From assembly GCA_964017195.1 (NCBI GenBank), contig OZ024891.1, positions 1,390,894 through 1,454,893 on the forward strand: a DNA stretch of 64,000 nucleotides, read 5' to 3'. This DNA is from Siderastrea radians (taxonomy: Eukaryota; Cnidaria; Anthozoa; Scleractinia; Rhizangiidae). How positions within the stretch are numbered: the stretch's first letter is position 1; each line of letters begins with the position of its first letter. Of the stretch, positions 1 to 64,000 are shown in pieces. The notes under the pieces are model-generated. The model worked only from the letters and a program-made list of their open reading frames with translations. It was not told where the DNA came from and did no database searches. Position numbers and translations under genes: made by a program.

Positions 1-124
1 AAGTCATTTTGGCAAGCCAGTATTTCTTATGATAGAATTTGTATAATGCTTTCAACTCAGATATTTGATTTTCCGTTAATTTTTCTGAAACATGGTTCCA
101 ATTGAATATATTATGTTTATCCAT
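1..124 (-). CDS. Hypothetical membrane protein, N-terminal part, cut by window edge
   Basis: An ATG at 124 (minus strand) opens a frame that runs off the window. The visible 41 residues align by eye with the start of the E2 protein at 42344-42844: an I-F-x-x-N-H near residue 5, then L-K-x-L-Y-x-x-Y-H-K-K. In E2 the full protein is 166 residues with a hydrophobic middle, and in both elements it lies just beyond the fiber gene. The function is unknown. The conserved position suggests a virion or membrane accessory protein. Confidence 0.6.
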   Translation of the reverse strand, partial: MDKHNIFNWNHVSEKLTENQISELKALYKFYHKKYWLAKMT

Positions 125-129
125 ATATA

Positions 130-249
130 TTATATGGTTACATTTTTCTTTTTGAATGACTCTTTAATATTGGAGTATAATGTTCTGATGTTTTTAATCA
201 ATCTTTCTATGCTTTCGAGAATTTCATTAATTAAAATAGCTGTTCTCAT
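130..249 (-). CDS. Small hypothetical protein (39 aa)
   Basis: A short ATG-initiated frame of 39 residues, rich in Lys, Ile and Leu and helical in character, sits six bases upstream of the start of the cut gene at 124 and in the same direction. The tight tandem spacing matches other E1 genes. There is no recognizable family and no clear counterpart in E2, so it may be a chance frame. Confidence 0.3.
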   Translation of the reverse strand: MRTAILINEILESIERLIKNIRTLYSNIKESFKKKNVTI

Positions 250-396
250 ATATATTATTATGTTGGATTATTTATTATGTTTTTCATCGGAAACCTCAAC
301 GCTTATTTCTTTTGGGATAATATATTCTAAAAAGCATTCCATACTCCAATCAGATGGATATCCGCATTGTGATATATGATGAATGAAAAAAAATGT

Positions 397-2115
397 TTAT
401 GGCACTCTATATTCAATCAACATTAAGAGTTCTTGATTTTTCACAACTGAACCCAGTTCCACAGCCAAATGACCAAACGCTAGTACTAAATTGATATTTA
501 TTGTCTGTGATTTAGTTGATTGGGTTGAAGTGTAAGTGATTGATTGAGTTAAATGGTCACTGTGTTTTATTTTTAAAGAAATAGGCTTATATTTACTTTT
601 GAGCTTGAAATAGAACACTGTTATAGTTAATATGTGGCTATGATTTGGAATGATTATTTTGTCACAACCATTTAATAAAAATGTGTTCCCGTTTTTCGTA
701 TTTAAATACCCATGTATATAATGAACTGAACCACTTAATTTATACCCATTTAAAGACAAATCTGTTTGCATTACCATTTTACCATTTTCTACAACGTACG
801 CCGTATCATACACATCCGAGTCTACATTACTCTGTGATCCTTTGACTCCATATACAATCAAATAACCAACTCCTTGAGTGGAGCTACTTGCAGTGCCCTG
901 ACAATGCATGTCAATGTAAATGTATTCGGGAGGAGTTATGCTCCACTTATGTAAGTGAACAATCGATCTACTGTAATTAACAAACAGCTTAGTTGATTGT
1001 TGACCAATATTTAGTGAAGTGGAAACGACACTCACTGACAAATTTGTTGTGCTTGGAGTGAAAAATTCAATAGCTAAAGTGTACTCGCCTTCTGGAAGTT
1101 TGAACATGTTAAAGCCAATGCGAGAAGAATACTCATTTTGAGCGTCTTTCCCCATTTTAAATTTATAAGCTTTTTTGTTGACGTTGTGGGGGGAACCAGA
1201 AAAGTCAACAATGCCATCAACTATTATGTTGTTTTCACTTGAAGATTCATCGGCATTTTCCATGAGATACCTGAAAACGTCTTTCTTGTTGGTTGAGCTG
1301 GTGATGTGAGACTCCTTGATTTTTGTGTCAAAGTAAGTTTTCAGCCCTACAGTCACATCACCTTTGGCGGTGTGTACCTTACTGCTGACATAGCCGACAT
1401 TAGCTGCTGATTTTATGTCTTTGTCATCGGTGTTCAAGTTGATTATTGTTTTTTCATTTAAATTCAAGTTTCCAGTCATATTGTTAGTGCCATCAACTTT
1501 GAGAAACTTTTTTTGTGTCATGTCATCAATTCTGTTGTTAACAAACTCGACACATGCGGCGTCTCTTTGGTTTGATGGAAGATCAAGATTGATAATTGAA
1601 TTATTTTTCATATCAATATCAGATCCTTTATCCAGTTTTTTTTCAAGCTGATTTTCGACATACTTTTTGTTTGTGGCTTGATCTGCCTGTGTTGGGTCTT
1701 TCACATTTGTGATGAAATTATTGTTCATGTTAATGGGTTGCTCCATCCGACCTCCTTCTTTCTTTGACAAGAATATCTCCCTTTGTGATTCATAACTTAT
1801 AACCTTGTTGAGATCACCATGAACTGGATAATTGTCTTTTGGGACAATGAGTGACCCTGTCATCGTATCACCAGATATTGCAACAAATTTAGATGTATCC
1901 ACACTTGGAATCTTAGATATCTCTGAATCAAGATATTGTTTAGTAACAACGTCATTATTATTGGTTCCCTGTTTCACATTAACCAGTTTTTTATTCTGCA
2001 TATCATAATCATTATTAGCATCTAATTTAAATCCAATACCAGGTAAACCTCTTGAACCTATCTTACCTAGTCCTTGAGAATCATCATGATTAAGGATACC
2101 GTTGGTATAACTCAT
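397..2115 (-). CDS. Fiber/tail-spike-like protein with trimeric shaft repeats
   Basis: A 572-residue frame. Residues about 15-30 form a short glycine-rich stretch (GLGKIGSRGLPGIG). Residues about 30-270 carry spaced repeats of the type D-M-x-N-x-x-I-x-N-L/V, often followed by A-x-x-K-Y-V, as in viral and phage fiber shafts. The C-terminal third is beta-rich and probably forms a knob. The E2 homologue (40625-42315) aligns over most of its length, shares the C-terminal E-Y-R-x-P ending, and has a much longer collagen-like stretch at the N-terminus. The gene lies 11 bp after the packaging ATPase, on the same strand. The role in host attachment is inferred from the shaft repeats and context. Confidence 0.65.
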   Translation of the reverse strand: MSYTNGILNHDDSQGLGKIGSRGLPGIGFKLDANNDYDMQNKKLVNVKQGTNNNDVVTKQYLDSEISKIPSVDTSKFVAISGDTMTGSLIVPKDNYPVHGDLNKVISYESQREIFLSKKEGGRMEQPINMNNNFITNVKDPTQADQATNKKYVENQLEKKLDKGSDIDMKNNSIINLDLPSNQRDAACVEFVNNRIDDMTQKKFLKVDGTNNMTGNLNLNEKTIINLNTDDKDIKSAANVGYVSSKVHTAKGDVTVGLKTYFDTKIKESHITSSTNKKDVFRYLMENADESSSENNIIVDGIVDFSGSPHNVNKKAYKFKMGKDAQNEYSSRIGFNMFKLPEGEYTLAIEFFTPSTTNLSVSVVSTSLNIGQQSTKLFVNYSRSIVHLHKWSITPPEYIYIDMHCQGTASSSTQGVGYLIVYGVKGSQSNVDSDVYDTAYVVENGKMVMQTDLSLNGYKLSGSVHYIHGYLNTKNGNTFLLNGCDKIIIPNHSHILTITVFYFKLKSKYKPISLKIKHSDHLTQSITYTSTQSTKSQTININLVLAFGHLAVELGSVVKNQELLMLIEYRVP

Positions 2116-2126
2116 ATATTAATGGT

Positions 2127-2768
2127 TTATATTCTTTCATCGAAATTTCGGGCTACCTTTTTTTTGACCTTATCAACATACAAAAAACTATATGGATCCT
2201 TAGTCGCTTTCTGATAATCTGATTTATTTATGTTCAGTTCTCGGCAAATCATCGATTGCTCGTTTCTTGATGGGAAATCGTATATGCAATAATGTGAACT
2301 ATTCAGTCTTATTGTTTTATCGGTTCCGTAATAGCTTTGACTTAAATATATACAACAACAATTTTTATTTCTTGAATTGGTGAAGTAGTCTCGTATCCGT
2401 TCGTCATTTTTTTTACCTGTATTCAAATAGTCATCAAATATGATTAATTTTTGGTTTTCCTCAGGCAAATCTGTAAGAGGGATGATTTCATCGTTACTTG
2501 CTTCTATCACGTTATAACCCACCTCTTTTGATATTGGTTCAAGAGTTTTCAACAGATGCTTATATTTGCTTTGGGAGAGATTTCGAGCATAAAGGTATAT
2601 CTTGTCAAAGTATAAGAGTCTGTAGATCATATCGAGAACCAGCGTAGTTTTACCCATCCCAGAAGGACTGCAAATAAGCATCCTGAAACATTTTTTTGGC
2701 ATGAAACTCTTTAATTGGATAAAATCGTTATTTTCATCGTCTTGAATGTCATAGTTTTGAATTCTCAT
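2127..2768 (-). CDS. A32-like DNA-packaging ATPase (FtsK/HerA superfamily)
   Basis: A 213-residue protein. The P-loop C-S-P-S-G-M-G-K-T lies at residues 33-41 and the Walker B strand K-L-I-I-F-D-D at 107-113. A later conserved C-C-C-I-Y-L-S-Q strand matches the sensor-like motif of this family. In adintoviruses and related viruses the enzyme pumps the genome into preformed capsids. The E2 homologue (39989-40638) shares the P-loop and Walker B but is frameshifted. The gene is divergent from the capsid block and followed by the fiber gene with an 11-bp gap, suggesting one minus-strand late unit. Confidence 0.9.
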   Translation of the reverse strand: MRIQNYDIQDDENNDFIQLKSFMPKKCFRMLICSPSGMGKTTLVLDMIYRLLYFDKIYLYARNLSQSKYKHLLKTLEPISKEVGYNVIEASNDEIIPLTDLPEENQKLIIFDDYLNTGKKNDERIRDYFTNSRNKNCCCIYLSQSYYGTDKTIRLNSSHYCIYDFPSRNEQSMICRELNINKSDYQKATKDPYSFLYVDKVKKKVARNFDERI

Positions 2769-2896
2769 ATATCATTTGTTTATACAATTTTATCGCATGG
2801 CGACACGCTATGCGACACGCTATGCGAGCGTTTTTATATATGATAACCCTAATTTTTCCGAACAAAATACAAAATTTTATGTAAACAAATGATATA
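2769..2896. promoter_or_regulatory. Divergent intergenic promoter region with tandem repeats
   Basis: This 128-bp gap separates the ATPase (minus) from the capsid block (plus). It contains near-identical tandem units of about 12 bp (GCGACACGCTAT) around 2796-2830, unusually GC-rich for E1. Both flanking ATGs are preceded by the same AAACAAATGATAT sequence, in mirror orientation, so the gap looks like a bidirectional promoter with a symmetric start context. No protein binding can be shown from sequence alone. Confidence 0.5.
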
Positions 2897-3892
2897 ATGA
2901 GTTTACTCAAATGGAAAGAAATGGCTGAGAAACGATCCGAGCTTGGTAAAAAGATAAACACAGTAAGAGAGACAATAAAACAAAAAAAGATATCTGATCA
3001 AATGGGTGAAGTTGAGGCAGAGAAACTTTTCAAACCTATAACATCTGAGTTAAAGGAACTTACAGCCACAAAAGCACCGTTGAGAAGATTGGTAAGGAAA
3101 AAGCGACCTGTTCCAGATTATGGAATAGCTATTGATGATGAAGTGCCTGATTATGGATTGGAAGATCTATTTAGTGATCAAGTTCTACCACAAAATGACA
3201 AACAATTGGTTCCAAAACCTCCAAGTTATGAAGACGTCCTCGAGGATTTAGCATCAGGTAAAAAACAAATGTATATAGATCCGGAATATATGTATGAACC
3301 TGAAGATCTTCCACCTGAATACGAAGAAGAAGAAGTACCTGATTATAACATTCTCGAGGAGGATAGAATAAATCAAGCTTTAGATCAACTTGGAATTCCT
3401 AACTATGATGATGTTGAATTACGTCTAACAGAAAAGGATATGGATAATAAAAAGAGTAAAGCTTATCTGAACAAAATCTTGAAAAATGCTAAAGATCAAC
3501 GTTCGAAACTAAATGGTTATTGGAGTGATATCACTAAAAAATTAAATAGTGGTTTAATGACTGAAGCTGAGGCTCAATATCGAAGAAAGGTCATTACTGA
3601 TACGAGGAAGGTTTTAAATAATTATATCAATTACAACAATCAAAGATTAAAAAATATTAAAGGGTCCGGTTTGAAGAAAAAAACAAAAAGAGGTGGACAA
3701 GTCCAGTTTTTCAATAATCCAACAGAAATGATGAAAAAACTTGAACTGATTATAGGATCAAAGGTTGCCGGTAATAATAGCATAGAGCTAAGAAACACAG
3801 GTGTTGCACTTCTCGACATCTTGTTGAGAAATTCAATACTCAATAAGCCACAATATAACAAAATATACAAAAACTATTTTAGTCTAAACTAA
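2897..3892 (+). CDS. Internal virion protein with VPDY repeats
   Basis: A 331-residue protein. The N-terminal 60 residues are a predicted coiled coil. The middle is acidic and proline-rich with repeated V-P-D-Y or I-P-N-Y motifs (about residues 72, 82, 150 and 167). Two P-P-x-Y-like motifs (PPSYED near 110 and PPEYEE near 139) resemble late-domain motifs that recruit NEDD4-type ubiquitin ligases. A basic Gly-rich linker precedes a helical C-terminus. The E2 homologue at 38954-39951 shares the N-terminal W-x-x-x-A-E-x-x-x-x-L pattern and also carries PPPYQE. It is first in the capsid block. A structural or scaffolding role is inferred from position. Confidence 0.6.
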   Translation: MSLLKWKEMAEKRSELGKKINTVRETIKQKKISDQMGEVEAEKLFKPITSELKELTATKAPLRRLVRKKRPVPDYGIAIDDEVPDYGLEDLFSDQVLPQNDKQLVPKPPSYEDVLEDLASGKKQMYIDPEYMYEPEDLPPEYEEEEVPDYNILEEDRINQALDQLGIPNYDDVELRLTEKDMDNKKSKAYLNKILKNAKDQRSKLNGYWSDITKKLNSGLMTEAEAQYRRKVITDTRKVLNNYINYNNQRLKNIKGSGLKKKTKRGGQVQFFNNPTEMMKKLELIIGSKVAGNNSIELRNTGVALLDILLRNSILNKPQYNKIYKNYFSLN

Positions 3893-3900
3893 TCATATAA
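3883..3900 (+). promoter_or_regulatory. Late-promoter-like motif before the penton-like gene
   Basis: TCTAAACTAATCATATAA directly abuts the ATG at 3901. The same TCTAA...CATATA arrangement recurs before 5151, 6515 and 7817, and in weaker form before 4681. A TCTA core next to the start codon is the known late promoter signature of the virophage mavirus and its host virus CroV; the parallel here is an inference. Confidence 0.5.
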
Positions 3901-4662
3901 ATGAATAGACAACTTGTATTATCCAGTCATACAGTAAAAACCCAAAATGGTAATAAACCATCGGATTTCACAATCAAATACAGTAATCCGATAATACTAG
4001 ATTCAAACAGACAATATGAAATCGGCCTAGACCGAATCATTTCGATGTCATTCACTTGGTTTAACATTACGAAAGAACTCACTAATCAGAAAATAAGATA
4101 TTCGTCTGATAGTGGTGCTAATTGGACGGAAATTATATTCAACCCTGGAGTGTGGAATTACATTGATTTTGACAATGTAATCAAAGAAAAAACAAAAACA
4201 GGAACCTCATCAAACCCTCAATATCCAATCACTCTGGAGTTCAACGATACTGTATTCAGGACAATAATAACACTTGCCAAAGATTACAGATTAGATCTTA
4301 CTCAAAGTAATTTTAATGATCTTATTGGTTTCAATAAAAAGATTCTAACAAGTAGTGTAAATGTTGGAGATTACATTCCTAATCTCTCACAAGACAGAGA
4401 AATATTAAATGTTCATTGTGATTTGATAAGTGACAGTCTTGTTGATGGTGAAGAGTCAGATATTATATATAGTTTCAGTACTTCAACTCTCACTCCGAGT
4501 TATAGTTTCACACAAGAGCCTCGACGAGTACAGTTCAATCCAGTTAATAAAAATACGATTAATAAAATTCGGATTTATATCACCGACGGTAAACGAAGAA
4601 TTATAGATCTTAATCATAGTGACACTTCATTCAGTTTGATTTTAAGAGAGAAGAGAGATTAA
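3901..4662 (+). CDS. Penton-like minor capsid protein (single jelly roll)
   Basis: A 253-residue, beta-rich protein without membrane segments. E2 encodes a homologue of identical length (38185-38946). Shared landmarks are an N-terminal D-F-T-I/V-K-Y/F, an I-S/T-M-S-F/Y-T/S-W pattern near residue 50, an H-C-D-L-I motif near 178, Y-S-F-S-T-S, E-P-R-R and a C-terminal I-T/V-D-G-R/K run before D-L-N. It lies between the internal protein and the small basic protein, next to the major capsid gene, as pentons do in adintoviruses. The assignment rests on context, length and beta character rather than a definitive motif. Confidence 0.6.
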   Translation: MNRQLVLSSHTVKTQNGNKPSDFTIKYSNPIILDSNRQYEIGLDRIISMSFTWFNITKELTNQKIRYSSDSGANWTEIIFNPGVWNYIDFDNVIKEKTKTGTSSNPQYPITLEFNDTVFRTIITLAKDYRLDLTQSNFNDLIGFNKKILTSSVNVGDYIPNLSQDREILNVHCDLISDSLVDGEESDIIYSFSTSTLTPSYSFTQEPRRVQFNPVNKNTINKIRIYITDGKRRIIDLNHSDTSFSLILREKRD

Positions 4663-4680
4663 TCTAACTAATAGTTATAG
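4663..4680 (+). promoter_or_regulatory. Late-promoter-like motif before the small basic protein gene
   Basis: TCTAACTAATAGTTATAG abuts the ATG at 4681. It shares the TCTAA core and an AT-rich tail with the other late-type starts but lacks a clean CATATA. Confidence 0.4.
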
Positions 4681-5052
4681 ATGGCATCATATGAATACAA
4701 GCGAATTTATCATCCAAAACTTGGACGATTTGTTTATAAACATAAAGGATCTGGGATCATTGTTGATAACATTTTCAAACCGGTTGGAAGGGTGTTAAGT
4801 AAAGTTCCAGAAATGGTTTTAAAACCTTTAGCGAAAAAAGCGCTTCAATCTGGTATTTCCCATGCTGGAGACAAACTGGGAAAAAAAGCAGCTGAAAAAA
4901 GCGGAGAGCTTATTATGAGAAAATTACACGGTTCAACTAAACAATCAATGAATAAAACCATGAAACCAACCAAACCTACTAAACCAAAACAAGAAGAAGA
5001 TTACAACACAATTCTGAATAGACTTATATCTGGTACTGGATTAAGACGATAA
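4681..5052 (+). CDS. Small basic capsid-associated protein
   Basis: A 123-residue basic protein. The N-terminus contains G-R-F-V-Y-K-H-K-G-S-G-I-I followed by an amphipathic helical segment rich in Lys and Ala, then a Lys/Pro/Thr linker and a short conserved tail (N-R-L-I-S-G). The E2 copy (36826-38157) has the matching Y-R-Y-K-H-K-G-S-G-V-I and a longer Lys/Ala-rich tail, but is interrupted by a transposon. Size, charge and position beside the major capsid gene suggest a DNA-binding core or cement protein. No family is recognized. Confidence 0.55.
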   Translation: MASYEYKRIYHPKLGRFVYKHKGSGIIVDNIFKPVGRVLSKVPEMVLKPLAKKALQSGISHAGDKLGKKAAEKSGELIMRKLHGSTKQSMNKTMKPTKPTKPKQEEDYNTILNRLISGTGLRR

Positions 5053-5150
5053 AATGTTATTAAAAAGTGAATTTTATCCAATTATAAATAGACTAGCAAG
5101 TGGGAAATGGTTTATATAAAAAGTGAATTTTATCTAAACTACTCATATAA
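5053..5150 (+). promoter_or_regulatory. Upstream region of the major capsid gene with duplicated 17-mer
   Basis: The 98-bp gap contains the sequence AAAAAGTGAATTTTATC twice (about 5065 and 5118). The second copy runs into TCTAAACTACTCATATAA, which abuts the ATG at 5151. The duplicated block may be an upstream control element for the most abundant late product. Confidence 0.45.
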
Positions 5151-6440
5151 ATGAGTTTCAGAACAAGTGAAAATCTGCAACGATATGAATACGTTCGTTT
5201 CCATTTGGATAATGTCATTGAACAGCCTGGTAACAATCAATCACAGAAAAAGACAGGTTACAGATTCACAATCAACGATAGGTCGACTATGTTCGATTTT
5301 TTTAATGGGTATTTCGAAGTAACTAAAGAGCTTCAAAAAAGGGCAGATGGTGCTGGATATGCTGCAGCGGATCGCATCACAATGATAAACGGATCTCACA
5401 GTCTAATCAGACATATGGTTATCAAATCTTCAGGCAAAATCGTATACGAGAGTGATAATTTACATAGAATTACGAATGTCAAAAATCTCCTTGAATACAG
5501 CGATGATTATAGTAGATCCGTTGGAAAGAATTCTTTCTGGTATCTTGACACTGATGGAACAACAGCGAATACCAACTTAGGATTCGAGGCACGTCGTATT
5601 TTAACCCAAGCTAATCAGAATGACGGCGGCGGAGGAGCTAAGAGTATTAACGAGATGATACCGTTGAACCGATACAGCTTTTTCCAGGAATTAGAAAAAA
5701 AAATGCTGCCCCCGATGCAGCTCACGATTGAATTAACATTGAACGAAGATAGTGAACTGATTCACATGGCAAATGGCACAGACGCTGGTCGTGTTGTAGT
5801 AAAAAGATTGTATCTTTGGCTACCAAGACTAATCCCAAAAGACATCATGTATAGTAATTTCGTTTCAGAGTTTCTTAAGCCAACAACCTGGACATATATG
5901 CGAGATATCTACAATCAGTCAGCAAATACCAGAGCTATTCAGAATATGTTTCAAATCAGTCCAGCTATTGATAACGTTAAACATGTTTTTATATATCTCC
6001 AGAGGACAGACGCACCAAATAATGATGAAGCAGAGAGGAGTTCGTATTTGTTCGATACTTTCAAGTTGAATGCCGCTAACGCTAACAGCTCTCTATCAAG
6101 CTGTAGGCTTGAATACGGGAATAACGTTTTTTACCCAGAGCTGGAATATGATAGTGACTCTAAAATACGGATATTTAATGATCTCATGTCATATGCATTT
6201 CGTAAGAACGATTACAATTCAGGAACACAGCTTAATGTATCCAATTTCACTAGTTTGTATGGATTATTGTATTTCGATTTGTCATATCAGAAAGAGGTTG
6301 TGACGAGAGATCCTAAACAGTTGATTCTCCATTATCGTCTCAATGTAGCCCCAGCAGCAAACGTCCGAGCTCATAGCATCGTATTTTACGAGAGTGAGGT
6401 TGTTGTTAAGACAGTTGGAAACGAATTGATGATAGTTTAA
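5151..6440 (+). CDS. Major capsid protein (double jelly roll, hexon-like)
   Basis: A 429-residue, beta-rich protein, the usual size for a Maverick double-jelly-roll capsid. Landmarks shared with E2 (35519-36783) are the N-terminal K-T-G-Y-R/K-F-T pattern near residue 35, F-W-Y-L-D near 127, P-L-N-R-Y-S-F-F near 172, F-Y-P-E-L-E/D-Y-D near 322, F/Y-R-K-N-D-Y-N-x-G near 348 and a C-terminal V-G-N-E-L. It forms the hexameric capsomers of an icosahedral virion. The gene sits centrally in the capsid block behind a strong TCTAAACT-CATATAA start signal. The reading frame is uninterrupted. The family call is based on context and homology between the two elements. Confidence 0.8.
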   Translation: MSFRTSENLQRYEYVRFHLDNVIEQPGNNQSQKKTGYRFTINDRSTMFDFFNGYFEVTKELQKRADGAGYAAADRITMINGSHSLIRHMVIKSSGKIVYESDNLHRITNVKNLLEYSDDYSRSVGKNSFWYLDTDGTTANTNLGFEARRILTQANQNDGGGGAKSINEMIPLNRYSFFQELEKKMLPPMQLTIELTLNEDSELIHMANGTDAGRVVVKRLYLWLPRLIPKDIMYSNFVSEFLKPTTWTYMRDIYNQSANTRAIQNMFQISPAIDNVKHVFIYLQRTDAPNNDEAERSSYLFDTFKLNAANANSSLSSCRLEYGNNVFYPELEYDSDSKIRIFNDLMSYAFRKNDYNSGTQLNVSNFTSLYGLLYFDLSYQKEVVTRDPKQLILHYRLNVAPAANVRAHSIVFYESEVVVKTVGNELMIV

Positions 6441-6499
6441 ATAAATAAGTTTTACATCGATGAAAATTTAAATGAATATGTTTTTTAAAATAGAATTTA

Positions 6500-6514
6500 T
6501 CTAACATATAATAT
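6500..6514 (+). promoter_or_regulatory. Late-promoter-like motif before the core protein gene
   Basis: TCTAACATATAATAT abuts the ATG at 6515 and is preceded by GAATTTA, which echoes the GAATTTTA found before the capsid gene motif. Confidence 0.45.
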
Positions 6515-7297
6515 ATGACACAACTATACGAAATTAAAGTTAGTTTATCACCAAACCAGAAAAAGAATCTTAGTAACGCGTATCATAAAAGAGAAACTAT
6601 CATTTTGAGACTGACAAAGGACTCTCTATCTGGGAATGACACTCTATACGTACCTCAGAATATAGTTAAGCGATTGAATAAAAATAGAAAATTGAGAAAA
6701 GGAATGGACATCAAACTAGCCAAAACAAACATTCGAAAGCAAGTTGGTGGATCACTCCTCTCTACAGTTCTGTCGCTTGGAAGAACTTTCGCTCCAACGA
6801 TTGCCAAGACTATTGGATTGTCAGCTTTGGCAGGTTTAGCATCTGAAGGAGCATCTCAGATTGTTAAGAAGATATCTGGAAAAGGTTTACAAACCGGTGG
6901 GTTCCTAATACCACAAAATAAAATCAACCAGTTGATAGCATATAAACATCTTTTGACCACAAAACAAAAACAAGATATATTAAATGCTCTACAAACAGGC
7001 TCTGGTGTTCATATAAAACCGACAAAAGTACAAACAGGTGGGTTCTTAGGGACTCTCCTTGCATCAATTGGAGTCCCTTTAGCTATTGAGGCAATAAAGA
7101 AGATGACTGGTAAAGGAGCTCCTCAGATGGGACGACCTAAACAAAGACCACCCAGATCTATACCAGAACAGGATGGTGGTTTGATGACCAACACTTATAG
7201 AACACCGCCTTTTTACGGAAATTGGCCAGACGATACAATCGGTATGGGGACTAAAAAAAAAAAAAATCTCAAAAAAAGGGCGAAGGTCTACTATTAG
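6515..7297 (+). CDS. pX-like virion core protein with hydrophobic Gly-rich repeats
   Basis: A 260-residue basic protein. After a conserved N-terminal domain (about 1-70) come two Gly-Gly-starting hydrophobic segments (about 78-120 and 170-200; the second reads G-G-F-L-G-T-L-L-A-S-I-G-V-P-L-A). Each is followed by a K-I/M-x-G-K-G motif, resembling the pX-like minor virion proteins of adintoviruses. Further G-G sites could be cleaved by the adjacent adenain-like protease. The E2 homologue is 34773-35480, with the same G-G-F-L-G...S-I-G-V-P-L-A segment. The 3-prime end contains a run of 14 A residues (7253-7266) where the protease frame, offset by +1, overlaps. Confidence 0.65.
   Translation: MTQLYEIKVSLSPNQKKNLSNAYHKRETIILRLTKDSLSGNDTLYVPQNIVKRLNKNRKLRKGMDIKLAKTNIRKQVGGSLLSTVLSLGRTFAPTIAKTIGLSALAGLASEGASQIVKKISGKGLQTGGFLIPQNKINQLIAYKHLLTTKQKQDILNALQTGSGVHIKPTKVQTGGFLGTLLASIGVPLAIEAIKKMTGKGAPQMGRPKQRPPRSIPEQDGGLMTNTYRTPPFYGNWPDDTIGMGTKKKKNLKKRAKVYY
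7253..7297 (+). promoter_or_regulatory. Possible slippage site joining core protein to protease
   Basis: A run of 14 A residues lies at the 3-prime end of the core-protein frame. The protease frame is +1 (equivalently -2) relative to it, is open through this region, and has no ATG before its conserved N-terminal domain. E2 shows the same +1 offset at a run of eight A residues (about 34783-34790). Transcriptional or ribosomal slippage is the simplest explanation; splicing and reinitiation are alternatives. Confidence 0.4.
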
Positions 7298-7805
7298 GCA
7301 AGAACTCGCCGTTCAAAAACGTCCCTCTTCTAAACATTCTGTTGTAAAACCCGAATTCCATAAGAATGTCCCATTAAGTAATTATGATTTAATAAAATGG
7401 TGTAAATATCTGAATATCCCAATTAATGATGTATTGTCAAGAGATGAAAATGTTCCTCACAATCATAGACAGGCTCTATTCATTTACAATCTTGAACCAT
7501 CATATATGAGCGGTAGCCATTGGGTATCCACATATGTGAAAGATAACGTCATCAATTACTTTGATTCATTTGGTTTGCCTCCATTTCAAGAAATAGTTAA
7601 TCATGCTAAAAAGAAGAACTTAACATTGCTTCATCAGAACAATCAAATACAAAATTTACTGACGACAACATGCGGTTACTTCTGTTTATACTTTTTGAAT
7701 GAGATGAATAAGGGCAAATCATATTTTGATCTGTTGGAAGTTTTCGACATATTTAACACGGTTAAAAATGAGAAATTCTTAGAACAGTATTTTAAAAATA
7801 TCTAA
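7263..7805 (+). CDS. Adenain-like cysteine protease (virion maturation)
   Basis: The frame shows the C5-type catalytic set: His in G-S-H-W-V (near 7519), an acidic residue in Y-F-D-S-F-G (near 7565) and Cys in T-C-G-Y-F-C-L-Y-F (near 7670). Adenain processes capsid and core proteins at Gly-Gly type sites, and candidates are present in the neighbouring core protein. The conserved N-terminal D-L-I-K-W-C-K-Y-L-N-I-P (about 7387-7422) lies upstream of any in-frame ATG. The start given is therefore the first codon inside the poly-A run, not a proven initiation codon; a shorter frame would begin at the TTG at 7434. The E2 copy is frameshifted. Confidence 0.8.
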   Translation, partial: KISKKGRRSTIRQELAVQKRPSSKHSVVKPEFHKNVPLSNYDLIKWCKYLNIPINDVLSRDENVPHNHRQALFIYNLEPSYMSGSHWVSTYVKDNVINYFDSFGLPPFQEIVNHAKKKNLTLLHQNNQIQNLLTTTCGYFCLYFLNEMNKGKSYFDLLEVFDIFNTVKNEKFLEQYFKNI

Positions 7806-7816
7806 CTCATATATAT
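7801..7816 (+). promoter_or_regulatory. Late-promoter-like motif before the zinc-ribbon gene
   Basis: TCTAACTCATATATAT abuts the ATG at 7817. The TAA inside it is also the stop codon of the protease, so the signals are fully compacted. Confidence 0.45.
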
Positions 7817-8002
7817 ATGAAATCATATTGCGTGAAACAAAAAAAGGTCACTCTATGTGTACCAGGCAGTGAAAGATATGTAAAAGCCAAAAACGGGCGA
7901 ACCATGCTTAAATGTACTTGTGCAGAATGTGGAATCACTAAGACGAAATTTGTCAAACAATCGGGAAATGGGATAGCCCGTCGAAAGGGGCGGGCTTACT
8001 AG
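7817..8002 (+). CDS. Small zinc-ribbon protein, zero frame of zinc-ribbon/PLA2 fusion
   Basis: A 61-residue protein. An N-terminal Y-C-V-K-x-K-K is followed by K-N-G-R-T-M-L-K-C and C-A-E-C-G-I-T-K-T-K-F-V, a pattern like the small zinc-ribbon proteins (DUF5679 type) of other small dsDNA viruses. The E2 homologue (34179-34328) shares Y-C-V-K-x-K, N-R-K-L-L-K and C-A-S-C-G-I-T-K-T-R-F-V, but has GTG where the ATG should be. The frame ends at TAG 8000-8002. A GGGAAAT heptamer in the zero frame (7963-7969) would divert ribosomes into the PLA2 frame, so this is probably both a free protein and the N-terminus of a fusion. Confidence 0.7.
   Translation: MKSYCVKQKKVTLCVPGSERYVKAKNGRTMLKCTCAECGITKTKFVKQSGNGIARRKGRAY
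7963..7996 (+). promoter_or_regulatory. Candidate -1 ribosomal frameshift signal (E1)
   Basis: The zero frame reads tcG-GGA-AAT, giving slippery heptamer GGGAAAT at 7963-7969. A 5-nt spacer (GGGAT) follows, then a 6-bp GC-rich stem AGCCCG (7975-7980) with CGGGCT (7991-7996) and a 10-nt loop. A second heptamer-like site, A-AAG-GGG (7984-7990), lies in the loop. The -1 frame stays open into the PLA2 domain. E2 has GGGAAAC plus a hairpin at the equivalent place. Confidence 0.6.
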
Positions 8003-8664
8003 ATACAGTAGCATCAGCTGGTACTGATTTATTGATTCACCACGGTATTCCTTGGCTTGGAAAAAAGGCTGTTGAAATGGGAAGATATTATGGATCAGAA
8101 GCCTTGAGAAACCCAAAACTGCAGAAAAAGGCTATCGATTATGCTCTCGATAAGTTGAATCCAATGATTCAAAATGTCGGAAGTCAAGCTCTTGATCAAT
8201 TATCAACAAAAATCAGACCAAATAGAAAGTATAAAACCGACAGAAAGGATTTGGATGGCGCTGGTGTTGATATACATAAACTAATTGGGAAAATACCGAG
8301 ACCAAAAGCTGGATGGACTCCTGGAAAGTATAAATACATGGGGGCATATAACCCTCTCGATAAACAGTTAGAGTATGATAAAAACACTGGAGAGGTCACC
8401 AAGTGGCACGTACAACCTTACAATGAAGTTGATAGAATATCAGCTCATCATGATATTTGTTATGATATGGGGAAAAACAAAGGTGAATGTGACAGAAAAA
8501 TGGTCAAGTCATTAGATGAAATTCCTTATGGACAGATGCCAAAATGGGGACAAACAGCACGATTTCTAATCAACACGAAGCAGAAACTAGGTCTAGGTGT
8601 AAAACAAAGGAAGACAAAAAACGTGAAAGGCCGTCGAGTGAAGAAAACTGGCAAGAAAAATTAG
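7966..8664 (+). CDS. Phospholipase A2-like minor capsid protein (-1 frame product)
   Basis: The frame contains a parvovirus-type PLA2 signature: Y-N-P-L-D-K (calcium-loop region) near 8350, then D-R-I-S-A-H-H-D-I-C-Y-D near 8430-8465 with the catalytic H-D pair, and a downstream D-R-K-M-V-K helix. Such domains help virions breach endosomal membranes. The N-terminal part (G-L-L-D-T-V-A-S-A-G) and a G-R-Y-Y-x-S-E-A motif are conserved in E2. No ATG precedes this conserved segment in the frame; the only early non-ATG candidate is TTG at 8032. The proposed start of the frame is the -1 shift site. The C-terminus is strongly basic. It overlaps the integrase frame by 121 bp. Confidence 0.7.
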   Translation, partial: KWDSPSKGAGLLDTVASAGTDLLIHHGIPWLGKKAVEMGRYYGSEALRNPKLQKKAIDYALDKLNPMIQNVGSQALDQLSTKIRPNRKYKTDRKDLDGAGVDIHKLIGKIPRPKAGWTPGKYKYMGAYNPLDKQLEYDKNTGEVTKWHVQPYNEVDRISAHHDICYDMGKNKGECDRKMVKSLDEIPYGQMPKWGQTARFLINTKQKLGLGVKQRKTKNVKGRRVKKTGKKN

Positions 8665-9581
8665 CTGATGAATTACATAAACCAATAAAGCGTAAATTCA
8701 CTCGGCGGCGAGTAATTGTGAATCATAGTGACAAATTTTGGTGTTCAGATATCGTTGAGATGCAAAAATTTAGTCGATGGAACGCTGGCTACAGATATCT
8801 TCTAATGGTTCTTGATGTCTTCTCTAAATACGGTTGGATAGTCCCTTTAAAAGATAAAAAGGGTGAAACAGTTGCTAAGGCATTAAAAACAATATTCAAA
8901 GAGGGGCGTAAACCACAATATCTTTGGACAGACAAAGGCAAAGAGTATTACAATAAACATGTTAAGGAACTACTTGATAAAAATAAAATAACATTGTACT
9001 CAACTGAGAATGAAGAAAAGTCGTCGGTTTGTGAAAGATGGAACAGAACAATCAAAACCAAAATGTGGAAACAGTTTACTGTTCAAGGTAATACACAGTA
9101 TTTAGACATGCTACCTAAATTAGTGAAACAGTATAACAATACCAAACATTCAAGCACAAAGATGACACCTACAGAAGCAAGCAAAAAGAAGAATGAAGGA
9201 GTTGTTTACTTTAATTTGTATGGTGATATGCAAATATCAAAACAAAAACCAAAGTTCAAAGTAGGTGATAAGGTTAGAATAAGTAAGTATAAACGGAAAG
9301 TGTTTGATAAGGGCTATACACCAAATTGGTCTGAGGAAATTTTCAAAGTTAATGAAATACAACATACGAATCCAATCACATACAAACTAAAGGATCTCAG
9401 AGATGAAGACATTCAAGGGAGTTTTTATGAACCTGAATTACTTAAAGCTGAACAACAGGTATTCAGAATTGATAAAGTGATTCGGAGGGATTATAAGAAG
9501 AAACAGGCTCTTGTTAAATGGAAGGGATACAGTGATGAATTTAACAGTTGGGTTCCAATGAAGGATTTACAAATAATATAA
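8544..9581 (+). CDS. Retroviral-type integrase with C-terminal chromodomain
   Basis: A DDE integrase of 345 residues from the ATG at 8544. The acidic triad is in W-C-S-D-I (Asp69), L-W-T-D-K-G (Asp130) and V-C-E-R-W-N (Glu164), a spacing of 34. A C-terminal SH3-like segment (about 245-275) precedes a chromodomain (about 298-345, ending W-K-G-Y-x-x-x-x-N-S-W-V-P). This enzyme inserts the linear genome into the host chromosome. The first 40 residues overlap the PLA2 gene and look non-conserved, so the true start may be later or depend on frameshifting. Its sequence is unlike the E2 integrase. Confidence 0.9.
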   Translation: MGTNSTISNQHEAETRSRCKTKEDKKRERPSSEENWQEKLADELHKPIKRKFTRRRVIVNHSDKFWCSDIVEMQKFSRWNAGYRYLLMVLDVFSKYGWIVPLKDKKGETVAKALKTIFKEGRKPQYLWTDKGKEYYNKHVKELLDKNKITLYSTENEEKSSVCERWNRTIKTKMWKQFTVQGNTQYLDMLPKLVKQYNNTKHSSTKMTPTEASKKKNEGVVYFNLYGDMQISKQKPKFKVGDKVRISKYKRKVFDKGYTPNWSEEIFKVNEIQHTNPITYKLKDLRDEDIQGSFYEPELLKAEQQVFRIDKVIRRDYKKKQALVKWKGYSDEFNSWVPMKDLQII

Positions 9582-9590
9582 TATATACAT

Positions 9591-9863
9591 ATGGATACTG
9601 AAAAACAAGAATGGTATTGTGATATTTGCAACAAGAAATATAGTTCGAAGAGAAAGGAAAAACATCTTTTGACTCAAGTTCATAAAAAGAATAAAAAACG
9701 TCTTGAGCATGAGGAGGAACTTGAAGATTATGAAATACGTCGAGATGTACTAATGATGGAAAATATTGGAGATATGGATTTTTCAGGGTTCTTGAAAAAA
9801 CGTGTACTTGTTGATAAACAACTTAAAAAAGAATTCGGTCGAAATTACAAAGTCCCTGAATGA
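9591..9863 (+). CDS. Small C2H2 zinc-finger protein
   Basis: A 90-residue protein starting nine bases after the integrase stop, behind an AT-rich TATA-like leader. Residues 8-31 form one classical finger (W-Y-C-D-I-C, then H-L-L-T-Q-V-H), with C-x2-C-x12-H-x5-H spacing. A charged helix and an unassigned tail follow. No E2 equivalent was seen. A DNA- or RNA-binding regulatory role is inferred. Confidence 0.6.
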   Translation: MDTEKQEWYCDICNKKYSSKRKEKHLLTQVHKKNKKRLEHEEELEDYEIRRDVLMMENIGDMDFSGFLKKRVLVDKQLKKEFGRNYKVPE

Positions 9864-9914
9864 ATTTAAACGCATAAGCCAAAGTGATTTAAAAATAAAC
9901 ATATAGTATTATAT

Positions 9915-10127
9915 ATGGAAAATCAGAATCTTAAGAGAGGTCGAGGTAGACCAAAAATATATTTCACTGAAGAAGACAGAAAGGAGGCTTTAAAAAAAAG
10001 TAAAACAAAGTACATGCTGAATAAAGAATGGTATTGTGACGTTTGCAAAAATGGACGAAATTATACTCTTGCTGGCAAATGGATTCATTTCAAATCAAAA
10101 AAACACATCAAAAACGCTGAGAAATAA
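9915..10127 (+). CDS. AT-hook plus zinc-finger protein
   Basis: A 70-residue protein. Residues 7-14 match an AT-hook (K-R-G-R-G-R-P-K). Residues 38-64 form a C2H2-like finger starting W-Y-C-D-V-C and ending with H-x5-H. The finger core W-Y-C-D-x-C is shared with the preceding gene, suggesting duplication. AT-hooks bind AT-rich DNA such as this element's intergenic regions. It is preceded by TTTAAACGCA about 45 bp before the ATG, a sequence that recurs before the next genes. Confidence 0.55.
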   Translation: MENQNLKRGRGRPKIYFTEEDRKEALKKSKTKYMLNKEWYCDVCKNGRNYTLAGKWIHFKSKKHIKNAEK

Positions 10128-10131
10128 TACA

Positions 10132-10228
10132 GTTCAAAGGATTCATGCTTGGATCATTTGAATTCTCGACTATATTTAAACGCGGATTAAAAATATTTAA
10201 ATAATATTATAGTATAGTAATATATAGA
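10132..10228 (+). promoter_or_regulatory. Duplicated promoter block, copy 1
   Basis: The sequence from TTCAAAGGATTCATGCTTGG through TTTAAACGC to AGTAATATATAGAATG is repeated at 10545-10641 before the next gene. A related TTTAAACGC motif lies before 9915. It looks like an early-type promoter distinct from the TCTAA motif of the capsid genes. Confidence 0.5.
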
Positions 10229-10519
10229 ATGAAATTAAATGAGACAATGTTGAAAATCAATAGATTAGAACAAAAAATATCACGAATTAATGATGAAATA
10301 GATAAGAGATATAACCTAATTATTTGTAAATTTCGTAGAGACCTAATTATTTGTAAATTTCGTAGAGACTGTTATTTACCAGCAACACATCAACTAATTA
10401 CTGGTAAGTTTCCTAACTATGTAAAGACTATGATATGTGATAAATGTTCAGATAATATAGACAATTTAAACTGCTACCAACTTGATATTATGGGATTTGT
10501 TGACCTATATAAGTTATAA
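10229..10519 (+). CDS. Hypothetical coiled-coil protein with internal 27-bp duplication
   Basis: A 96-residue frame. The N-terminal 30 residues form a heptad-like helix, and the C-terminal half carries M-I-C-D-K-C. A perfect 27-bp tandem duplication (10315-10341 and 10342-10368) repeats N/D-L-I-I-C-K-F-R-R in frame, probably a recent slip. No homologue was recognized in E2. It is preceded by promoter block copy 1. Confidence 0.4.
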   Translation: MKLNETMLKINRLEQKISRINDEIDKRYNLIICKFRRDLIICKFRRDCYLPATHQLITGKFPNYVKTMICDKCSDNIDNLNCYQLDIMGFVDLYKL

Positions 10520-10544
10520 GTTATAAGTTACAATTACAGTTACA

Positions 10545-10641
10545 GTTCAAAGGATTCATGCTTGGATCATTTGAATTCTTGACCATACTTAAACGCAGAA
10601 TGAAAGTCATTTAAAATAAAAAACTTATAGTAATATATAGA
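10545..10641 (+). promoter_or_regulatory. Duplicated promoter block, copy 2
   Basis: A near-identical second copy of the block at 10132-10228, sharing TTCAAAGGATTCATGCTTGG, the TTAAACGC motif and the TAGTAATATATAGAATG start context. It drives the polymerase reading frame. Confidence 0.5.
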
Positions 10642-11403
10642 ATGAAAGAATCTAATCATATTAATATGGATAAAGCTAGTTTGAAGAAACTCAGCAAATC
10701 ACAACTTATTAAATTGCTTCTGAAGCAGGAGAATAAGAAACCAATTCAACAAAAAAGAAGACCAATACCAACACCTCGTAAGAGTGTCAAAGAAATGGTC
10801 AAGCAGTATGAAGATAATATTATTCAACCACCAGTCCCAGCACCAAGAACTAAGAAACCGGTTCCAACACCAAGAACCATAATAAAACAAACAGACAAAG
10901 CTTTAAAAGGTTTTGCCAAATCTTATGAAATTAACATAAGAAACAACAGAGACCCATTAGCTCAAATGCAAAATACACGAAACGGTGCAGAACGACAATT
11001 AACAACTTTGCTGAATGAAATGAAAGGCTTGAAATACGTTGAAACATTGAAAGTAACATTTGAAAAAATATCAGCTGATGTAATAGTCGAAAAGTCTGCA
11101 TATTTCAATAGTACAAGTCAAACAATAATCAATGAAATGGAAATTAATGAAGCATTACAAATGTCTAAACAAAATATCTTAAACAAGATAGCTCAATGGA
11201 TTTCTGAAGGATCAGGTTGGACGGTACAATCAGTTGATAGTCATTACCTAAACATTGTCAAATACGAACCTATGAAAGGATCCTCATATATCCAACTGCC
11301 TAACGAACTGAGAAATCCAAAAAAGGGGTTGATAAACATGAAAAATGAGGATAATGAATGTTTCAGATGGTGTCATATCAGGCACTTAAAACCAACAAGA
11401 TAA
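10642..11403 (+). CDS. PolB N-terminal domain, separated by a frame change
   Basis: A 253-residue frame. A Lys/Pro-rich start contains repeats of P-V/I-P-T/A-P-R, which could bind SH3-type partners. A globular part ends with L-P-N-E-L, N-E-D-N-E-C-F-R-W-C and H-I-R-H-L-x-P, the conserved lead-in to Maverick polymerases. The frame stops at TAA 11401-11403, while the frame one base on (codons from 11399) is open straight into the polymerase body. A single extra A near 11398 would account for it. The frame therefore looks like the disrupted N-terminus of one long PolB gene; a sequencing error is possible. Confidence 0.65.
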   Translation: MKESNHINMDKASLKKLSKSQLIKLLLKQENKKPIQQKRRPIPTPRKSVKEMVKQYEDNIIQPPVPAPRTKKPVPTPRTIIKQTDKALKGFAKSYEINIRNNRDPLAQMQNTRNGAERQLTTLLNEMKGLKYVETLKVTFEKISADVIVEKSAYFNSTSQTIINEMEINEALQMSKQNILNKIAQWISEGSGWTVQSVDSHYLNIVKYEPMKGSSYIQLPNELRNPKKGLINMKNEDNECFRWCHIRHLKPTR

Positions 11404-11596
11404 ATATCCTCAAAGAATAAAAAAATCTGACAAAGAATATGTCAATAAATTAGATTACTCAGGTGTTGAATTTCCAATAGCTGTCAAACATTACAATAGA
11501 ATCGAGAAGCAGAACAGTGTCAATATAAATGTATTCGGATACGAAAACAAACAGCCATATCCCATCTATGTTTCAAAAGAAAAGTATGAAGATCAT

Positions 11597-14359
11597 ATGG
11601 AACTACTTCTGGTAACTGAAAAAGAAAACAAGCATTATGTTCTTATAAAGGATTTTAATAGATTCATGTATAGCCAAACAAAACATGAACACAGGAAACA
11701 CTTTTGTATGCACTGTCTGCAATGTTTCAGTTCTGAAAGAGTATTAAGCAATCACAAAGATATTTGCATACAAGTGAACGGCACACAAGCAATTAAAATG
11801 CCTAACAAAGACAATAACATACTGAAATTCAACAACTTCCATAAACAGCAACCTGTACCATTTGTCATTTATGCCGATTTTGAGTCTATTTTAGAGAAGA
11901 TTCATGGATGCAAGCAAGACGGTAATAAATCATACACCGAAGCATACCAAACACATGCAGATTGTGGATTTGGTTATAAAGTAGTTTGTTGTTATGACGA
12001 CAAATATACAAAACCAATACAAATATACAGAGGTGAAAAGTCTGTATACAAATTCATGGAAAATATTTTAGAAGAAGTGAAATACTGCAAAAGAGTAATG
12101 AAAAAATATTTCAACAAACCATTAAGAATGACAGAAGAGAATGAACAGGAATTCAAAAAAGCTACAACATGCCACATCTGTGATAAAAAATATACTGAAA
12201 AAGACACTCGAGTGAGAGATCATTGTCATATTACAGGTAAATTTAGAGGTTCAGCTCACCAAGAATGTAATCTGAAACTTAGAATAAACCCAAAAGAAAT
12301 AAAAATTCCTGTCATATTTCACAATCTCAAAGGGTATGATTCTCATTTTATTATGCAAGAGATTGGAGCTATTGTTAAGAAACATACATATAAAAATAAG
12401 AAAGGAGAGGATAAACAAATGAATATCAATGCTATTCCAAACAATATGGAAAAATACATGGCTTTCATGATTGGTACAAATCTTACCTTCATTGATAGTT
12501 TCCAGTTTATGAGTTCAAGTTTGGATAAATTAGTCAGCAACTTACCAGCAGAAGCTTTAAAGTATACAAGCAAAAGATTCCAAAAAGAAAAATTAAATCT
12601 TATGGCACGAAAAGGTGTCTATCCATATGATTACATGGACAGTTTTGAGAAATTCAATAAAACAGAATTACCAACCAAAGAAGAATTTTACAGCATATTA
12701 AATAATGAGCATATTTCAGATGAAGATTATAGTCATGCTGAGAACGTGTGGAATACATTTAAATTAAAAACAATGGGTGAATACCATAATTTATATCTCG
12801 AGTCTGATATACTTCTATTAGCCGACGTGTTTGAAAACTTCCGAAAAATATGTCTTCAGTATTACAAATTAGACCCATGCCACTATTTCACATCACCTGG
12901 TTTGAGCTGGGACGCCATGTTGAAGATGACTAATATTCAATTGGAACTAATGACAGACATAGATATGTTTCAATTTATTGAAAAAGGCTCGCGTGGTGGT
13001 ATATCTTATATTGCTAACCGTTATGCTAAAGCGAATAACAAGTACATGAGTGAATATGATGAGAATATGCCGTCAAAATACATTATTTACCTTGATGCGA
13101 ATAATTTATACGGGTGGGCAATGAGTCAATATCTCCCTACTGGAGGTTTCAAATGGTTGACGGAAAAGCAGATTAATAAAATCAATTTAGCTCAGTATAA
13201 TGAAGACAGTAATAAAGGATTGTTAATAGAAGTCGATTTAGAATACCCGAAAGAGCTTCACGAACTGCATAACAGCTATCCATTAGCTGCTGAGAGAGTT
13301 TGTGTCAATAAAGATATGCTGTCTGAGTATTGTAAAACAATAGCTACAAAATACAATATATCGACAGGACTAGTACATAAATTAATTCCTACATTAAGCA
13401 ACAAAGAAAAATATGTTCTGCATTATAGAAACCTGCAACTGTACCTTGATCTTGGATTGAAAATAAACAAAGTCCATCGAGTTTTAGAATTCAATCAGTC
13501 GCCTTGGCTCAAACAATACATTCAATTCAATACACTGAAACGTACTCAAGCAAAAAATTCATTCGAAAAAGATTTCTTCAAACTTATGAATAACTCCGTT
13601 TTTGGAAAGACAATGGAAAACATAAGAAAGCGTGTTGATGTCCGACTTATCACAGATGAAAAGAAACTATTGAAAATGGTAAGTAAACCTACTTATGTAA
13701 GCAGCAAGATATTCAACAAAGATCTAGTTGCAGTGCATAAAATAAAAGAAACTCTCACTTTAAACAGGCCATCATATGTGGGAATGTGTATTCTCGATTT
13801 AAGCAAGACATTGATGTATGATTTCCATTATAACTACATAAAAGAAAAGTATGGAAACAAAGCCAAATTATTATTCACAGACACAGACTCATTAACATAT
13901 GAAATCGAAACCGATGATGTCTACAGAGACTTTTGGAATGACAAAGATCGATTTGACAACAGCGAATATCCAGAAAGCTCGCCTTATTTCGATAAGACAA
14001 ACAAGAAAGTAATTGGTAAATTCAAAGATGAAGCTTGCAGTATTCCAATAACAGAATTCATCGGTTTGCGATCAAAAATGTATAGCTACATAAAAGACAA
14101 TAATAAAGGCGGAAAAACAGCCAAAGGAATCAAGAAAAATATAATAAATAACAACATCAAACATACTGACTACAAAAATGTTTTATTAGAAAATAGACAA
14201 ATCCAACATACTATGAAAACTATTCGAAGCAGCAAACATCAACTAGGTAGTTACGAAATAAACAAAATATCACTAAGCTGCTTCGATGACAAAAGATATA
14301 TATTAACTAATGGAATAGAAAGTTTGGCTTATGGTCACTATTATATAAGTTCGAAATAA
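11597..14359 (+). CDS. Protein-primed family B DNA polymerase (PolB)
   Basis: 920 residues from the ATG at 11597, with the frame open back to about 11399. A C-M-H-C zinc-finger-like motif lies near residue 38. Exonuclease motifs are Y-A-D-F-E-S (near 92), H-N-L-K-G-Y-D-S-H-F (near 241) and Y-L-E-S-D-I-L-L-L-A-D-V-F (near 400). Polymerase motifs are A, L-D-A-N-N-L-Y-G-W (near 500), B, N-N-S-V-F-G-K-T (near 664), and C, F-T-D-T-D-S-L (near 760). All catalytic residues are present. The enzyme replicates the linear genome from terminal protein-primed ends. It is a different lineage from the E2 polymerase and lies on the same strand as the capsid block, whereas E2's is opposed. Confidence 0.93.
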   Translation: MELLLVTEKENKHYVLIKDFNRFMYSQTKHEHRKHFCMHCLQCFSSERVLSNHKDICIQVNGTQAIKMPNKDNNILKFNNFHKQQPVPFVIYADFESILEKIHGCKQDGNKSYTEAYQTHADCGFGYKVVCCYDDKYTKPIQIYRGEKSVYKFMENILEEVKYCKRVMKKYFNKPLRMTEENEQEFKKATTCHICDKKYTEKDTRVRDHCHITGKFRGSAHQECNLKLRINPKEIKIPVIFHNLKGYDSHFIMQEIGAIVKKHTYKNKKGEDKQMNINAIPNNMEKYMAFMIGTNLTFIDSFQFMSSSLDKLVSNLPAEALKYTSKRFQKEKLNLMARKGVYPYDYMDSFEKFNKTELPTKEEFYSILNNEHISDEDYSHAENVWNTFKLKTMGEYHNLYLESDILLLADVFENFRKICLQYYKLDPCHYFTSPGLSWDAMLKMTNIQLELMTDIDMFQFIEKGSRGGISYIANRYAKANNKYMSEYDENMPSKYIIYLDANNLYGWAMSQYLPTGGFKWLTEKQINKINLAQYNEDSNKGLLIEVDLEYPKELHELHNSYPLAAERVCVNKDMLSEYCKTIATKYNISTGLVHKLIPTLSNKEKYVLHYRNLQLYLDLGLKINKVHRVLEFNQSPWLKQYIQFNTLKRTQAKNSFEKDFFKLMNNSVFGKTMENIRKRVDVRLITDEKKLLKMVSKPTYVSSKIFNKDLVAVHKIKETLTLNRPSYVGMCILDLSKTLMYDFHYNYIKEKYGNKAKLLFTDTDSLTYEIETDDVYRDFWNDKDRFDNSEYPESSPYFDKTNKKVIGKFKDEACSIPITEFIGLRSKMYSYIKDNNKGGKTAKGIKKNIINNNIKHTDYKNVLLENRQIQHTMKTIRSSKHQLGSYEINKISLSCFDDKRYILTNGIESLAYGHYYISSK

Positions 14360-15547
14360 AATTAAAGTTCAAGCATCATTTCTTCTTCCTGTGGGGGTCG
14401 AAGTACAAGCTCAGAAGACGCTATTGTCTGAATATGACTCAAATCTTCTGGAAGCTTCTTCTACACTAAGAGGCATCTTGTCAACCGGAAGAAAATTTGG
14501 AAATTTTTATCAAAACTGAACTTTTTCTGATATTTTTACACGAAAAAGTAATTTATGGGTACGTTTTTAATTGGTCAATAGAGATCATATGATATCATGA
14601 CCTTGGAAAATGGCTGAGTCATTTCCTGTTTTCACCAGACATGTCCAGACTTGTTTCTGAGAAAAACTTCCTGCTTTTCCGAGAAAGACTTCCTGTGGTG
14701 TGGAATCACGTGATTGAATAATGCGTTGGATGCATCATGAGATACAACATATAGTATCCAAATCCAATCAATTCAGCCCATGTAATAAAATACATATAGT
14801 TACCCATAAAATGGAAACAGCATCGCAAAAAGAAACTTCCCCTCTTGATCGCTAAAGCGATCAATTCACTGCCTCACAAAAGCTCCGCTTTTGTTCCCCA
14901 ATGCTTAAAAAATGGATCTAGTATATAGTTATCCATAAAATGGAACCAGCGATCAATTCACTGCCTCACAAAAGCTCCGCTTTTGTTCCCCAATGCTTAA
15001 AAAATGGATCTAGTATATAGTTATCCATAAAATGACTCCATCACATAATGTCATCACATAATGTCATCACATAATAAAATCACATAATAAAAGCGTCCAT
15101 CGCTCTTAGCTCTTTGAGCTAAGAGCTCTTCCCACCTGACGGCGGGAAGAGCAAAAGCTCTTCCCGCCTGACGCTTTTTGCAATAACGACCCCCCCATCC
15201 CCGTGCTAAGTATTTGAATGTATTGCTACGCAATCATTCAAATACTTAGCATGCCGGGGGGTCTATTGCCGTGATTGAGCCATGTGATGGAATCATGTGA
15301 TGGAGCCATGTGATAAAATACATATAGAACCCCATTATGTCTCACGTGCCCTACGATTCATAGTCTCTACGAGACTAGAATCTACCCACGTGAGACCGCG
15401 ACGGAGCCTCACTCGCTACTTCGTAGCGACTTCCCGAGCCTGCTCGGCTCCTCACCATCACATAAAACCATGTGAAAAAACATATAGTTTTTCAAAAAAA
15501 TTATTCCAAAACATATAGTTTTCAAAAATGGTTCCATCTAATGGTGT
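14360..15547. other. E1 subterminal non-coding region rich in hairpins and repeats
   Basis: No credible gene was seen in these 1.2 kb. The region contains the 92-bp tandem duplication at 14857-15040; several short arrays based on ATCACATAAT or CATGTGAT (about 15030-15080 and 15280-15320, again near 15465); and strong hairpins such as GGCGGGAAGAGC with its complement (15141-15168), a TATTTGAAT inverted pair flanking 15228, and CTCACGTG/CACGTGAG arms (about 15342-15388). ACATATAGTT-like motifs recur. A role in replication or packaging at the right terminus is plausible. Confidence 0.6.
14857..15040 (+). repeat. 92-bp tandem direct repeat
   Basis: Two adjacent near-identical copies (14857-14948 and 14949-15040). 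Each contains GATCAATTCACTGCCTCACA, a small hairpin AAAAGC-TCC-GCTTTT, and TATATAGTTATCCATAAAATG. They sit within the E1 subterminal region. Confidence 0.8.
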
Positions 15548-15621
15548 AGTAGTTATAGAGTTGGCGGATTCTAGAACACTTTCGAAGAAAGTGGTCTAGA
15601 ACCGCCAACTCTATAACTACT
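15548..15621. repeat. Terminal hairpin of E1
   Basis: A 74-bp palindrome starting AGTAGTTATAGAGTTGGCGG and ending with its complement, with about 35-bp arms and a few-nucleotide loop. It occupies the outermost bases of E1 and begins with the 5-prime AG typical of Polinton ends. E2 has a 182-bp palindrome with a similar tip sequence. Confidence 0.75.
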
Positions 15622-16489
15622 AGGACTACTATTGGCTCTACATCAACGGTTCTACCTGTACTGCCACAGGACCCAAAAAATGGGAAAAAGAACTAAAATC
15701 AGGGAATATTGATTGGAAGGCAAAATTTAATAACATTGGGAAAATATGCCATGAAAACAGATTACGAGAATTCAATTTTAAGTTACTCCATAGACTAACT
15801 GTTACTAAGAAGGAGCTGTGCACCTATGGTGTAAATGATGAAAACAGATGCCCATACTGTGAAGACCCAGACTCTATTCTCCATACTTTCGTTGAATGCC
15901 ACTACACTCAAACGTTTTATGTTAAAATTGTTGATTGGTTCAATGCAAAATTCAACTGCGCTTTTTCTCCAACGTCTCATGAAAAATTATTCGGAACAGA
16001 CCTAAATTCTTCAAGGAATAATGAGCTTAAATTTAATTATTGTCTACTATTTGCAAAGTACTACCTATACTACCAGAAAATGTACTATAAAGCTTGCAAT
16101 ATTACTGAATTTGTGTTAAAATTGGAACAAAAACTATTTATTGGAAGTCGTCTTAAAAGAAAACTTCTTGTGTGAAAATGTTTTTGCCCTTTAACACGTC
16201 TTGTAAGTACTTTCGTACTATATTTTATATTTTATGGTTTTGTGTTGGACTACACTATTTTTTTTTGTACTATCCTAGTTTTACCTTTGCTTAATCCTTT
16301 TTTTTTCTTTGTGTGTATTTTTTTCCCCGATATATTATCTTGTGTGATTTCCTTTTCAAAATGTAAAAAATGTATTGCAAAGTGCGGTAATGTAGTTAAT
16401 ATACCAAAAAGTTTCTGTAAATAGCTAAAGAAATGTCAGTGTATAAAATGTATGTAATGTCATGGCAATAAAAATTATTTTAAAAAAAA
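15622..16489 (+). mobile_element. LINE (non-LTR retrotransposon) 3-prime fragment
   Basis: An open frame from 15624 to the TGA at 16173-16175 encodes the C-terminal end of a non-LTR reverse-transcriptase polyprotein. It contains a zinc-knuckle of the zf-RVT type, C-P-Y-C-E-D-P followed by H-T-F-V-E-C-H (about 15853-15905). An AT-rich 3-prime untranslated region ends with AATAAAA and an A-rich tail near 16489. The 5-prime end is cut exactly at the E1 terminus, so E1 most likely inserted into this LINE. Confidence 0.75.
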
Positions 16490-16654
16490 CTAGACCACAA
16501 GAATCGGAGAAACTTCCATCTTTGTTATTTCCAGCTCTTGTAGTTGAATGTTTTTTGCTCTCCGAGATCCGCACAATACGAAGGTTCATTGCAACTGAGC
16601 TCGAATCGATCGATAGCCCCATCATGCTTTGCGAACCGTGTCCAACCACCACTG

Positions 16655-16716
16655 GGCTTGAACGGGAATCGAACCCATGACCTCTGCGATACCGGTGCAG
16701 CGCTCTAACCAACTTA
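16655..16716 (-). repeat. tRNA-like repeat, 3-prime half, split by Harbinger insertion
   Basis: Read on the minus strand, this half contains the anticodon arm and T arm of a tRNA-like unit. The remaining acceptor and D-arm portion resumes at 24862-24875, after the Harbinger element. The TTA at 16714-16716 is duplicated at 24862-24864. The intact relative is at 25051-25123. Confidence 0.7.
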
Positions 16717-16981
16717 GGGAGTATTTACATGAGACTGGGACGAACTCAGACCGGCATGAGTTCATATCGGTCTCCATATATTTCTTTTCTTGCGTTTACA
16801 TGAGGCCGGTCTGGAAATGAACTCAGACCGGTCTGACTTCGTGTCGGTCGCAGGATCGAGACGAGTTACTTTCGTACCGGTCTGAGTTCGTACCGTTCTC
16901 ATGTAAACGGAACCGAATCTCAGACCGGGTCCTGAAATTTCAAGCCTGCATGCCTTTGGGTCAGCGATATGCTAACTAGAC

Positions 16982-18078
16982 ATGCGCAAATCTTCAAAGA
17001 TGGCGGACAACACAACAGTGAAGGATCAAAAGAAGAAAGAAAGGTGGTTATTTACCGACGAAATGGTGGAAGATCTGTTGGAAGTGTTAAGGGATATAAA
17101 GGCGAACATGGAAGGGAAAGGCTTGGACTTTGAAGGCGATCTGGTGAAGCTTTATGCAGACGCACGAACAATGATGGCAGAAAGATACCCAGAATCTAAT
17201 TTTGGCCCTAAAGAAACCATGCAGCCGTCAGTAGAGATAGAAGACATGAGCAAAGAAGACTACAAAGAATTCAAGAAGAAGGTTGATGAACAAGAAAGAC
17301 CAATCAAGTTAGGATACGAGAGATTAAAGCCAAGGTAAAAAACTACGATCGGGCTTTCAAAAATGCGTTGCAGAGTCAACAAGATCTGGGAGTGGAAGAA
17401 TCATCAAGGACAACTGGGATACTTTAGCCGAAATTTGGGGGGGAGCCCCAGGTGCAGAGCCTTTAGAATTTGGAATAAATACCATGGGAGACACAACATC
17501 AGAGTCAGAAAAGCTAAGCGACAAAGTTGATGCCAAGGAAAGTGGAGACTTGCACACAGAAACGGGAGCCACCAGAGCCTAAAAAGCAAAAATGTGCCAC
17601 GGCAAGATATGTTGATGACAAGAGGAAAAAGCTTGAGAAAAAATTAAGCACTAGGCAAAAGGAGTCTTTGATGCTGGAAACCATGGGAGAAGATGTGGAA
17701 CTTAAAAAGAAACTTTTGGCTCAAGACACCTCCAAAACTTCTACTGCAGATGAAGCACTTAATAAAATAGCAGACTCCATGCAGATTTTAAGTCAAGCAA
17801 TTTTGACAGGATTTCAGCAATTAAATTCCCTCCAAACTACTGGTAATCAGTTTGCTGGACTAAGACACCCTCAGCCTGATCATGGATATCCTTTTGGGCA
17901 TGCTGTTTATCACAACAATCCAAACCAGCACGTTATGCAACAACAATTTCCTGGCAGGGCAAGTCCTTTTAGTCCTGTAGCATCTGCATCAATGGGACCC
18001 TCAAGTCCAAATAGTAGTCTCAGCTGGGAGAGTAGTGTAGATGACCACGAGCAAAATTTGTACCCAAAGTGGAACTGA
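16982..18078 (+). pseudogene. Myb/SANT-like Harbinger accessory protein, frameshifted
   Basis: The first frame (16982-17338) starts with a W-L-F-T-D-E-M-V-E-D-L-L segment typical of the Myb/SANT-like DNA-binding domain that accompanies Harbinger transposases. Reading then passes through other frames: a piece at about 17330-17430, then one containing W-D-T-L-A-E-I-W-G-G (about 17405-17440). It ends in a frame from 17527 with a basic helix and a Gln/Asn/Pro-rich tail ending at 18078. At least two frame changes are needed, so it is a pseudogene. In active elements this protein escorts the transposase to the nucleus and the element ends. Confidence 0.65.
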
Positions 18079-18292
18079 TCATGACAAGAAAGGATCAGGA
18101 CTGGCTCATAATATTGATGTGAACGCTATTGTTGAAGTTGATTTTGGTTATGGTTCTTGAAAGTAATACAAACTCTTACTAGTGACCGTTGTGTATTTAT
18201 ATCTTCATTGCTTGCCATTGGATAGTTCGATGGATACCATTTGTTGGAATTGTGTTGTTAAATGAAAGCATGCCCAGCATTGCTGTAGGGTC

Positions 18293-18431
18293 TATGTTGA
18301 GAAGACTGTCAGTGTTCAGATCATGCAATTACATAATGTATGTCTTGACCAATATTGCAGTTATAATTATAACTGCAATATTGGTCAAGACCTATATTGT
18401 GTAATTTCATGATCTCGAGACTTCTCAACAT
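18293..18431. repeat. Palindrome inside Harbinger element
   Basis: A near-perfect inverted repeat centred near 18364. Arms include TCTTGACCAATATTGCAGTT and its complement, and the outer arms TATGTTGAGAAG and CTTCTCAACATA. It is probably a small foldback MITE. Confidence 0.65.
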
Positions 18432-18593
18432 AATTATTATTGCAGCTACAGCTGTAGGTATTTTAATGTGAAAATTTTCATTGGACCCAAAGAATAAGCA
18501 AGGTTGAGTTGTTTACAATTTATTAATCTACACAAAAATAAACATGGGCATATCATTAAGGCATACAGGTAAAGTAATGCAAACTGCAAAGGG

Positions 18594-20379
18594 GGGTAGG
18601 TACATTTCGCTGACCCCCAGTCCATGGACCCCCACGATGGACTACCAAAATGGACTACCTTGATGGACTCTCAAATGGACTACCTAGATGGACTACCTAA
18701 TAAACTACCCTGAAAAAAATAGAAAGAAATATTACCCCTTGGTTGTTTGTTTTGATCGATTCGCCGCGATCCGCCATCTTGTTTTCATTTCGTGTTTATT
18801 ACTGCTGCTCAGATGTTCTGCAGGGGGGAGTAGCAAGGAGCGACAGGCCTGCACGACTTCTAACAGTGGAAACATTTATATAATGTAGCCTCTTAATATT
18901 TTTGTACTGACAAGTATGTGATTTTTAAGAAACTTTATGAACAGTGGCTCGTAAGATTTGTTGTTGCAATGACTGTCTTGGTTTTATAAAGTGCCATTAT
19001 TAAAACGTGTTTGAGCTTTGGCACCGTTTGTTGACATTGAGTTCAGTCAAATGCGTAACAATTAGCCCCTTTCGAAACTGTGAGTTTCGTGTCGATGGAG
19101 CTCGATATGTTTCCTCCTTTTGTAAGCAAGTCTTTCGACTGCCGATTTGTACAGGCAAGCCCATGATTTCGACCCTCCACATGGGTCTCATCAGTTGCCG
19201 GGGTTGGTTTTGCGAGTTGCTATTATGCAAGCTCATGTACGTTTTGAGAATGAGAAAGCATTCTGTTTGGCAAACGTTTTCCGTTGTGTATTCATACCCA
19301 CTGTGTGGATCAAAAATCCAGGATTTCTATTGGTTAATCAAAGGCGCCCAACTGTCAAATGTGGTTTTCGATCCTTATCCATTTGAAGCTTACGTGTGTT
19401 TGTATATGTTGCGTTTTTGACATTTTAGCACTCTGTTTTAGGTTGAATTGAGGAGTTGACCGTTATCTGATTTGATGCGTACAATATTTTTGCATAGCTG
19501 TAGTGTAGTTGTTTTGAATGTGGTGCAAATTGGTCTTTCACTCCTCTGTGATTTTCACTGAGTGCTGATATGTGATTTTCTAACACGTGTGCTTATATTT
19601 GGGCAGTAGTGTTGCTATTTGTTAGCCACGCGTTCTATATCACAGTCTTTCGACCAATTTTTTCTTCTTTCAGATTTGAAGTGGGATTGGTTTGGAGGTA
19701 TTTTAGAGGTGATTGAAGCGAGCCGTTACATGTTTAGGATTTTGACAACTCAAGGTCATATCGGTATGAAGGACTCCGGCTGCGGCTTTTGACCTTTGAT
19801 TGTGTCTGTGTTAACAAGCGACTCAATGTAGTCTCGAATCTTTACTCTTCTTGTCAGTTGTTATTTTCAAGATGTGTTTATAGGTAAAGTTAGGAGCGTA
19901 AAAATTCAATTACGTTCCACCAAATATTCAGTAGATAAAGTTTTTATAGCCACGTATGTAGGATGTTAAGATCGAAAAATGTGCATTCTAACTGGTCCTT
20001 GCCAGCCAGTCAGCTTGCTGTGATTTCGATCGGATAAGATTTGTAGCTATAGGTTGTTTTATAAGAGGACTATAGTGAAATGCGCTTTCTTTCACAATGT
20101 TAAAATGTTTTTTGCGTACTATGTAATCCCATGCAGAACGATTGCGCCTGCAGAACATCTGAGCAGCGGTAATAAACACGAAATGAAAACAAGATGGCGG
20201 ATCGCGGCGAATCGATCAAAACAAACAACCAAGGGGTAATATTTCTTTCTATTTTTTTTTCAGGGTAGTTTATTAGGTAGTCCATCTAGGTAGTCCATTT
20301 GAGAGTCCATCAAGGTAGTCCATTTTGGTAGTCCATCGTGGGGGTCCATGGACTAGGGGTGAGCGAAATGTACCTACCC
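18594..20379. mobile_element. Non-autonomous DNA transposon nested in Harbinger
   Basis: Long terminal inverted repeats of about 230 bp start GGGTAGGTACATTTCGCT and end with the complement. The 8-bp sequence GCAAAGGG flanks both ends (18586-18593 and 20380-20387), matching a hAT-type duplication. Inside each arm lie several tandem GGACTACC-based units (for example 18640-18715). The 1.3-kb interior shows no convincing gene, so it depends on a transposase from elsewhere. Confidence 0.75.
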
Positions 20380-22698
20380 GCAAAGGGGTAATAAATAAAA
20401 CTTGCTGGTTTTGTTCTGTTGAATAAACTACATATACGTATTTGTAAACTCAAGGTAATGTCTCAAGTGCTCTTTATGCTTCACTCTTAATGATGTAGTG
20501 TAGAAATACTCCCCTTGCATACGGTGAAATTTGAATTAACCAATCAGCATTCAGTAGGCGGGAAAAACTGTGGTGTCCTGACGTCACGCAGATTCTGTGC
20601 TCTTTGCTTCGGTTTCTGCGTGATCAGCGAAGTTTATACTGTGGAAGTGTGGTTTTATTTTACCGTTTTCTTCAAATTTACCGCTTGCCTTACTTCAGTT
20701 TATTAAAAGTCACAACTGTTTGCAATTATATGGACTGGATGAGCAACCAGGATCGATTCAAAACTTTTTTCTGCGGCGAGAGACTTCGCTAATTGGACTT
20801 GACTGCAAAGGAGGTGGTAAAAGTTTTCCTCTTGTCCTACTGAATATTATTTTTCACAAGAAACTTCACCTCCCTTTCACTCTCCTTAGCCTCGCTTCTC
20901 ACATGGATGTCCGCTAACTGAGCAGCTCTGCGTAGCGTCGGGTACAATCCGTCTTCTGTCCTTGTAAAGATCTTCGCTCACTTCATACTTGTTTTCATTG
21001 TGTACCGTACTTCATGTCTGGTTTTAATTCACCCCAACTTCCAGCTGTAATTGCCTGCTTTCAAAAGTGTCATTGCATCTCAACGAGATTGGTCTTATCG
21101 GTTAAGGAAAAATGTTATGTTCATCAGATCAGAGATACATCATAAATGTTTGACAAGTTTGATCCGCGGTCGATCGTTGTATGGTTGCGCTACACAGCTG
21201 ATGCTTCAAATTGGAAATAGGCAAGTTTGTACAATTGTCCACACACCCGGAGACGAATGAAAATGCCTTTTCAGAATCTGGAGCTTCCTTATGTCATAGT
21301 AACAGCAAAAAGCTCGTAGTCAAAAGCCGCAGAAAATTAACTCTTCTCAAAAGGCAAAACTCGCCTGAAATTCAGGCCAAGCAAAAACAACATGCGGACC
21401 GCTGTGGAAACGACACTTTCGCTTGCTTTATTCACCACGGAAAGTAAAAATAATTATTACCTAGCCCGTCTTTCTAAGTGGATAATTAACTTGACTAACT
21501 TGGATTGGAACGGTATAAATTGCAGGAACAATGTTTATTTAGGCAAATATTGATATGTCTATTTTCTCGCTTCAATTTCCACGCTTGGTAAGGTATCTTT
21601 TAAAACTTGCAATCAATCGACTTTTACAGACAGAGAGCAAAGAGAGGAAAATGTGTAATTTCTCACGAGATTTCAAGAAGATTTAAATTGTTATAATTAA
21701 ACGGAACAAATTTGAGAACAACTCTAGGTTTCAGGCAGGAGGAGTTTATTCAAAATGGAGAAATGAAAGTAGCTTAAAAAGAACAAAATGCAGATCACAG
21801 CGGTCCTGCATCAGTCCGCGGTACCGAAAGAGATTTGGAAATATAAAACTGCGTTACGTCGGATTCGTTGCAAAAACGAAAAACCGATAACCTACAGGCG
21901 ACTCTAAGAGATGAAGTTGTTCTTCAGAAACCGATTAACAAATTTATGATCCGGCTGTTTAGTTTAAGCTTATTTCTTGGGTTGCAAGTGTATTAAGCTA
22001 TGTAAAGTGCCTTTCGAAACTTGGGCGGCTTACATCAGAAAATGGGAGAGTGTGATAATTTTTTCTTCCTCAACAAGCACTCGTAACGCCATTCAACTTG
22101 TAACGATGCTAATGTCACTTCAACTTCTGTTTTTCAGATCGTGCAAAACCGCAAAAATTCTTACTGGAATTGGCTGTTTTGTAGCTTTCGGGATCTCGGC
22201 GTTGTTGTTGTTTCTCTGAATTTGATCCCAGTGGGAAGTAGAGCAGCTCGAGTCAACTCTTCTGATATAAGGAATAAATTCTAGTGTAATATTACGGTTT
22301 TAGTCATCGTCTTGTCGCTCTTCATACTCCTTAAACAATGAACACTTTTAATACAACACAAGCAACACAAAACAAACGCTAGCGGCTTCGGTCTTCGTAC
22401 TAGTTTTCACCTTTGATGCAAGCGCACAAAACCCCGTAATGCAAAAGTGTATGAGTAGAACAACAGGGAAAAGAAAACTTTTTGTAGCAAAGTCAACTCA
22501 ATCTACGCGTCAGTCGCTATAAACTCTTGCTTTTGTTTACAAACCGCAAAATACTGGAGTTTTCATTTGTAGCATTCTGAACCGTAACCGGAAACGAGAA
22601 CCCAGTGCATTTCGCAGAACACCGACAGGGCGACCGACCGGACACCACGGTTTTGACTGCCGCTCGTACCGCGGGCGCAGTTGCCGTATGCAAGGCCA

Positions 22699-22922
22699 TT
22701 TTACAGTTGTCTGCTTAGTGACCTGGCCTTTGAGTGAAAGCGAGGCTGGAGTTGACCTTGTTTTGATACAAACCCTCCTGCTTTTCATATGAAAATACAA
22801 ACTAGTTAGCATGAGAAGAACATGGTTTACATGTGGTAAGCAGGAGGGTCTTTATCAAAACAAAGTCAACTCCAGCCTCACTTCCACTCAAAGGCCAGGT
22901 CACTAAGGACACAACTGTAAAA
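22699..22922. repeat. Foldback MITE inside Harbinger element
   Basis: The ends read TTTTACAGTTGT and ACAACTGTAAAA. The inverted arms of about 85 bp share GACCTGGCCTTTGAGTG and AACTCCAGCCTC in opposite orientation around a centre near 22810. No coding capacity. Confidence 0.65.
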
Positions 22923-23282
22923 TAACCTATTGTCCTATAACTACCTGTTGTGACTGAAGCCATACCAGAAAGCTGTGTATGACTCTCCTAACACCCCTCG
23001 TGTTTAAAAGAGGGTACAGATACGTGAAAAAAACAACTTTGTTGTTGAAAATCAATACAAACTTTACAACCAAACACTGTATGTCCTCCAGTACCAAGTG
23101 CATTGTGGGAGCTATGCAATTGCATAAAGCAGACATACTATACGATGAAATCGTTCCACCACAAAATATGCTTCACCTTGTATATTTACTGCTGTTATTA
23201 TCTTATTTTACCTACAATTCACTTTGAACGCACCATTCAGTATATCAAAAAAACCAAAGTTACAGTTTCTGAAATTTATGAT

Positions 23283-24575
23283 TCATTCTGTAACCATATA
23301 ATCTTTGAAGTAATCAGTTATAATCTCCCTAGTCTTAACACCTTGGCCGTGTTTGGTAATACTATATCTCCTATCAGCAGACCTTTGGCTCTCATCTGCA
23401 CTGGTTTGCTGGATGGATGCTTCTGCTATCTCATCAATTCCTACATCGTTGATTTCACAGTAATTATGTAATACAAAGCAAGCATAGACTATGACTGGGA
23501 TATCATCAAGGTTGAAATTCAGGCATCTTGTTAGAATTTGCCACCTAGCTTTTAATCGCCCGAATGCACACTCAATCTGGTTGCGAGCAGCTCGTAACAT
23601 GGTGTTAAACATAACTTGTCCATTATCGTAGCAAGTTGAATATTCCTTCATGCAATGGGGCAGTAAGGGAAATGCTGGATCAGCCAACAAGAGAAGAGGC
23701 ACCTTGTCCCTGCCAGGCAGCAAAGTTCTGTGCAACTTTGGGATTCTGCCCTCCTACGTAGCTTTATTGATATGCGAGTTTGCAAAAACTTTGGCATCAT
23801 GTGTACCCCCAGGCCAGCGGATGTCAACATCAAGAAATTTCCCCTTTGCATCACATACTGCCTGTACATTGAGTGTATACTTCATTTTGTAGGAGAAATA
23901 GCTCTGGCTGTCTTCTGTTGGCTTGTTGATTTCAATGTGGGTGCCATCAACGGCTCCTAGAACTTGTGGGAATCCAAGCCGTTCCTGAAACATGTTGACT
24001 GATTCTTTGAGCTCATTGCCTCTTGTTACATTTAAATACCTGGGTCCTAGATGAGTATTGATTGCATAACAAACAATTCTAATTGTTTTCGATACAGTAG
24101 GAGCATTGACTCCAAATGCATTCGCAGTTACAGTAATGCTTCCTGTGTCCTTCAGGAGGTGAAGGGTGATTGCCAGTTTTTTCTCAACTGAAAGTCCCAT
24201 TCTTGGAGCTCAAGGGTCAGAGGAAATATATGGACTAAGCTCATCAGCCAATGCATCAAATTGCTCTTTGGGCATTCTAAAGTTTTTCATCCATTCTTCA
24301 GCAATAGCTTCGCCACTCCACATATTCATCCACCACTTATCAGTCCTCCCAGGAGCAACCCACCATCTTCTTTTCTTTGGTGTTGTCTTGAACTGTTTAC
24401 TATTTGGGCCAGCTGTGTTTGTTTCGGATAATAATGTGTTCCTTCTTTTGGCTTCGTCATCTTTGCCGCTTCTTAGCAATGATAGTATTACTATTGCGCA
24501 TAACATTAGTACAGAAGAAGTAGAAAGTAGAATCAACTGTATATAGGCTTGCGTTAATGTGTGGGAGTCCGCCAT
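23283..24575 (-). pseudogene. HARBI-type DDE transposase with two in-frame stops
   Basis: A 431-codon frame from the ATG at 24575 carries a hydrophobic stretch near residue 15-35. A helix-turn-helix-like region follows (L-S-V-E-K-K-L-A-I-T-L-H). The DDE domain has D1 in A-V-D-G-T-H-I-E-I (about 23925-23950), D2 in L-L-A-D-P-A-F-P (about 23670-23690) and E in I-E-C-A-F-G-R-L-K-A-R-W (about 23540-23575). In-frame stops occur at 24210-24212 (TGA) and 23754-23756 (TAG), both between conserved blocks and without frame loss, so inactivation was by point mutation. The catalytic residues remain. It belongs to DDE_Tnp_4. Confidence 0.85.
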
Positions 24576-24861
24576 TTTGAGATACTGCGCACTACGCAGG
24601 CCGCCCAGTGAGCGATACTTTATTTGTTTTCTGTCGTCAGTACATTCTACAGTTGTTTGTTGGCGTAATTTGTGTACGAGTTGGTTTATAACATGCTAAA
24701 TAATCGAATTATGAAGGTTAAGTATTAGCTCCAAGATCTACCGTCTTTGAGTTCATACCGGTCTCATGTAATCGACCAAGCATTTCGTCCTGGTCTCATG
24801 TAAACGGCTGCAAAAATTTCGTACCGGTCTGAGTTCGTCCCGGTCTCATGTAAATACCCCC

Positions 24862-24875
24862 TTAGCTATCAAGCC
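24862..24875 (-). repeat. tRNA-like repeat, 5-prime part, displaced by Harbinger
   Basis: GCTATCAAGCC after the TTA duplication is the acceptor/D-arm start (minus strand) of the tRNA-like unit whose remainder is at 16655-16716. Confidence 0.65.
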
Positions 24876-25050
24876 AACTGAGAGCTGGTCGATTGAGAGA
24901 TCGTATTTATCCCGTGGATGGAGAAATGAACATGAATATATGAAATACTCATATATTCGAACTGCGGATAAAGATAGAATTGTATGAAGATCATCGCAGC
25001 GAAGGTGTTTCAACTTAAACAGTTGAAAAGAAGAAACCTGAAAAAATTCA

Positions 25051-25123
25051 GGCTTGAACGGGAGACGAACCCATGACCTCTGCAATACCGGTGCAGCGCT
25101 CTAACCAACTGAGCTATCAAGCC
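25051..25123 (-). tRNA. tRNA-like sequence, apparent tRNA-Thr(GGT), probably a SINE head
   Basis: On the minus strand a full cloverleaf can be drawn: acceptor arms GGCTTGA and TCAAGCC pair perfectly, the D arm is TAGCTCAGTTGGTTAGAGC, and the anticodon stem CTGCA/TGCAG encloses loop CCGGTAT, which would place GGT as the anticodon. Position 33 is C rather than the near-universal U, and the T loop departs from TTCGA. A second, split copy lies at 16655-16716 plus 24862-24875. The repetition and defects favour a tRNA-derived SINE over a functional gene. Confidence 0.5.
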
Positions 25124-25857
25124 AACTGGGAGCTGGTATTTATCCCGTAGATGTTTCCATAGGGATTTTGCTTGCATTTCATCAAACTTTGTTACAGTTA
25201 TGATAAAATGCCTTCGCCCAGACACAAGAACAAGATATCATGTGAATTTTTGCAAGGAGTGCAAACCATAATAATTTTTTCAAAAGGCCAGAACTTGAAA
25301 ACGCTCGCCGAACGTTTTCAAGTTGTAAGCCATTTCCATCCTTGACATCCGTGGCCAAAGACACTTACTACTACTTTCACTGAATTAGTATGGAGTCTGA
25401 ACAAGTAATAGACCATTATTTTTAGGTTTCTTTTATATAAATGCGATTTTTGCTCTTTTCAAAAGGGCAAAAGTGACATTTAGAAAAGTGACTCTGCCCC
25501 TTTAAGGCTCGACCAAACGATTACTTACCATTGCTGGATAAAATGTTATGTATGAAACGTGAATGACTTGGTTGGACGTCACGACTTATGCAATGATGTA
25601 AACTACGCTTGTGAAGCCAAACTAATAAAGTGTTCCCGTCCATGCTCTCTTGAGAAATATTTTTTTACGATGTTAAACAGAGTCTTGGTTAAACACCAAC
25701 TTCATGATTAACAGTATTAAACATGGAGGCCTTAACAGCCCAATCAGCAATACTTTATTGGCTTTGTTTTCCCAGGATTGTAATGTCTGAAGATCCACCA
25801 CTCAGAAGACCCTAAGACCGGATTAAAACCATTCAATAACACAATACACATTCGATC
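25124..25857. other. Intergenic host DNA, no gene seen
   Basis: No credible coding frame. The segment ending near 25500 (GTGACTCTGCCCCTTTAA) resembles the right end of the TTAA-flanked MITE at 47109-47405, suggesting a truncated relative. Confidence 0.4.
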
Positions 25858-26600
25858 TTAATTATCAAAATTATCAAAAGTTACAACCGAACGCAAATCT
25901 GTCCTTTCATCAGAACAATTAACACCAGTAAACCTTGGAAAACATGAAGGTAGCACATAAAGTGCTGTGGTTGAAGGAAAAACAGTGGTTGGACCCTCAC
26001 TAAAGGAAACGCTAGCAAGTATCGACTGCAAGACGTTCAAAGAATCACTTAAAGACAAAGACAAGGTTGTAGACAAAATTGTTGAGACGCTCCGCAATGT
26101 GGATTCTGACAGGGTTAGTGACACACTTGCAAAAGTTGAAGGTGACAAGTTGCTGAGACAATGCTGGAGGTTGAGGTTGACACACTAGGCCCCCTGAAAC
26201 GCTTCTTGTGACGCTCCGCGACCTGGAGGCCGAGAAACTGGCTGAGGTGGAGACGGAGGCACTGGGTGACACGCTGGCCGAGGGCGATGCCGATGGCAAC
26301 ACACTGGCTGAGACGCTCGGCGAGGTGGAGGCCGAGACACTGGGCGACACGCTGCCCCCGGGCGATGCCGATGCCAACAAAATGGCTGAGACGCTCGGCG
26401 AGGTGGAGGCCGAGACACTAGCTGAGGTGGAGGCCGAGACACTGGGCGACACGCTGGCCGAGGGCGATGCCGATGCCGATGCCAACAAAATGGCTGACAC
26501 GCTCGGCGAGGTGGAGGCCGAGACACCAACTGAGGTGGAGGCCGAGACACTGGGCGAAACGCTGGCCGAGGGCGAGGTAAGTTGAGGGTGTATTCTAATT
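25858..26600 (-). pseudogene. Ser/Thr mucin-like exon fragment, GC-rich
   Basis: On the minus strand, from about 26600 to 26200, runs a low-complexity frame of [11 protein letters not shown] type repeats using mostly GCC, TCG and AGC codons. After a frame change near 26180 it continues with S-x-S repeats and ends P-S-C-F-P-R-F-T-G-V-N-C-S. This matches the end of the host mucin exon at 60236-62392 ([13 protein letters not shown]). No splice donor follows the C-S as it does there. A duplicated, broken exon is the best reading; a plus-strand acidic frame over the same bases is its antisense shadow. Confidence 0.55.
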
Positions 26601-26680
26601 GGCCCTGGCCCAACCAGCAACCGCGAGGACCAGGAGTTGTCCTTTGTAAGACCTCTGTCCCCACGCCCTCCTTTGATCAA

Positions 26681-27571
26681 TGCAACAAATTAATTTTGAA
26701 AGTGCGCAGGTAGTGAAGCCCTAGCCATCACACATTCACTTTTAAGTCGGCGGGCTTTACCATCAGAACAAGGTCTCATGCCCAGATCTTATTATTGACA
26801 CTCAACTTACTAATATAACACTAAACAGACTTGAAGTGAATCAGTCAATTCCAAGGTGAGATGATTACTACGAATTACGAAAGCAGAGCATGCTTTATGC
26901 CCACAAAGGTAATGATCACAACTGGAATTGCCTGATACATAATTCATCTAGTTGACACTAGAGAATTTCTTTTTTACATATTGACCATTAAACTAAAAAT
27001 ACTGCAATAATAGAACAACAACAGTCATCATATCATTCATGGTTATATTTTCAAATATATACACATCAACAGATGAGATGACTTGCATAAAAGCAATGCT
27101 ACGTTGCCTACACTGAAAACATAAAACTTAGATTTGGTAACCTTCCAGGTCACTCCAGGGTACTCCAAAACAGCTTGGGCCTTTTCAGAAACTATAATTT
27201 GTAATCAATTGGCTGCTTTCCTGTCACGCACAAAATACTCCACGAACACTTTTGGAAACAAAGGATAAATTTCTCCGCAATGTGACTTGCCTCTGAATTT
27301 CTCCATCTCCACCTTTTCATACTGCTGCAAATTTAAGCATCATCTCGAATACAATCACCAGCTTAACAAAAGTAAGAGTTCTGGACGATTCCACCGACCA
27401 GCGTTTTGCCTGTCACTCAATGATCTTCTCTTAAGCTGGCACATATCCAAAATTCGTCATCAACAACCATATCTCAAAACGCAGTAAAAAAGACTCATGG
27501 CATTCGCCATCTTTATTTCCTCTCTACCCAAGATTCCTTTTGACCCAGCATGCCCGTTCCCAGCTCCACGC
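26681..27571. other. Intergenic host DNA left of E2, no gene seen
   Basis: No supported gene or repeat boundary. The last bases (CACGC, 27567-27571) form the left copy of the E2 target duplication. Confidence 0.5.
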
Positions 27572-27897
27572 AGTAGTATATAGAGAGTCAGACAAATACC
27601 ACCTGGTCCTCAGCCTTTTATTTTCGTATTTTAAAACTCCCAACATAATAAACAAGCTCCCTTTGCTAGCTTGTTTATTAAGTGGGAGCTTTAAAATACG
27701 AAAATAAAAGCCTGAGGATCAGGTAGTATTTGTCTGACTCTCTATATACTACTTATTAACTGAAATAAACCACCCAGCATTCAAAAAAGAAGAAAATATT
27801 AAAACGAAGAATCTCCTGTTATTTTGAAAAATTCTTACAATTAGATAACCCCAAACCTTGTATCATATCAAAAGTTTCTCAATTAGAGCATTACATA
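27572..27897 (+). repeat. E2 left terminal inverted repeat
   Basis: Pairs with 44431-44755 at high identity, ending at GCATTACATA on the inner side. Its outer 182 bp (27572-27753) is itself a palindrome: the inner arm repeats the tip AGTAGTATATAGAGAGTCAG inverted, with scattered mismatches and a short central loop (CCCTTTGCT). Confidence 0.92.
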
Positions 27898-27919
27898 ACT
27901 TTGTTATATCCAAGTTGCA

Positions 27920-28402
27920 ATGTCTGTACTTAACATAAACACTGAAGAACTTTTGAAAGAACTTGATCCAACAACGTTACAAGCTTTAGAGCAATTACTT
28001 GCAGAGGACGCACCTGCTGTTCGAAAAATTATTCAGAACATATTGGATGAACCTATTTCTGAGAAAGTGGAGAAGAGTTTAGATAAACCTTTAATTCCTA
28101 AAACTTTTCAACCAACCGCTCCTCCTCGTAAAAGAAGGGGGAGAAAAATACAAGAAATTTCTCGAGAAAACATCCGAAATGTTACAAACTATCAGAATGA
28201 GATTCTTGATTTATATGATAATACCGAATATGAGGGAGAAGAGGTAAGAGGGCGTCGTTTCATTCGATGGCGCTTCATTCGAGACCTTGAAAGAGATCTT
28301 ACATCTGATTTCATGACAAAAATACGAGAGAAAGTTAACACATCTTTTTACGTTAGACATATTTTTCATATCAGCCACGTAATATTGAAGACAGTTCGTT
28401 AA
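27920..28402 (+). CDS. Hypothetical protein upstream of PolB in E2
   Basis: A 160-residue protein. The N-terminal half is an acidic helix (residues 8-50). A basic segment P-R-K-R-R-G-R-K (about 73-80) could act as a nuclear localization or DNA-binding patch, and a basic aromatic C-terminus follows. Its stop codon overlaps the ATG of the next frame (TAATG at 28400-28404), suggesting coupled translation or a former fusion to the polymerase N-terminus. It starts 22 bp inside the terminal repeat boundary. Function not recognized. Confidence 0.5.
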   Translation: MSVLNINTEELLKELDPTTLQALEQLLAEDAPAVRKIIQNILDEPISEKVEKSLDKPLIPKTFQPTAPPRKRRGRKIQEISRENIRNVTNYQNEILDLYDNTEYEGEEVRGRRFIRWRFIRDLERDLTSDFMTKIREKVNTSFYVRHIFHISHVILKTVR

Positions 28403-31400
28403 TGGTGATGTACACTAACAAAGGTTCGCCTTGGTTTGAACGTTTTTCTGATGCGGAGAAATGGTTGAGTGAGCGGAAGAAGGAACGACTGGACCCTGAC
28501 AACATAAATAGATCGGACACAAAATGGGTGTTTGAAAATCACTTCAATGTTGATATTAAGGTGGTGCTTGATCGTCAACCACTTTTAGGTACAGGACCAT
28601 TACCAGATTGGCTGCGTAACCTTTCACATATCCGTTCGATGCTGGCTTTAGACACTTTCAAAGACAACTTATGTTTATGGCGATGTATTGCGGTACACCG
28701 AGGTTCAAGACCAGATCGAAGTACAACGGCAGCACGGGAGCTTGCAAAGAGTTTTTTCAATCTCGTAGCTATCCCACAAGATTGCCGAAAAACATCTTTA
28801 GATGAACTTGATGAGGTTGAAAAACATCTTAATAAAAAATAAATTTTCACAGATTGGTTGGGAATCTGTGTATATGAGTCTGAACGTATGGAGGATGGTG
28901 AAGTGGTATGGCATCTTAGAAGGAAACCACCAGCCAAATTAATAAATATTTTGACAATTGGAATTTACGAAGGGCATGCTTTCGTTATAAAAGATATTAC
29001 GAAGCTTGCAAAAACTTATGCATGTGTTCATTGCCGTTCAAGATTTACTTAAGCTTGCAGCCTTCAACGGCATATCCAAACATGTTCACAAGGAAAAACG
29101 GTGATTGAATGTCTGGCAGAAAGATTTGAATTACGCAAACAGCTTTTGAGAAAGCTTTTTATCCAAAACATTCATCTTCTCCGGAATCTCTTCGCTGGCT
29201 TGAACAAGAAGCAGCACTTCGTAAAATTCACATTCACCACGCTGCTTGCGGGCATGGAGGTGAAAGATGGGTTGAGCGTGCGCCTGTAGATGGTTACAAC
29301 CATGAAACGAAGACTGTTTTTCAATATCATGGATGTCACTGGCATGGATGTCGAAAATGTTACCCTCGTGATCGAAATGGAATTATTACTCATCATGACC
29401 AAACACGAGAAGATAGATTCAAAGCAACTGTAGAACGTACACAAACTCTTCGAGCTGCTGGCTATCATGTAATCGAGGTATGGTCTTGTGAAGTAGGAGA
29501 AATAAAGATTGAGTTGCCAAAGACTCGAATACAAAGTTATCCACACGCGATATTGTATGACTTTGAAGCATACGGAGATAAAAATCAGAGAAAGGAACCT
29601 ACAGGCATGTTAACTATCGAAAACACACACGTTCCAATTTCTGTTAGCATAGGTGACACTTTAGAAAGAGAACCTACCCACATCTGTGAAAGAGATCCTG
29701 TGGATTTGGTTCATAAGTTCATGGAAGAACTAGAGAGGCCTGGGAAAAACATTCGGGACCAAGTAAGAGCAGCGTTCATACCTGACGATATGAATATGCT
29801 TACAAAAGCACAGCGCCTCAAAATAGAAGAATGGTGTTATCAAGTGCCATTTCTTGGTTTTAACTCTGGAAGATATGATTTGAATCTTATCAGAGAACAT
29901 TTCGCGGAACGTTTATCTGATACAACTGGTAAAGTAAGAGTTGCGAAAAATGGAAACAAAATTATGTTCATTTTGACTAAAAACTTTCGCTTCTCGACAT
30001 CATGAACTACTTAGGTCCGGGTACAAGTTATGAGAAATGGGTGAAAGCCTATGAATGTGAAAATGTAAAATCGTGGTTTCCGTATGATTGGTTTGACACT
30101 CCAGAAAAACTTGATTTTCGCGGACTTCCGAAATATGAGGGTTGGTATTCGAAGCTGAAGGGTGGCTATGTTCTCACACGGGATGAATGGGATGGGTGCC
30201 AGCGTTTGTTCAAAGAAAAAGGTATGTGTACTTTCGCAGACTGGCTGCGTTACTACAATAATGTCGATGTAGCTCCTGGCCTCGAGGCATTGAAAAAGAT
30301 GCGTGCTTTCTACACTGATAAAGGAATCGATATTTTGAAAGACGCTGTTAGTATCCCAGGTGTTAGTTTACATTACTTGCTCCGCGGATGTGTTGAGAGG
30401 GGCGCGGATCTTTACAGCCCGTGCAAAGAAGCGTATGAGACGTTGAAAGAAGCTGTTGTCGGTGGCCCCAGTCTTGTTTTCACAAGATACCATGAAGATG
30501 GAGTCACGAAGATAAGGTCTCATCGAATAGCGGAACCCCGTCTTTGCAAAAATATATTGGGTTACGACGCCAATGCTTTGTACTTATCAACCATGCTTAG
30601 AGACATGCCTTGCGGAAAAGGAAGGGTTGTGCATTATAATAACGAAGCTGCCTCTCCCATACTAACACAAAGGCTCAAAGATGGAAAATGGTTCGGATTC
30701 GCGGAAGTAGATATAGAGATCCCAAAAACCCTGTGGTCAAAATTTGAGGAGATGTGCCCGTTCTTCTACAACAAAGAGGTGCCTGTTGAAGTTGTGCCTC
30801 AACATATGCTTGACTACCTAAAACGAACGAAGCGGAACCGTGGAGACGGAAAGAAGTTAGTGGGAGCATTGTCTGCAAAGAAGATATTATTATACGCTCC
30901 TCTACTTAGATGGTATCTTGAGCATGGAGCAGTGATCAGAAGTGTTTATCGAACGATTGACTATCAACCAACAAAAATATTCACATGGTTTGTAGAGCAA
31001 GTTACTGAAGCTCGTAGAACTGGAGAAGGTAGTCGACAGAGCCTTGCGAAGCGTATATTTTAGTGATCTTGACGAGATCGGGCAGGCGTATGAGCTGGAA
31101 AGCCGAAAGCCGCGGATCACAATCAGAAGACCATTTCAGGTAGGAATAGCTGTATACCAACTGGCAAAGCTTCGAATGCTTGAATTCTATTATGACTTTC
31201 TTGACAGGTATTTTGACAGAAGAGATTTCGAATTGATTCTGATGGACACAGAGCAATTATATAGCAATCAGCGCAGAAAAGTTGGAAGACATCGTCAAAC
31301 CAGAGCTGCAAACAGAATTTGAGGCAAAAAAGCAAGAGTGGTTAGCTTGGGACAAGTGGAGCAGCCGGACCCCTGGGCTCTTTAAACTTGAGTGTGAAGG

Positions 31401-31692
31401 CAGCAGAATGATTGCACTCTGCTCAAAATGTTATTTCGTTGACGAATCTGAGGGTGAAAAAAAGAAGTTTAGCACAAAAGGGATATCTAAGAAGCAAAAC
31501 GAGATAACCTGGCAGCGTTTCAAGAAAGCTTTGGAAGGCAGCAAGGACATAGCAACTAATAGAGGTTTCAGGATGCGGGACGGGCAGATTGTTACGTACG
31601 AACAGCAGAAGCTGGGGCTGAGCGCTTACTATGACAAACGCTGGGTATTGGAAGACGGTATTCACACCGAACCGATCGAATTTCATTGTTAG
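28402..31692 (+). pseudogene. Protein-primed DNA polymerase B of E2, multiply broken
   Basis: Fragments in all three frames line up as one PolB. The N-terminal piece (28402-28842) has N-L-C-L-W-R-C-I-A-V-H-R-G and a later C-V-H-C zinc-finger half. The next pieces have H-H-D-Q-T-R-E-D-R-F, then exonuclease motif D-F-E-A-Y-G-D-K-N (about 29559) and F-N-S-G-R-Y-D-L-N. Motif A is Y-D-A-N-A-L-Y-L-S (about 30565). Frame changes or stops occur near 28842, 29050, 29290, 30000 and 31020. The motif B region is deleted between about 31020 and 31040, and motif C is truncated near 31245, where the expected D-T-D is cut. It is certainly inactive. The lineage differs from E1. Confidence 0.85.
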
Positions 31693-32667
31693 ATTGCCGG
31701 TGGTAGTTGTGTATCTGGAGGGACAACCAAATGTTCTTCGCGGACAAACCAACGTTTTGGACCGTCAAACAAATAAAAGATAACCGGTGCGTCCGGTTTT
31801 ATCATAATCTTTTCAATCTCGTAAATTTTCAAAGACCAGATTGGGTCGGTAGCTCTTCGCCGACCACCTTCAAGTTCACCAGGTTGATAGAGATAGCGAA
31901 CACTTAAACCGGATGGGAGCTTTTTTTCGTTTACACCAACAGGTCTCAAATAAGGGGTCGAGGATTTGGATGTAACAGTTTTCTCTTTGATGGTCTCAAC
32001 GGGTTTCTGACCGGTCAGTCGAAATAACAGCGGGCAGTCGGGCCACCCATTCAGTCGATCTTTTGTCTTCTGGGAGGCGCGTTTCAACCCCATATTGATG
32101 TCCAAACAGTCGTTCAGCCAGGGTGCGGTTGAATCTTTCAACGATAGCTTGATCACGGTGAATATCCACACGACCACGTCTAACCTCAACATTATGTTTC
32201 GAAAGCAGTTGATTCACAGCGCCCATAAACTCACGACCAGGATCGACCTGAAGCAGTTTCGGCCACTTTAAAGGACCACGACTATAAATCCGTTCCAGAG
32301 CAGCTGCAACTTCTTTAGCCTCTTTTGTGGTCAACGGTTCGGCCTCTTTGTATCGAGAGGCCACATCTACCACTGTGAGGGCATATTTAAAAGTTTTACG
32401 GGAGCGTGGTGGGCGATCGTGTGGGAGATACAGAAGATCGGCTTGGTGAACTTTGTTTGGAACAGGAACATCAAATTTCGGTCTTGGAATGTAACGTGGG
32501 GCTGGTAATTAAACCTGCCAAAGAGCTTGCTTCATCAACCAGTTTTGAGCCACATCTTCCGAGACTTTCGCTGCCTTGGATAATTTCTTAATCGCTGCAA
32601 ACCCTTTCCAATACCCTTGCGGGCTGTAATAAATTTTTGACAACCTGTTGAAAATGCGCGTGCTCAT
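31689..32667 (-). pseudogene. Retroviral-type integrase of E2, broken
   Basis: From the ATG at 32667, an N-terminal helical domain (S-T-R-I-F-N-R-L...W-K-G-F) ends at an in-frame TAA near 32509. The same frame then continues with D1 in H-Q-A-D-L-L (about 32450), D2 in L-L-Q-V-D-P-G-R-E-F (about 32250) and E in Q-A-I-V-E-R-F-N-R-T (about 32145). A frameshift near 32020-32040 moves the C-terminal beta domain into another frame that ends at 31689, overlapping the PolB stop by four bases. No chromodomain is seen, unlike E1. The two integrases are only distantly related. Confidence 0.8.
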
Positions 32668-32962
32668 TGTATACCATACACAATAAAAAAATGGACGACC
32701 CATTTGGTTGTTTGCAAAATGAGAAAATTTCGACAAAAAAAATATTGCAAGAATTTTTGCAAAAAAGAAATGAATTATACTTATGCCTGCCAACAAAAAA
32801 AATTAATCGTTGTCCTTCATGCGAGGAGTAATTATTTTCTGTGGTGAATGAGTTCTGTCGTGAATCTCCAAAATGTGGTAAAGTGTTTGAATTTGATTAT
32901 GATTATGATGATGAACAGTTACAAGAAGAAAATCGGAGAAGATTTTTGTCATTGCGAACCCT

Positions 32963-33265
32963 ATGACTAAATTTCATTTAAAAAATGTTTTTCGAAAATG
33001 GAACATTGACAAAATGTTTTCTTCCAGCGAGTTCAATTTTCTTGGTAACGTTATTGCTCAATTTAAGGGGATAACTGGCAAGTCAGTGAACTACCCCTGT
33101 TTTCTGTATAATTATTTTGAAATAGTACCTTCTGAATGCTGGCCCAACAAAAAAGAAATTATGCAATCTATTTATCGTCACCTTCCTAAAACCTTAGCAA
33201 GCAGGCGGCACGCAAAACAGGAGTTTGATAAATGGTGGTTGAAAACCAATCAAGGTTCTTCATAA
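32963..33265 (+). CDS. Hypothetical E2 protein
   Basis: A 100-residue frame on the plus strand, opposite to its capsid neighbours. It has a K-x-x-N-Y-P-C-F-L-Y-N-Y-F-E-I core and a W/K-rich end. Upstream in another frame (32820-32960) is a C-x6-C-G segment followed by an acidic stretch, so the gene may be longer and frameshifted. The combination loosely recalls VLTF3-like late transcription factors of large DNA viruses, but I cannot establish this from sequence alone. It overlaps the next gene by 16 bp tail to tail. Confidence 0.35.
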   Translation: MTKFHLKNVFRKWNIDKMFSSSEFNFLGNVIAQFKGITGKSVNYPCFLYNYFEIVPSECWPNKKEIMQSIYRHLPKTLASRRHAKQEFDKWWLKTNQGSS

Positions 33266-33435
33266 ACATTTTCATATTTGCCTGTTTTCGGATTTTTCAC
33301 CAAACGCATGACAGTACCTTTTTTTGGATGAGTCCAAAATTTCTTGCTTGTGACACCAGTTGGTCCCGTGAAAGCATTTTTCGCAATATCACCTTTCCAA
33401 TACCGATCGAATACAGGTTTTGTGGAAGGAATCAT
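33250..33435 (-). CDS. Small basic protein of E2
   Basis: A 61-residue frame with a proper ATG, basic (Lys-rich), with aromatic clusters R-Y-W-K-G and K-F-W-T-H-P. It lies between the PLA2 and integrase genes. There is no counterpart in E1 at this place and no family recognized. Confidence 0.4.
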   Translation of the reverse strand: MIPSTKPVFDRYWKGDIAKNAFTGPTGVTSKKFWTHPKKGTVMRLVKNPKTGKYENVYEEP

Positions 33436-33481
33436 TTTTTGTCAAAGTTTCAGCAAATTTTATTGCATTTAACGGTTTATC

Positions 33482-34185
33482 CTAAACACCAGTCCATTTT
33501 TCTTGTTTCAAAACCAACCCTAACTTTTGTTTAGCATTGATTGTATTTCTTGCAGCCGCATGATCCCACTGCCGTTGTTTGTAAGGAACTTCGTCAAGAG
33601 CCTTCACCATTTTTTTATCCGCTTTGTGTTTGCATTTTTTGAGATTTTCACCGTATTTTTTTTCACGGTTGGAACAAACATCATAATCAACATCATGTTG
33701 CATAGCAATCGCATCTGTTGCACCTGTTGGTGGTTGATATATTTCCAGAATTTCCCCCGTTTCTGGATCGTAGTTCACCTGCTTTTCAAGAGGATTGTAT
33801 GGCCCTGTGTAATTATGCCCTGGTAATGTCCAACCTTTTTTTGGTTTCGGAAATTTTCCAATTGCTGCATGTAGATCAAACCCAGCTCCATCCAAATCAG
33901 GTCTGTCAGTTTTGTAACGTTGGTTTGGTCGAACTTTAGTTGAAAGTTGATCTAACATTTCACTTCCAACTTTTTGAATGACTGGGCGGGCTTTGTCAAG
34001 AGTGTAATTTATTGCTTTCTTTTGCAGTTTGGGGTCTCTCATTGCTTCAGAAGCGTAATATCGTCCAGCTTCAACACTTTTTTCGCAAGATATGGGATTC
34101 CTTTTGTAATAGCTAGATCACCCACTGCCATGGCAACATCACCAAATATACCACTGCCCTCCGCGCGGGAGGGCTCACCTAGTTT
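33482..34185 (-). pseudogene. Phospholipase A2-like minor capsid protein of E2
   Basis: The body (ORF from 34042) contains L-D-G-A-G-F-D-L, Y-N-P-L-E-K and A-M-Q-H-D-V-D-Y-D with the catalytic H-D pair, followed by the D-K-K-M-V-K-A-L-D-E-V-P helix seen in E1. The upstream part (about 34185-34090: G-S-G-I-F-G-D-V-A-M-A) is in a different frame from the body, so one indel near 34080-34090 has broken the gene. That upstream part is in the -1 frame of the zinc-ribbon gene and lacks an appropriate ATG at its start, as in E1. Confidence 0.75.
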
Positions 34186-34188
34186 CCC
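34156..34188 (-). promoter_or_regulatory. Candidate -1 ribosomal frameshift signal (E2)
   Basis: Read on the minus strand, the zero frame is ccG-GGA-AAC-TAG, placing heptamer GGGAAAC at 34188-34182 directly before the stop. A 7-nt spacer follows, then a perfect 7-bp stem GCCCTCC (34174-34168) and GGAGGGC (34162-34156) with loop CGCGC. GGGAAAC is a known efficient shift heptamer, used for example by the retrotransposon-derived mammalian gene PEG10. The -1 frame enters the PLA2 protein. Confidence 0.65.
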
Positions 34189-34328
34189 GGCACAAAACGT
34201 GTTTTTGTTATTCCGCAACTAGCACATTTTGCCTTTAAGAGTTTTCGATTGTTCTTTGTGATCACAACTTTTTCACTTCCCTGCACATTAGGCGTGTGCC
34301 GCTTTTCTTTCACACAGTACACTTCCAC
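34179..34328 (-). pseudogene. Small zinc-ribbon protein of E2, start codon lost
   Basis: Homologue of E1 7817-8002. It shares Y-C-V-K-E-K-R, N-R-K-L-L-K-A-K and C-A-S-C-G-I-T-K-T-R-F-V. The codon matching the E1 ATG is GTG (34328-34326), so initiation is doubtful. It ends at TAG (34181-34179) immediately after the slippery heptamer. Confidence 0.65.
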
Positions 34329-34338
34329 TGTATATATC

Positions 34339-34760
34339 TTATGAAAAATAATTTTTCACTATTTCCTCGTTTCGAAGTAAATCGTTGGAGAACATTTTCA
34401 AAATATCGGCAAAACTTGTTCCTTTATTTCTTTCGTTTAAAAAGAGAAGGCAGTAGTATCCACATCTCACACTTGGTTCCCATTGAATTTGGTTATCATT
34501 TCTGAAAAAATGTGTCATCCCGTGCATTGACATTTCTTGTTCCCATTCCAAAGGTGGTGGAAAACCAAATGAATCGAAATATTCATATTACCTTTGTCTT
34601 TGGTAGGCCAACAACATACCCAGTGAGTCCCAAACTTCCAAAATCATCCAAGTTGATAATACATGGAGAATGAAACAAAGGTTTTGTTTCATTTCTGCTA
34701 AAAATACCTTTTATTGGAATTCGTAAAAAGTTGCACCATTTTCTCAAGTCTATGTTGGAT
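34339..34760 (-). pseudogene. Adenain-like protease of E2, frameshifted
   Basis: The N-terminal segment contains D-L-R-K-W-C-N-F-L-R-I-P (about 34750-34715), matching E1. The catalytic His is in a G-T-H-W-V stretch near 34625, an Asp in Y-F-D-S-F-G-F-P near 34580, and the catalytic Cys in R-C-G-Y-Y-C-L-L-F near 34460. These lie in at least two frames, so one or more indels have destroyed the gene. Like E1, the frame has no ATG before the conserved N-terminus and starts in a poly-A run at the end of the core-protein gene. Confidence 0.75.
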
Positions 34761-34772
34761 AGAGGTTTATCT

Positions 34773-35480
34773 TTAAATTTCAGTTTTTTTTAAATAATAA
34801 TCCTCCCAAGTTCCGAAAAAAGGCGGAGGTTGAATTTGCATTCCTTTACCTTTAGGAGGTGGTGGTAGGGGTGGTGGTCGTCGTTGTCGTGAGCGTGGTG
34901 GTTGAGTTTGTAGACCTTTTCCGATTATTTTTCGTACTAAATCAAGGGCCAAAGGTACACCGATAGACGCCAACATACCAAGGAAGCCGCCGTATTGTGC
35001 ACCGCCTCCTTTCACTAAACCTTGTCCAACAAGATATTGTTCTGCCTCCTTTTTCTGAGTAGGAGTCATTCACCGGACAAGTTTATAAAGCTCAATTTCC
35101 TTCGGCCCAAAACCCCTTCCAAATATCTTTTTCAGCACCTTTTCAGCGCCGAAACTCAAACCTGCACTTGCCAATGCCCCAAGGGCTGGCTTTATCAAAG
35201 GTCGTGCCAAACCTAACATAGCAGAAAATAAACTTCCACCACGCTGCGCAGTATTCTGAATCTGTGTCTGGCTTAAATTTATTTCCATTCCTTTACCTGC
35301 CGCTGAGGTTTTTTTCAGTCGCGAGATTTGAGTAGCAGTGAGAAGAAGTTCATCAACGCGCCCAATCTGGTTTGGTTTAACTCTCAGAGTAACAGCTGTC
35401 TTCGAAACATAAGCTTTTTGAAGTTTCTTTTTCTGACCATCAGTCAGTGCAATTTTATATGGAAGATAAGTTGTGCTCAT
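34773..35480 (-). pseudogene. pX-like virion core protein of E2, in-frame stop
   Basis: From the ATG at 35480 the N-terminal domain and first hydrophobic segment (G-G-S-L-F-S-A-M-L-G-L) match E1. A TGA at 35070-35072 interrupts the frame, which then continues with G-G-F-L-G-M-L-A-S-I-G-V-P-L-A and a Pro/Arg-rich tail. The gene is a single-stop pseudogene. A run of eight A residues close to its 3-prime end is where the protease frame (+1) opens. Confidence 0.75.
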
Positions 35481-35518
35481 CGTGCGTGTATATTATATTC
35501 AGATTTTTTTTCATTTGT

Positions 35519-36783
35519 CTAGACGGTGACAAGCTCATTACCAATTTGCTTCAGCACAAATTCTTCTTCATTCAAAACCAAGGCGAAGATTGTGTAATCT
35601 TGAGCGTTAGCGGCTTCATTTAGCCTGTAATGGAATTCGAGCTTTTTCGAGTCGCCTGTCACACTTTCTTTGGTGTTTCGTAGGTCAAAGTAGATAATTG
35701 GGTACAACTTCTCAAAATTGGCAAGCTGCAGCTGAACGCCGGTGTTGTAGTCGTTCTTTCTGTATCTGAAATCGATCAAATCATTCAAAATTCTTATTTT
35801 AAAATCGTGGTCGTAATCAAGCTCAGGGTAAAATTTTGTGCCGTACTGAGGGCGGCAAGTGTCCAATCTTGCTGAGTTATCACCATCAATATCAAATGTG
35901 TCAAAGATGTAAGGGTTTTGTGTATAAGCATTTTGTTTTCGAGTTTGTTGAAAAAATACAAAGACATGCTTGGGGTCTTTTACCCCAGGTGTAATCAACC
36001 ACGTACCATTCGCATCCCTTCGGGAGCTGCTGCTATGCAAATTTTCATTCAGGTATTTCCATTGGGTTGGTTTCAAGAAATTTTCATTGGCCAGGGTCTG
36101 TCCTTTATCAGTTAAATGTAATTGTGGGACCCACAACTCAAATTTACGGAAAACAATTCTTCGAGCTGTTCTATCGTTTTGGAAAATCATTTCTTGGTCG
36201 TGTTGCAGTTCAATTTCAAACTCAAGTTGTAACGGCGGCAGCAGCCTGTCGGGAAAAAGACTTTCGAAGAAGGAGTATCTGTTCAAAGGGATAATCGTCT
36301 TAACTATCTCACCTTCATGTGATAGAAGCGCCCTTGCCCGCATTTCGACATTCGTCGCATTGTTATCAGTCGCTGTGGTAGCGTCAGAGTCAAGATACCA
36401 AAACTGGTTTTTTGCCACGCTTCTCAAAAATCGTCTGAAAAATCAAGCAGATTTTTGATGAAAATACCCTTGTGGATATTGTCTGTCTCGTACAGTTTTT
36501 TCCTCGTTGAACTTAGTTTAAAACTTTTGATCAATGAGAAAGAACCGTTGATCGGAGCTGATTCAGTGTCAGCACCAATGTTGGCTCCGTTTGCTTTAGC
36601 TTCAAACTTGAAATCAACACGTAAATAAGCGTTGTACCAGTCATAAAAATTGTCCCGGTCTCTTACAGTAAATTTGTAGCCCGTCTTTGTTTGAAATTGG
36701 TTATTCCCAGGGAAGGTGAGTGGGGTGTCTAAATTAATTTGAACGTGTCAAGTATTCTCTAGGTATGGTTGACTTCTGAACAT
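35519..36783 (-). pseudogene. Major capsid protein of E2, broken
   Basis: About 421 codons from the ATG at 36783, close to the E1 length. The N-terminal part (K-T-G-Y-K-F-T-V-R-D-R-D-N-F, Y-E-T-D-N-I-H) is followed by a frame change at about 36430 (a run of five T where six would keep frame). The long C-terminal frame then carries P-L-N-R-Y-S-F-F, F-Y-P-E-L-D-Y-D, Y-R-K-N-D-Y-N-T-G and V-G-N-E-L. A TGA also lies near 36750. The homology to E1 is clear throughout. Confidence 0.8.
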
Positions 36784-36825
36784 GTTAGCAAGAGCTTATA
36801 TTAATAGAAAAAAATTTTTCTTTGA

Positions 36826-38157
36826 TTAAATTTCGTTTGCCAAAATTCGATTTAATTTCACAAGAGCGTCTGATTTTTTTGGTATTTGGTTTTGCAAAAT
36901 ATTTGTAAGTTTCTTTTTTACATCCTGAGACAAAGGTTTTTGGTTTTGCAAAATATTTGTAAGTTTCTTTTTTGCATCCTGCGATACCATTTTTTGTTTT
37001 CGTAGCTTTTGCATTTGTTTTTCTATTTGTTTCGAACCTTTTTTAACAGCAAGTTCACCAACTTTCTGACCCGCCTTTTCAGCGATTGTTTTTGTGGTTT
37101 TTTCGGCAGTTTTCTTTGCCACGTTCTTTACAGCGCCTTTGAATACTTTAGGGAAGGTACGTTTTTTCTTGGGGGGGAGGGCTGGGGCCTCAGAGGGGAG
37201 GGTCATCAGTGAAAGTGAGCACCAAAAGGAAAGGGCCATACCTCATGTGAGCTATTCAAGGGAGGGTCACACATCTTTTCCAGAATTTTTTTATGAGAAT
37301 TTTTGTGATGTTGCTTTCCATTTTTCTTACAGATTAAGTTTTTCTTTTCACCTACTTTGATTTAATTTGGTGTTTTATTATAGGTACTAGGTTACATGTA
37401 TATTATGCCATGGCACATAGTTTTTCTCGGAGGACTCGTGTCCTTTTCCGTCCGTGTCGAGAAGTACTTGACTCACGTATCGTTTCGTCAGCTTCTTGCT
37501 GTTGGCTATCCGCTGCCTGATCAAGCCTGAGTCGTTTAGTTCTGAAGAGATACTAGTAGATCCAACAATGCGCTCTACCCTGTCGGAAATGTCGGAAATA
37601 TTTGTTTTTGAGAGGCAGATTTCGCATGCTAAACAACTAAACCTTTCTGTTAAAATAACCAACAGCAATGCCGGCTAGTCGGAGAAAGAAGCGCGTGTAT
37701 AATAATATAATATAATACTCAAATACTTCCATATTCAAACTTTAGCTATAAAACGTAAATATCCCACACTGATTGTTCGCATTTTCCTTGTTTCAGCACG
37801 CACACATTCAATATCGAGATATATTCATATTCAAACACTTTGCGTTCACAAGCGAAACGTTCTGAGGTTTCTACAACATGGAACATACCATGTTGTAGTG
37901 AGGGGAGGGTCGCCCTTTTGTCAGTCACCTAAAGGTGGGGGGTCAGGAGTTTTTTTATTAAAACGCAAGGGAGGGCCAACAATTTTTTGGGAAAAAAATA
38001 CCAAAATTCCCCAGCCCTCCCCCCCCCCAAGAAAAAGGTACCTTCCCTTACCGATGGTCATGAAGGTGTCACGGATCACACCCGACCCTTTGTGTTTATA
38101 TCGATAACTTCCGGTGTTTTCGTCAAAGAATCTTGCCCACTCGCTCGGATGATTCAT
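36826..38157 (-). pseudogene. Small basic capsid-associated protein of E2, interrupted by a transposon
   Basis: The N-terminal piece (38157 to about 38042) has Y-R-Y-K-H-K-G-S-G-V-I as in E1 4681-5052. The C-terminal piece (about 37155-36826) is Lys/Ala-rich with a duplicated K-K-K-L-T-N-I-L-Q-N-Q unit. An 877-bp MITE (37161-38037) separates them. Confidence 0.75.
37161..38037. mobile_element. MITE inserted in E2 capsid-associated gene
   Basis: Inverted ends TTTTTTCTTGGGGGGGAGGG and the complement flank 877 bp. The 4-bp sequence GTAC borders both sides (37157-37160 and 38038-38041). Repeated GGAGGGTC units occur internally. No coding capacity. The insertion postdates E2. Confidence 0.7.
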
Positions 38158-38184
38158 AACTGTATATTTATACCAACAAAATCC

Positions 38185-38946
38185 TTACTCTTTTTCAATC
38201 ATTAAGCTGATTGCAATGTCTGTCCCGTTGAGATCCAGGATATTGTTTCTTCCGTCTGTCACCCAAACCCTTATTTCATTAATATAACTTTTATTCACAG
38301 GTTGCCACTCAAGCCGACGCGGCTCTTTTCGAAATGGATAGCTAACCTGAAGATCTGATGTTGAGAAACTGTATAACACATCGCTTGGAACATTGTTTGT
38401 TCGGCGTGTGATAAGATCGCAGTGCAAATATACCCAATCAACACCTCTTGTGATATTTGGAACTTTTCTTCCGACAACATCTCCACTCAAGCTACTTTTG
38501 CCATAACCAAGCAATTCACCAAAATTTCCTTGAGACAAGTCAAGCTCATAATCGTTATGTATCAAAGTCACAACCCTATAAGTTGACATATCGCAATATA
38601 TATTGAAAATGTAATCACTGTCTTTGTTTGTCGGGTCTACTTTACCGGTGTGTTGCTGAATAAAAGTGTTGATTCTTTTGTAATCATACATTCCATTCGG
38701 AAAAGTTAAAATCTTCCACGCTTGTTCTGTTTTTTTCTTCCAGCGAATTTTGTTGTTATTGTAAACAGCATCGATGTTGTTCCATGAGTAACTCATTGTG
38801 ATAAGTCTGTTTAGCGCAGCTTTATAGTTTCCTGAGCCCAATTCGATCGGAGGATGAAACTTCACTGTAAAATCATGTGAAACATTCCGTTCTCCACCTC
38901 TTGCTAGTTTTGCAAGACTCGAATCAAGCAGAATATCAAAACTCAT
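38185..38946 (-). CDS. Penton-like minor capsid protein of E2
   Basis: An intact 253-residue frame, the same length as the E1 homologue at 3901-4662. Shared blocks are D-F-T-V-K-F, I-T-M-S-Y-S-W, the Y-E/R-L-D-L-S/T-Q-x-N-F region, H-C-D-L-I, Y-S-F-S-T-S, E-P-R-R, W/F-x-P-V-N-K and V/I-T-D-G-R. It is one of few E2 genes without an interruption. A single-jelly-roll penton role is inferred from context. It lies eight bases after the stop-side neighbour (38954). Confidence 0.6.
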   Translation of the reverse strand: MSFDILLDSSLAKLARGGERNVSHDFTVKFHPPIELGSGNYKAALNRLITMSYSWNNIDAVYNNNKIRWKKKTEQAWKILTFPNGMYDYKRINTFIQQHTGKVDPTNKDSDYIFNIYCDMSTYRVVTLIHNDYELDLSQGNFGELLGYGKSSLSGDVVGRKVPNITRGVDWVYLHCDLITRRTNNVPSDVLYSFSTSDLQVSYPFRKEPRRLEWQPVNKSYINEIRVWVTDGRNNILDLNGTDIAISLMIEKE

Positions 38947-38953
38947 TATTGTT

Positions 38954-39951
38954 TTATATAATTAGTAATAATTTTTTCTTTTCCTTTTCATTTATTATAC
39001 CGAGTTCAAAAAGTGAATCAAGCAGATAATATACCTGTTTTATTATTTTCATCGAGTTGTTTCCTGCTTTTATTATTCCTAAACTTAAATGAAGTTTGTC
39101 GATTATTTTTCCAGCTTCATCAGAGAAGCCACTTCCTTCGGTTTCCCAATCTTGTTCAGAAGAGTCATCTTCATTGTCAGAAAGTTCAAAATCAGGTCTT
39201 CGGCTCATGACAGCTTTTTCAAAAGGAGTTTTGGTGATTTCTCTTCTTTCCAGTTTTTTTGGTGGTTTCAATTTCGCCTTTTTTTCTTGTAATTGTGTTG
39301 ATAAAGGTTGTGTTCTTTTAAGTAACTTTTCTGCATGTTCTTGATGTGCCTGAATTGTTTCGAGTTTGAATACTTCAGCTTTTATATCTTCCATACTATA
39401 TCCATAGAAATAAGATTCTTTACTTTTACTCTGTAATTTGGGATATGTCCAAATTTGGAATTAAGACTTCGTCCAGTTCTAAGCCGGTTTGATGTTAATT
39501 CCTTTGTTTCTTCTTTGGAAGATCCCGGCATAACAGTTTCTTCCATCAAAGGTGGGGGTGGTAATGGATAATCATCAAATTCTTGATATGGGGGTGGTTG
39601 TGATGTTGGTACTATAGGTGTTGTTGTTGTTGTTGTTGTGGGTGTTGTTGGTGGTGATGGTGCTGGAGTTGGTGCATCCGGTCTGAATTCATCACCAAAC
39701 GGGTTGATTTCGTCAAATTCATCCATTGTGTAATCAGGAACTTCCTGCTCCTCTTCTTCTTCTTCTTCTTCTACATTGTCGCTGCTTTTTTCATCAAGCC
39801 TTTTTGTGATTGGTTTAAAAAGCTCTTCTCCTGAAAGCTGACCAAACTCTTTGTTTATTTTGAACATTCTAAATTTTTGGCGAATTTCTTCTTCTTGTTT
39901 ATTGAGCTTTGATTTTTCTTCAGCCAACTGACGCCATTTTTTCACTGACAT
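38954..39951 (-). pseudogene. Internal virion protein of E2, frameshifted
   Basis: Homologue of E1 2897-3892. The N-terminal frame (39951-39382) has K-W-R-Q-L-A-E-E-K-S-K-L, an acidic run, V-P-D-Y and P-P-P-Y-Q-E, with a Thr/Pro-rich linker from a (GTT)-type repeat (about 39615-39650). The rest follows in the frame from 39394, ending in a conserved helical domain with I-K-A-G-N-N-S. The two frames overlap by 13 bp, so a single indel near 39385-39420 is enough to explain the break. Confidence 0.7.
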
Positions 39952-39988
39952 ATTTCCAGCGTATTATATAGAAACCAAAAAAAAAAAC

Positions 39989-40638
39989 ATGAAGTTCACA
40001 TATTTATCATTTCCCTCAGTTTCTTCCAAGAGTGCCTACAAACAAGGTCATCATTGTTTGCCAGATGATTTTTTCCGTATGCTAATTTGTGGACCTAGTA
40101 ATTCTGGCAAAACAAACTTATTACTGAATATGATTTATAAGTTATTGGTGTTTGATAAAATCAACCTATTCTCAAAAACCTGCACCAGTACCAATACCAG
40201 GGTTTTTTGAAGGAATTTGCTGAAAATATCAACCCCAAGGTTGGTTATGAGGTTATCGAGGCTTACAATGATGAAATCATTCCACTCGAAGAGCTTCCGG
40301 TGGACAAGCAAAAAATTGTGGTTTTTGATGATCTTCTTTGTGAAAAAAACCAAAACAGCATCATAAATTATTTTATCGATGGGCGACACAGAAACTGCTG
40401 CGTTATTTACCTCTCTCAAACCTTTTACAAGGTGCCAAAAGACATCCGTGTTAACTGCAGCCATCTTTGTATTTTCAGATTAGATCCAAAAGAAAACAAA
40501 CGAATTGCAAACGAAATAGGTGTGGATCATAACACTTTAGATCGCGCCACCGATGAAAAATATTCTTTCCTTTACTATGACAAACCTAAAAAATCAATAA
40601 AAAAAATTTTAATGAAGATATATAATGGGGTATATTAA
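39989..40638 (+). pseudogene. Packaging ATPase of E2, frameshifted
   Basis: The first frame carries F-F-R-M-L-I-C-G-P-S-N-S-G-K-T (P-loop, about 40075-40115). After a frame change near 40205 the second frame carries V-V-F-D-D-L-L (Walker B, about 40320) and C-C-V-I-Y-L-S-Q. Gene order and the divergent orientation against the internal-protein gene match E1. Confidence 0.85.
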
Positions 40639-42315
40639 CAGTCAAATAGGTGCAACTAGCCAAACGATGAGTGAAAGGGTCCTCCTGGTCCGAAAGGTGA
40701 CAAAGGTCCAGCGGGACCACAAGGTCCTTATGGACCGAAGGGTGGAAAAGGTCCCACAGGACCACAAGGTCAGAAGGGGGCACAAGGACCACAGGGTTTA
40801 AAAGGCGACAAAGGTGAAAAAGGTGATAAAGGTGAAAAAGGTGATAAAGATGATCGTGGACCTCAGGGTAGTGCAAGCGGTTCTGCTGATATTGACATGC
40901 AAAATAAGTACGATATTTTGCGTTTAAAAAGCAACCCTTATCCTGTCCACGGTGATCTGACAAAGATAATAAACTATCAGGACACGAGAAATATCTTTCT
41001 TTCAAAAAAGGAAGGCGGAAAAATGGAAGCAAGCATTGATATGAACAATAACACAATCTACAACGTAAAAGACCCAGTACAGGTAGATCAAGCAACAAAC
41101 AAAAAATATGTCGATAATCAGCTTGTGAAAAAATTGGGTAAAAATGTTGATATTGATATGAAAAATAAATCAATTATCAATCTTAATCTTCCTTCAAACA
41201 AAAGAGACGCCGCATGTGTCGAGTTTGTTAACTACAGAATTGATGACATGACACAAAAAAAATTTCTCAAATTTGATGGCTCTAACAGAATGACTGGAGA
41301 CTTAAATTTAAATAATAATAAAATTGTTAACTTACAAACCGATTACAAAGATTCGAAATCCGCAGTTAATGTTGATTTTATGCAAAATGAAATAACATCT
41401 ATGAGAGATCTTGTCAGTCAAAAAATTCATGAATCCCATATCACTAGCTCGGCTCAAAAAAGGGACGCCTTCAGATACTTGATGGAAGACGCTGATGAAT
41501 CTTCGAGTGAAAACAATATACATGTTTTAGGTATTAGAGATTTTTCCGAGTCTCCACATCAAATAAATAAAAAAGCTTACTCTCTCAAACTCCTGTTTGA
41601 AAAAGGTTCACCCAACCAGTACCAGTCACGCCTCGGTTTTAACTTATATAAACTTCCGGTCGGTTATTACACAATGGTTGTAGAATGGTTTCCACCGGAA
41701 ATGAATGAGGTAAGTGTAACACCGCAAGCAACGACGATTTCAATTTCTAATCATACAACCAAAACATTTGAGAAGTACACAAAAACAGTTATCAATTTTC
41801 ACAGATGGGGTAGCTCACCTCCACAATTCCTATATCTCGATCTGCACGGTATTATCAGTAATCCATCATTTTTAACAATTGGCCATCTAATTGTTTATGG
41901 TGTTAAAGAAACAATTTCAAACGTTCATCCAAGTGTCTATGACACCGCTTTTGTTACTGAAAATGGAAAAATGGTAATGGAAACAGGTTTGTCTTTAAAC
42001 GGACATCATTTGAGTGGTTCCGTTCATTACATAAATGGCTTTTTAAATACGGAAAATGGACGCACGTTTTTATTAAATGGTTGTGACAAAATAATCATTC
42101 CAAATCATAGCCAAAAAAGCTCAAAAAACGATATACGCCTATTTCTTTAAATATAAAAAGTTTGTTTCCATCCTCAACAATCTTCAACCCAAGCAACACA
42201 AACACAGACAATAAATATTAATTTAGCATTGGCAACTGGTTTTATGGGTATAGAATTAGCTTCGGATGTAAAAAATGAGGAACTGTTACTGTTGATTGAA
42301 TACAGAGCGCCATAA
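40625..42315 (+). pseudogene. Collagen-like fiber protein of E2, frameshifted
   Basis: A start at 40625 shifts frame near 40678 into about 20 collagen-type Gly-X-Y triplets (G-P-P-G-P-K-G-D-K, to about 40870). Shaft repeats (D-I-D-M-x-N-K-x-I-I-N-L) and a beta-rich C-terminus aligned with E1 397-2115 follow. Another frame loss near 42110 precedes a tail ending E-Y-R-A-P at 42315. The collagen stretch would trimerize the fiber. Overlaps the ATPase 3-prime end. Confidence 0.75.
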
Positions 42316-42343
42316 ACATTTTTTTCATTCATTATATAATACA

Positions 42344-42844
42344 ATGCGGGATATTTTCGAATTCAACCATATGGACCAAACACTTTCTAAAGAGAAGGTT
42401 AAAATTCTGAAAGATTTATATGCTTATTACCACAAGAAACATTATAGCTATGAAAAGCTGTACCGCGGTTTTCGAAGAAAAAATTTTGTTTGTAATCTTT
42501 CGGCTGGCAAATTAATTATTAGTGCCGCAGTAGCCGGAGGAATTACGTTGAACCCAGTTGTCATGGCAACTTTAATTGGTGTTGGTCTTCTTTTAAAAAC
42601 AGTGGCAAGCCTTAAGAAATACGATAAGAAAACAGAACAAGCAAATTTTGCCCGTATCGAATACCAAAAAATCCTTGATGAGATTCGCTTTTACCTCAGA
42701 GGCGAAGCTTTCGACGAAAAGGTCTTTCTTGATAGATTGAAAATGATAGATAATTTCGTCACTGATCATTGTATGGAGATTACGCCATCTATTTCTAAAA
42801 AGTATGAAAAAAAGCATTCGCTCCGTTGTAGATTTTCAAAGTAA
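42344..42844 (+). CDS. Hypothetical membrane protein of E2
   Basis: 166 residues from the ATG at 42344. The segment about residues 51-88 is strongly hydrophobic (A-A-V-A-G-G-I-T and A-T-L-I-G-V-G-L-L-L) with a Pro between two stretches, consistent with a hairpin or two short membrane helices. The flanks are basic and helical. The E1 homologue starts at 124 (minus) and is cut by the window edge. Intact in E2. A role in membrane interaction or entry is possible but unproven. Confidence 0.6.
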   Translation: MRDIFEFNHMDQTLSKEKVKILKDLYAYYHKKHYSYEKLYRGFRRKNFVCNLSAGKLIISAAVAGGITLNPVVMATLIGVGLLLKTVASLKKYDKKTEQANFARIEYQKILDEIRFYLRGEAFDEKVFLDRLKMIDNFVTDHCMEITPSISKKYEKKHSLRCRFSK

Positions 42845-42862
42845 TTATATACGCTTTCAAAA

Positions 42863-43027
42863 ATGATTGCAATTTTGCAAGCTATTTGCTATCACCTAGT
42901 TGAGATTCTCACACCCCCCGAAATTATGCAAATAAGATTCATTACTCGTGAGTGTGTTTCAAAAATATTGTTACCAACTCGTGATGAAGATGGCTACCCA
43001 ATTTCAGGCTATGATGTGGTTCCATAA
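42863..43027 (+). CDS. Small hypothetical protein of E2
   Basis: A 54-residue ATG-initiated frame 18 bp after the membrane-protein stop. It has mixed hydrophobic helices and an acidic D-E-D-G-Y segment. No homologue recognized; it may be a chance frame. Confidence 0.3.
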   Translation: MIAILQAICYHLVEILTPPEIMQIRFITRECVSKILLPTRDEDGYPISGYDVVP

Positions 43028-43103
43028 TACGCTTTCCGACATCTTTCGGTATGTGTTGTGAAGAACACCCTATTAAACAAATGTATATTCAACATATTTT
43101 AAC

Positions 43104-43515
43104 ATGGCTGTCTGTACAGATCAACAAACGATCTCACAAGACTTATCAACAGAAGATGTATTTATAAATCAACAAGAAATCCCACAAGACTGGCTAAAAC
43201 AAGATGTATATTCAGATCTACAAGAGGTCTCAGAAGAATGGCCAACTAAAGAAAGCTTTAAAAAAAAGAGAAATCATAAAATGGAGAAATATTTCAGACG
43301 ATGTATACAAAATTAAAAAGGTTTCACACCGGGAAAGTAAATTTGGGATTTCAGCTATTTTAACTTTAAAGACAAAATGTGGAGATGAACTTCTTGTATG
43401 GGCTCCTAAACGCCTTGCTGAAGATCTTGAAGATGAATCTTATCAATTTGTTTATAAAATAGGTCTCAAAACGTCTGCTGACGGAAATGAATATTTTGAT
43501 TATGAATTAATGTAA
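43104..43515 (+). pseudogene. Hypothetical E2 protein, frameshifted at a poly-A run
   Basis: The N-terminal frame (43104-43316) contains repeats of the type D-Q-Q-T-I-S-Q-D, N-Q-Q-E-I-P-Q-D and D-L-Q-E-V-S-E-E. Near 43258-43265 (an A-run) the reading must change to the frame ending at 43515, a beta-rich domain with D-E-L-L-V-W-A-P-K-R-L. That beta domain loosely resembles small nucleic-acid-binding folds. The A-run break could be a decay indel or slippage. Confidence 0.45.
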
Positions 43516-43672
43516 TCATGTCTGTGTGTGTATATTGATTAAGGTTTCACTGGACCGCGAAGTCACGCACCTGTAAACACAATTTGGGAAAACCCCCGAT
43601 CGGAAATAAGAGATTATGTCACAGATATTTTGAAAATAAATATCATGTGAATAGTCACTGAGACAAAAGCCG

Positions 43673-43808
43673 TTTCACGTGCAAAACAAAAGAATACATA
43701 CCAAATCTCCCTGGCAACTAACTGTTTGAAAAGTAAATTAAAAAGCTATTTATACTTTTTCAGTCGCCAGGGAGATTTGGTATGTATTCTTTTGTTTTAC
43801 ACGTGAAA
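43673..43808. repeat. Large hairpin between convergent E2 genes
   Basis: Near-perfect 43-bp inverted arms (TTTCACGTGCAAAACAAAAG... and its complement) enclose a loop of about 50 nt. It lies between the plus-strand gene ending at 43515 and the minus-strand gene ending at 43944. It could be a bidirectional transcription terminator or a MITE. Confidence 0.75.
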
Positions 43809-43943
43809 AGTTATTGTTTTTAGCTTCCTTTTTTTTTCGTTTCACGTGAGCTGTCTGTTATAAAAAGGTCACCGGTTTAAACTTGTTCATTAGACCATTC
43901 GATATGTTTAAATTTAAACTTAGCTCGATGCGCGAAAGAATAT

Positions 43944-44423
43944 TTAATCATCCTCTTCCCAGAAACGAATAAATTCTTCGTTGTATGGTAAAACGATATG
44001 ATGAATAACTCCATTTTCATAACAAATTGAACATACCCCGGTTGATTCAGCATTTATATTATAAAGATTTCTAAACGTCCATACATTTACGCTTCGTTGT
44101 CGCTCTTCACAAAACGTCGCATCGAGAATATCCTCATGAATTTCTTTCCAACCCCTTGCTAATTCGTTATATGCGCTGTGCCAGTCGTAAGTATCAGAGC
44201 AAATCTTTACTAAAGGTATATTCTCGATCGGAGGAGTGTACAGCAGTTTATGTTTGATTCCTTGCTTAAAACAGGGGTAACAAAGCCCTTCCCAGCGACA
44301 GTTATTATACTCTAAGCATATTATTATACGCACAAGTTGCTGCCTGTTATGACAGAAAGGTTGTTTTAATAACTCATTGTGTACCTCTTTCCAACCAAAA
44401 GCTGTTTGTTGCCTTATTTTCAT
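43944..44423 (-). CDS. Hypothetical E2 protein with two tandem zinc-binding modules
   Basis: 159 residues from the ATG at 44423, which sits eight bases inside the right terminal repeat. The protein is an internal duplication: G-W-K-E-V-H-N-E-L-L (residue about 10) and G-W-K-E-I-H-E-D-I-L (about 91) each lead into F-C-x-x-R-Q and a C-x2-C motif (C-Y-P-C about 50, C-S-I-C about 134). It reads inward from the terminus, the usual place for early or host-interaction genes. The frame is intact despite decay elsewhere. Function unknown. Confidence 0.6.
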   Translation of the reverse strand: MKIRQQTAFGWKEVHNELLKQPFCHNRQQLVRIIICLEYNNCRWEGLCYPCFKQGIKHKLLYTPPIENIPLVKICSDTYDWHSAYNELARGWKEIHEDILDATFCEERQRSVNVWTFRNLYNINAESTGVCSICYENGVIHHIVLPYNEEFIRFWEEDD

Positions 44424-44430
44424 GGTAAGA

Positions 44431-44755
44431 TATGTAATGCTCTAATTGAGAAACTTTTGATATGATACAAGGTTTGGGGTTATCTAATTGTAAGAATTTT
44501 TCAAAATAATAGGAGATTCTTCATTTAATATTTTCTTCTTTTTTGAATGCTGGGTGGTATATTTCAGTTAATAAGTAGTATATAGAGAGTCAGACAAATA
44601 CTACCTGATCCTCAGGCTTTTATTTTCGTATTTTAAAGCTCCCACTTAATAAACAAGCGAGCAAAGGGAGCTTGTTTATTATGTTGGGAGTTTTAAAATA
44701 CGAAAATAAAAGGCTGAGGACCAGGTGGTATTTGTCTGACTCTCTATATACTACT
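44431..44755 (-). repeat. E2 right terminal inverted repeat
   Basis: Complement of 27572-27897. The outer 182 bp (44574-44755) again forms a palindrome with tips AGTAGTATATAGAG at both ends. It is followed by CACGC, the right copy of the target duplication. Confidence 0.92.
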
Positions 44756-46104
44756 CACGCTTCCTTTCAAGCATGTGCAATTGTTTAACGGGCTTTGAGA
44801 TCGAACTTTATTTCCAGTGCCTCATTGGAAACGACATTTCGATCTTCTCAGTGGTCGATCAGAGGAAAAAATTGATAACCAAGAATTGTAATGACAGCCA
44901 GCAAAGAAATTTGCGGTCTTTACATGTGTTTGTGTACGAGAACTGATCTGATGAGATGACCGCCTGGCAGATTTTCGTCTGAGGCGCTTGAAATTCGTCC
45001 CAGCTAACATCAGGTGAATTTTGATGTGGATTTTTCTTTGTATTGTCATTATGCCAGGGAAACTATTTTAGAAGATTCGTGTCGTGTTATGGCATCTGAT
45101 CCCTTTAACACTGGGTTAGCACTGGCTGTACTTGCATTAGAGACAATTCATTGCACTTGGCAATATTTTAGATGCATGGAACAATGGCCACCATCTCTTA
45201 AATTCACAAATGGTTTCAAGCTGGTTTTTGAGAGTAGACGTTCCTGTTGATTGAAGATTTCATGACGCTTTAGGAGGACCTTCTCAAGGGAGATCACTTA
45301 GTAGAGGGATCAAGGAGATACTTTGTTTATCATTCACTGTGAAGTATTGATATAACCTCTTCATGAGAATAAAAAGAGTTGATATTGTGTTATATTAGTG
45401 CACCATCCCTTTCGTTATCTTCAATTAACAGAAACTGTTTAGAGCCTTGCTCTCACTTATATAATGAAAGAGGTCCTCCTGGCACCTCTTAGGGTTTTTG
45501 TTTTAAAGTGAATTGGGGGTATTTTTAGAGGTCGTCATGACCACTACTAGAATTATCCTGGTGTCATTTATGGCAAACACTGTAAAAAAAATGTGACAGG
45601 AAATCGACAACTGCCCATTAGAATTACAAAATAGTACATCCTGGGGTGGATGAAAATGAATGTAAGCCACACCCATATAAGGCAATAATTTGTACTTTAA
45701 AGAGCTTGCTAAAGTGCAGTGCTCCAGTCACGTCTATAGAGGAGTTCCCCCAAAGGTTTTAGCTACAGGTGGTACAATTGCAATTATAAAATCGTTGAAT
45801 CTCAAATTGAGTGAGCGTATTTTAAATTTAAATTGTCCCAAAAATGGAAGCACTTTCTCAGGAGTCACTCAGAGAAAGTAGTGACCCAATGAGCACTTCC
45901 TTGGCAGACAAGTTATTTTAGAAATGGTAACGTGCACCCTCTTAAATGCAATTTGAGTGTTTTAAGCCTTTTCAGAAATAAACGATTTAAGGTGACTTTG
46001 GGCGACTTTGGGCAACTTGAGGCGACTTAAGTCGACTTTAGGCGACTTTAGGTGACTTAAGGTCCCAGAGTAGGCCTAAAGGAGTAAATTTGCTTAGCTT
46101 AACT
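44756..46104. other. Intergenic host DNA, no gene seen
   Basis: No supported gene. Around 45990-46060 lies a short tandem series built on GGCGACTTTAGG. A duplicated block begins just beyond. Confidence 0.4.
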
Positions 46105-48340
46105 AAGGACTTTCCTTGAAGTAAACTCTACTCTAAAGTGGACTCGCAAAGGATTTCCCTGCTCTACTTTAATAGTTGACTTTATAAGTTAGACTTGGGC
46201 AAGTTGGAAGGGGGTTGTTCCTTCCTGTATAACTTATGTAGGCAAATGCCGCTCACATTATTTGTTGTCGTCTTAAATAAGCCGATATTCTTTTTTTCAG
46301 TTTTGATGCCAGAAAGGGTTTAGACCTTAATAGTGTGTTCTGCATACGGTTAAATAAAATTTGTATTCGGTCTAAGATAGTCCAACGGCAAAGAATTCTA
46401 GGGGGAACAACTCCACCCACAACCTCACCCAGTTATGTCAATCCAATCCATTCTTAAGGAGATTGGGTTGAATGTTTGACATAGTTAGCCTTAAAACATC
46501 AGGACTCTTGTCAGAATTAATTGCATCCAGGAGTTCTGTTGCTTCAATACACGAACAACGACAGAGTTGTCGTGTCTTATACGTCAGGATACCTTTCTGT
46601 AATAGGACTACATTGTTGTCAACTTACTGAATGAGAATTATTCCGATAAGTGCTAATTGGGCAAGGTGGTGGGCCAAATTCAATTTGGCAGTCACTACAA
46701 TTTTTTTTTACTGGAATCCAGTTATTTTCAACCTGGGCCAGCATGTATAGTCCTTGTTCTTTTTATTCTTTACTGCATCACTTGCTATCTAATGTCGGAA
46801 ATAATTAGAAAGTTGCTAGTATGTAATTTTAGACTAGCAATATCATTAGGTTGCTTAATTGATCGACATTAATTTACAAATGCGTATCTTCCGCAAGTTC
46901 TGCCTCGCCGATTACCTCGTCAAACCTCCACATAGCAGTCTGAAAATAGCAAAACCAAAAATGAGAACTGATTGTACATGTGGTGACTTAAAGCCTGGAA
47001 GCAGAAGGAAGGAAGCTTGCAACACGTGGAACCAAAAGCTCAACCAGGGCAGAGCAGAGTTGAAAGAGTTTACGGAGCCTTTCGCACCATCTGGCACGCA
47101 AGGGTTAAAGGGGCATAGTCACGAGGATTTCGCAGATTTTTGGTCAAAGCTGTGCTAGAATTATCGGTAGCTAACTTTATCCATGCCCAACATTGTGTTT
47201 AAACATTCAAAGGAACATATTAACTTAATTTCATTAAGAGAAAACAATCCATGACCATTTAATATCGATTTAATGTCAACACGCTGAAGAATTTGAAAAG
47301 TTTAGCCTTATTTTTTCAAGTTGCAATCCATTTCCATGGCGTTCATTGATGTGAGGACATATTTTTGATTTTGAAAGTGAACTAAAATAGCGTGACTGTG
47401 CCCCTTTAAAAAAGAACATCGCAGTCTTCAGATTTTCTGCGAGAAGAGGAAGCCACATCCATCATTTTATACATACGCTTCGTTCACTACGTCGTCCACT
47501 GTTCCGTTTATCTGTAAAGAGGAAGAGGAATGCAAAGCTTAAAGCATTTCTGTTATACTGCTTATATAAGCTATTTAAGGTAAATTTTGAACTAGTTTTT
47601 AACTTAATCGTAGCTTTTTCATGCAAATATTGGAGACATTGGACAGTAATGGAAAAAAGGCCATATAAAAGTGAATTATTAGTTCTATTATTAAGCTTTC
47701 AAGATTACGCACTTTTGTAGCAATAACTAAGGTGGTAGATATATAGCTTTGATTAAAATGCAAGCCACAAACAACTTACAACTGTTTTCTATTTGTCGCG
47801 TTAAAAAAAGGTTGACATGGACGGTGATTACAAATGGACATGGACAGTGACAAAGTTACATTACATAAAAGTTACAAATAGTTAAGTCACCGCAGCCCTA
47901 CAAAGTGTCACTGCAACGCCAAAGGCCAGTAGGAGAGAAGCACAAGAACATACTTAAACTTAAAGGTTCTTAAACACAAGTGTTCGTGAGCCGTCAACCG
48001 GAAGTTGGATGTTTCCTTTTTTGGCTTGTTTTTGCTCCTCACTCATGGTTGGAAAACTCTTGTTGTGGTGTCCGGTAACTTGACATCACGTCAAAATGCG
48101 TCACAATGAAAACATTCAACTTTCGGCTGCTATCCCTCTCGTGAGCTATGGACGGCTCGCAAGGTATGGCGAAGCTTAATCCTGTTCAGACCGAGCTTTT
48201 GGGGGCTTTCTGGGACCGGGATCACCTGTAACTTTAAAACCGCTCAAGCCTTGGACACCAAGTTTACCGAGGATAATATACACGTTTACTGAGGATAATG
48301 TGCACATGTCTTTATTGGATTTTATTGATTTTGATAGATA
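46105..48340. repeat. Duplicated block, copy A
   Basis: Matches 52509-54530 in direct orientation over about 1.9 kb with moderate divergence. It starts at GAAGTAAACTCTACTCTAAA and ends near TTTATTGGATTTTATTGATT. It contains a TTAA-flanked MITE absent from copy B. No gene is apparent, so it may be a repeat family member or a segmental duplication. Confidence 0.7.
47109..47405. mobile_element. piggyBac-type MITE in copy A
   Basis: 297 bp with ends AGGGGCATAGTCACG and CGTGACTGTGCCCCT, flanked by TTAA (47105-47108 and 47406-47409). Copy B has the single empty TTAA site near 53450. TTAA duplication is the piggyBac hallmark. Confidence 0.8.
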
Positions 48341-50027
48341 GATAACTAGATAGATAGCCTTATTAAAAGTAAAATCATTGCAGCCCCCGGGCCGGCTGAA
48401 ATGCGACCTACTTTACAATGTAAATATTATTTATTGGTTGTCGCTTAAACGGATTTGAAATTAAAAATTTGGAGAGAGCCTCAAAAGCCCCCTCCTAGGT
48501 CCGGATAGGGTTAAGGGTTAATCAAGTGTTTGTAGCACAAGGGAGTGTATCCATGATACCAGTGCAACGTTCATACAAGTTCAAGTCATTCCGGGTCCCT
48601 CTAGTGGCTCTGTATTCACACTTGGCAGGAAACCGGAAGAAAAGCTCATATCTGTACGGCGTGTTATACTTGTGCGAGTTGACCCCGGTGGCTGTGCGGG
48701 ATCGAGATTCTTATCCCGGTACAAAAGCTCCTACCGGTATCGTGTAAATGCGGTGTAAGTGACTCTTCGTTTCACGTTCCCATTAGTTTTAAACGTTTGG
48801 CCCCAGTTGTTCAAAAGTTGGATAGCGCTATCCACCGGATAAATCACTATCCAGTGGATAAGTGTTAGGGAAACCAATGGCGTTATCCACTGGATGGAGA
48901 TTTATCCGGTGGATAGCGCTATTCAACTTTTGAACAACTGGAGCCTGGCTCTGGTTGTTCAAAGAGCTGATAACTCTATCCACCGGGTGAATCACCGATC
49001 CGGTGGATAACACTTATTCGCTGGATAGCGATTTATCCGGTGGATAGCGTTATCCACCCTTTGAACAACCGGGCCCTGTTCAAGAACGCGACTAACACCG
49101 TCAGGAAAATGGTTTATGCTGAAACGTGACAAATAGTTTTCATTTCTTGCCGGAGTGACATTCGTTCCGATATCAGATAAACACCCCGGCCCCTAAAGAA
49201 ACTCTAAAGGAACTAAGAGTATTACAACTCCCCTTCCCTAACCCTAGAGGGATGTGAGTTTATCGCAAGGTCTCTCCAGCCTAGCACTTTGCTGAGTTTG
49301 TCTAACGGCACGCCGGTATTCATGTATGGAGGGTATGCAACCAGTCCCTAGAGATTCAACGGATGATGTCGTGGCGGCCATGTTGGTGTACCATAACAAA
49401 AGGAACTTTTTGTTTGGTACATTGTACCACTTGTACCATTAATTTGCCATTTTGCAGACAACTGGGAAAACACTGCATTCGTCCGATCTACAAGGGATGC
49501 GTTAACAAATCAAAACGCCTTGTGCTAGCTGCTTTCAAAGCGGAAAAACGTAAATCCATGACATTATAAATTGCTTAGTATCTTAAAATGAATGAAACTC
49601 ACCTTTCTTTCGAATCTTCAACTAACGTTTGATCTCAAACGGCAGATAGTGGAAGAAACAGTGAATTCCTCTGATCAACAGAGGCTCTGGTACACTTCTC
49701 ACCTATGTAGGATGCCTACTTCGGTTCAGTGATTCACTAAGAAATTAAATTGGTTCATTGTTAAGAGACAAAGACATTTCCGTAATAGCAAACAATAAGA
49801 CTGTTTGTCATACTCAACATTCAATGTAAATTTAAATCTTGCATATTTATAAACAATCACTTTTAACCTTATTTGACTGCTGTACCTTTGTAGCTCCGCC
49901 CGCCTCGATTGGCTTCTGTTATTTGCGGGCAGAACCGAACCTTCAATTATCCGTGTTTTATTAGTACTTAATAATTTTTGTATTTAATAATTTATGTATT
50001 TTTGTGAATTTGTGAATAAACTCATCC
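48341..50027. other. Intergenic host DNA with palindromic repeats
   Basis: No supported gene. Around 48803-49078 lie two adjacent foldback units built on GTTGTTCAAAAGTTGGATAG and GGATAAATC/GATTTATCC, so the segment can form large hairpins; this is a MITE-type repeat. Confidence 0.5.
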
Positions 50028-51505
50028 TCGGAGACCCAGGGGCAGCTAGTCGGGACGACGGGATTTTCATGGGCGAAAGTTTACAACAAGAGCGGGAGAG
50101 CCCCTGGGCACTTACTCTTACCGAACGAGTTCCAGAAGCGTTTGAAATCCCGCCTTCTGTTTGGCCAGAAAAATATCAGCGAAGAGGAACAGCCGGGCGA
50201 CTCTCATGTCTTCTTACACGAGGTTGTTTTCGTCATCGAACGCCGTAGTAGCGTGGCCCGTTCAACGGGAACATTTTTGAGGAGAGCTTCAGAAAAAATA
50301 AATAAATAATAAATGAACGAAGTCGAGGAAATCGCAAGCTATAACGTGGCCGCAAGAAAACAAACACTCACCGGGATTTTTTACGGCGGACTTATCGAAG
50401 GTATCGTAAATTTTTGGGTGTCAGTAAAACGCGGGGTCGGGGTCGGGGTCGGGGTCCATTGTTCTTTTGTTTCGTTTTCGGTTTTATGCTTTGGTTAGGG
50501 CAAGATAACAGAAAACGAAACAAAAGAACAATGGACCCCGACCCCGACCCCGACCCCGCGTTTTACTGACACCCTAAATTTTTAGAGCTAGCGACTTCCC
50601 CTTTTCAAGTGTTGCATTAGGCTAATAGCTACTCGAGTAAACGATGTTACTAATTATTTTTCCTTGTTCGTTGAACTACGTCTAAAACTTTCCACGGGAA
50701 TCTCCGATGCACGGGCCACGCAACTATGTCGCTCGAGCGTGGGAACCACAGTTAACCAAAGCGTAATATGAGTGTTTGTATGGAACTGAAATTCGATCGA
50801 AAATACTCGGCGGTTTTCCACTGAAAATGCATTAAAATGGAAATACAGTTTGAAAAACATTACCTGCTATGTGTTTGCTGCGTTTTTATTGCTTTTCCGA
50901 GCTTCTGGAGGCCGATCTGGGCGATTTTCTGCTTAACGGTCGATGCGACGTCATGTCACGTGCTAGAGAGAACTAGTTCTCTCTAGTACGTGACATGGCA
51001 CGCTCGATCAACATAGTTGCGTGGCCCGTGCATCAGAGATGGAAAGTTTCAGACGAAGATCAACGAAGAAGGAGAAATAATTAGTTACATTGGAGAAAGG
51101 GGAAGTCGCTAGCTCTAAAAATTGGCGATACCTTCGATAAGTCCGCCGTGAAAAATTCCCTGTGAGTGTTTGTTTTCTTGCGGCAATGTTATAGTTTGCG
51201 ATTTCCTCGACTTCGTTTATTTATTATTTATTTATTTTTTCTGAAGCTCTCCTCAAAAATGTTCCCGTTGAACGGGCCACGCTACTACGGCGTTCGATGA
51301 GGAAAACAACCTCGTGTAAGAAGACATGAGAGTCGCCCGGCTGTTCCTCTTCGCTGATTGGCCAGAAAATAATCAGAAGGCGGGATTTCAAACGCTTCTG
51401 AAACTCGTTCGGTAGGAGTAAGTGCCCAGGGGCTCTCCCGCTCTTGTTGTGAACTTTTGCCCATGAAATCCCGTCGTCCCGACTAGCTGCCCCTGGGTCT
51501 CCCAG
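50028..51505. mobile_element. Element with ~550-bp inverted arms
   Basis: The left arm starts GGAGACCCAGGGGCAGCTAG and the right arm ends with its complement. Identity extends about 550-700 bp into each side around a centre near 50900. The left arm carries an extra 159-bp MITE (50416-50574). No target duplication could be assigned and no transposase is present. Confidence 0.65.
50416..50574. mobile_element. Foldback MITE with (GGGGTC)n core
   Basis: Ends GGGTGTCAGTAAAACGC and its complement. Both arms carry tandem GGGGTC units. A 9-bp TAAATTTTT flanks both sides (50407-50415 and 50575-50583). The right arm of the host element lacks it and shows the empty site. A 9-bp duplication fits Mutator-like elements. 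Confidence 0.75.
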
Positions 51506-52508
51506 AATGGAATAAACTGAGTTTATTACCATTTCTAAGTACATCATTAAAAGTGTTCTGAGTAATACCGTTCTGTTTCCATTACTCATTGCAGTCTGTA
51601 TGTTAAACAAACTGAAACGTTGCTAATTTGTTTCTTCATTTTATAGTGTTCCCAGTCAACTCAAGAATATATCGACACAAAACACAGAACATTTGTTAAT
51701 TGTTTATTGAAACATTTTTTTTAATCTGTTGTTACTTATCAAATTGGCCCAGGCGTAAATCTGCAGTAAGCCACAAAATTACTGTATTCTGTCTTATCAA
51801 AGGGAGCATTCTGCTTATCTGAACCCCAGTACTACCCCGCGCGCTTTTTAGACTGGTATTTCCCGAGAGCTAACAGACCAGTTTACGGTTGGGTTAAGTA
51901 CTGTGCAGCAGTTTAGCATTTTGCATACAGTAATGTTAGGGTACCTCCGCACGGAAAAACTTCTTAAGTTTGCAAATAGTTTAAATTAACTTCAAAAAAT
52001 TGACAACTGGCATTTTTTACGTGACAAACCGCAAACGTGAAGTTATACTTTAAATGCCTGTTTGGTAGTTATGTGTTTCCAAGACTTTCTGTCTTGTTGT
52101 GCAATTCTTTTTCTACAAGCGTTTACACGTTTGCCAACACAGAAAGGTATTGACAAGGCTAAGGTATATTTTCGCAGACAATCGCATAAATATTTTCTAG
52201 CTATTATTTGGACGAGCATAAACGCCAACTTGATTTGCCAACACGAGCTGACAAAATTTAGTTTACCGTGCAAAGGTACCTCAGTTTAGGTTTACAAATT
52301 TCTGTAAATGTTGTACTATCAGTAACGGCAGACGCATTTCACAAATTGGTCTTAAACATTTAAAACATTTTTCATTTTCTTCTGGGAAAAAGAAGGCACT
52401 AATAACTGTATAAAAAAAGCAATAAAACAGCCAAAATGGAGGAGATACTTCTATGTTGACACCACTTTGCTTAAGTTGAAGTCAAAAGCAATTAAATAAT
52501 TAATTTCG
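51506..52508. other. Intergenic host DNA, no gene seen
   Basis: No coding frame or repeat boundary that I can support. Confidence 0.4.
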
Positions 52509-54530
52509 TTGAAGTAAACTCCACTCTAAAGCGGACTCGCAAAGGATTTCCCTGCTCTGTTCTAATAGTTGACTTTATAAACTAGACCTGGAAGGGTTGG
52601 GGGGGGTCTTTCCTAAGTAACTTTTGTAGGCATATGCCGCTCTCCCTGTTCGCTAGTAATTTTTTTCAGTTTTGATGATATGCCAATAAGAGTTTAGACC
52701 TTACAAGTATCGTATGCATACGGTTAAATAAAATTGAATTCGGTCTAAAATAGTCCAAGGGCAAAGAATTGTGGGCGGAACAACTCCACCCAGTTTTTGG
52801 AGACATGTCACTCCAATCCATACCTAAGGAGATTGGGTTGTTAAACTGATCATTATTTATTTTTATAGTTAGCCTTAAAACATGAGGACTCTTGAGAGAT
52901 TTGTCGTGTCTCATACGTCAGAATACCTTTCTGTAATAAGACTATATGATGTCAACGTTACTGGGTAAGAATTATTACGATGACTGCTAATTGGGCAAGG
53001 TGGTAGCCAAGTTCAAGTTGGCAGTCACAGATTTTTTTACTGGAGTCCAGTTATTTTCAAGTTGGACCAGCATGTACAGTCCTTGTTCTTTTTATTCTTT
53101 ACTGGATCACTTGCTATCTAATGTCGGAAATAATTAGAAAGTTGCTTGTATGCAATTTTAGACAAGCAATATAATTAGGTTGCTCAAGTGATCGACATTA
53201 ATTTACAAATGCGTATCTTCCGCAAGTTCTACCTCGCCGATTACTTCGTCATCAAACCTCCACATAGCAGTCTTTAAAAAGCAAAATCAAAAATAAGAGC
53301 TGATTGCACATGTGGTGTCTTAAAGACTGGAAGCAGAAGGAAGGAAGCTTGCATCACGTGGAACCAAAAGCTCAATCAGCGCAGAGCATTCAGAGTTGAA
53401 AGAGTTAACATAGACGTACGCACCATCTGGCGCGCAAGGGTTAAAGAAGAAGATTGCAGTCTTGAGCTTTAGATTTTCTGTGATAAGAGGAAGCCTCATC
53501 CATTATGCTATAGATGCGATTCGTTCACTAAGTCATCCACTTTTCCGTTCATCTGTAAAAAGCAAGAGGAGTATCATAGCTTAAAGCACTTCAGTTTTAC
53601 TCCTTATATTAGCTTAAGGTAAATTTTGAACTAGTTTTTAACTTAATCTTAGCTCTTTTATGCAAATATTGGAACTATTGGACAGTAATGGAAATAGGGT
53701 TACATAAAAGCTTATTAACCTTTCAAGATTAAGCATTTTTATAGCAACCACTAAGGTAGACAGACTTACAACTTTGATTAAAAGGCAAGCTACAAAAAAA
53801 CAACTTATAACTGGTTTCCATTTGTCGCATTAAAAACAGATTGACATGGGCAGCGATTACAAATAGACATGGACAGTTACATTACATTAAAGTTACAAAT
53901 AGTTAGGTCACCGCAGCCCTACAAAGTGTCTATTCAACGCCAAAGGTTCATGCAAGCAGGAGAGACGCCAAAGAATATACTTAAATGTAAAGGTACTTAA
54001 ACACAAGCGTTCGTGAGCCGACGGAAGTTGAATGTTTCCTTTTTTGGCTTGTTTTTGCTCCTCACAAACGGCCTCTTGTTGTGGTGTCCGGTGACTTGAC
54101 ATCACGTTAAAATGCGTCACAATGAAAACATTCAACTTTCGGCTGCTGTCCCGGCCCTCTCGTGAGCTATGGACGGCTCGCAAGGTATGGCGAAGCTTAA
54201 TCCTATTCAGACCGAGCTTTTGGGGGCTTTCTGGGACCGGGACCACCTGTAACTTTAAAACCGCTCAAGCCTTGGTCACCAAGTTTACCGAGGATAATAT
54301 ACAGTGGAATCCCGATTTTTTGAACCTCCTGGGGAAAAGCAAATTGGTTGGAATCATCGAGGTGTTCGAAAAATCGGGGGTAAAATTACAGTGTTTGACT
54401 GGTGAGGGGAAATCAGTTTTGGTTGGAATTATCGGGAGTTTCAAAAACCGAGGATTCGAGAAATCGGAATTCTACTGTACATGTTTACTGAGGATAATGT
54501 GCATATGTCTTTATTGGATTTTATTGATTT
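52509..54530. repeat. Duplicated block, copy B
   Basis: Second copy of the 46105-48340 block. It lacks the TTAA MITE but contains a different MITE at 54302-54477. It lies just downstream of the last exon seen for the host mucin gene. Confidence 0.7.
54302..54477. mobile_element. Tc1/mariner (pogo-like) MITE in copy B
   Basis: 176 bp starting CAGTGGAATCCCGATTTTTT and ending AAATCGGAATTCTACTG, flanked by TA on both sides. Copy A has the empty site near 48288. The CAGT/ACTG tips and TA duplication fit pogo-type elements. Confidence 0.75.
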
Positions 54531-54732
54531 TGGTTTTATATAATTGGTTTGTCAATCTTGTCCGGTTGATGAGCTGCCATATGGAGCAACGTTTCCTGTC
54601 TAATGAAATAAAATGGCGACAGGAGACCAGAACTGGAACCTTCGACCTTTCGTTCATATCGAAAATCCGACAAGCTAACCACAACCACAACCACCGCTCT
54701 TGCAACATGGAAATAAAACATTGAATACTTAC

Positions 54733-54867
54733 TGGAGTAACATTCGGTCTGTGTCCGTTGGCGTACTGGGCCCGCAACGGTTTGTCCTTTATGTCGGCCT
54801 GTAGTTGCCAATAGCCATCAAAGGCTATTATCTCCTTGCCTGTCGTTTTTTCACGTTTGTACATCAC
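54733..54867 (-). CDS. Mucin/EGF/SEA receptor gene, cytoplasmic exon 7
   Basis: A 45-codon exon between an acceptor (TTTTAACAG, ending 54868) and a donor (GTAAGT, 54732-54727), phase 0 at both ends. It begins V-M-Y-K-R-E-K and contains F-D-G-Y-W-Q-L-Q. It directly follows the transmembrane exon, so it is intracellular. The downstream exons were not located; duplicated repeat DNA begins 200 bp further on. Confidence 0.6.
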
Positions 54868-55373
54868 CTGTTAAAAGAAAACGAAATGAAATAATCGTAC
54901 ACATGAACTGCGGCCCCTCCAAACGTCGGAAAACTCAAAACGTTCAGGCAGAAGCCATTAACGAATAAAACTTTGCAACTGGAAGCGTTTTTGATAACAA
55001 CATTTTCTGCTGGCCGCGGGGCTCAAATTGATTTGTGTGGTTGTCTTTGTTAAGACTAAGCTACAAATTGTGGGGAAAATGTTGCAAAGTACAGACATTA
55101 TTTGCGTGCGTGCTTGAAATTAAAGTGTTTGAGTTTCAAGGCCGTTCTCAACCGTTGCAGTGTCAGCAGTAAATTAATTCAGTGTTTTATCTTTTTACAA
55201 ATTCGAATTTATTACGACTCATGATTAAATAGCAGAACACGTTCCAGGAAGGAAATGAAAGTCTTTTCACTGACATTTCATGCCAACAAAATATGGTATT
55301 ACTCGCAGCACACGAAAATACTTAATGCCTTCTTTATGTCACCTTGAAGGAGGACAATAATACACGTACTCAC

Positions 55374-55468
55374 CACTAAGATGATGATTACCACAACAAG
55401 TATGAGAGCGACTATCGAAGCGACAATCAGTACAATGATCCACGTCTCAAGTTTGGAAGATTCTGTTG
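55374..55468 (-). CDS. Mucin/EGF/SEA receptor gene, transmembrane exon 6
   Basis: A 95-bp exon between acceptor TTTCAG and donor GTGAGT. It encodes E-T-W followed by about 23 hydrophobic residues (I-I-V-L-I-V-A-S-I-V-A-L-I-L-V-V-V), a single membrane span. It enters in phase 1 and exits in phase 0, consistent with the SEA exon before and the cytoplasmic exon after. Confidence 0.75.
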
Positions 55469-56402
<934 letters not shown>

Positions 56403-56753
56403 CTGTTGGAAGAGTAGTGACGGTAGTCACAGTTGGAGTCGTAGGCACAACCTCTCTTGCAGATAACTTGCCTAAAAATAGAAATTCTAGCTCCTTCGTA
56501 CCATTGGCTGTTTGGAACTCTTCAACGATACTGTTATTGGTTACGTTTGATGTAGGCTCAAAGACAAGGTCAAAGTCTACCCCAACACTTCCTCGGAAAA
56601 ATCTAATAATACGGATGGCCACAAAAAAGCGAAATGTTCTCCTGCAAAAGGATTCCAAAATGGCAGTTATCTCGACAATGAGAACACGTGATCTTGGAGA
56701 ATTGATGTCATCGTAGGCAGAGTCGTAAGTCCTCTCTGTGATGGTTACTGTCA
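56403..56753 (-). CDS. Mucin/EGF/SEA receptor gene, SEA-domain exon 5
   Basis: A 351-bp, phase 1-1 exon. The segment F-R-G-S-V-G-V-D-F-D-L-V-F-E followed by V-T-N-N-S-I-V-E-E-F is characteristic of SEA domains, which in mucins are close to the membrane and often autocleaved. The strict G-S-V-V-V-like cleavage site is present only as G-S-V-G-V, so cleavage is uncertain. A Thr-rich stalk (T-T-P-T-V-T-T-V-T-T) ends the exon. Confidence 0.75.
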
Positions 56754-59260
56754 CTAAAAACGTTAGATCAGGATTCTCTAAAAGGCAAAAGGAAACAAAA
56801 AACGATCACTTTTCTGTGCACACAAAGGGTCAAATATTTTCAATAAAACTTTCTTAAAAGTGATTAACATCCCATCGGAGCAGTCCAATATCAAACAGAG
56901 GATAACATAATCAACAAGTGGGTCTTACTTTGTTACATCAGTGTTCAAACAAATTTAATGACTTTAATATATAGATTTAGCCAAGCCTAAAAGCGGAGCA
57001 GCCAAGGAATAAACTGGTGTTCGTTTCTCAAAAGTGGTCCTAAAACTTTTCGGTCCGAAATATATTTCGGGGTTTTTTTGGCTCGTTCGTTTTCGAAAAG
57101 TGTTTCTGAAAAAGCCCGAAAGTGTTCCGAATTGTCTTCTAATATTTTGGGTATCTGTTCTGTAAAACCAAGCTCGAAAGGTCATTCTAGAGGCTGAGCA
57201 TAGCTTGATTTTTTTTTCGGGCATCAAACTGAACACATATTTTACTCAGGAGCCGTCTTGCTTGGTTTTTGCAATGTTTCCATATCCTGTCATGTAACTG
57301 TCAAGGCTTGTCAAATCTCCTTGGATTATTGGCTGTTCGCTTGCATGAACTTGAAACGGCGCTCATTTACAACAAGAAAATAAAACCTAAATGGGTTATC
57401 TTCATCGCGTTCGGATGTTAACAAATAACATGAACTGCCACTATTAGTCTAGTCAAAAATTTATTCTGGCACTTCACCGGCATTTTACCGGAATTACCCG
57501 AAAGAAAGGAATTGGGGGAACTTCGAAGCACCTGTAAATTTTAATTATCGAAGAAATGTCGGGTAGCTTTTAGCGGCCACAAAGAAATTCGAGCACTTTG
57601 AGGAACACACATTACTTACCGGAAAAAAATAGCTTAAGTAACTTTTATATTTCGTTCTCTAACTTGAGACCATCGAGATTCAAAACAAACAAACACCAAA
57701 CATGCGTAACTATATGGCATAAGTTTTGCGGCTGCAAATTGTTCAAAATTCGGGCGCTTTTATGAATGCACAGAACTGTCTTTGAAAGCTTTTCGAATAA
57801 ATTAGGTTTATACCTACAGCTGCTTCGCTTATAGTTTCCAGATAACTTTTATATTTCGTTCTCTAACTAGAGACCATCAAGTTTGAAAACAAACAAACAC
57901 CAAATACGCTTTAAATTATGGCATATATATATACGTTTTGCGAATGCGAAGTAAGCCATATAAAGTTAGCCGCTTTGAGGAACGTACAAAACTGTTTTCG
58001 GAAGCTTTTCGGATGAAATAGCTTTAAACCGACAACTGTCTCACTTAAAAGATTATTAATATTGAAAACTTCCAGGACAAGAAAATCGACAATTGCACGA
58101 AGAGATGGACCCGACAGTCAAAATTGAAAGCAATTATTCGCCGTAATCTCAGAGACGTGATGCTTGTACTGTTGCCTTGCGACTGTGCTTTGACCTACTG
58201 TTATGAATAAACAAACACAAAATAATGGACAGAGAAACCATTTTTGAAAAAGTTTATTCGAAAACCCGTAAGTTTATACTTAAATGCAATTCGCTTTACA
58301 CTTCCAGCATCGTGGGTCCGTCCACGCGAGTGAAATCGGCTGAGCATGGCAAAATATTCAAGACTACATCTGTCACAAATCTGAGCGCGTTTTCTACTAA
58401 ATTTTTAAAGCCAAAAGTAAATGACACACTTCTAATGACATTTCTAAAGACAATTTCCATTTTAAAACGTAATTTCTTTAAAGGTAATACTCAAAATCAT
58501 GTACCTTAAACCCTTTAAAAACTTCACTTACTCGGTTGTGTGTGTTTCAGAACAGGACAAGCTCTCCCTTGTGAAGAAGACAAACTGAAAAATGAAGTCC
58601 TTTGAAGGCAGCTTTCGTAACTTGAACTTTTCGCCTTCCACCAGTATTCTTTTGAACTTTTTCTTTCCATTAACAGATATTACATGTTTTTCCTCAAGTT
58701 TAAAACTTCAGTACTGTCGAACAATCGTTTTGCTAAATAAACTTAAGCTTTTTAAAGAAACCTCTTTTTCAAAAGCGACCATTGTTATGCGATTTCCCGC
58801 CAACAAAACGCCGTTGCCCAAAAGCATCGCGCGATTTCCCGCCAAGAAAAGATGGCATTCTACGTGCGTACGTAGGTACGTACGTAGGCAGACATCATAA
58901 CCAAAATTTCGCGGATCGATAGGTTACCAAATTTGCTTAGCAATGGTGCTCCACAAGCGGGCTTTGCCCGCGGGCTCCGCTATGATGCCCTTTAGTTCGA
59001 GGAAAACCTCTTTTCAAAGAACTGAAATAGGGTAATTGCTATTCCTTTAATGCCCCATTTATCGCACGTAATAAAATTGGTGGTTAACAAATGGCCTTAC
59101 ACACCTTGGTACGGGCTGTTAAATAAATATAAAAGATAATTGAACGAATTTATAAATAATAAACAACTGCCTAGCTTGTATTTCAAAAGAAGGCTAGCTG
59201 TGTTTACACAGATGCGTTAATACCTGCAATAAAATCACAATATAAATGACTTTATCTCAC
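56754..59260 (-). other. Intron of receptor gene, no further exon seen
   Basis: 2.5 kb. Two divergent copies of a roughly 200-bp unit occur near 57640-57790 and 57840-58010 (shared TAACTTTTATATTTCGTTCT). No coding exon recognized. Confidence 0.5.
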
Positions 59261-59374
59261 CTTCTTCGCAGTTCTTTCCTTGAAAACGTCCTGTACATGT
59301 GCATTGGAATGATTGATCTTCCTTTGTACAGGTTCCACCGTTTAAACAAGGGTTGGGATTGCACGCATCGACGA
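59261..59374 (-). CDS. Mucin/EGF/SEA receptor gene, EGF exon 4
   Basis: A 114-bp, phase 1-1 exon encoding one complete EGF module: D-A-C-N-P-N-P-C-L-N-G-G-T-C, then C-T-C-T-G-R-F-Q-G-K-N-C, with six cysteines in EGF spacing. Acceptor AATTCCAG and donor GTGAGA flank it. Confidence 0.85.
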
Positions 59375-59988
59375 CTGGAATTAGAAAAGATGCGAAATGT
59401 TGGCTTGTGCCAAAGAAAAAGATCGATGGATATTCGGCGCATATAGCCCTACTCAATATTATTCCCCTTATGTGTCACTGGTAAACTGTTGAATTATAAA
59501 TTAAAAATTCAGGGCAAGTAGCAATTCAGTTCCCCTTTCTTTAACAGAAGACAACATAAATTTCTTACAGGGGTGCAGTAGAATACATATAGCACCTGAA
59601 AAAAAAACACTCTCTAAGATCTGCTAGAAAAGAACTTAACTCGGAAAATGTTGTAAGACAAACTAATTACAGTGATTTGTCATCTATTGCCGAATGAAGG
59701 ACATATTGCAGGACCCAATTAATGCATTATTTCCTGTGCGTACTTAAGGCCACAAATCAGGATAGTCCTCAAAGGTGCACAAGAGTCGATGCAAGATACT
59801 GAAAACGAAATCAAAACGCCAAGAACATACAACACGAGAGAGCCTTAATTTAGCATTAAAGTAATTATTTCTTGCCTCTCTCTACACTTCAGTTACTAAT
59901 ATAGCTCAAAAACAGATTTTTTTCATCTAAATTGTCTCAATTCTTACTACAAACAACTCTTCAAAGAACTGTTCAAGAGTTGCTGTAC

Positions 59989-60102
59989 CTTTTTCACAAA
60001 GATCTCCAAAAAAGCTACTATTACACCGACAAACAAAACCATTTATTCTGTCGATACATTCTCCACGACCAGAACAAGTGACATTTTCGCATTCATCTAT
60101 AT
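59989..60102 (-). CDS. Mucin/EGF/SEA receptor gene, calcium-binding EGF exon 3
   Basis: A 114-bp, phase 1-1 exon. It encodes I-D-E-C-E-N-V-T-C-S-G-R-G-E-C-I-D and C-R-C-N-S-S-F-F-G-D-L-C, with the D-x-D/N-E-C calcium-binding start completed by the exon junction. Acceptor TTTTTTTTTCAG and donor GTACAG flank it. Confidence 0.8.
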
Positions 60103-60235
60103 CTGAAAAAAAAAACAGAAAACTATGAATAAGAAGTCGTAGTATAGCCCCAAAGAACCTGAAACGTGTAAAATAAAATTTTTACAAAGATAACATAAAG
60201 ATACGGTTAAGTCGCGACAAGAAGAAGTCGCTTAC

Positions 60236-62392
60236 TTGTAGAGCAGCTCACTCCAGTAAATCCAGGCGCACATGATGGGAATACTGTCGGTGACGAAGAT
60301 GTTGGAGCGATCGAGGATGATGCTAACGGTGACTTACTGGGGGATGTAGATAACGACTGACTTGAGGACACACTTGGTGAGACGCTTTGTGATGTAGAAG
60401 CCGAAACGCTGGTCGAGGTGGAGGTCGAGACACTTGGTGAGACGCTGGTTGAAGATGAGGCAGATACACTCGGCGATATGCTGGTAAAGATCGACGACGA
60501 CACAGTTCTTGAGACACTCTGAGATGTGGAGGTCGAGACACTAGCTGATAAATTAGTCGAGGTTGAGGCTGAAACACTTGGCGAAATGCTGGCAGGCGAC
60601 GATGTCGATACACTTTGTGACACGCTTTGTAATGTGGAAGCCGAGACGCTAGCGGAGATGCTAGTCGAGGGCGAGGTGGACACACTCGTTGAGTTACTCG
60701 GCGATATGCTGGTAGAGATCGATGCCAATACGCTTCTTGAGACACTCTGAGATACGGAGGTTGAGACAATAGCTGATACGCTAGTCGAGGTCGAAGCTGA
60801 AACACTTGCCGAAATGCTGGCAGAAGTCGATGTCGATACACTTGGTGACACGCTATCTGAGAAGCTAGCCGAGGGAGAGATCGACACACTCTGTGAGATG
60901 CTGATAGAGGCTGAGACAGAAACACTCGGTGATCTGCTGGTAGAGATCGATGCCGACACACTTCTTGAGACACTCTGAGATGCGGAGGTCGAGACACTAG
61001 CTGATACACTAGTCGAGGTTGAGGCTGAAACACTTGGCGAAATGCTGACAGAAACTGATGTCAACACACCTGTTGAGACGCTTTGCGATCTGGAAGGGGA
61101 GACGCTAGTCGACGCCGAGGTAGACACACTCCGTGAGGCGCTAGTAGATGTCGAGGCAGAGACAATCGACGAAATGCTGGCAGAGATTGATGTCGACACA
61201 CTTCTTGAGACACTCCGAGATGTAGAGGATGAGACTGAATTACTTGGAGAAATACTGGCAGAGGTTGATGTCGACACACTTGGTGGGACGCTTTGTGATG
61301 TGGAAGCCGAGACGGTAGTTGAGATCCTGGTCGAAGCGGAGGTCGAGACACTAGATGACACGCTGGTCGAAGTCGAGGTAGATACACTCGGCGATATGCT
61401 GATAGAGATCGACACCGATGTACGTCTTGAGACACTCTGAGATGTGGAAGTCGAGACGCTAGCTGATACGCTAGTCGATGTCAAGAAGCTTTGCAAAACG
61501 CTTTGTGATGTGGAAGACGAGAAGCTAGCTGAGATGCTAGTCGAGGGAGAAGTGGACACACTCGGTGATATGCTGGTAGAGCTTGATGCCGACACACTTC
61601 TTGAGACACTCTGAGATGTAGAGGTCGAGACACTAGCTGATATGCTAGTCGATGTTGAGGCTGAAACACTTGGCGAAATGCTGAGAGAAACCAATGTCGA
61701 CACATTTGATGAGGCGCTTTGTGATGTGGAAGTCGCGACGCTAGCTGAGATGCTAGTCGAGGGCGATATGGACACACTCGGTGAGACACTCGGCGATATG
61801 CTGGTAGAGATCGATGTCGACACACTTGGTGAGACACTTTGTGATGTGGAAGCTGAGACGCTAGCTGAGACGCTAGTCGAGGGCGATATGGACACACTCG
61901 GTGAGACACTCGGCGATATGCTGGTAGAGATCGATGCCGACACACTTTGTGAGACACTCGTTGAGATACTTGCCGACATACTTGCTGAGACGCTTGGAGA
62001 GTTGGACGCCGAAACACTAGCTGAGACGGTGGTCGATGTGGAGGCCGAGCCACTCCTTGAGACGCTAGTCGAGGTAGAGGCTGAGACACTTGGGGACACG
62101 CTAGCAGAGATAGATGCCGAAACACTTGGAGAGACGCTATGTGACATGGAGACCGACAGACCAGCGGAGACACCTGGTGAGGTCGACGCCGAGACACTTG
62201 CTGAGGTGCTGGTCGAGGTCGATGCTGACGCACTGGGCGAAATGCTGTCAGACATTGATGCTGACACACTTTGCGAGACGCTTTGCGATGTGGAGGCCGA
62301 GACACTAGCTGAAACACTTGGTGAGAAAGTACTCGAAATGCTTGAGACACTTGGCGACATACTGGCAGAGGTTGAACTTGTGTTCTGTGTCT
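60236..62392 (-). CDS. Mucin/EGF/SEA receptor gene, Ser/Thr repeat exon 2
   Basis: A single 2157-bp exon (719 codons, phase 1-1). Almost all of it is [15 protein letters not shown] dipeptide repeats with regular S-P or A-S steps, ideal for dense O-glycosylation, so the product is an extended cell-surface mucin. The last 25 residues form half an EGF-like unit ([10 protein letters not shown]). Acceptor GCTTTTCAG and donor GTAAGC are clear. The same bases read on the plus strand give a long open acidic frame that is an antisense shadow. Internal repeats make copy-number variation likely. Confidence 0.85.
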
Positions 62393-63012
62393 CTGAAAAG
62401 CGGATAAAGTTGAAACAATTATTAATGAAACGCGGTGGCGCACTGTGAATGTAGTACTGGGTTTTGGTTTGTTTCCTTTTTGTGCAAGTATCATTTAAAG
62501 TTTATTTTTAGTAATAGTTACTTATCGGGTTTTTGGACTAGTCAAATGTGATGGTGATGACTGAAGTGATGAAGATCTTTAAATTTGGTTCAGCAAATGC
62601 TGCGCGGTTGTTGAAACAAATGTTGAAACCGTTTAAACAAGCCTTCCCTCAGACGAAAGCTATTTCAGTTTTTGGCTTGCAAGGTTCTCCTGTAGCTTAA
62701 TTCCGAGAAGCTTTGTTTCCAGACGCTTCCCGTCTGTCGGCTGGACAGACAAGATTTTTAGAGCCCGTTAAATCACTTGTTATGGTTTATTTCCCATATC
62801 GAGGGAAAGCTAGTGGAAACCTCACCCATGGTCCTTGTCTTGAAGTTTTAACCTCTGAGGCAGTTCAAACGTCGAACCGTTTACATGTGCCGAACCTAAT
62901 GCAAATTAGCAAAAACAATAGCTTTTGCTTATTTGCATTAGGTTCGGCATGCGTAAAGTTCAGCGTTTGAACTAGGCCTAAGCGTCAAAAAGTTAATAAG
63001 TACATGACTTAC

Positions 63013-63076
63013 TTGTTATCATAAAAAGACTGACTGCAGTGGCCACAAATACAAGGATGGATGCCTTGATAGTCAT
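63013..63076 (-). CDS. Mucin/EGF/SEA receptor gene, signal-peptide exon 1
   Basis: A 64-bp exon from the ATG at 63076 to donor GTAAGT (63012 down). It encodes M-T-I-K followed by a hydrophobic stretch (A-S-I-L-V-F-V-A-T-A-V-S-L-F-M), a classic signal peptide. It ends in phase 1, matching the acceptor of exon 2. Together exons 1-7 give a type I membrane mucin with two EGF modules and a SEA domain. No promoter motif was assigned upstream. Confidence 0.75.
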
Positions 63077-64000
63077 AGCTACAGAATATGTGTCACAATG
63101 ACTATATGAAGAAAGTCCTCTTCTTGAATCTCGTAATTTGTCTGCTTAGACTAATGAGCTACCTGCTAGAAGAAAATGAAATACAAGAAAACAGTTTAGT
63201 CATAACTAACCATGACCTGGTCTTATTTAGAGAAGCCACAGTTTGATATCCGTGAATGTCAACATTTTAAGTAGAAGTGATTAAAAATCGATTATGCTTA
63301 ATAGTTGTCATTTCGTATATTTGACTCTGTTCAAAATTTAACTTAAACTTTGGTTGTTCTTGTTTAGCTCCCTGTCATTCTTCACTGATTGAGTTGTCTG
63401 CATTATTCTACAGACAATCAGATGCCTCATTGATGAACTAGCAAATCCAAATGGCAAATAAAAGATGAAAAAATATTATCTTTGACTGTGCAGGTACAAA
63501 AAATTACTGGTAATAAAGTGAAATTGTGCAGATAGCGATTTCTTGCAATAATAATAGTGGGGCCCTGCAACATAGGTCTGATAGTTGTTGATAGTGAGCA
63601 ACATATACGTGTTGCAATCCCTGTCAACAAACATTTACCTTTTTTGATCTAATACTTAGTTATAACCTGCGGTCGTTGCTGATACTTGATAAGTGTTTGC
63701 TTGAATTTCTATTAAAAAAAACTACCTACAACAATGCCGCATTGTCTTTAAAACGAAATACTGAGACGGACAAAAGGCACTTTGTTCAGCTTAGAGCAGT
63801 TCCTTTTTAGGTTTGCTGACCTCACAACTATTGCATTGAGAGTAATATGATTGCTAACGTGTGTTTGTTGAAAATTCGTCAGGTTCTCTTCTTTTGAAGT
63901 CAATCTCCTCCACATTCTGTGTTTAAATTGCTCTTTAATCTATTACTTCTTCATGAAAATAACAAAAATATTATCATTACTTATTGCACAGATTACAGGC
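63077..64000. other. Upstream region of receptor gene, no other gene seen
   Basis: AT-rich. It presumably contains the promoter or 5-prime untranslated exons of the mucin gene. No additional coding exon supported. Confidence 0.4.

Follow-up and report, generated by a model that had tools for sequence, protein, structure and literature searches.

A putative retrovirus-type −1 frameshift signal between the zinc-ribbon and PLA2 genes of Maverick-type elements in Siderastrea radians

The junction between the zinc-ribbon and PLA2 genes of Maverick-type elements in the genome of Siderastrea radians carries what is very probably a real, evolved −1 frameshift signal of the retrovirus type (slip site 1), through which a minor zinc-ribbon–PLA2 protein would be made. 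Ribosomes on the zinc-ribbon gene would meet the heptamer G GGA AAC (G GGA AAT in the element E1), a GC-rich hairpin 5–7 nt downstream would stall them, and a fraction would slip back by one base, re-pair on GGG AAA and continue into PLA2. The main product would be a short zinc-ribbon protein, ending right after the heptamer in 60 of 112 copies, and the minor product a zinc-ribbon–PLA2 fusion. This fusion is probably a capsid protein present in few copies, whose role may be to open the endosomal membrane in the manner of parvovirus VP1. A second heptamer towards the 3' end of PLA2 in the E1 family, A AAA AAC or U UUA AAC, would send a further fraction into the integrase. We infer the slippage itself, together with its rate, the role of the product in the virion and a shared mRNA of the genes. 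As to the wider picture, the balance tips slightly towards a chain of −1 frameshifts in a eukaryotic dsDNA virus lineage, leading from the zinc ribbon to PLA2 to the integrase (E1 family) and perhaps from pX to the protease.

The elements and their first junction

The window, which is the whole stretch of DNA analysed, comprises 64,000 nt of Siderastrea radians (assembly GCA_964017195.1, contig OZ024891.1, positions 1,390,894–1,454,893, forward strand) and holds E1 and a second element, E2. The E1 genes described here lie on the plus strand and include a capsid-region ORF (5151–6440), for which no Pfam match was found when a double jelly-roll capsid protein was sought, and a pX-like ORF (6512–7297), the labels capsid and pX being provisional names given by position. 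The conserved region of the protease-like ORF (7188–7805) is not preceded by an ATG, and the overlap with pX contains an A14 run (7253–7266); the match of this ORF to the Adenain-type protease family PF00770 reaches 16.1 bits, under the cut-off of 21.3. The zinc-ribbon ORF, which sets the zero frame, extends from its ATG at 7817 to a TAG stop at 8000–8002 (ORF 7817–8002) and is named DUF5679-like only, because its PF18930 match of 20.7 bits falls under the curated cut-off of 27. The PLA2 ORF (7942–8664) lies in the −1 frame to the zinc ribbon and is open from the heptamer onwards, as the earlier note had proposed; its N-terminus is without an ATG, the first in-frame one appearing about 45 codons into the translation. 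The integrase ORF (8520–9581), with rve and chromo domains, is again −1 to PLA2 and has an in-frame ATG at 8544.

Pfam matches to PF08398 (Parvovirus-type PLA2) lie above the curated cut-off of 23.9 in both elements, at 26.3 bits in E1 and 37.2 bits in E2. The integrase (PF00665, 48.6 bits) with its C-terminal chromodomain (PF00385, 33.1 bits) and the packaging ATPase (PF04665, Pox_A32, 34.9 bits) are those of a Maverick/Polinton or an adintovirus. When a protein-primed PolB of the Maverick/Polinton kind was sought, Endonuclease_7 was the sole Pfam match of a 989-aa ORF at 11390–14359. The window also contains a 764-aa open frame rich in serine repeats on the minus strand (60207–62501).

Slip site 1 of E1, G GGA AAT in the zinc-ribbon frame, was found at 7963–7969 (+), where the earlier note had placed such a heptamer. 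The 5-nt spacer that the note described also stands (7970–7974), while the stem proved longer than the 6 bp given there: hairpin 1 has 8 bp, with 7975–7982 paired to 7989–7996 (+), and folding of a 42-nt window gives −16.5 kcal/mol. As had likewise been claimed, the heptamer recurs at the same Gly-Asn codons in E2, there as G GGA AAC on the minus strand (34188–34182), with a zero-frame TAG following at once (34181–34179). The hairpin 1 of E2 (34174–34168 paired with 34162–34156, minus strand) has 7 bp and a sequence unlike that of E1. As a control for chance, eight other stretches of E1 ORFs were scanned: of their 2,940 codons, 20 carry a canonical heptamer in phase, which is GGGAAAN in a single case.

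E2 is a decayed element. Its zinc-ribbon frame survives as a decayed copy (34179–34319, minus strand), and its PLA2 region (33482–34188, minus strand) takes up the −1 frame at the heptamer and keeps it until a second frame change inside PLA2. A PDB search with the E2 PLA2 returned weak matches only, among them a match of its C-terminal part (33485–34117, residues 111–206) to ryanodine receptor repeats (6uhi_A, E 5.5e-5). Beside E2 lie ORFs in opposite orientation that, judged by eye, resemble pieces of another Maverick-type polymerase (29130–31692, plus strand) and integrase (31996–32508, minus strand).

Eukaryotic −1 frameshift signals have a spacer of about 5–9 nt, and a pseudoknot is a common, not a universal, stimulator. 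Site 1 combines a zero-frame heptamer of the form X XXY YYZ with an overlapping −1 ORF that is under selection and has no start of its own, and by predicted folding its main stem begins 5–7 nt downstream of the heptamer, which is the arrangement of a eukaryotic −1 signal.

Site 1 in genomic copies and foreign proteins

The layout, the heptamer, the spacer, the predicted hairpins, the selection and the natural variants can be read directly from the copies of the element. A search of the genome (804.8 Mb, 439 contigs) gave 2,299 first-look candidates; 150 were scored, and every one of them matched. Zinc-ribbon/PLA2 junctions were read at 125 loci, E1 and E2 included. This is a non-random sample: it consists of the best 30 E1 matches, the best 30 E2 matches, 20 loci from the E1 list picked partly for odd open frames, and 45 loci from lists obtained with foreign proteins (P0012 20, P0027 5, P0045 20). 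The layout is −1 in 112 of the 125 and in frame in 13, the latter having been chosen on purpose, either because their open frames were long or because they stood on the in-frame list. Locus counts of this kind are not independent, given near-identical copies and recombination.

The heptamer, whose conservation the earlier note had proposed to examine, is conserved within this genome. GGGAAAC is present in 105 of the 112 −1 copies (L040 and L045 carry it in phase), GGGAAAT in two (E1 and L002), GGGAAAG in one (L057) and GGTAAAC in four; GGGAAAC is thus the norm and the GGGAAAT of E1 a rarer variant. The GGTAAAC copies (L097, L114, L117, L123) form a lineage that has kept the −1 layout with a poor heptamer. 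A stop codon directly follows the heptamer in the 60 copies mentioned above (TAG 39, TGA 13, TAA 8), and the zinc-ribbon protein therefore ends there.

The first base of the heptamer is the third base of the preceding codon, and the pattern used to count these codons required nothing but GGA or GTA with AAN after it, leaving the G free. Among the 112 copies the preceding codon is CCG (33), TCG (31), CAG (20), GCG (16), ACG (7), CTG (2), TTG (2) or GGG (1), that is eight codons for seven amino acids with G at the third position in 112 of 112. In the genes of the element, TCG makes up 0.003 of serine codons (0.3%) and GCG 0.075 of alanine codons (7.5%), the corresponding values being 0.09 for CCG, 0.115 for ACG, 0.209 for GGG and 0.312 for CAG. 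As the amino acid varies while the third-base G is constant, the constraint seems to lie on the heptamer rather than on the protein.

The absence of a start codon for PLA2, also asserted in the earlier note, is borne out by 91 −1 copies with in-phase GGGAAAN among the first 100 loci: a −1-frame ATG is missing in 83 of them (59 of 67 distinct sequences), lies inside the zinc-ribbon gene in 6 and within 45 nt downstream in 2 more. These eight copies, together with the many foreign gene calls whose first codon is a −1-frame ATG within the zinc-ribbon gene (M-W-Y-N...), are what would suggest that PLA2 is started independently, by leaky scanning, internal entry or a non-AUG codon. Such a start is very improbable, being at odds with the lack of the ATG in most copies and with in-frame relatives that show the fusion, and it would leave heptamer, spacer and hairpin unexplained. 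Hardly more credible is a joining of the frames in the RNA by a small intron, editing or polymerase slippage, even though the GGTGAG that follows the heptamer in E2-type copies resembles a splice donor and the long A run of the pX–protease junction makes polymerase slippage plausible there, since this donor-like sequence is missing from E1-type copies such as GGGAAACGGGATAGCC and GGGAAAC is not a long homopolymer.

All seven pairs of hairpin 1 form in 109 of the 112 −1 copies, the exceptions with a stem mismatch being L036, L047 and L121, and three main forms exist, GCCCGTC/GGCGGGC, GCCCTCC/GGAGGGC and GCCCTCTC/GAGGGGGC. Between these forms both sides of the stem have changed, pair 5 being G-C, U-A or U-G and pair 7 C-G or U-A, so that the stem conservation and covariation between lineages which the earlier note had named as a check were both observed. 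The 39 distinct downstream windows fold at −11.6 to −20.7 kcal/mol, whereas their synonymous resamples average −6.0 to −8.6, and in all 38 testable windows hairpin 1 is stabler than synonymous-codon resamples of the −1 frame (p ≤ 0.033). The conserved −1-frame peptide P-S-x-x-G-x-G favours pairing codons by itself, which the resampling test allows for.

Purifying selection acts on both genes, as judged from their codons. The median dN/dS is 0.158 for the zinc ribbon (71 distinct sequences) and 0.130 for PLA2 read in the −1 frame (58 distinct), calculated from pairs with a dS of 0.1–1.5 that are non-independent and likely affected by recombination. The PLA2 value was restricted to loci with a −1 frame that stays open beyond 190 codons, which is the case in 62 of 77 long loci; 3 of the 77 are in-frame copies.

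Copies in which the two genes are fused directly throw further light on the junction. With an in-frame foreign protein as query, 2,949 candidates were obtained and 142 scored, of which 13 are near full length without stops and 2 more have stops. The earlier note had counted a PLA2 in the frame of its zinc ribbon as evidence against frameshifting; such fusions do exist, in a minority of the scored loci (13 of 142), and the remaining −1 copies are not refuted by them. The 13 in-frame junctions that were read arose in several ways: by one extra base beyond the heptamer in eight loci (one with GAGAAAC), by loss of the heptamer in L062, L065 and L103, by a larger loss in L096 and by an extra stem base in L101. 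A canonical heptamer is missing in 5 of 13 in-frame copies compared with 5 of 112 −1 copies, a difference that is indicative only, some of the in-frame copies being near relatives.

A tree was built from the flanks with the junction left out and identical-flank rows dropped, which kept 106 of the 125 rows. The in-frame label requires five changes on it (4–5 in bootstraps), all on the E1 side, with the well-supported branches by themselves forcing one such change only; L066 (in frame) and L076 (−1) even have identical flanks. As the in-frame copies are scattered among −1 copies, the −1 layout looks ancestral and the direct fusions derived, in this genome. Their existence suggests that the zinc-ribbon–PLA2 fusion protein is the wanted product, and their persistence here and in a foreign cluster (P0001, 147 member sequences, without the heptamer) means that the shift is not indispensable.

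Foreign proteins were taken from the best 120 of 1,504 matches to the E1 PLA2 and the best 120 of 2,717 matches to P0029, together 214 distinct sequences, 90 of which extend upstream of the junction. Among these 90 listed proteins, 14 carry the zinc ribbon as an in-frame fusion (P0027, P0039, P0041 and others); these were set aside together with 4 that start inside the in-frame lineage and 6 of other make-up, leaving 66. Since gene callers frequently place the PLA2 start within the zinc-ribbon gene, the −1 reading of the heptamer is visible in the protein. Counted by eye, the −1 reading of the 66 listed N-termini is GK in 58, KK in 6 (P0012, P0015, P0023, P0028, P0047 and P0205 among the matches listed), RK in one (P0045) and neither in one (P0141), and the residue after GK is L, R, W or P. 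GK followed by one of these would fit GGG AAA C/T, and KK followed by L would fit AAA AAA C, itself a classical slip site, the heptamers being deduced here from protein sequences and not from DNA.

In S. radians, P0047 as query gave partial stretches only, most of them where E1-like copies had already been located, and at two of these places one PLA2/integrase stretch each was taken for reading. A PLA2 scan of viral_contigs gave no relative. The PLA2 of the E2 family (L031–L060) has an extra C-terminal stretch, IPSTKPVFDRYW...FWTHPKKGTVMRLV, which by eye resembles a part of P0052 and P0069 that lies upstream of PLA2.

The least credible account of site 1 is decay, in which an indel would have split a once continuous gene and helpers would have amplified the broken copy: decayed copies (E2 among them) and in-frame fusions do exist, yet both frames are under purifying selection, the same layout is shared by two families with about 55% PLA2 identity and by foreign proteins, the third-position G is retained across eight codons, and the in-frame copies sit among −1 copies on the tree. 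Decay, a private start codon and splicing were all rejected as explanations of site 1.

The integrase and protease junctions

A second slip site, absent from the earlier note and an addition to it, is found where PLA2 meets the integrase. In E1 it reads A AAA AAC in the PLA2 frame (8616–8622, plus strand) and is followed after 7 nt by a long-range stem 2 with its 5' arm at 8630–8642 and its 3' arm at 8697–8709 (plus strand). Both anchors were readable in 67 of 145 loci (L143 excluded), and the relation of PLA2 to the integrase is −1 in 66 of the 67. An in-phase heptamer is present in all 66, as AAAAAAC in 60 and as UUUAAAC in 6, with TGA immediately after in five of the six. The three copies of the GGTAAAC lineage read at this site (L134, L135, L131) have UUUAAAC there. 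Stem 2 was seen at this 7-nt distance in 20 of 22 distinct windows (z-scores −1.0 to −3.7), with a length of about 13 bp and in many cases a single mismatch. Changes on both of its sides are few, and the overlap of coding frames constrains change there. In L142 and L143, which were chosen for their length, PLA2 and the integrase are joined in frame. In the E2 family no PLA2–integrase overlap was found, and integrase matches start about 0.7–1.1 kb past PLA2.

Site 2 is, on this comparison, likely a frameshift signal into the integrase, with a confidence well below that for site 1. It is possible, if the less probable reading, that the site goes unused, the integrase being translated from its own ATG (8544 in E1) and AAAAAAC being simply Lys-Asn in overlapping genes. 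An integrase-frame ATG after the last stop is present in 47 of 66 copies, and in E1 it stands in AAAATGG, a good initiation context. Against an unused site speak the 19 of 66 copies (15 of 33 distinct) from which the ATG is missing, the replacement of AAAAAAC by UUUAAAC in six copies with a TGA directly after in five, and the presence of stem 2 in 20 of the 22 distinct windows.

The pX–protease junction is a possible third recoded junction, and polymerase slippage is plausible there. From the last stop to the conserved region, the protease has no ATG in any of the 45 out-of-frame copies. Relative to pX, in 59 of 60 long loci, the protease is −1 in 29, +1 in 16 (E1 included) and in frame in 14. 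The overlap is an A run of variable length, and ten −1 copies out of the 29, each belonging to the E2 family, have A AAA AAC there with a stop directly after it. Slip tracts in phase were found in 29 of 29 −1, 14 of 16 +1 and 13 of 14 in-frame copies, and, being common to all three, they prove nothing by their presence. The length of the A run drifts in genomic copies, which makes the reading of this junction uncertain.

Relation to known systems

Programmed frameshifting is a textbook feature of RNA viruses and retroelements, and in betaretroviruses the integrase lies in the last frame. Among the systems most like the S. radians elements are betaretrovirus gag-pro and pro-pol (gag-pro-pol), which share the same heptamers, a downstream structure and consecutive frames. 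In the parts of PMC3835772 consulted, GGGAAAC is tabled for MPMV, SRV-1, JSRV, HERV-K10, a visna virus, CAEV and FIV, and AAAAAAC for MMTV and others; the first number column, taken as the spacer, holds 7 for the betaretrovirus sites. Unlike betaretroviruses, the element described here is a dsDNA element of the Maverick type with a zinc ribbon and PLA2 in place of Gag and protease, and its stimulators are simple hairpins, as predicted by simple folding.

Parvoviruses make VP1 by splicing or start-site choice and are not known to use frameshifting for it. Their VP1 PLA2 minor capsid protein shares PF08398 with the PLA2 described here, which would likewise be a minor component; by sequence the E2 PLA2 matches parvovirus VP1 chains in the PDB only weakly (E 0.74–1). 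The bacterial IS3-type orfA-orfB arrangement, in the excerpts of PMC5009743, also pairs a DNA-binding upstream product with a −1 fusion to a transposase domain as the minor product, but relies on bacterial sites and ribosomes, whereas the slip sites here are of eukaryotic type and PLA2 lies between.

Within the same broad virus group, −1 frameshifts have been predicted for adintoviruses at the 3' end of the Penton ORF and between Hexon and Adenain in a preprint (PMC11071296), the nearest counterpart in the literature covered. The mechanism is of the same type and given as prediction only; other genes are concerned, and the frameshift passages of that preprint mention neither zinc ribbon, PLA2 or integrase nor comparative evidence. 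Where frameshifts appear in the portions of PMC8097293 and PMC10120064 consulted, they are mutations, assembly errors or search settings. In the portions of the literature covered, including PMC11071296, PMC8097293, PMC10120064 and PMC12567637 and with the original adintovirus description outside its scope, no frameshifted PLA2 or integrase is described for Mavericks, Polintons or adintoviruses.

If the frameshift at site 1 is real, it would explain why gene callers cut PLA2 short or place its start within the zinc-ribbon gene, and it would offer a model in which an entry enzyme is supplied in rationed doses. With copies that have the shift and copies that lack it both occurring naturally, the frameshift lends itself to a direct test. 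The second site, if used, would suggest that the retrovirus-type integrase of a DNA virus is expressed the retroviral way as well. Under the chain reading, a lytic capsid enzyme, an integrase and maybe a protease would all be rationed read-on products of short structural genes.
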